A DNA stretch of 17,465 bases, from NCBI GenBank assembly GCA_946479025.1, contig CAMLDM010000014.1, positions 1-17,465 on the forward strand, read 5' to 3'. The notes beneath the pieces were generated by a model that was not told where the DNA came from, searched no databases, and saw nothing but the letters and a program-made list of their open reading frames with translations. This document shows, one piece after another, positions 1 through 17,465 of the stretch. A program made the position numbers and the translations under genes. How positions within the stretch are numbered: position 1 is the stretch's first letter; the number at the start of each line of letters is the position of its first letter. The stretch comes from an uncultured Candidatus Saccharibacteria bacterium. Its GTDB lineage: Bacteria > Patescibacteria > Saccharimonadia > Saccharimonadales > CAMLKC01.

Positions 1-17
1 GTTATTTGGCTTGTGGT

Positions 18-32
18 AATAAAAACACACAT
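18..32 (+). repeat. 15-bp direct repeat, copy 1, upstream of nrdA
   Basis: The 15-mer AATAAAAACACACAT occurs here and again, identically, at 99-113, so the two copies bracket the nrd promoter and both NrdR-like boxes. A near copy (AATAAAAACAAACAT, one difference) lies directly before the start codon of the small gene at 8913. It may be a common promoter-proximal or initially transcribed sequence in this genome; no function can be read from the sequence alone. Confidence 0.5.
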
Positions 33-39
33 AAAAAGC

Positions 40-68
40 TTGAAAACCACGCATATAGTGTCTATAGT
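40..68 (+). promoter_or_regulatory. Sigma-70-type promoter of the nrd operon
   Basis: TTGAAA at 40-45 and TATAGT at 63-68 are separated by exactly 17 bases, a good match to a vegetative promoter. The expected transcription start is near 75. One NrdR-like box fills the spacer and a second lies just after the start, so a bound repressor would block the polymerase. It is the best promoter found upstream of nrdA. TATAAT at 127-132 is a competing but less convincing -10 because it overlaps a ribosome-binding-site/start-codon arrangement. Confidence 0.6.
46..61. promoter_or_regulatory. NrdR-like box 1 (nrdA)
   Basis: ACCACGCATATAGTGT matches the known NrdR consensus acaCwAtATaTwGtgt at about 11 of 16 positions, with the right half perfect. 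It sits exactly in the spacer between the -35 and -10 elements. Its partner box starts 32 bases further on, the three-helical-turn spacing typical of NrdR box pairs. NrdR is an ATP/dATP-sensing repressor of ribonucleotide reductase genes; its gene is not in this window. Confidence 0.6.
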
Positions 69-77
69 CATATTCAG

Positions 78-93
78 ACGCTATATATGTAGC
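78..93. promoter_or_regulatory. NrdR-like box 2 (nrdA)
   Basis: ACGCTATATATGTAGC has a perfect left half of the NrdR consensus (about 11 of 16 overall) and lies just downstream of the predicted transcription start. Its core CGCTATATAT is identical to the core of the strongest box upstream of pyrG (7219-7234), which supports recognition by the same protein. Confidence 0.6.
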
Positions 94-98
94 CGTTC

Positions 99-113
99 AA
101 TAAAAACACACAT
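99..113 (+). repeat. 15-bp direct repeat, copy 2, in nrdA leader
   Basis: Exact second copy of AATAAAAACACACAT (first at 18-32). It falls in the predicted 5' leader of the nrd mRNA, between the second NrdR-like box and the AAGGAGG sequence at 119-125. Confidence 0.5.
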
Positions 114-130
114 TTAGCAAGGAGGGTATA

Positions 131-202
131 ATGCTCTGCTACGGCGGTATTCTTCTTGCACCCCAAAAAAATGAGAGACTTGGGGTAAATTGTGAAGGGT
201 AG
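131..202 (+). CDS. Possible 23-codon leader peptide upstream of nrdA
   Basis: An ATG at 131 follows a near-perfect Shine-Dalgarno AAGGAGG at 119-125 with 5 bases between, and opens a 23-codon frame ending with TAG at 200-202. The predicted peptide contains two cysteines (residues 3 and 21) and resembles nothing I recognise. The frame covers both arms of a 7-bp hairpin (160-166/180-186), so a translating ribosome would melt it, as in attenuation or uORF control of the gene behind. The alternative reading is that TATAAT at 127-132 is a promoter -10 and the frame is chance. The unusually good ribosome binding site is the main support; coding is not demonstrated. Confidence 0.35.
   Translation: MLCYGGILLAPQKNERLGVNCEG
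160..186 (+). promoter_or_regulatory. Leader hairpin before nrdA
   Basis: ACCCCAA at 160-166 is the exact reverse complement of TTGGGGT at 180-186, giving a 7-bp stem with a 13-base purine-rich loop. No run of T follows, so it is not an intrinsic terminator. It lies within the possible leader ORF and about 50 bases before the nrdA start, a position suited to translational control. Confidence 0.4.
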
Positions 203-237
203 AAACAATAACAAAAGTAGCAATAGGGGATAAGGGA

Positions 238-2634
238 ATGAGCGAAATTCATGTGGTAAAGCGCGACGGCACCCGCGAACCATTTGACGCCAATAAGATC
301 AACCTCGCGCTGGTAAAGGCCAGTGAGGGGCTTCCTGATCAGATACAAAAAGTTGTTCAAGTAGCTACGGAGCTGCAGCTGACATTATTTGACGGCATCA
401 CCAGCGAACAGCTCGACGAAGCGGTGATTCACACAGCGCTGCAAAACGTAAAGGACGACCCGGACTTTGATAAGATCGCGGCACGTTTGCTCCTCAAGAA
501 CATATACAAAAATATTCTTGGTGACTACGAAAACGAAACGGAGCTTAAAAAGCTTCACGAGCAGAAATTTCCAGAATATCTGAAGCAGGGCATTAAAGAC
601 GGCCTGCTTGACGAGCGTATGAACGGCAAGGTATTCGACATCAAAAAGCTGGCGGGAGCGCTCGACCCGTCCCGAGACCAACTGAGCAAATACCTCGGTG
701 TCGTGACTAATAAAAACCGCTATGCACTCCGCAAGCAAAGCGGAGCGCCTATCGAAGTTCCACAGTTTACCCACATGCGTATTGCCATGGGACTCAGCTT
801 CAACGAGGAAAACCCAACCGAAGCGGCTATCGACTTTTACCGCCACATGAGCAACCTCGACTACGTGCCGGGTGGTAGCACCCGCGTAAATGCCGGCGGT
901 TCGTTTCCGCAGCTTTCCAACTGCTTCCTTCTCGAGGTGCAGGACGACATGGAATCGATCGCAAAGGGTGTTCGCGACGTGATGTGGATTGCCAAGGGTA
1001 CCGGTGGTATCGGTATCAGCCTGAACAAGCTGCGCGCTGCGGGCTCGCCAGTAAAGACAACCAACACCGAAAGTACCGGCCCGATTCCATTCATGAAGAT
1101 GATCGATACGGCGCTATTTGCCGTCAGCCGTAAGGGTAAAAAAGCCGGTGCCGCCGCGCTGTACATGGAAAACTGGCACCTCAACTTTCCGCAGTTCCTC
1201 GATCTCAAACAGAACTCTGGGGACCCGTACCTTCGTACGCGCCTCGCCAACACCGCTGTATTCATTAGCGACGAGTTCATGAAACGCGTCTCGAAAGATC
1301 AGGACTGGTACCTGTTTGACCCGGCAGAGGTCTCTGACCTTCCGGAACTCTACGGCGAAGAATTCTCAGCTCGCTACAAAGAATATATCAAAAAAGCTGA
1401 AAAGGGCGAGATGCGCGAATTTTCAAAGGTGAAAGCCCGCGAACAGTTCCGCCAGATTCTTATCACGCTTCAGGCAACCAGCCATCCGTGGCTGACCTGG
1501 AAGGATACGATCAATGTTCGTGCACTGAACAACAACACTAGTACAATCCATCTTTCCAACCTCTGTACGGAAATCACTTTACCACAGGACAAAGACAATA
1601 CTGCCGTTTGCAACCTCGTAAGCATCAACCTGGCGGCGCACCTGAAGGAAGACAAAACCTGGGATTGGGATCGTCTGGCAGCTAGCACGCGAAGCGCCAT
1701 TCGTCAGCTCGATAACCTCTGTGATATCACCAACACGCCGATTCCGGAGGCTATGAACTCCAACCTGCAGAACCGTGCGCTCGGGCTTGGCCTGATGGGC
1801 TTTACCGATGTGACCGAGAAGCTTGGTTACAGCTACGAAAGCGAAGAAGCATATGATCTGATCGACCAGCTGACGGAATTCATCAGCTACAACGCTATCG
1901 ACGAATCGGCTGATATGGCAAAAACCCGCGGCGCCTACCCGACGTTTAAGGGAAGCGGCTGGAGCAAGGGCATCCTGCCGATCGACACGCTCGACGAGCT
2001 GGCTGCTGACCGCCATGTGAAGGTCGACGTTAATCGCAAAACGCGCCTGGATTGGGAAACACTTCGTGCCAAGGTGAAAAAGGGTATGCGAAATGCCACG
2101 CTTATGGCAATCGCACCGACCGCAAACATTGCGCACGTTGCAGGCACTACGCCAGGCATCGATCCGCAGTTCGCGCAGATCTTCTCGCGCAGCACGCTGA
2201 GCGGCAAGTTCCTTGAAGTGAACGTGAACCTCGTGAACGACCTTAAGGAACTTGGCATCTGGGACGACGTGAAAGAAGAAGTGCTTCGTACTCAGGGCGA
2301 CGTCCAGCAGATCGAGGCGATCCCGCAGCGAATAAAAGATGTATACAAAACGAGCTTCCAGCTCAGCCCGTACGCCTTCATTGAAGTAGCGGCGCGCGCG
2401 CAGAAATGGGTCGACCAAGCGATTTCCCGCAACATGTATCTGGAAACACGCGACATCGATGAATATGTGAACATTTACAGCACCGCCTGGAAAAAGGGAC
2501 TCAAAACGACGTACTACCTGCACGTTAAACCGCGCCACCAGGCAGAGCAGAGCACGGTGAAAGTTAACAAAGCCGAAACCGGTACCGGCCCGCGCAAAGC
2601 TGGCTTCGGATTCGCAAAGAAGCAAACGGTTTAA
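238..2634 (+). CDS. nrdA: Class I ribonucleoside-diphosphate reductase, alpha (large) subunit lacking the C-terminal cysteine tail
   Basis: Reduces ribonucleoside diphosphates to the 2'-deoxy forms for DNA synthesis, together with NrdB. The 798-residue protein has one N-terminal ATP-cone (about residues 4-95), which normally senses ATP/dATP. The 10-stranded barrel core carries the expected catalytic residues: C229 (SNCF) and C458 (AVCNL) as the disulfide pair, NLCTE at 441-445 with the thiyl C443, and the radical-transfer pair Y759-Y760. After these tyrosines only 38 residues remain and none is cysteine, although family members end with a Cys pair that re-reduces the active site. That motif appears in the next gene. 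The ATG at 238 is preceded by AGGGGA at 225-230, 7 bases away. It is the first full gene of an operon with the 59-codon gene and nrdB, probably under NrdR. The function is clear; the truncated tail is the anomaly. Confidence 0.96.
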   Translation: MSEIHVVKRDGTREPFDANKINLALVKASEGLPDQIQKVVQVATELQLTLFDGITSEQLDEAVIHTALQNVKDDPDFDKIAARLLLKNIYKNILGDYENETELKKLHEQKFPEYLKQGIKDGLLDERMNGKVFDIKKLAGALDPSRDQLSKYLGVVTNKNRYALRKQSGAPIEVPQFTHMRIAMGLSFNEENPTEAAIDFYRHMSNLDYVPGGSTRVNAGGSFPQLSNCFLLEVQDDMESIAKGVRDVMWIAKGTGGIGISLNKLRAAGSPVKTTNTESTGPIPFMKMIDTALFAVSRKGKKAGAAALYMENWHLNFPQFLDLKQNSGDPYLRTRLANTAVFISDEFMKRVSKDQDWYLFDPAEVSDLPELYGEEFSARYKEYIKKAEKGEMREFSKVKAREQFRQILITLQATSHPWLTWKDTINVRALNNNTSTIHLSNLCTEITLPQDKDNTAVCNLVSINLAAHLKEDKTWDWDRLAASTRSAIRQLDNLCDITNTPIPEAMNSNLQNRALGLGLMGFTDVTEKLGYSYESEEAYDLIDQLTEFISYNAIDESADMAKTRGAYPTFKGSGWSKGILPIDTLDELAADRHVKVDVNRKTRLDWETLRAKVKKGMRNATLMAIAPTANIAHVAGTTPGIDPQFAQIFSRSTLSGKFLEVNVNLVNDLKELGIWDDVKEEVLRTQGDVQQIEAIPQRIKDVYKTSFQLSPYAFIEVAARAQKWVDQAISRNMYLETRDIDEYVNIYSTAWKKGLKTTYYLHVKPRHQAEQSTVKVNKAETGTGPRKAGFGFAKKQTV

Positions 2635-2654
2635 GAAATTAGGGGGATAAGAAA

Positions 2655-2834
2655 ATGGGTATGAACGCAAACACAATCATCAGCGACGAAATGACACTGG
2701 AAGAAAAGTTGGCCGCGATTGACTTGGCCATGAAAAACGCACAGGAGCAGGCAAACGAAGAGGCGCAGGCGAACGGCACGATCGCCGCACCGCTCGACCC
2801 GGCCGATCTCACCATGTGCGAAGGCTGCCAGTAG
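2655..2834 (+). CDS. 59-aa protein ending in CEGCQ; probable detached redox tail of the RNR large subunit
   Basis: Small gene between nrdA and nrdB, 20 bases after the nrdA stop, in another reading frame. ATG at 2655 has its own Shine-Dalgarno (AGGGGGAT, 2641-2648). The product has an acidic helical stretch (about residues 12-40, with LEEKLAAIDLAM), then a short Ala/Pro/Asp-rich linker, then the last residues MCEGCQ. Class I RNR large subunits normally end in such a cysteine pair, which passes electrons from thioredoxin to the active-site disulfide; the NrdA here lacks it. My inference is that this peptide supplies the pair in trans, its helix perhaps docking on NrdA. A single sequencing error cannot explain the split, since the nrdA frame stops at 2632-2634 and the frame of this gene is closed by TAG at 2640-2642. 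The ATG at 2661 is an alternative start. The alternative role is a small thiol carrier or metal-binding peptide. Confidence 0.8.
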   Translation: MGMNANTIISDEMTLEEKLAAIDLAMKNAQEQANEEAQANGTIAAPLDPADLTMCEGCQ

Positions 2835-2890
2835 GAGACAATCCATGCAATTTTTAACAACCATCATAACGAAAGGAATCAACAGTCATC

Positions 2891-3946
2891 ATGGCAGGCA
2901 TTCTCGGAACCGGTATCCAAGACGGATTACTTCTTAAACCAATCAACTACCAGTGGGCGTACGACCTGTACAACCAGGCTGTGGCGAACACCTGGTTTCC
3001 AAACGAAATCCAGCTTGGCCAGGATCTTTCTGACTGGAAGAAAATGAGCGACGAGGAGCGTCACGCCGTTGAGTTCCTGATGAGCTACTTCAACCCGAAT
3101 GAGCTGCTGGTAAACAAGGCGCTCGCCTTCGGGGTTTATCCGTACGTGAACGCGGCCGAATGTCACCTGTACCTCGCCAAGCAGATGTGGGAAGAAGCCA
3201 ACCACTGCATGAGCTTCGAGTATGTGCTCGAGACGTTCCCGATCAACCGTGACAAAGCGTACGAAGCGCACGTCACGACTCCAAGCATGGCGCGCAAGGA
3301 AGAATTCGAGACCAAGTTCATCAAGCGCATGACCGAGGAAACGCTCGACATCACCACGACGGAAGGCAAGAAGGACTTCATCCGCAACCTCATCGCCTAC
3401 AACATCATCCTCGAAGGCATCTGGTTTTACAGCGGTTTCATGGTGGCGCTTTCATTCCGTCAGCGCAATTTGCTGCGTAACTTTGGCTCGCTGATTGACT
3501 GGGTTGTTCGCGATGAAAGCCTGCATCTTAAGTTCGGCATCAATCTGATCCTGACCGTGCTCGAGGAAAACGAAGATCTCCAAACTGAGGAATTTGCCGC
3601 TGAAATCAAGCAGATGATCCTTGACGGTGTCGAAATGGAAGAAGCGTACAACCGTGACCTGCTGCCAAACGGCATCCTGGGCCTGAACGCTGACTACATT
3701 AACCAGTATGTGAAGTACCTGGCCGACCGTCGCCTGGAAGAACTCGGTTTCGATGCGCATTACAAAGTGTCCAACCCGGCCAAATGGATGGCGGCTGCAA
3801 ACGACACGCTCGAGCTGGTGAACTTCTTTGAAAGTACCAACACTAGCTATGAGGTGAATGCCGGCACATCGTCTGCAAAGCCTGGCCAGAGCCCAAGCGC
3901 CGACCGCGACGAAAACGATCCGAATAACAGCATTCTCAATCAGTAA
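2891..3946 (+). CDS. nrdB: Class I ribonucleotide reductase, beta (radical-generating) subunit, Phe at the radical-Tyr position
   Basis: Ferritin-like small subunit (351 residues) whose dimetal site makes the oxidant that starts catalysis in NrdA. Metal ligands are readable: E71, E102, H105 (EANH), E175 (LEGIWFY), E209 and H212 (RDESLH). Spacing E71-E102 is 31 and E175-E209 is 34, as in E. coli NrdB. Two substitutions matter: the position of the radical tyrosine (E. coli Y122) is F109, and the first ligand (E. coli D84) is E71. Chlamydia-type class Ic enzymes, which use Mn/Fe, show this combination; the dimanganese class Id also lacks the Tyr. A Mn or Mn/Fe cofactor is therefore inferred. Y320 fits the radical-transfer tyrosine near the C-terminus, and the tail ENDPNNSILNQ should bind NrdA. 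AAAGGA at 2872-2877 is the nearest ribosome binding site, 13 bases from the ATG, which is rather far. A terminator follows. Confidence 0.95.
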   Translation: MAGILGTGIQDGLLLKPINYQWAYDLYNQAVANTWFPNEIQLGQDLSDWKKMSDEERHAVEFLMSYFNPNELLVNKALAFGVYPYVNAAECHLYLAKQMWEEANHCMSFEYVLETFPINRDKAYEAHVTTPSMARKEEFETKFIKRMTEETLDITTTEGKKDFIRNLIAYNIILEGIWFYSGFMVALSFRQRNLLRNFGSLIDWVVRDESLHLKFGINLILTVLEENEDLQTEEFAAEIKQMILDGVEMEEAYNRDLLPNGILGLNADYINQYVKYLADRRLEELGFDAHYKVSNPAKWMAAANDTLELVNFFESTNTSYEVNAGTSSAKPGQSPSADRDENDPNNSILNQ

Positions 3947-3965
3947 TGAAGGCTTAACAATCTGG

Positions 3966-3998
3966 CAAAATAGGCGTGGCATGGTCACGCTTATTTTG
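3966..3998 (+). terminator. Hairpin terminator of the nrd operon
   Basis: A 13-bp stem (3966-3978 with 3986-3998, one G-T pair) encloses a 7-base loop. The outer arms are A-rich on the left and T-rich on the right (TTATTTTG), so the 3' arm supplies the U-rich stretch, typical of an intrinsic terminator. It begins 20 bases after the nrdB stop and ends 16 bases before the next start codon. Confidence 0.7.
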
Positions 3999-4014
3999 TC
4001 CGAAGGGAAACTAA

Positions 4015-4626
4015 ATGAAGACGGAAATTGAAGTCAAGTTCACGGATATTACCATCGACGAGATACGCGAGAGGCTGCGTGCGGCCGGCGGTGTGTGTGA
4101 GCAGCCGATGCGTTTGATGAAGCGCGCGCTGATCGAAGAGCCGCACCACCAGGCGGAGCATTCGTTTATTCGCGTACGCGACGAAGGCGATAAAGTGACA
4201 CTGACATTCAAACGTCGGGCTGATGCGGCGGCCTCAAAGATTGACAGCGTTAAAGAGCTCGAAGTCGAGGTGAGTGACTTTGATAAAACCGTTGAGATTT
4301 TCTCGGAAGCCGGCTGGAAGTACAAAACCTTCCAGGAAAGTAAGCGCGAGACCTGGAAGCTGGACGATGTAGAAGTGGTCATCGACGAATGGCCGTGGCT
4401 GAAGCCGTATATTGAAATTGAGGGCGAAACCGAAGCGGAGCTTAAGGAAGCGGCGGAAAAACTCGGGCTCGATTGGAAAAATGTGATCATGGGGCATATC
4501 GACGCTCTGTATGAGCGCGAATACGAGTTTCAAGACGGTATCCGCGGCGTGATCGACCTGCCTGAAGTTCGCTTTGACGACCCGATTCCGTCGCAATTTA
4601 GGCTACGGAAAGTGGAAGAGGTATGA
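4015..4626 (+). CDS. CYTH-domain protein (class IV adenylate cyclase / triphosphatase family)
   Basis: 203-residue CYTH triphosphate tunnel protein. The N-terminus has the diagnostic ExExK signature (E4, E6, K8 in TEIEVKF), whose acidic residues bind divalent metal and whose basic residue contacts the triphosphate. Further conserved tunnel strands follow: FIRVRDEG, VTLTFKRR, and a late acidic strand IEIEGE near residues 141-147. Members include class IV adenylate cyclases, thiamine triphosphatases and inorganic tripolyphosphatases, and the sequence does not decide between them. The ATG at 4015 follows AAGGGA (4003-4008) by 6 bases. The stop overlaps the start of the manganese transporter gene (ATGA), so the two are co-translated. 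CYTH enzymes commonly use Mg or Mn, which may explain the pairing (inference). Confidence 0.85.
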   Translation: MKTEIEVKFTDITIDEIRERLRAAGGVCEQPMRLMKRALIEEPHHQAEHSFIRVRDEGDKVTLTFKRRADAAASKIDSVKELEVEVSDFDKTVEIFSEAGWKYKTFQESKRETWKLDDVEVVIDEWPWLKPYIEIEGETEAELKEAAEKLGLDWKNVIMGHIDALYEREYEFQDGIRGVIDLPEVRFDDPIPSQFRLRKVEEV

Positions 4627-5921
4627 GCGCGCTGAAAAGTCTCAGCGAAGTCCACCGTTCGGTCAGTGTGCCGGATCATGCGGCATCGTTTATCCGTAAG
4701 CTCCTCGCTTTTTCCGGCCCAGGTTACATGGTGGCGGTGGGCTACATGGACCCGGGTAACTGGGCGACCGATCTTGCGGGAGGGTCTCGATTTGGCTATG
4801 TACTGCTGTTCGTAATCATGCTTTCAAGCGTTTTTGCGATGTTTTTACAGCATCTCACTGTGAAGCTCGGCGTTGTGACGGGGCTGGATCTGGCGCAGAT
4901 TTGCCGCAAGGTCTTTCCTGGATGGATGAACGTCATCTTGTGGCTGATGGCTGAAATTATGATTATTGCGTGCGATCTGGCTGAGGTTATCGGCACGGCG
5001 ATCGCACTTGAGCTGCTATTTCATATTCCGCTCTCGATCGGCGTGGTGATTACCGCGCTGGATGTGCTGCTGCTCCTTTTCCTGCAGAAGAAAGGTTTCC
5101 GTTGGCTTGAGGCGCTGGTTATTGCACTTATTGCCATTGTGGTTGTGTGCTTCGGTTTGGAGTTAATCTTTTCGCAGCCGGCAATTGCGCCGCTTATGGG
5201 CGGCTTTTTGCCGGCGCGCGATCTCTTTACCAATCAGGAGATGCTATTTATTGCGGTGGGAATCTTGGGGGCGACGGTCATGCCACACAACCTGTATCTT
5301 CACTCGGCGGTCGTGCAGACCCGCGCACACAAGCAGACGGAAAAAGGGAAGCGGGAGGCGATTAAATTCGCGACAATCGACTCAACTGTCGCCCTGACGC
5401 TGGCATTTTTCGTGAATGCGTCGATCCTGATTCTCGCGGCCGCGACCTTCTTTACGACGGGGCATAATAATGTAGCTGAGATCGGCGACGCCTACAAATT
5501 GCTCGCGCCACTGCTTGGCGTCGGTATCGCGAGCGTCCTGTTTGCTGTGGCGCTATTGGCCTCGGGGCAGAACTCGACCGTAACGGCAACGCTGGCTGGC
5601 CAGATTATCCTCGAGGGATTCATGAACGTAAAGATTGCGCCGTGGGCGCGTCGGCTCATAACCCGTGCTCTTGCGATCATTCCTGCCGTGACAATTGCGC
5701 TGATGTTTGGCGGTTCGGGACTGAGCCGTCTGCTTATCTTCAGTCAGATCGTGCTAAGCTTACAGTTGCCGTTTGCTATTCTGCCGCTGGTGTATTTTAC
5801 GAGCAGCAAAAAGTATATGGGCACATTTGCTAACAGGTCGTGGCTCAAGGCTGTGGCGTCCGTGACAGCGGGTATCATTATCAGCTTAAACCTTTGGCTC
5901 ATAGCGAAAGTATTTATATAG
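4623..5921 (+). CDS. mntH: Nramp-family manganese/divalent metal transporter
   Basis: 432-residue proton-coupled importer of Mn2+ in the inner membrane, with about 11 hydrophobic segments. Both metal-site signatures of true Nramp transporters are intact: DPGN at 43-46 in the first membrane helix (YMDPGNWAT) and MPHN at 220-223 in the sixth. The methionine (M220) favours soft transition metals over Mg and Ca. The start ATG overlaps the CYTH stop by 4 bases, and the next gene begins 9 bases after its stop, so the three form one operon. The gene lies about 0.7 kb after a ribonucleotide reductase whose small subunit looks Mn-dependent, giving a plausible physiological reason for the location. Fe2+ or other metals could also be carried. 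Confidence 0.92.
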   Translation: MSALKSLSEVHRSVSVPDHAASFIRKLLAFSGPGYMVAVGYMDPGNWATDLAGGSRFGYVLLFVIMLSSVFAMFLQHLTVKLGVVTGLDLAQICRKVFPGWMNVILWLMAEIMIIACDLAEVIGTAIALELLFHIPLSIGVVITALDVLLLLFLQKKGFRWLEALVIALIAIVVVCFGLELIFSQPAIAPLMGGFLPARDLFTNQEMLFIAVGILGATVMPHNLYLHSAVVQTRAHKQTEKGKREAIKFATIDSTVALTLAFFVNASILILAAATFFTTGHNNVAEIGDAYKLLAPLLGVGIASVLFAVALLASGQNSTVTATLAGQIILEGFMNVKIAPWARRLITRALAIIPAVTIALMFGGSGLSRLLIFSQIVLSLQLPFAILPLVYFTSSKKYMGTFANRSWLKAVASVTAGIIISLNLWLIAKVFI

Positions 5922-5930
5922 GAGCAATTG

Positions 5931-7208
5931 ATGAAGACGAAATTATTAATTTTTGGCATTACCGGAGATTTAAGCAGGCGAAAGCTGTTGCCGGCACTTG
6001 GGCAAATCATAAAAACGGGCGAGTTCGACGAGCTTGAGATCATCGGCGTATCGCGACGCGACGTGTCGGCTCGGGAGTTGGTGCGCGAGCCAAGCTTACG
6101 GTCGCGTCTCTCGACATTTTCCATGGATGTGGCCAAGGCGGCTGAATACGCACGGCTGAAAAAGCATATTGCGCTGCGTGAAGACGAGCAGCTGCTGGTT
6201 TATTTTTCAGTTCCGCCGATGGCTGTATCGCCGATTGTGGATTTTCTCGGTGAGGCCGAGCTTAATATGCAAAACGTGAAGCTGCTCTTCGAGAAACCGT
6301 TCGGTGTCGACCTTGCCTCGGCGAAGGAAGCGATCGAACGGACGGCGCGGCATTTTGACGAATCGCAGATTTACCGGATCGACCATTATCTTGCTAAAGA
6401 GATGGCGCAGAATATTGTGACGCTCCGGGGCGGCAACGCGCTACTTGGCCAGCTATGGAATGGCGTGATGATCGAAAAGATCGAAATATTGGCACTAGAG
6501 GAAATTGGCATCGAAGGCAGGGCAAGTTTTTACGAGCAGACTGGTGCGCTCCGCGATGTAGTTCAGGGACATTTGATGCAGCTTTTGGCGCTGGTACTCA
6601 TGGAAATTCCGCCACAGTTTGATTGGAGCGAACTGCCAAAGATGCGCCTCAATGCGCTGAAGAACATCGAGGTGGCGAATCCGGCCGCATCGTTTCGTGC
6701 GCAGTATGAAACATACCAAGACGAGGTAGAAAACCCGGGCAGCCTTACAGAGACGTTCGTTTCACTGACACTAAATTCGCAGGATGAGCGCTGGAAAAGC
6801 GTGCCACTTACGCTCACCACCGGAAAGGCGCTCAATAAAAAAACGACGGAAATTCGGATTCATCTCAAGAAATCTCACGAAGCACAGAGCAACTGTCTGA
6901 CGCTTCGAATCCAGCCCAACGAAGGCGTGGAGATCGAACTGTTTACAAAAAAACCCGGCTACGAGCGTGAGTTTCAAACCCAAAAACTTAGCTTTAATTA
7001 CCCAGAAGACACAGTTTTGCCAGACGCTTATGAGCAGGTTTTAGTGGACGCGATTCGTTCGCACAAGAGCTTATTTACGTCGAGCGATGAAGTGCTACGC
7101 AGCTGGCAGATACTTCAACCCCTGTTAGACAACTGGAGTATGACAAACGAACCCCTACGAAAGTATTCCGTAGGATCTTCTACACATACCATATGTAGCG
7201 TTGAATAG
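5931..7208 (+). CDS. zwf: Glucose-6-phosphate 1-dehydrogenase
   Basis: Oxidises glucose 6-phosphate to 6-phosphogluconolactone with reduction of NAD(P)+, the entry to the oxidative pentose phosphate pathway and a source of reducing power for thioredoxin-type systems. The 425-residue product begins with a Rossmann motif (GITGDLSRRKL), contains FEKPFG near 120-125, the substrate-binding signature RIDHYLAKE (H152, K157; the usual Gly is Ala) and the catalytic histidine in VVQGHLMQ (H214, where Asn is usual before His). The C-terminus keeps LPDAYEQVLVDAIR and the following helix. At 425 residues it is shorter than the usual 480-500. ATG at 5931 is preferred over TTG at 5928 because AGGAG at 5920-5924 sits 6 bases upstream. 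It is the last gene of the CYTH-mntH-zwf operon. An inverted repeat (CCTACG/CGTAGG, 7154-7174) lies in its last codons. Confidence 0.92.
   Translation: MKTKLLIFGITGDLSRRKLLPALGQIIKTGEFDELEIIGVSRRDVSARELVREPSLRSRLSTFSMDVAKAAEYARLKKHIALREDEQLLVYFSVPPMAVSPIVDFLGEAELNMQNVKLLFEKPFGVDLASAKEAIERTARHFDESQIYRIDHYLAKEMAQNIVTLRGGNALLGQLWNGVMIEKIEILALEEIGIEGRASFYEQTGALRDVVQGHLMQLLALVLMEIPPQFDWSELPKMRLNALKNIEVANPAASFRAQYETYQDEVENPGSLTETFVSLTLNSQDERWKSVPLTLTTGKALNKKTTEIRIHLKKSHEAQSNCLTLRIQPNEGVEIELFTKKPGYEREFQTQKLSFNYPEDTVLPDAYEQVLVDAIRSHKSLFTSSDEVLRSWQILQPLLDNWSMTNEPLRKYSVGSSTHTICSVE
7186..7201. promoter_or_regulatory. NrdR-like box A (pyrG)
   Basis: ATACCATATGTAGCGT matches the NrdR consensus at about 12 of 16 positions, the right half best. 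The string ATATGTAGC is shared with nrdA box 2. It overlaps the end of zwf and starts 33 bases before box B, close to the 32-base spacing at nrdA. Confidence 0.45.
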
Positions 7209-7218
7209 ACAACAAACT

Positions 7219-7234
7219 GCGCTATATATAGCGT
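7219..7234. promoter_or_regulatory. NrdR-like box B (pyrG)
   Basis: GCGCTATATATAGCGT matches the NrdR consensus at about 13 of 16 positions, and its inner 14 bases (CGCTATATATAGCG) are a perfect palindrome. It overlaps the -35 region of the extended -10 promoter at 7250 and also covers TATATA (7223-7228), a possible -10 paired with TTGAAT at 7201-7206. Either way, binding would interfere with transcription of pyrG. Confidence 0.55.
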
Positions 7235-7249
7235 TTTCATAGAAAAGTA

Positions 7250-7258
7250 TGCTATAAT
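7250..7258 (+). promoter_or_regulatory. Extended -10 promoter of pyrG
   Basis: TGCTATAAT is a perfect extended -10 (TGnTATAAT); no -35 hexamer is visible at 16-18 bases. The predicted transcription start (about 7265) lies within 2 bases of the ATG at 7267, so the mRNA would be leaderless or nearly so. Spacing from the -10 to the ATG is 8 bases, as at argS. Confidence 0.65.
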
Positions 7259-7266
7259 GAAATTCC

Positions 7267-8871
7267 ATGGAGACAACAATCAACATGGAACAAAAAGAAA
7301 AATATATATTTGTAACTGGGGGTGTACTCTCGGGGGTAGGAAAAGGGATTACCGCGGCCAGCATGGGTGCCGTCTTGCAGGCCAAAGGTGCGTCCGTTTC
7401 AATTCAAAAGTGTGACCCGTATCTCAATGTAGATGCGGGCCTTTTGAATCCAGCGGAACATGGCGAATGCTTCGTCACCAAAGACGGCGCCGAAACGGAT
7501 TTGGACCTGGGGCATTACGAGCGTTTTTTGGATTTGGAATTAACGCAGCAAAACGCCACGCTCTCGGGCAGGCTGCTGCTGGAACTTATTGAAAACGAAC
7601 GTGCCGGCAAATTTGGCGGCAAAACCGTGCAGCTGGTGCCGCACCTGACCCAGGCGATCCAGCGCGCGATACTAAAGGCGGGCAAGGGGAGTGACATTCA
7701 TATCGTGGAAATCGGCGGCACGGTGGGCGACTACGAAGGCCTGAGTTACATTGAGGCGATCCGCGAATTCGCGCAAAAGGTAGGCCGAAAAAACTGTCTG
7801 TTCGTCCACGTGGTCTACGTGCCGTTTATTGGAACGAGCAAAGAATTTAAAACAAAGCCGGCGCAAAATGCGCTGAACGACCTGCGCGGATTCGGCATTG
7901 TTCCCGACAGCGTGATCGTGCGCACCGACGAGTCTGCGCCGGAAAGCGTTGCTGAAAAAATAAGCCTGTTCGGCGGCGTGCCGCTAGAAAACGTCCAGCT
8001 GATGCCGAACGTCGATACTGTATTCCGTATTCCGCTTATGATTGCATCGAACGGCTTGAACAAATTACTTACGGACTTCTCGGGCCTAAAGAAAAAGCCC
8101 GATCTTTCGAAGTGGAAAAAAATTATTGCCCAGCAAAACAGCGTTCCGAAAAAAACGGTAACCGTCGGGCTGGTTGCAAAATATATGGACAATGAAGATA
8201 CGTATCTCTCGGTGATTGAAGCGCTGAAAGCAGCGGCCTGGCAGGAGAAGGTCAGCCTGAAAGTGAAGTGGATCAATGCCGAAAAAACGACCGATAAAGC
8301 GTTCGGGTCGGTAGATGCGCTGCTGGTCCCCGGCGGCTTTGGCGCACGAGGCGTGGAGGGGAAGGTCGCTGCCGCAAGTTACGCGGCGCAGCACAACGTG
8401 CCGTACCTTGGTATCTGTTTGGGCCTACAGGCGGCGGTTATTGCCAGCGCGCGAAAAGCTGGCCTTAAGGATGCCAACAGTAGTGAATTCAGCGAGACGA
8501 AACAAAACGTCGTATACATTATGGATGGGCAGGCCGGCAAAGAGTCGACCGGCGGCACACTCCGACTCGGGGATTATCCAGCCAAGCTTGCGAAAGGCTC
8601 AAAAATTGCAAAAGTCTACGGCAGCACGAATGTTGTAGAGCGCCATCGCCATCGCTACGAGGTGAACCAGAAATTTATCCGCGAGATCGAAAAGGGCGGA
8701 CTGAGCATTTCGGGAACATCTCCGGACGGCAAGTTGGTGGAGTTCGTCGAGGCGCCCGAAAATGATTATTTCGTGGCAACACAAGCACATCCGGAATTTA
8801 AAAGCCGGCCTGGCCGGCCGCACCCGCTGTTTACGGGGCTCGTCAAAGCGGCAATTGACAAAACTTACTAA
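7267..8871 (+). CDS. pyrG: CTP synthase (glutamine-hydrolysing)
   Basis: Aminates UTP to CTP with ATP and glutamine, the last step of pyrimidine nucleotide synthesis. The 534-residue protein has the N-terminal amidoligase domain with the P-loop (GGVLSGVGKG, about 18-27) and a C-terminal class I glutamine amidotransferase domain with nucleophile C384 (LGICLG) and the His-Glu pair H508/E510 (AHPEFKSR). Length is close to the usual ~540. The start is uncertain: ATG at 7267 fits a leaderless mRNA, 8 bases after TATAAT, as at argS. The in-frame ATG at 7285 has GGAG 12 bases before it and would give the N-terminus more usual for the family (six residues fewer). Two NrdR-like boxes upstream suggest that CTP supply is controlled together with deoxynucleotide synthesis. 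It is followed by a 48-codon gene and a terminator. Confidence 0.96.
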   Translation: METTINMEQKEKYIFVTGGVLSGVGKGITAASMGAVLQAKGASVSIQKCDPYLNVDAGLLNPAEHGECFVTKDGAETDLDLGHYERFLDLELTQQNATLSGRLLLELIENERAGKFGGKTVQLVPHLTQAIQRAILKAGKGSDIHIVEIGGTVGDYEGLSYIEAIREFAQKVGRKNCLFVHVVYVPFIGTSKEFKTKPAQNALNDLRGFGIVPDSVIVRTDESAPESVAEKISLFGGVPLENVQLMPNVDTVFRIPLMIASNGLNKLLTDFSGLKKKPDLSKWKKIIAQQNSVPKKTVTVGLVAKYMDNEDTYLSVIEALKAAAWQEKVSLKVKWINAEKTTDKAFGSVDALLVPGGFGARGVEGKVAAASYAAQHNVPYLGICLGLQAAVIASARKAGLKDANSSEFSETKQNVVYIMDGQAGKESTGGTLRLGDYPAKLAKGSKIAKVYGSTNVVERHRHRYEVNQKFIREIEKGGLSISGTSPDGKLVEFVEAPENDYFVATQAHPEFKSRPGRPHPLFTGLVKAAIDKTY

Positions 8872-8912
8872 AAATGCTAATGTTTTATTAGGAAAATAAT
8901 AAAAACAAACAT

Positions 8913-9059
8913 ATGAACGACGACGAAACAACCAACGCAGAACTTACGACGGAAGACGTCGACGCGCTTCGCTTTTTGCTTCACAACGTGCGCGGGCTAA
9001 GTGCCATCTCGACGGCCGCACAGTATGCGGCAACCAGCGATGAGCCGTCCGCCGAATAG
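8913..9059 (+). CDS. Small acidic protein of unknown function (48 aa)
   Basis: Frame of 48 codons from ATG 8913 to TAG 9057, lying 41 bases after pyrG and followed by a hairpin terminator 17 bases later. The product starts acidic (MNDDETT), has a likely amphipathic helix (about residues 14-40, DVDALRFLLHNVRG) and ends acidic. It has no Cys, signal peptide or membrane segment. There is no Shine-Dalgarno; instead AATAAAAACAAACAT, nearly identical to the repeats upstream of nrdA, runs directly into the start codon. Codon choice resembles the neighbours. I do not recognise the family. Support is the placement between a gene and a terminator and the conserved upstream motif; a non-coding interpretation is possible. 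Confidence 0.55.
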   Translation: MNDDETTNAELTTEDVDALRFLLHNVRGLSAISTAAQYAATSDEPSAE

Positions 9060-9076
9060 GAAGAATATTCTTTCAC

Positions 9077-9106
9077 AAACAGCTTCGGAGGAGGCTGTTT
9101 TGTTTT
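9077..9106 (+). terminator. Intrinsic terminator after pyrG and the small gene
   Basis: AAACAGC at 9077-9083 pairs with GCTGTTT at 9094-9100 (7 bp, 10-base loop containing TTCGG). The right arm runs into TGTTTTG, giving a U-rich tail. It is placed between the 48-codon gene and the argS promoter. Confidence 0.65.
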
Positions 9107-9177
9107 GCCGGTGTTATGATGCCATACAGTGAAATGCGGGGTTTACGGATGAGCTTTCTTTTCGCTCGGCTCACTAG

Positions 9178-9186
9178 TGTTATAAT
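9178..9186 (+). promoter_or_regulatory. Extended -10 promoter of argS
   Basis: TGTTATAAT is a perfect TGnTATAAT, 8 bases before the ATG at 9195, so transcription should begin at or within a base or two of the start codon. No Shine-Dalgarno or -35 hexamer is seen. A weaker extended -10 (TGTTATGAT, 9112-9120) lies 66 bases upstream and could give a longer leader. Confidence 0.7.
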
Positions 9187-9194
9187 AAAAAACA

Positions 9195-10820
9195 ATGGAT
9201 ACGAAAATTTCTCAAGTTGTGCACGATTTGTTTGGCATCGAGGCGCCTGTTACGCTGACTCGTCCTGACCCGCAGTTCGGCGACTACGCCACGAACGCTG
9301 CTTTGCAGCTGGCAAAAAAAGTAGGCAAGAGTCCGCGCGAGATTGCCCAGCAGATCGTGGCTGAACTCAAAAATGGCTCAATCGAAGCAAGCGTGGCGGG
9401 GCCGGGGTTCATTAATATACGGCTTGGCGACGCGCAGCTGCTTGCCGCCACGAACGGCAGCCCGGCGGCAGAACGCGGCGGCGAGAAAGTGGTTATCGAG
9501 ACGAACAATCCGAATCCCTTCAAGGCGATGCACATCGGCCACGCGTTTAACGCGATTTTGGCGGACACAGTGGCGAATTTGCTGGAGACGGACGAGGCTG
9601 AAGTTCACCGTGTAAGCTATCACGGCGATGTTGGTGCGCATGTCGGTAAAAGCATGTGGGCGCTCTTGAAATACACCAGTGGCGACATTTCCAAGCTGCA
9701 TGCCATAAAACCGGAAGATCACAACAGCTTTATGTCGCGCATGTACGCCGAAGGCGCGGCCGCGTATAAAGAAAACGAGGCGGTAAAGCCGGTAATCGAC
9801 GCGTTGGCGCAGCAGTCGTTTACACCCCAGGATGATCCGCTTTATAAAGAAGTGTATGAAACCTGCAAGACGTGGAGCTTTGAGGAGCTGGACAAAATCG
9901 TGGGGCGTCTAGGCAATAAGCCGACGGAGAAAAAGTATCTGGAGAGCCAGGCCGATGCGCTTGGAGTAGAGACGGTGCGCCGTCATGTGGGCGACGTTTT
10001 CATTGAGAGTGACGGCGCGCTGGTTTTTCCGGGGCGCAAGTACGGCTCGTTCGACAACGCGTTCGTTACTTCGCGCGGACGCGGCTTGTACGGCGCGCGC
10101 GATTTGGGGCTGATGCAGCTGAAGAACGATGATTACCACGCGAGTAAAAGCTATATCATTACGGCCGAAGAGCAGCGCGATTATTTTAAGGGCGTTATTA
10201 AGGCGGCCGAGCTGTGCCTGCCGGAACTAAAGGGTGTGACCGTTAATATTCCAACGGGAACAGTGAAGCTGACGACGGGCAAGATGAGCTCTCGTACCGG
10301 CGAGGTAGTCGAGATTGGCTGGCTATTCGACCGTATCGGCGAGGCTATTGCCGAGCGCGGCGGCGAGGCGACGGACGATATTGTGGCGGGCGCGCTGCGG
10401 TATCAGTTTTTGAAAGTGAAGATCGGATCGGACGTCGTGTTCGATATCAACGAGGCGGTCAGCCTGCACGGCAACAGCGGATCGTACTTGCAGTACGCTC
10501 ATGCGCGTGCGAAAAGTATTCTGCGCAAATCGGAAATAGAAGCCAAAGAACCGACTGAACTGAACGAATCAGAGCGGGCGCTGGTACGGAAACTGACGGA
10601 ATATGCGGCTGTGGTAATGGTCGCCAAGCGCGAACTGCTGCCGCATCATATTTGCACGTACTTGTACGAACTGGCGCAGGAATTCAACCGGTTTTACGAG
10701 AAGAACCAAGTGGTCGGCAGCGACCGTGAAGCTGAACGCGTGGAGCTGGTGGGTAAGTACGCAGACACATTGAAGGCCGGTCTGACGATACTTGGCATTC
10801 ACGCGCCAGAACAGATGTAA
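9195..10820 (+). CDS. argS: Arginyl-tRNA synthetase
   Basis: Class I aminoacyl-tRNA synthetase charging tRNA-Arg. At 541 residues it is a little shorter than the E. coli enzyme (577), with a reduced N-terminal tRNA D-loop-binding domain. Class I signatures are present: HIGH at 113-116 preceded by ETNNPNPFK, and the KMSKS-type loop as GKMSSRTG. The C-terminal anticodon-binding helical domain begins with the LQYAHARA segment and contains YLYELAQEFNRFYE, characteristic of ArgS. The gene appears to be translated from a leaderless mRNA (extended -10 8 bases before the ATG, no ribosome binding site). mscL follows 15 bases after its stop with a strong Shine-Dalgarno, so argS-mscL-msrB are probably one transcript. 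Confidence 0.96.
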   Translation: MDTKISQVVHDLFGIEAPVTLTRPDPQFGDYATNAALQLAKKVGKSPREIAQQIVAELKNGSIEASVAGPGFINIRLGDAQLLAATNGSPAAERGGEKVVIETNNPNPFKAMHIGHAFNAILADTVANLLETDEAEVHRVSYHGDVGAHVGKSMWALLKYTSGDISKLHAIKPEDHNSFMSRMYAEGAAAYKENEAVKPVIDALAQQSFTPQDDPLYKEVYETCKTWSFEELDKIVGRLGNKPTEKKYLESQADALGVETVRRHVGDVFIESDGALVFPGRKYGSFDNAFVTSRGRGLYGARDLGLMQLKNDDYHASKSYIITAEEQRDYFKGVIKAAELCLPELKGVTVNIPTGTVKLTTGKMSSRTGEVVEIGWLFDRIGEAIAERGGEATDDIVAGALRYQFLKVKIGSDVVFDINEAVSLHGNSGSYLQYAHARAKSILRKSEIEAKEPTELNESERALVRKLTEYAAVVMVAKRELLPHHICTYLYELAQEFNRFYEKNQVVGSDREAERVELVGKYADTLKAGLTILGIHAPEQM

Positions 10821-10835
10821 ATCGGAGGAGGGAAC

Positions 10836-11204
10836 ATGGCGGAAACGAAAAAACAGGCGATAAAAAACCGCTCCAAGTACTACGCTAGCGGCTTCGCGGA
10901 ATTTATCCAGACGCAAGGCGTGGTGGGGCTTGCGGTTGGGCTGGTAATCGGCGGTGCGGTAGCTGTCGTGACGAAATCTTTGGTGAATAATATTGTTATG
11001 CCGCCGCTTGGTTTGGTTCTTGGGTCCGGCGACGGGCTGAACGGCCTGGTACTGAAGCTCGGCAGGTCGGCCGACGGCAAGGTTGCGATGATTCACTATG
11101 GCACGTTTTTAAACGACGTGATCAACTTTCTTGTTATTGCGCTTACCATTTACATCGTGGTGCACGGACTGAAGCTCGACCGCCTCGACAAAAAGAAGGA
11201 CTGA
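10836..11204 (+). CDS. mscL: Large-conductance mechanosensitive channel
   Basis: Pore-forming inner-membrane channel that opens under membrane tension and releases solutes during osmotic downshock. The 122-residue protein has a positively charged N-terminal segment, the first membrane helix with VVGLAVGLVIGGAV (about 27-45), the conserved IVMPPLGL, a short extracellular loop, and a second membrane helix beginning YGTFLNDVINFLVIA (about 88-110), then a basic/acidic C-terminal tail (LDRLDKKKD). GGAGGAGG at 10824-10831 lies 4 bases before the ATG. The gap to msrB is one base, so the genes are translationally linked. Confidence 0.93.
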   Translation: MAETKKQAIKNRSKYYASGFAEFIQTQGVVGLAVGLVIGGAVAVVTKSLVNNIVMPPLGLVLGSGDGLNGLVLKLGRSADGKVAMIHYGTFLNDVINFLVIALTIYIVVHGLKLDRLDKKKD

Positions 11205-11205
11205 T

Positions 11206-11616
11206 ATGCAAAAATCGGAAAGTGAGTGGCGAAAAATTCTGACTCCTGAACAATTCGCGGTGCTGCGTGAAAAGCGGACTGAAGCGCCATTTTCCGGCGA
11301 ATATGACGGACTGTATGCCGACGGCATCTACGCCTGCGCGGCGTGCGGCCAGGTACTTTTTGACAGCGATACAAAATTTGACGCACACTGCGGCTGGCCG
11401 AGTTTTTACGACGCGCGGCCGGGTAGCGTGGAGTTTCATCAGGACGACAGCCATGGCATGGTTCGCGCCGAAGTGACGTGCAGCAACTGCGGGAGTCATC
11501 TCGGGCATATATTTGAAGGTGAGGGTTTTGACACGCCGACAGACAAGCGGCTTTGCGTTAATTCGCTCAGCCTGAAATTTACTCCGGCCGAAAGCAAAAG
11601 TACCGATACTTTGTGA
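11206..11616 (+). CDS. msrB: Peptide-methionine (R)-S-oxide reductase
   Basis: Repairs oxidised methionine (R-sulfoxide) in proteins, using thioredoxin as reductant. The 136-residue product has the MsrB fold signatures APFSGEYDG, CGWPSFYDA and CVNSLSLKF. Four zinc cysteines are present as two CxxC pairs (C44/C47 and C92/C95). The catalytic cysteine is C117 (RLCVNS), and C62 in the HCGWPSF motif is the likely resolving cysteine. It starts one base after the mscL stop, with AAGAAGGA just upstream, so it is co-translated with the channel gene. Its stop overlaps a GTG that could start the next gene. Confidence 0.95.
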   Translation: MQKSESEWRKILTPEQFAVLREKRTEAPFSGEYDGLYADGIYACAACGQVLFDSDTKFDAHCGWPSFYDARPGSVEFHQDDSHGMVRAEVTCSNCGSHLGHIFEGEGFDTPTDKRLCVNSLSLKFTPAESKSTDTL

Positions 11617-11631
11617 GATTAGCCCAAACTC

Positions 11632-11639
11632 TGTACAAT
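11632..11639 (+). promoter_or_regulatory. Probable -10 promoter of orn
   Basis: TG directly followed by TACAAT (one base short of the ideal TGn spacing), 6 bases before the ATG at 11646. Its position matches the other leaderless-type promoters in the window, but the match is weaker and orn could also be read from the upstream operon. Confidence 0.45.
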
Positions 11640-11645
11640 AATTGT

Positions 11646-12197
11646 ATGACTACGAAAAAAGCAAAAGTCCTTTGGGTTGATCTGGAGATGACCGGCCTCG
11701 ACGCGAATAACGACCTTATTCTAGAAGTGGCTGCCATTGCGACGGACTGGGATTTCAAAGAGATCGCCACCTACGAAGGCATCATAAAAAACGAAGACAT
11801 GAACCTTGAGGAGCGCCTGCAGGCGAACAGTATTTTTTGGGATGCCAATCCTGAATCTAAAAAAGGTTTGCTGGCGCAAAACGCCGACGGTAAAGACCTG
11901 CTTGAGATTGAAGAGGAGCTGCTGAAATTTATCGACGAGCATTTCGAAGAGGAGACGCCGGTGTTGCTTGGTGGCAACTCGATTCATATGGACCGCCGGT
12001 TCATCGTGGCGCACTGGCCGCGGCTCGACGCCCGGCTGCATTACCGCATGCTTGACGTGAGTGCGTGGAAAGTTGTGTTTGAAGGCAAATACGGCAAGAA
12101 ATTCGCAAAACCTGAAGACCACCGCGCGCTGAACGACATCCGCGGCAGCATCATGGAGCTGAAATACTACCTTACGAAAGTACGGATCAAAGAATGA
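11646..12197 (+). CDS. orn: Oligoribonuclease (DEDDh 3'-5' exoribonuclease)
   Basis: Degrades 2-5-nucleotide RNA fragments to mononucleotides, the last step of RNA turnover. Over 183 residues it shows the DEDDh catalytic set: D12 and E14 (WVDLEMTGLD), D116 (HMDRRF), H159 and D164 (HRALNDIRG). ATG 11646 is chosen because the catalytic WVDLEMTG then begins at residue 10, as in E. coli Orn, and a -10-like box lies 6 bases upstream. A GTG at 11613, overlapping the msrB stop as GTGA, would add 11 residues and allow translational coupling; it cannot be excluded. The stop overlaps the next gene's start (ATGA). Confidence 0.94.
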   Translation: MTTKKAKVLWVDLEMTGLDANNDLILEVAAIATDWDFKEIATYEGIIKNEDMNLEERLQANSIFWDANPESKKGLLAQNADGKDLLEIEEELLKFIDEHFEEETPVLLGGNSIHMDRRFIVAHWPRLDARLHYRMLDVSAWKVVFEGKYGKKFAKPEDHRALNDIRGSIMELKYYLTKVRIKE

Positions 12198-12532
12198 CGC
12201 ATAAGGAATTTGAAAAGTATTTACTGAGTTTTCCGAACGCGTGGCTGGATTTTCCGTTTGGCGAAGGCACGAGCGTCTACAAAGTCGGCCATAAAGAGAC
12301 GGGCGAAGGCAAGATGTTTGCGATTATTGCGGATAACAGCAAACCGCTGCGCGTTAGCTTAAAGTGTGATCCGCAGCTTGCGCTGGTGCTCCGTGAAAAG
12401 TACGAAACAATACAGCCCGGCTATCATCTGAACAAAAAACACTGGAACACCATTATTTGTACCGGCCAGTTGCCGGATGACGAGCTTAAGAGCTTGGCGC
12501 GCCACAGTTTCGAACTCGTGACGAACACCTAG
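12194..12532 (+). CDS. MmcQ/YjbR family protein
   Basis: 112-residue protein matching the MmcQ/YjbR family (CyaY-like fold, often labelled DNA-binding on structural grounds). Recognisable features are an N-terminal helix ending FPNAWLDFPFGEG, a strand with KMFAII, LRVSLKCDP, and the late motif GYHLNKKHWNTI followed by PDDELKSLARHSFELV. No catalytic residues are known for the family and the biological role is unclear. It overlaps the orn stop by four bases and is the last plus-strand gene before a convergent gene. Its TAG shares the bases CTAG with the stop of the minus-strand gene, so no space is left for a terminator. Confidence 0.85.
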   Translation: MTHKEFEKYLLSFPNAWLDFPFGEGTSVYKVGHKETGEGKMFAIIADNSKPLRVSLKCDPQLALVLREKYETIQPGYHLNKKHWNTIICTGQLPDDELKSLARHSFELVTNT

Positions 12533-13326
12533 TCGTTGGACAAGGTGGTATTGAAGCTGTCGAGCTGTTGGATGATCGGCGCGATGTTATCGTCGGTGCT
12601 GGAAAGAAATGCTTTGAGGGATTTGCTCTTGGTCTTGAAGTACGTCGTTTTCATAAGTGACTCGACGGTTTTCAGCTGATAGCTCATTTCGCGCGCGTAG
12701 GTACGGTCGAAAACGGCGTTGAGCCGCGCGTCTTCGAGCTTCTTCGTGAGGTCGTCTCCCTTTTCTGCGGCAAGGATTTTTTTATCAATCTTTTTAACGT
12801 CGACGCCGTTGGTTTTCAGTGGATCGACGATATCGTGATTAGCGTTTGTCAGGAACACTGTGAGGCTACTGTTTGTGCCGGCCAGCTTGCTGCTTTTAAT
12901 GTTCTTTTGCGCTTTGTCGGAAATGGTTTGTAGCGTTTGCATGCGGGCTGCTAGCGTCTGCATGGTTTGCGTCGGGCCATTTCCGCCGGATAGCAGCGAG
13001 AGAAGTCCGACAACGATTGCAAGCAACAATCCTCCGCCAATGAGGAATACGAAAATTCGGTTATCAATGCCGGGCTTTTTGGCTGCCGGCGCGATTTGGT
13101 TCAGGTAATCGATAGAATATTGTGGTGCGCTCGCTGGCTGTGGCTGCGGCGGAGAGAGCGGCTGCTGAGGTTGTGGCGCGCCAATGGGTGAGGAGTACGG
13201 CTGCTGTGGAGTGCTGCTTGGCGATGCCGCAGGGGGAAACGACGGTGGCTGCGCGGGCTGCGGCTGCTGAGGCATCGGCGCGCCATTGGGATACCAGGGC
13301 TTGTTTTGGTTAGAGTTGGGGTCCAT
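12529..13326 (-). CDS. Single-pass membrane protein with Pro/Gln-rich N-terminus, unknown function
   Basis: 265-residue protein in three parts: a low-complexity Pro/Gln/Ser/Ala segment (about 1-85) with repeated PQQP and QPQP units; one membrane helix (about 91-113, IFVFLIGGGLLLAIVVG); and a helical, charged C-terminal domain (about 115-265) with few aromatics. By the positive-inside rule (KKPGIDNR before the helix) the Pro-rich part is cytoplasmic and the helical domain faces outward. I do not recognise the C-terminal domain; the layout is seen in poorly characterised surface proteins of reduced bacteria. The start at 13326 is preferred over ATG 13344 because TGCTTAAAT lies 8 bases upstream, like the other leaderless-type starts here. 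Its stop overlaps that of the MmcQ/YjbR gene. Confidence 0.8.
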   Translation of the reverse strand: MDPNSNQNKPWYPNGAPMPQQPQPAQPPSFPPAASPSSTPQQPYSSPIGAPQPQQPLSPPQPQPASAPQYSIDYLNQIAPAAKKPGIDNRIFVFLIGGGLLLAIVVGLLSLLSGGNGPTQTMQTLAARMQTLQTISDKAQKNIKSSKLAGTNSSLTVFLTNANHDIVDPLKTNGVDVKKIDKKILAAEKGDDLTKKLEDARLNAVFDRTYAREMSYQLKTVESLMKTTYFKTKSKSLKAFLSSTDDNIAPIIQQLDSFNTTLSND

Positions 13327-13334
13327 ATGCACCC

Positions 13335-13343
13335 ATTTAAGCA
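13335..13343 (-). promoter_or_regulatory. Possible extended -10 of the membrane protein gene
   Basis: Read on the minus strand, TGCTTAAAT (TGn plus a 4/6 match to TATAAT) ends 8 bases before the ATG at 13326, the same distance as at argS and pyrG. A match of this quality could be chance. Confidence 0.35.
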
Positions 13344-13407
13344 TAAAAACTACCGGTTTGCTAGCACGCCAGGATTGATCGCTATGCTATCGTTACAGGG
13401 GTAAAAA

Positions 13408-13416
13408 TGATATGAT
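13408..13416 (+). promoter_or_regulatory. Extended -10 promoter of dnaG-rpoD
   Basis: TGATATGAT (TGn plus TATGAT, 5/6 to consensus) ends 6 bases before the dnaG ATG, with no Shine-Dalgarno between. Transcription would start at or next to the start codon. No clear -35 is visible. Confidence 0.6.
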
Positions 13417-13422
13417 ATAACT

Positions 13423-15177
13423 ATGCAAGACGCCAAGGAAGAAGTACGCGCGCGCCTCAGTATCGAGGACGTCGTGGGCGAGTATGTCCAATTGAAACGC
13501 GCCGGGCGTAATTTCAAGGGACTGAGCCCGTTTTCCGGCGAAAAAACGCCGAGCTTCTTCGTATCGCCCGACAAGCATATTTGGCACGATTTTTCTTCAA
13601 ACAAAGGCGGCGACGTTTTCAGTTTCGTGATGGAAGTCGAGGGGATGGATTTTTGGGCGGCGCTTGAGCACCTGGCGCGAAAAGCCGGCGTCGACCTCAG
13701 CCAGTACCAATCGAAAGGCAGTGCCGACCTCGCCCGGCGTAAAAAACGGCTGCTGGAAGCGAATGAGCTGGCGGCAAGTTACTATCAGCACAGCCTGCTG
13801 AAAAACCAGCACGCGCTGGAGTATGTGTTTAAAAAACGCAACCTGAGCAAGGAAATTGTGCAGGATTTTCGGATCGGCTATGCGCCGGCAACCGGCGACG
13901 CGCTGGTGCAATTCCTCGGCAAAAAAGGCTTTTCCAAAAAAGAGCTGAGCGATGCGGGACTCACCAACCGTTTTGGCGGCGACATGTTCCGCGGACGAAT
14001 GACAGTACCACTCATGGATCCGGGTGGTCAGGTGATCGGGTTTACTGCACGAATCATCGGAGAGGATAAAAACGCACCGAAGTACCTCAACACGTCGCAG
14101 ACGCTTCTCTACGACAAAGGCCGCCACGTGTTCGGGCTTTCCCAGGCGAAAGAGGCGATCCGCACGAATGATTACGCAGTGATCGTGGAGGGAAATTTGG
14201 ACGTGGTGAGCAGCCATCAGGCGGGCATAAAAGGCGTGGTGGCGACGGCCGGCACGGCAATGACCGAAAACCACCTGCGCGCGCTGCGGCGTCTTACCGG
14301 AAACGTCCGGTTGGCGTTTGACGGCGACAAAGCGGGAATTGCGGCGACCGAGCGGGCGATTCCGATTGCAAGCCAGGTGGGCGTGGAACTGACGATTATT
14401 ACGCTGCCGGAGGGTGCGAAAGATCCGGACGACCTGATCCAGCAGGACGTGTCGCTGTGGCAAAGGGCGATTGACTCGGCGCAGCCGGCGGTGGAATGGA
14501 TTTTGCAGCAATACGCCGCGCGTGAAGACATTACGACGGCCAGCGGCAAGCGGACGTTTACGACCGCCGCGCTGAACGTGGTGCGCGGGCTGAACGACCC
14601 GATCGAGCGCGAACATTACGAGAAGAAGATTGCCAAGATGACTGACTCGACCTTAAGCGCGGTAAAAACGAAATTGGCCAGCGTGGAAACCGCCGAAAAA
14701 GCTCCGATGAAACGGCCGGTGGCGTCGGCGCAAAAACCCGCCCAAAAAGACGCCTACGCCTATCAGGATAATCTTCTGGCCTTGGCGCTCGTCGACGCGC
14801 CTAGCCAGGAGCTCTTCGGGCCGGTCGACAGTAAAACGTTTGTCGGCGAAGCGCGTCAGGCGGTGGCCGCATATCTGTCGGCTCACCACGAGGCAGCCGT
14901 GGCCGAAACCCCGGATGGCTTGCAAAATTACGATACGTATGTGAAAATATTACTATTGAAGGCCGACGCCCGATATGCCGACTGGAACGACCAAGATCGT
15001 TACTTTGAAACGGCACGGTTGCTCCGCCAAGTAGAAAATGAACACAAGAAACAAACGCAGGAACGATTAACTAACCAATTGCGTGAAGCGGAAAGCAGCG
15101 GCAACGACGAAAAGGCAACGCAGCTGCGCGCGCAACTTAACACTCTCATAAAGGAGATCACACGTGGGCAAAGATGA
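13423..15177 (+). CDS. dnaG: DNA primase with zinc-ligand-less N-terminal domain
   Basis: Makes RNA primers for DNA replication. The 584-residue protein (near E. coli, 581) has an N-terminal CHC2-type zinc-binding region (about 12-90), the TOPRIM catalytic core with E256 (VEGNLDVV) and D300/D302 (FDGDKAG), and a C-terminal helical region that in the family binds the replicative helicase. The zinc module keeps its framework ([31 protein letters not shown]), but all four metal ligands are replaced: S35 and S38 where CPFH is expected, D56 and S59 where CFGC is expected. It should fold without zinc. The coding frame is intact and otherwise conserved, so it is not a decaying gene. The mRNA appears leaderless. 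Its end overlaps the rpoD start by 14 bases, preserving the classic dnaG-rpoD link of initiation of replication and transcription. Confidence 0.95.
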
Positions 15178-16162
15178 TACGCTAGTACCAAACGATGACG
15201 ACAACCTGGTGGTAGACGCCAGCGGCGGACCGCTGAGCGACGTCGACGAACCGGCACTTGAGGAGCTGGTAGACGAAGAAGAAGATGATATCGATACGCT
15301 CAATAACGGGCAGTATTTCGACGATGTAAGCGACGATAGCGTACGCTTGTACCTGCGCGAAATCGGTAAAATCCCGCTGCTGAGTGCGGAGGAAGAACTG
15401 GCGCTAGCGCAAAAAGTTGTCGCCGGCGACAAAAAAGCCAAAGACAAAATGGCCGAGGCGAACATGCGGCTCGTGGTTTCGATCGCCAAGCGTTACAGCG
15501 GCCGCGGGCTTGATTTTCTTGATCTTATCCAAGAAGGTAACACCGGTCTGCTTCGCGCGGTAGAAAAATTCGACCCGGACAAGGGCTTCAAGTTCAGTAC
15601 CTACGCCACTTGGTGGATCCGTCAGGCGATTACCCGTGCCATTGCCGACCAGGCCCGCACAATCCGTATTCCGGTGCACATGGTAGAGACAATCAACAAA
15701 TTGCTGCGCACCCAGCGCCGCATGACCCAGGAGCTCAACCGCGAGCCGAGCATCGAGGAACTAGCCAAAGAGCTGGAGATGGAACCGGAAAAAGTCGAGT
15801 ATGTCATCAAGATCAAGCAGGACATCACGAGTCTTGATGCCGGTGTGGGCCGCGACGGTGAAGAAGAAGATTCGACGCTGAGCGACTTTATCGAGGACGA
15901 AGACGGCACCACGCCGGAAGAATCGGCGACGAGTCAGCTCCTAAAAGAGCAGGTGCAATCAATCCTCTCGACTCTAAGCGAGCGCGAGCAGAAAATTGTG
16001 AAAATGCGCTTTGGCCTGGAAAACGGCAAGAGCCACACGCTCGAAGAAGTGGGCCAGGAGTTTGCCGTGACCCGTGAGCGCATCCGCCAGATCGAAGCCA
16101 AGGCGCTGGCGAAACTTCGCAAGCATAAAGACGCTAAGAAGCTGCACGAATACCTCGGGTAA
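15164..16162 (+). CDS. rpoD: Primary RNA polymerase sigma factor (sigma-70/RpoD type)
   Basis: Directs RNA polymerase to vegetative promoters. The 332-residue form has an acidic N-terminus (1-55), then region 1.2 (about 56-88, [15 protein letters not shown]), regions 2.1-2.4 (about 97-170, [22 protein letters not shown] written in parts, and [15 protein letters not shown], the -10-binding helix), region 3 ([11 protein letters not shown]) and region 4 with LTE-type helix-turn-helix [17 protein letters not shown] (about 303-319) that reads the -35. It lacks region 1.1 and the large insertion of E. coli RpoD. Start is GTG 15164, set by AAGGAG at 15151-15156 with 7 bases between; no in-frame ATG is nearby. 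The 14-base overlap with dnaG implies coupled translation. A bidirectional hairpin follows its stop. Confidence 0.95.
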
Positions 16163-16173
16163 AAAATTTAGCC

Positions 16174-16253
16174 AAAAGAAAACGGCCGGCCGGCCGGATT
16201 GGAAGCGGGCGCGTGAGCTCGCTTCTTTTCCGGTCAGTCGGCCGTTCTCTGTT
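16174..16253. terminator. Long GC-rich hairpin, copy 1; bidirectional terminator
   Basis: AACGGCCG (16181-16188) pairs with CGGCCGTT (16239-16246). Outside it an imperfect A-rich/T-rich extension continues the stem, and inside it lie a second arm (GAAGCG 16202-16207 with CGCTTC 16220-16225) and GGCCGGCCGGCCGG. A-rich and T-rich flanks allow termination of rpoD on the plus strand and of the minus-strand gene. A homologous copy lies at 17085-17158; both share GCGGGCGC, GCTCGCTT and GGCCGTTCTCTGTT in the same order. Confidence 0.7.
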
Positions 16254-16255
16254 TT

Positions 16256-16900
16256 TCACTTCCACTCGAGGGTAGCGTGTCCTTCGTTATTTACCACGAT
16301 GGAGTAGTGACGGACGTCGAGAGGGTACAGTACCGCCTCGCCCAGAGAAGTGCCGCCGGGCGTTTCGATGTAGTCCTTCATGGTGAGGAAGACGAGGGCG
16401 GGGAGGGGGCCGTCGTTCTGGTTGACACTGACGTACCTGGCGGGTTCGCGGTACATCGGCCGGCCTTCCTTGCCGACATAGATCCAGTAAATCTTACTCA
16501 TCTCATCTTGGAAGATGAGCACGTAGGCCCCATCGACACGATACTTCACTCTGTGAAGCCTCATGTAGGCGCGGTTAGGCGCCTTGGCAGGCTTGTCGAC
16601 AGGGAAGCGGATGGCCCGAAGGACGTCCGGATCCGTGCACGGCCGGTAGGTTTCACCCCCGTACTGGAGGAGGTCTCCATTACGGAAAAACTCGCGGTTG
16701 TCGTGCGGCGAGTCGTCCTCCGCAATGGTGTAGCGGTAATGCGCGGTGTCGACCTGGCCGCTGTAGCTGGTGATCTCCACCGGCTCCATTCCTCCGGGCC
16801 AGGTACCGATGTGAATAGCTCCGGGTTCCAGCGGCAGCCGATTGAACTGCTCGGTGATGAGCTTGCCGCTGGCGCTCCTGAAAACGCGCACTGCTGCCAT
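16256..16900 (-). CDS. Hypothetical protein, paralogous cassette copy 1 (214 aa)
   Basis: Soluble 214-residue protein with no signal peptide or membrane helix, rich in Tyr, Arg and Gly, probably mostly beta strand. I do not recognise it. The minus strand is chosen over the equally long antisense frame because it has a full expression unit: promoter at 17055-17027, AAGGAG followed by an 8-base gap to ATG 16900, and a hairpin terminator right after the TGA. Its last 92 residues match the partial gene at 17161-17465: DGxYVL, then GxxGxPM at the same distance, then V..NEG..TL, with the NEG motifs at the same offset of about 83 residues. Codons CCC, GGA and AGG, rare in the housekeeping genes here, are used freely, and third positions are GC-rich. 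Lateral acquisition is inferred. Confidence 0.75.
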   Translation of the reverse strand: MAAVRVFRSASGKLITEQFNRLPLEPGAIHIGTWPGGMEPVEITSYSGQVDTAHYRYTIAEDDSPHDNREFFRNGDLLQYGGETYRPCTDPDVLRAIRFPVDKPAKAPNRAYMRLHRVKYRVDGAYVLIFQDEMSKIYWIYVGKEGRPMYREPARYVSVNQNDGPLPALVFLTMKDYIETPGGTSLGEAVLYPLDVRHYSIVVNNEGHATLEWK

Positions 16901-16925
16901 TACGAAAACTCCTTATGCTAGAAGG

Positions 16926-16974
16926 TTTTGGCCGGAAGTCTACCTACGAAAAATAAGCAGGCTTCCGGCCAAAA
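16926..16974 (-). promoter_or_regulatory. 13-bp hairpin in the 5' leader of the minus-strand gene
   Basis: TTTTGGCCGGAAG (16926-16938) and CTTCCGGCCAAAA (16962-16974) are perfect complements with a 23-base loop. On the transcribed (minus) strand the hairpin lies between the promoter and the AAGGAG ribosome binding site, ending about 13 bases before it. No T-run follows it in either direction, so it looks like an mRNA leader structure for stability or translation control, not a terminator. Confidence 0.55.
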
Positions 16975-17026
16975 GAAAAACAGAGAACAAAGGTTCATCG
17001 GAGCAAAGACACTCAACGATGAGTAG

Positions 17027-17055
17027 ATAATATAATATAAACACACTTAAGTCAA
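17027..17055 (-). promoter_or_regulatory. Sigma-70 promoter of the minus-strand cassette gene
   Basis: Read on the minus strand, TTGACT (17055-17050) and TATTAT (17032-17027) are 17 bases apart, a near-consensus vegetative promoter. Transcription should start near 17020, leaving a leader of about 120 bases that contains the 13-bp hairpin. The region is strikingly AT-rich between GC-rich genes. Confidence 0.7.
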
Positions 17056-17084
17056 TATTTAGTGGCACCATCCTCTCTGTAAAG

Positions 17085-17158
17085 AGAAAACGGCCGGCAG
17101 GCCGGGACGACGCGGGCGCTGAAAGCTCGCTTGCCCCGGACCATGCCGGCCGTTCTCT
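17085..17158. terminator. Long GC-rich hairpin, copy 2
   Basis: AACGGCCGGC (17089-17098) pairs perfectly with GCCGGCCGTT (17145-17154), extended by AGA/TCT after one mismatch. An inner arm GCGGGC/GCTCGC (one G-U pair) repeats that of copy 1. It starts 2 bases after the stop of the minus-strand partial gene and ends, on that strand, in TTTTCTCTTT, so it should terminate that gene. Confidence 0.7.
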
Positions 17159-17160
17159 GT

Positions 17161-17465
17161 TCAGATCTTCTGGTAGAGCGTGGGGACTCCCTCGTTCCAG
17201 AGAACCGTGTAGCTGGGGAGGTTGAGCTCGGCGAGCCGCATCGGTCCCAGGCACGTCACGCCTTCCTTGCCCCGGGACAGCCAGCCGTCGTCGGTGCAAA
17301 GGTCGTATACGTTGTACTCGGTCGGGCGCTTCGACCTCTTCGGGTCGACCGAAATGTGCCGCATCGGCACGCCCGCGCCGCCCATGAAGACGTGGTAGCC
17401 GTCGTCCTGCCGGCTTCGCGTCATGAGGACGTACTGGCCGTCGGGAGTGTAGCCGATGTAGTCGA
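17161..17465 (-). CDS. Hypothetical protein, paralogous cassette copy 2 (5' end outside the window)
   Basis: Open frame from the window edge to TGA at 17163-17161, about 100 residues visible; the first in-frame ATG (17424) is internal, because the conserved DGQYVL motif lies upstream of it. From that motif to the stop it is 93 residues, against 92 in the neighbouring gene at 16256-16900, and shares DGxYVL, GxxGxPM, and V..NEG..TL at the same spacing. Nearly every third codon position is G or C, unlike the housekeeping genes. Same strand, same kind of hairpin directly after the stop. Function unknown. Confidence 0.65.
   Translation of the reverse strand, partial: DYIGYTPDGQYVLMTRSRQDDGYHVFMGGAGVPMRHISVDPKRSKRPTEYNVYDLCTDDGWLSRGKEGVTCLGPMRLAELNLPSYTVLWNEGVPTLYQKI

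Follow-up and report, generated by a model that had tools for sequence, protein, structure and literature searches.

A class I ribonucleotide reductase (RNR) of a Saccharibacteria bacterium very probably has its C-terminal redox tail encoded as a separate polypeptide, a 59-residue protein called S here, which would act in trans on the large subunit NrdA. To our knowledge, the class I RNRs described so far are recharged by a tail on their own chain. The window, the whole 17,465-nucleotide stretch of DNA that was analysed, carries the following features.

238..2634, forward strand: nrdA, class I RNR large subunit of 798 aa, catalytic residues kept, no C-terminal cysteines
2518..2634, forward strand: cysteine-less NrdA tail, residues 761-798 plus stop, basic, terminating in GFGFAKKQTV
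2641..2646, forward strand: AGGGGG, probable ribosome-binding sequence of S, eight bases before its ATG
2655..2834, forward strand: S, the putative separate redox tail of 59 aa, last residues LTMCEGCQ
2697..2771, forward strand: predicted acidic helix of S, about residues 15-39, from an AlphaFold2 model of the L001 read-through chain, transferred by alignment
2817..2828, forward strand: CEGC codons, C55 to C58, proposed redox pair, both cysteines invariant in 39 aligned S proteins
2891..3946, forward strand: nrdB, class I RNR small subunit of 351 aa (PF00268, E=3.9e-75)

In the proposed mechanism, S docks on NrdA, perhaps through the acidic helix of S and the basic NrdA C-terminus, and its CEGC would reach the NrdA active site. 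There it would reduce the disulfide that each turnover leaves behind (by homology, C229 and C458), and a cellular reductant would then reduce S. An earlier note on this DNA had proposed that the tail works in trans, a proposal now supported by the homology of the peptide end to tails carried in cis, by gene orders that exclude a fusion and by stand-alone viral copies.

The reductase subunits and S in the window

The window NrdA contains the ATP-cone, lgN and lgC domains, with PF02867, PF03477 and PF00317 all over their Pfam cut-offs. It scores 1345.9 bits against NF005101 (cut-off 988) and 664.7 against TIGR02506 (cut-off 341), and nrdB adjoins its gene; the class II catalytic subunit model TIGR02504 gives 373.6 bits, below its cut-off of 399.95. 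The active-site residues C229, C443, E445, C458, Y759 and Y760 are at the positions that the earlier note had given, and the 38 residues beyond Y760 are free of cysteine, as it had also stated. The protein has four cysteines in all (229, 443, 458 and 495), and the C-terminal cysteine pair that would be sought on the same chain sits on S. As judged from its sequence, the window NrdA is a class I homologue, yet incomplete as a one-chain enzyme.

Small subunits of class Ic have a Phe at the position of the radical Tyr, four residues after the histidine of the ExxH motif. This Phe is present in the window NrdB (WEEANHCMSF) and, across the loci having the motif, in 73 of 74, the remaining one (L024) having Ile. 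Of 49 genomes that carry an NrdA of the window type, called type 1 below, only 23 showed a Pfam thioredoxin, a possible reductant.

S starts 20 bases past the nrdA stop, in frame +2 relative to nrdA. The next gene in another frame, with an RBS-like AGGGGG and the C-terminus MCEGCQ, was confirmed at 2655-2834, and G-rich stretches resembling AGGGGG are found 5' of S in many loci. Upstream, the S frame is closed by a TAG (2640-2642) that lies 3' of the nrdA stop (2632-2634), so that the two frames cannot be joined by a single insertion or deletion; the claim that no single-base error fuses them holds.

A protein search returned 872 S homologues at E<=0.01. Among the matches listed (120 of 872), the proteins are 57-59 aa long, have no precomputed Pfam domains and, where a source gives a name, are called hypothetical protein. 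In an alignment of 39 S proteins, from which four further rows were left out, I22, D48, P49, C55 and C58 are invariant and KL is also conserved. The N-terminal half of S is divergent in some deep lineages (L024, L036, L051, L060, L114, L115), and the linker differs in deep lineages as well. The window protein has a net charge of -9, and C55 and C58 are its two cysteines. A Pfam search for a redoxin domain in S found none (best match SIMPL, E=0.079), which places S outside the thioredoxin and glutaredoxin families.

For S, the median dN/dS is 0.20 over 58 sequences, with a usable dS in 598 of 1653 pairs; for nrdA it is 0.09, with a usable dS in 70 of 1653. Kept out of this set were six loci whose S start is unclear and some lacking a clean nrdA frame. 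In viral S the median is 0.21 (89 of 276 pairs), and these ratios indicate that S, viral S included, is under purifying selection.

AlphaFold2 was given the L001 read-through chain, i.e., NrdA, the natural spacer and S, with 74 rows. The model has moderate confidence (mean pLDDT 71.6, pTM 0.76) and came as a chain without interface scores or coordinates. It is predicted to have the NrdA fold, with P. aeruginosa NrdA 5im3 as the best fold match; the S helix is placed at chain residues 818-842 with a pLDDT of about 80, and residues 757-805 are below 50.

Pairing of S with tail-less NrdA and gene order

A search of named genome records found 189 NrdA relatives, from which 80 loci were kept. By NrdA identity, 67 of these were assigned to the Saccharibacteria type (L001-L066 and L071), although the phylum is missing from some of the record titles and one (L065) is labelled Chloroflexi. 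Three loci (L059, L062, L066) end too soon to show S, and S is present in all 64 that have room for it. The pairing was also followed through 244 genomes of one Saccharibacteria class (that of G002), 49 of which have a type-1 NrdA over the family cut-off. All 49 also encode S, so the check proposed in the earlier note, whether the small CxxC ORF always accompanies a cysteine-less NrdA, came out positive at the genome level. The S profile was matched in 54 of the 244 genomes; two of the five additional matches (G300, G359) have a type-1 NrdA in pieces, two (G190, G192) are a second, type-2 peptide described below, and the last (G368) is a 22-residue N-terminal match without cysteines, perhaps due to chance. 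A single NrdA/NrdJ-type match was found in 47 of the 49 type-1 genomes (four each in G180 and G381; anaerobic class III excluded), so the type-1 enzyme is probably needed in these genomes.

The NrdA tail is free of cysteine in 60 of 60 cases, comprising the window and 59 loci, with L002, L025, L028 and L058 set aside and L024 absent from the table. Among the NrdA tails of the 49 genome loci, 48 have no cysteine and one (L138) has a lone cysteine directly after the Tyr pair. Net charges are opposite in all 60 pairs, +4 to +8 for the NrdA tail and -4 to -9 for S, which would fit docking of the two.

The earlier note had expected the ORF between nrdA and nrdB. This location fails in 17 of 64 loci, where S lies beyond nrdB at a distance of 1.0-2.6 kb from nrdA; L065, where the nrdB match is partial, is not counted among the 17. 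With nrdB between the two genes, fusion by frameshifting is impossible in these loci, and in the two of them that were inspected gene by gene (L039, L034) further unrelated genes separate nrdA from S. Among the Saccharibacteria-type loci with S next to nrdA, each of the three possible relative frames is represented.

Tails in cis, other detached tails and viral copies

Related NrdAs with the tail in cis are found in the order of Leifsonia poae (genome G001). In all 14 loci L085-L098 the cis tail contains three cysteines, e.g. ...CPVDPMEALQCESCQ, and the NrdAs share 61-66% identity with that of the window across the matched region. These tails share the pattern CP.DP......C..CQ, the same pattern as in the S of deep-lineage locus L114, which ends in ACPIDPAERALCDSCQ, and the last 15 residues of S match the cis tail of these related NrdAs. 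By this comparison, the C-terminal end of S is homologous to the actinobacterial NrdA cis tail.

In Microbacteriaceae, the tail takes the form of an ORF of 21-57 aa at the nrdA stop. Such an ORF was found in 13 of 13 loci in a first survey and in 30 of 31 in a larger one, made up of 29 newly obtained loci together with L081 and L082, which come from the same genomes as L076 and L068; of 68 genomes that passed the cut-off, 30 yielded loci. The exception (L264), from a 0.9-Mb genome of the family, shows neither a cis tail nor a tail ORF in the 5.4 kb of its locus. The usual junctions of nrdA and the tail ORF are TGATG, TAATG and ATGA, and relative to nrdA the frame is +2 in 23 ORFs, 0 in five and +1 in two (n=30). 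Where only an internal ATG is shown, a GTG upstream is the likelier start. When the Microbacteriaceae tail profile was run against 149 genomes of the order of G001, 12 gave a match; in 11 the match lies within frames of 458-1098 codons, as expected for cis tails, and G001 has three short ones.

A FastTree phylogeny of 61 NrdA sequences over 761 columns places 24 Saccharibacteria-type NrdAs as sister to an actinobacterial clade, with a support of 0.566 for all 24 and 1.0 for 23 of them. Within the actinobacterial clade, 12 Microbacteriaceae (0.997) are sister to eight cis-tailed NrdAs (0.993), with a joint support of 0.943. For the Saccharibacteria type 1 and the Microbacteriaceae, separate fissions and one fission with re-fusion would both fit these sequences.

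A second NrdA, type 2, with about 40% identity to the window NrdA, was found in 14 genomes of the same Saccharibacteria class. Eleven of the 14 tails are without cysteine and three are in cis (L169, L173, L174). No partner was found near the tail-less type-2 nrdA on either strand in the 14 loci, and a pattern search was therefore run across whole genomes. In eight of the 11 genomes with a tail-less type-2 NrdA, a stand-alone ORF ending in CEACQ or CDACQ is encoded. This peptide has 32-36 aa, ...DWDKPMxCPIDPxxLxECxACQ, with a AGGAGGGT-like or similar sequence upstream, and its neighbours (L212, L213, L214, L219, L223) are recurring housekeeping genes, not nrdAB. The pattern search had matched in nine of the 11 genomes, and the sole match in G194 (L180) was rejected as a tail peptide, as were the single matches in G184 (L177) and G196 (L178).

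At E<=0.01, the type-2 peptide profile matched 16 of the 244 genomes. Ten matches are at E<1e-18 and comprise the eight genomes above together with G198 and G181; the remaining six are weak and lie within type-1 S genes. G198 has a strong peptide match and no NrdA found in its 0.4 Mb. Three genomes with a tail-less type-2 NrdA (G169, G172, G194) gave no peptide at E<=10 and, like L264, count against a tail in trans. The earlier note had named a cis-tailed NrdA together with the small protein as evidence against its proposal. This combination was encountered once, in the second NrdA family: in G181, the only NrdA found is cis-tailed (L169) and a stand-alone peptide (L219) is also encoded. In the tree, L169 stands among the cysteine-less type-2 NrdAs. 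G181 is a draft genome, and the joint presence of L169 and L219 may reflect redundancy, re-fusion or a mixed assembly.

Profile scans of IMG/VR identified S in at least 24 viral contigs (L225-L248), a lower bound from a scan with one peptide pattern, and the type-2 peptide in one (L224). A repeat with the window S protein found 10 contigs, every one among the 24, and by shared DNA the 24 fall into 11 groups. No match to NrdA or to NrdB was found in any of the 25 viral records with a tail peptide (0 of 25 for each), records that may be fragments. Ten proteins from five of the viral loci have matches that include terminase, portal, endolysin, DNA primase and RusA-like families. We infer that these viruses infect Saccharibacteria, and phages with the peptide alone presumably provide it to the host enzyme. 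A tblastn search with S in a collection of named phages ('phages') gave no match.

Further copies lie outside the nrdA loci of cellular genomes. Extra copies of the type-2 peptide were found in G181 (L220) and G196 (L222) on contigs with endolysin-like genes, the reading frame of the latter continuing beyond CEACQ. Leifsonia poae (L076) has two more short tail-like ORFs away from nrdA, of 28 and 49 aa (L289:6035-6121 and L290:6016-6165); the 49-aa ORF is close to genes with weak PrgI and EccE matches and is possibly on a mobile element. On the viral contig L259 (2892-6418), which has WhiB-like genes, S lies 5' of a tail-less nrdA and nrdB is also present. An ORF between S and nrdA there matches LAGLIDADG_3 (E=9.5e-5), which makes a homing or intein-like ORF a candidate cause of the fission. 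From these comparisons, detachment appears to have occurred more than once, in Saccharibacteria type 1, Microbacteriaceae, Saccharibacteria type 2 and one phage-like contig.

Alternative explanations, known systems and implications

S could be a small electron carrier or regulator on NrdA with a CxxC that never enters the active site. Such a role would accommodate the extra conserved helical part of S, which is not required in cis tails, and phage copies independent of NrdB suit a regulator equally well. It is nevertheless considered unlikely: the last 15 residues of S match a cis tail, NrdA minus S has no tail cysteine pair, and a redoxin domain is missing from S. An artefact, whether a sequencing error, a pseudogene remnant or a chance ORF, has a negligible probability given the 872 homologues, the dN/dS of 0.20, the invariant CxxC and the presence of S in records titled complete genome (L009, L042), even though many of the sequences are from metagenome-assembled genomes and short ORFs are easily over-read.

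A fused NrdA with a cis tail, made by programmed frameshifting or stop read-through, is also very improbable. It draws on the Microbacteriaceae, where overlap of the ORF with the nrdA stop is frequent and one frame predominates (23 of 30), and a minor fused product may be made there; their frames vary too, however (five at 0, two at +1), and the type-2 and viral copies are distant from nrdA or without it. For the window and the Saccharibacteria, fusion by either route was rejected, as the window S frame is closed between both genes, all three frames occur, and nrdB intervenes in 17 of 64 loci. The preferred explanation thus remains a detached redox tail that acts in trans.

Class I NrdA in two polypeptides is known in another form. 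The genes-in-pieces NrdA of Aeromonas phage Aeh1 is reportedly cut inside the catalytic part due to a homing endonuclease; the window NrdA, likewise a class I enzyme in two polypeptides, has its catalytic part whole. In the cis-tailed actinobacterial NrdAs (L085-L098), the NrdA core and the tail end are homologous to those of the window, but the tail is on one chain with the core.

The nearest known case is the split class II RNR NrdJa/NrdJb, described for Pseudomonas aeruginosa and relatives, where the main role of NrdJb is disulfide exchange according to the authors and NrdJb is needed in vivo (PMC4520616, PMC9669993, PMC5704485). A later survey names the split among class II enzymes (PMC9669993). 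In these accounts, as would be the case for NrdA and S, a separate protein bears the cysteines that pass electrons to the catalytic subunit. The system they describe is B12-dependent and class II, and NrdJb is a folded cysteine-rich domain of 229 residues; the window enzyme belongs to class I and has an NrdB, and the protein apart from it is 59 aa long (21-57 aa in Microbacteriaceae) with one CxxC. With two cysteines in 59 aa, S is unlike the six-cysteine separate domain of the NrdJb type. In the class II NrdJd, an array of cysteines at the C-terminus of one chain serves to reduce the active site on another chain (PMC5704485); there, unlike in NrdA/S, the tail and the active site belong to a single kind of polypeptide.

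Searches of open-licence PubMed Central, a body of text that leaves preprints and most subscription papers outside, brought up no account of a class I RNR whose tail is a separate protein. Searches there on RNR together with Saccharibacteria or Microbacteriaceae likewise listed nothing on a detached tail. Class II thus provides the known precedent for a redox part on its own, whereas a separate class I tail, its repeated detachment and its viral copies are, as far as found, undescribed.

On balance, the evidence leans towards the class I redox tail being a recurrently detached, exchangeable module, which would have become detached in several lineages, relocated to sites distant from nrdA and acquired additional copies, both on phage-like contigs and elsewhere. 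The peptide that phages carry alone (~35-66 residues) would then serve as a minimal auxiliary gene for recharging or taking over the host RNR, and the tail would be a diffusible dithiol carrier, not a tethered arm. Annotation easily misses ORFs of 21-57 aa at the nrdA stop, and RNR inventories may therefore list such enzymes as tail-less. With a detached tail, the tail step, which is hard to follow with a tethered arm, would become measurable by adding, titrating and mutating a small protein. Judging by the viral copies, a single tiny gene might allow a phage to influence the DNA-precursor supply of its host.
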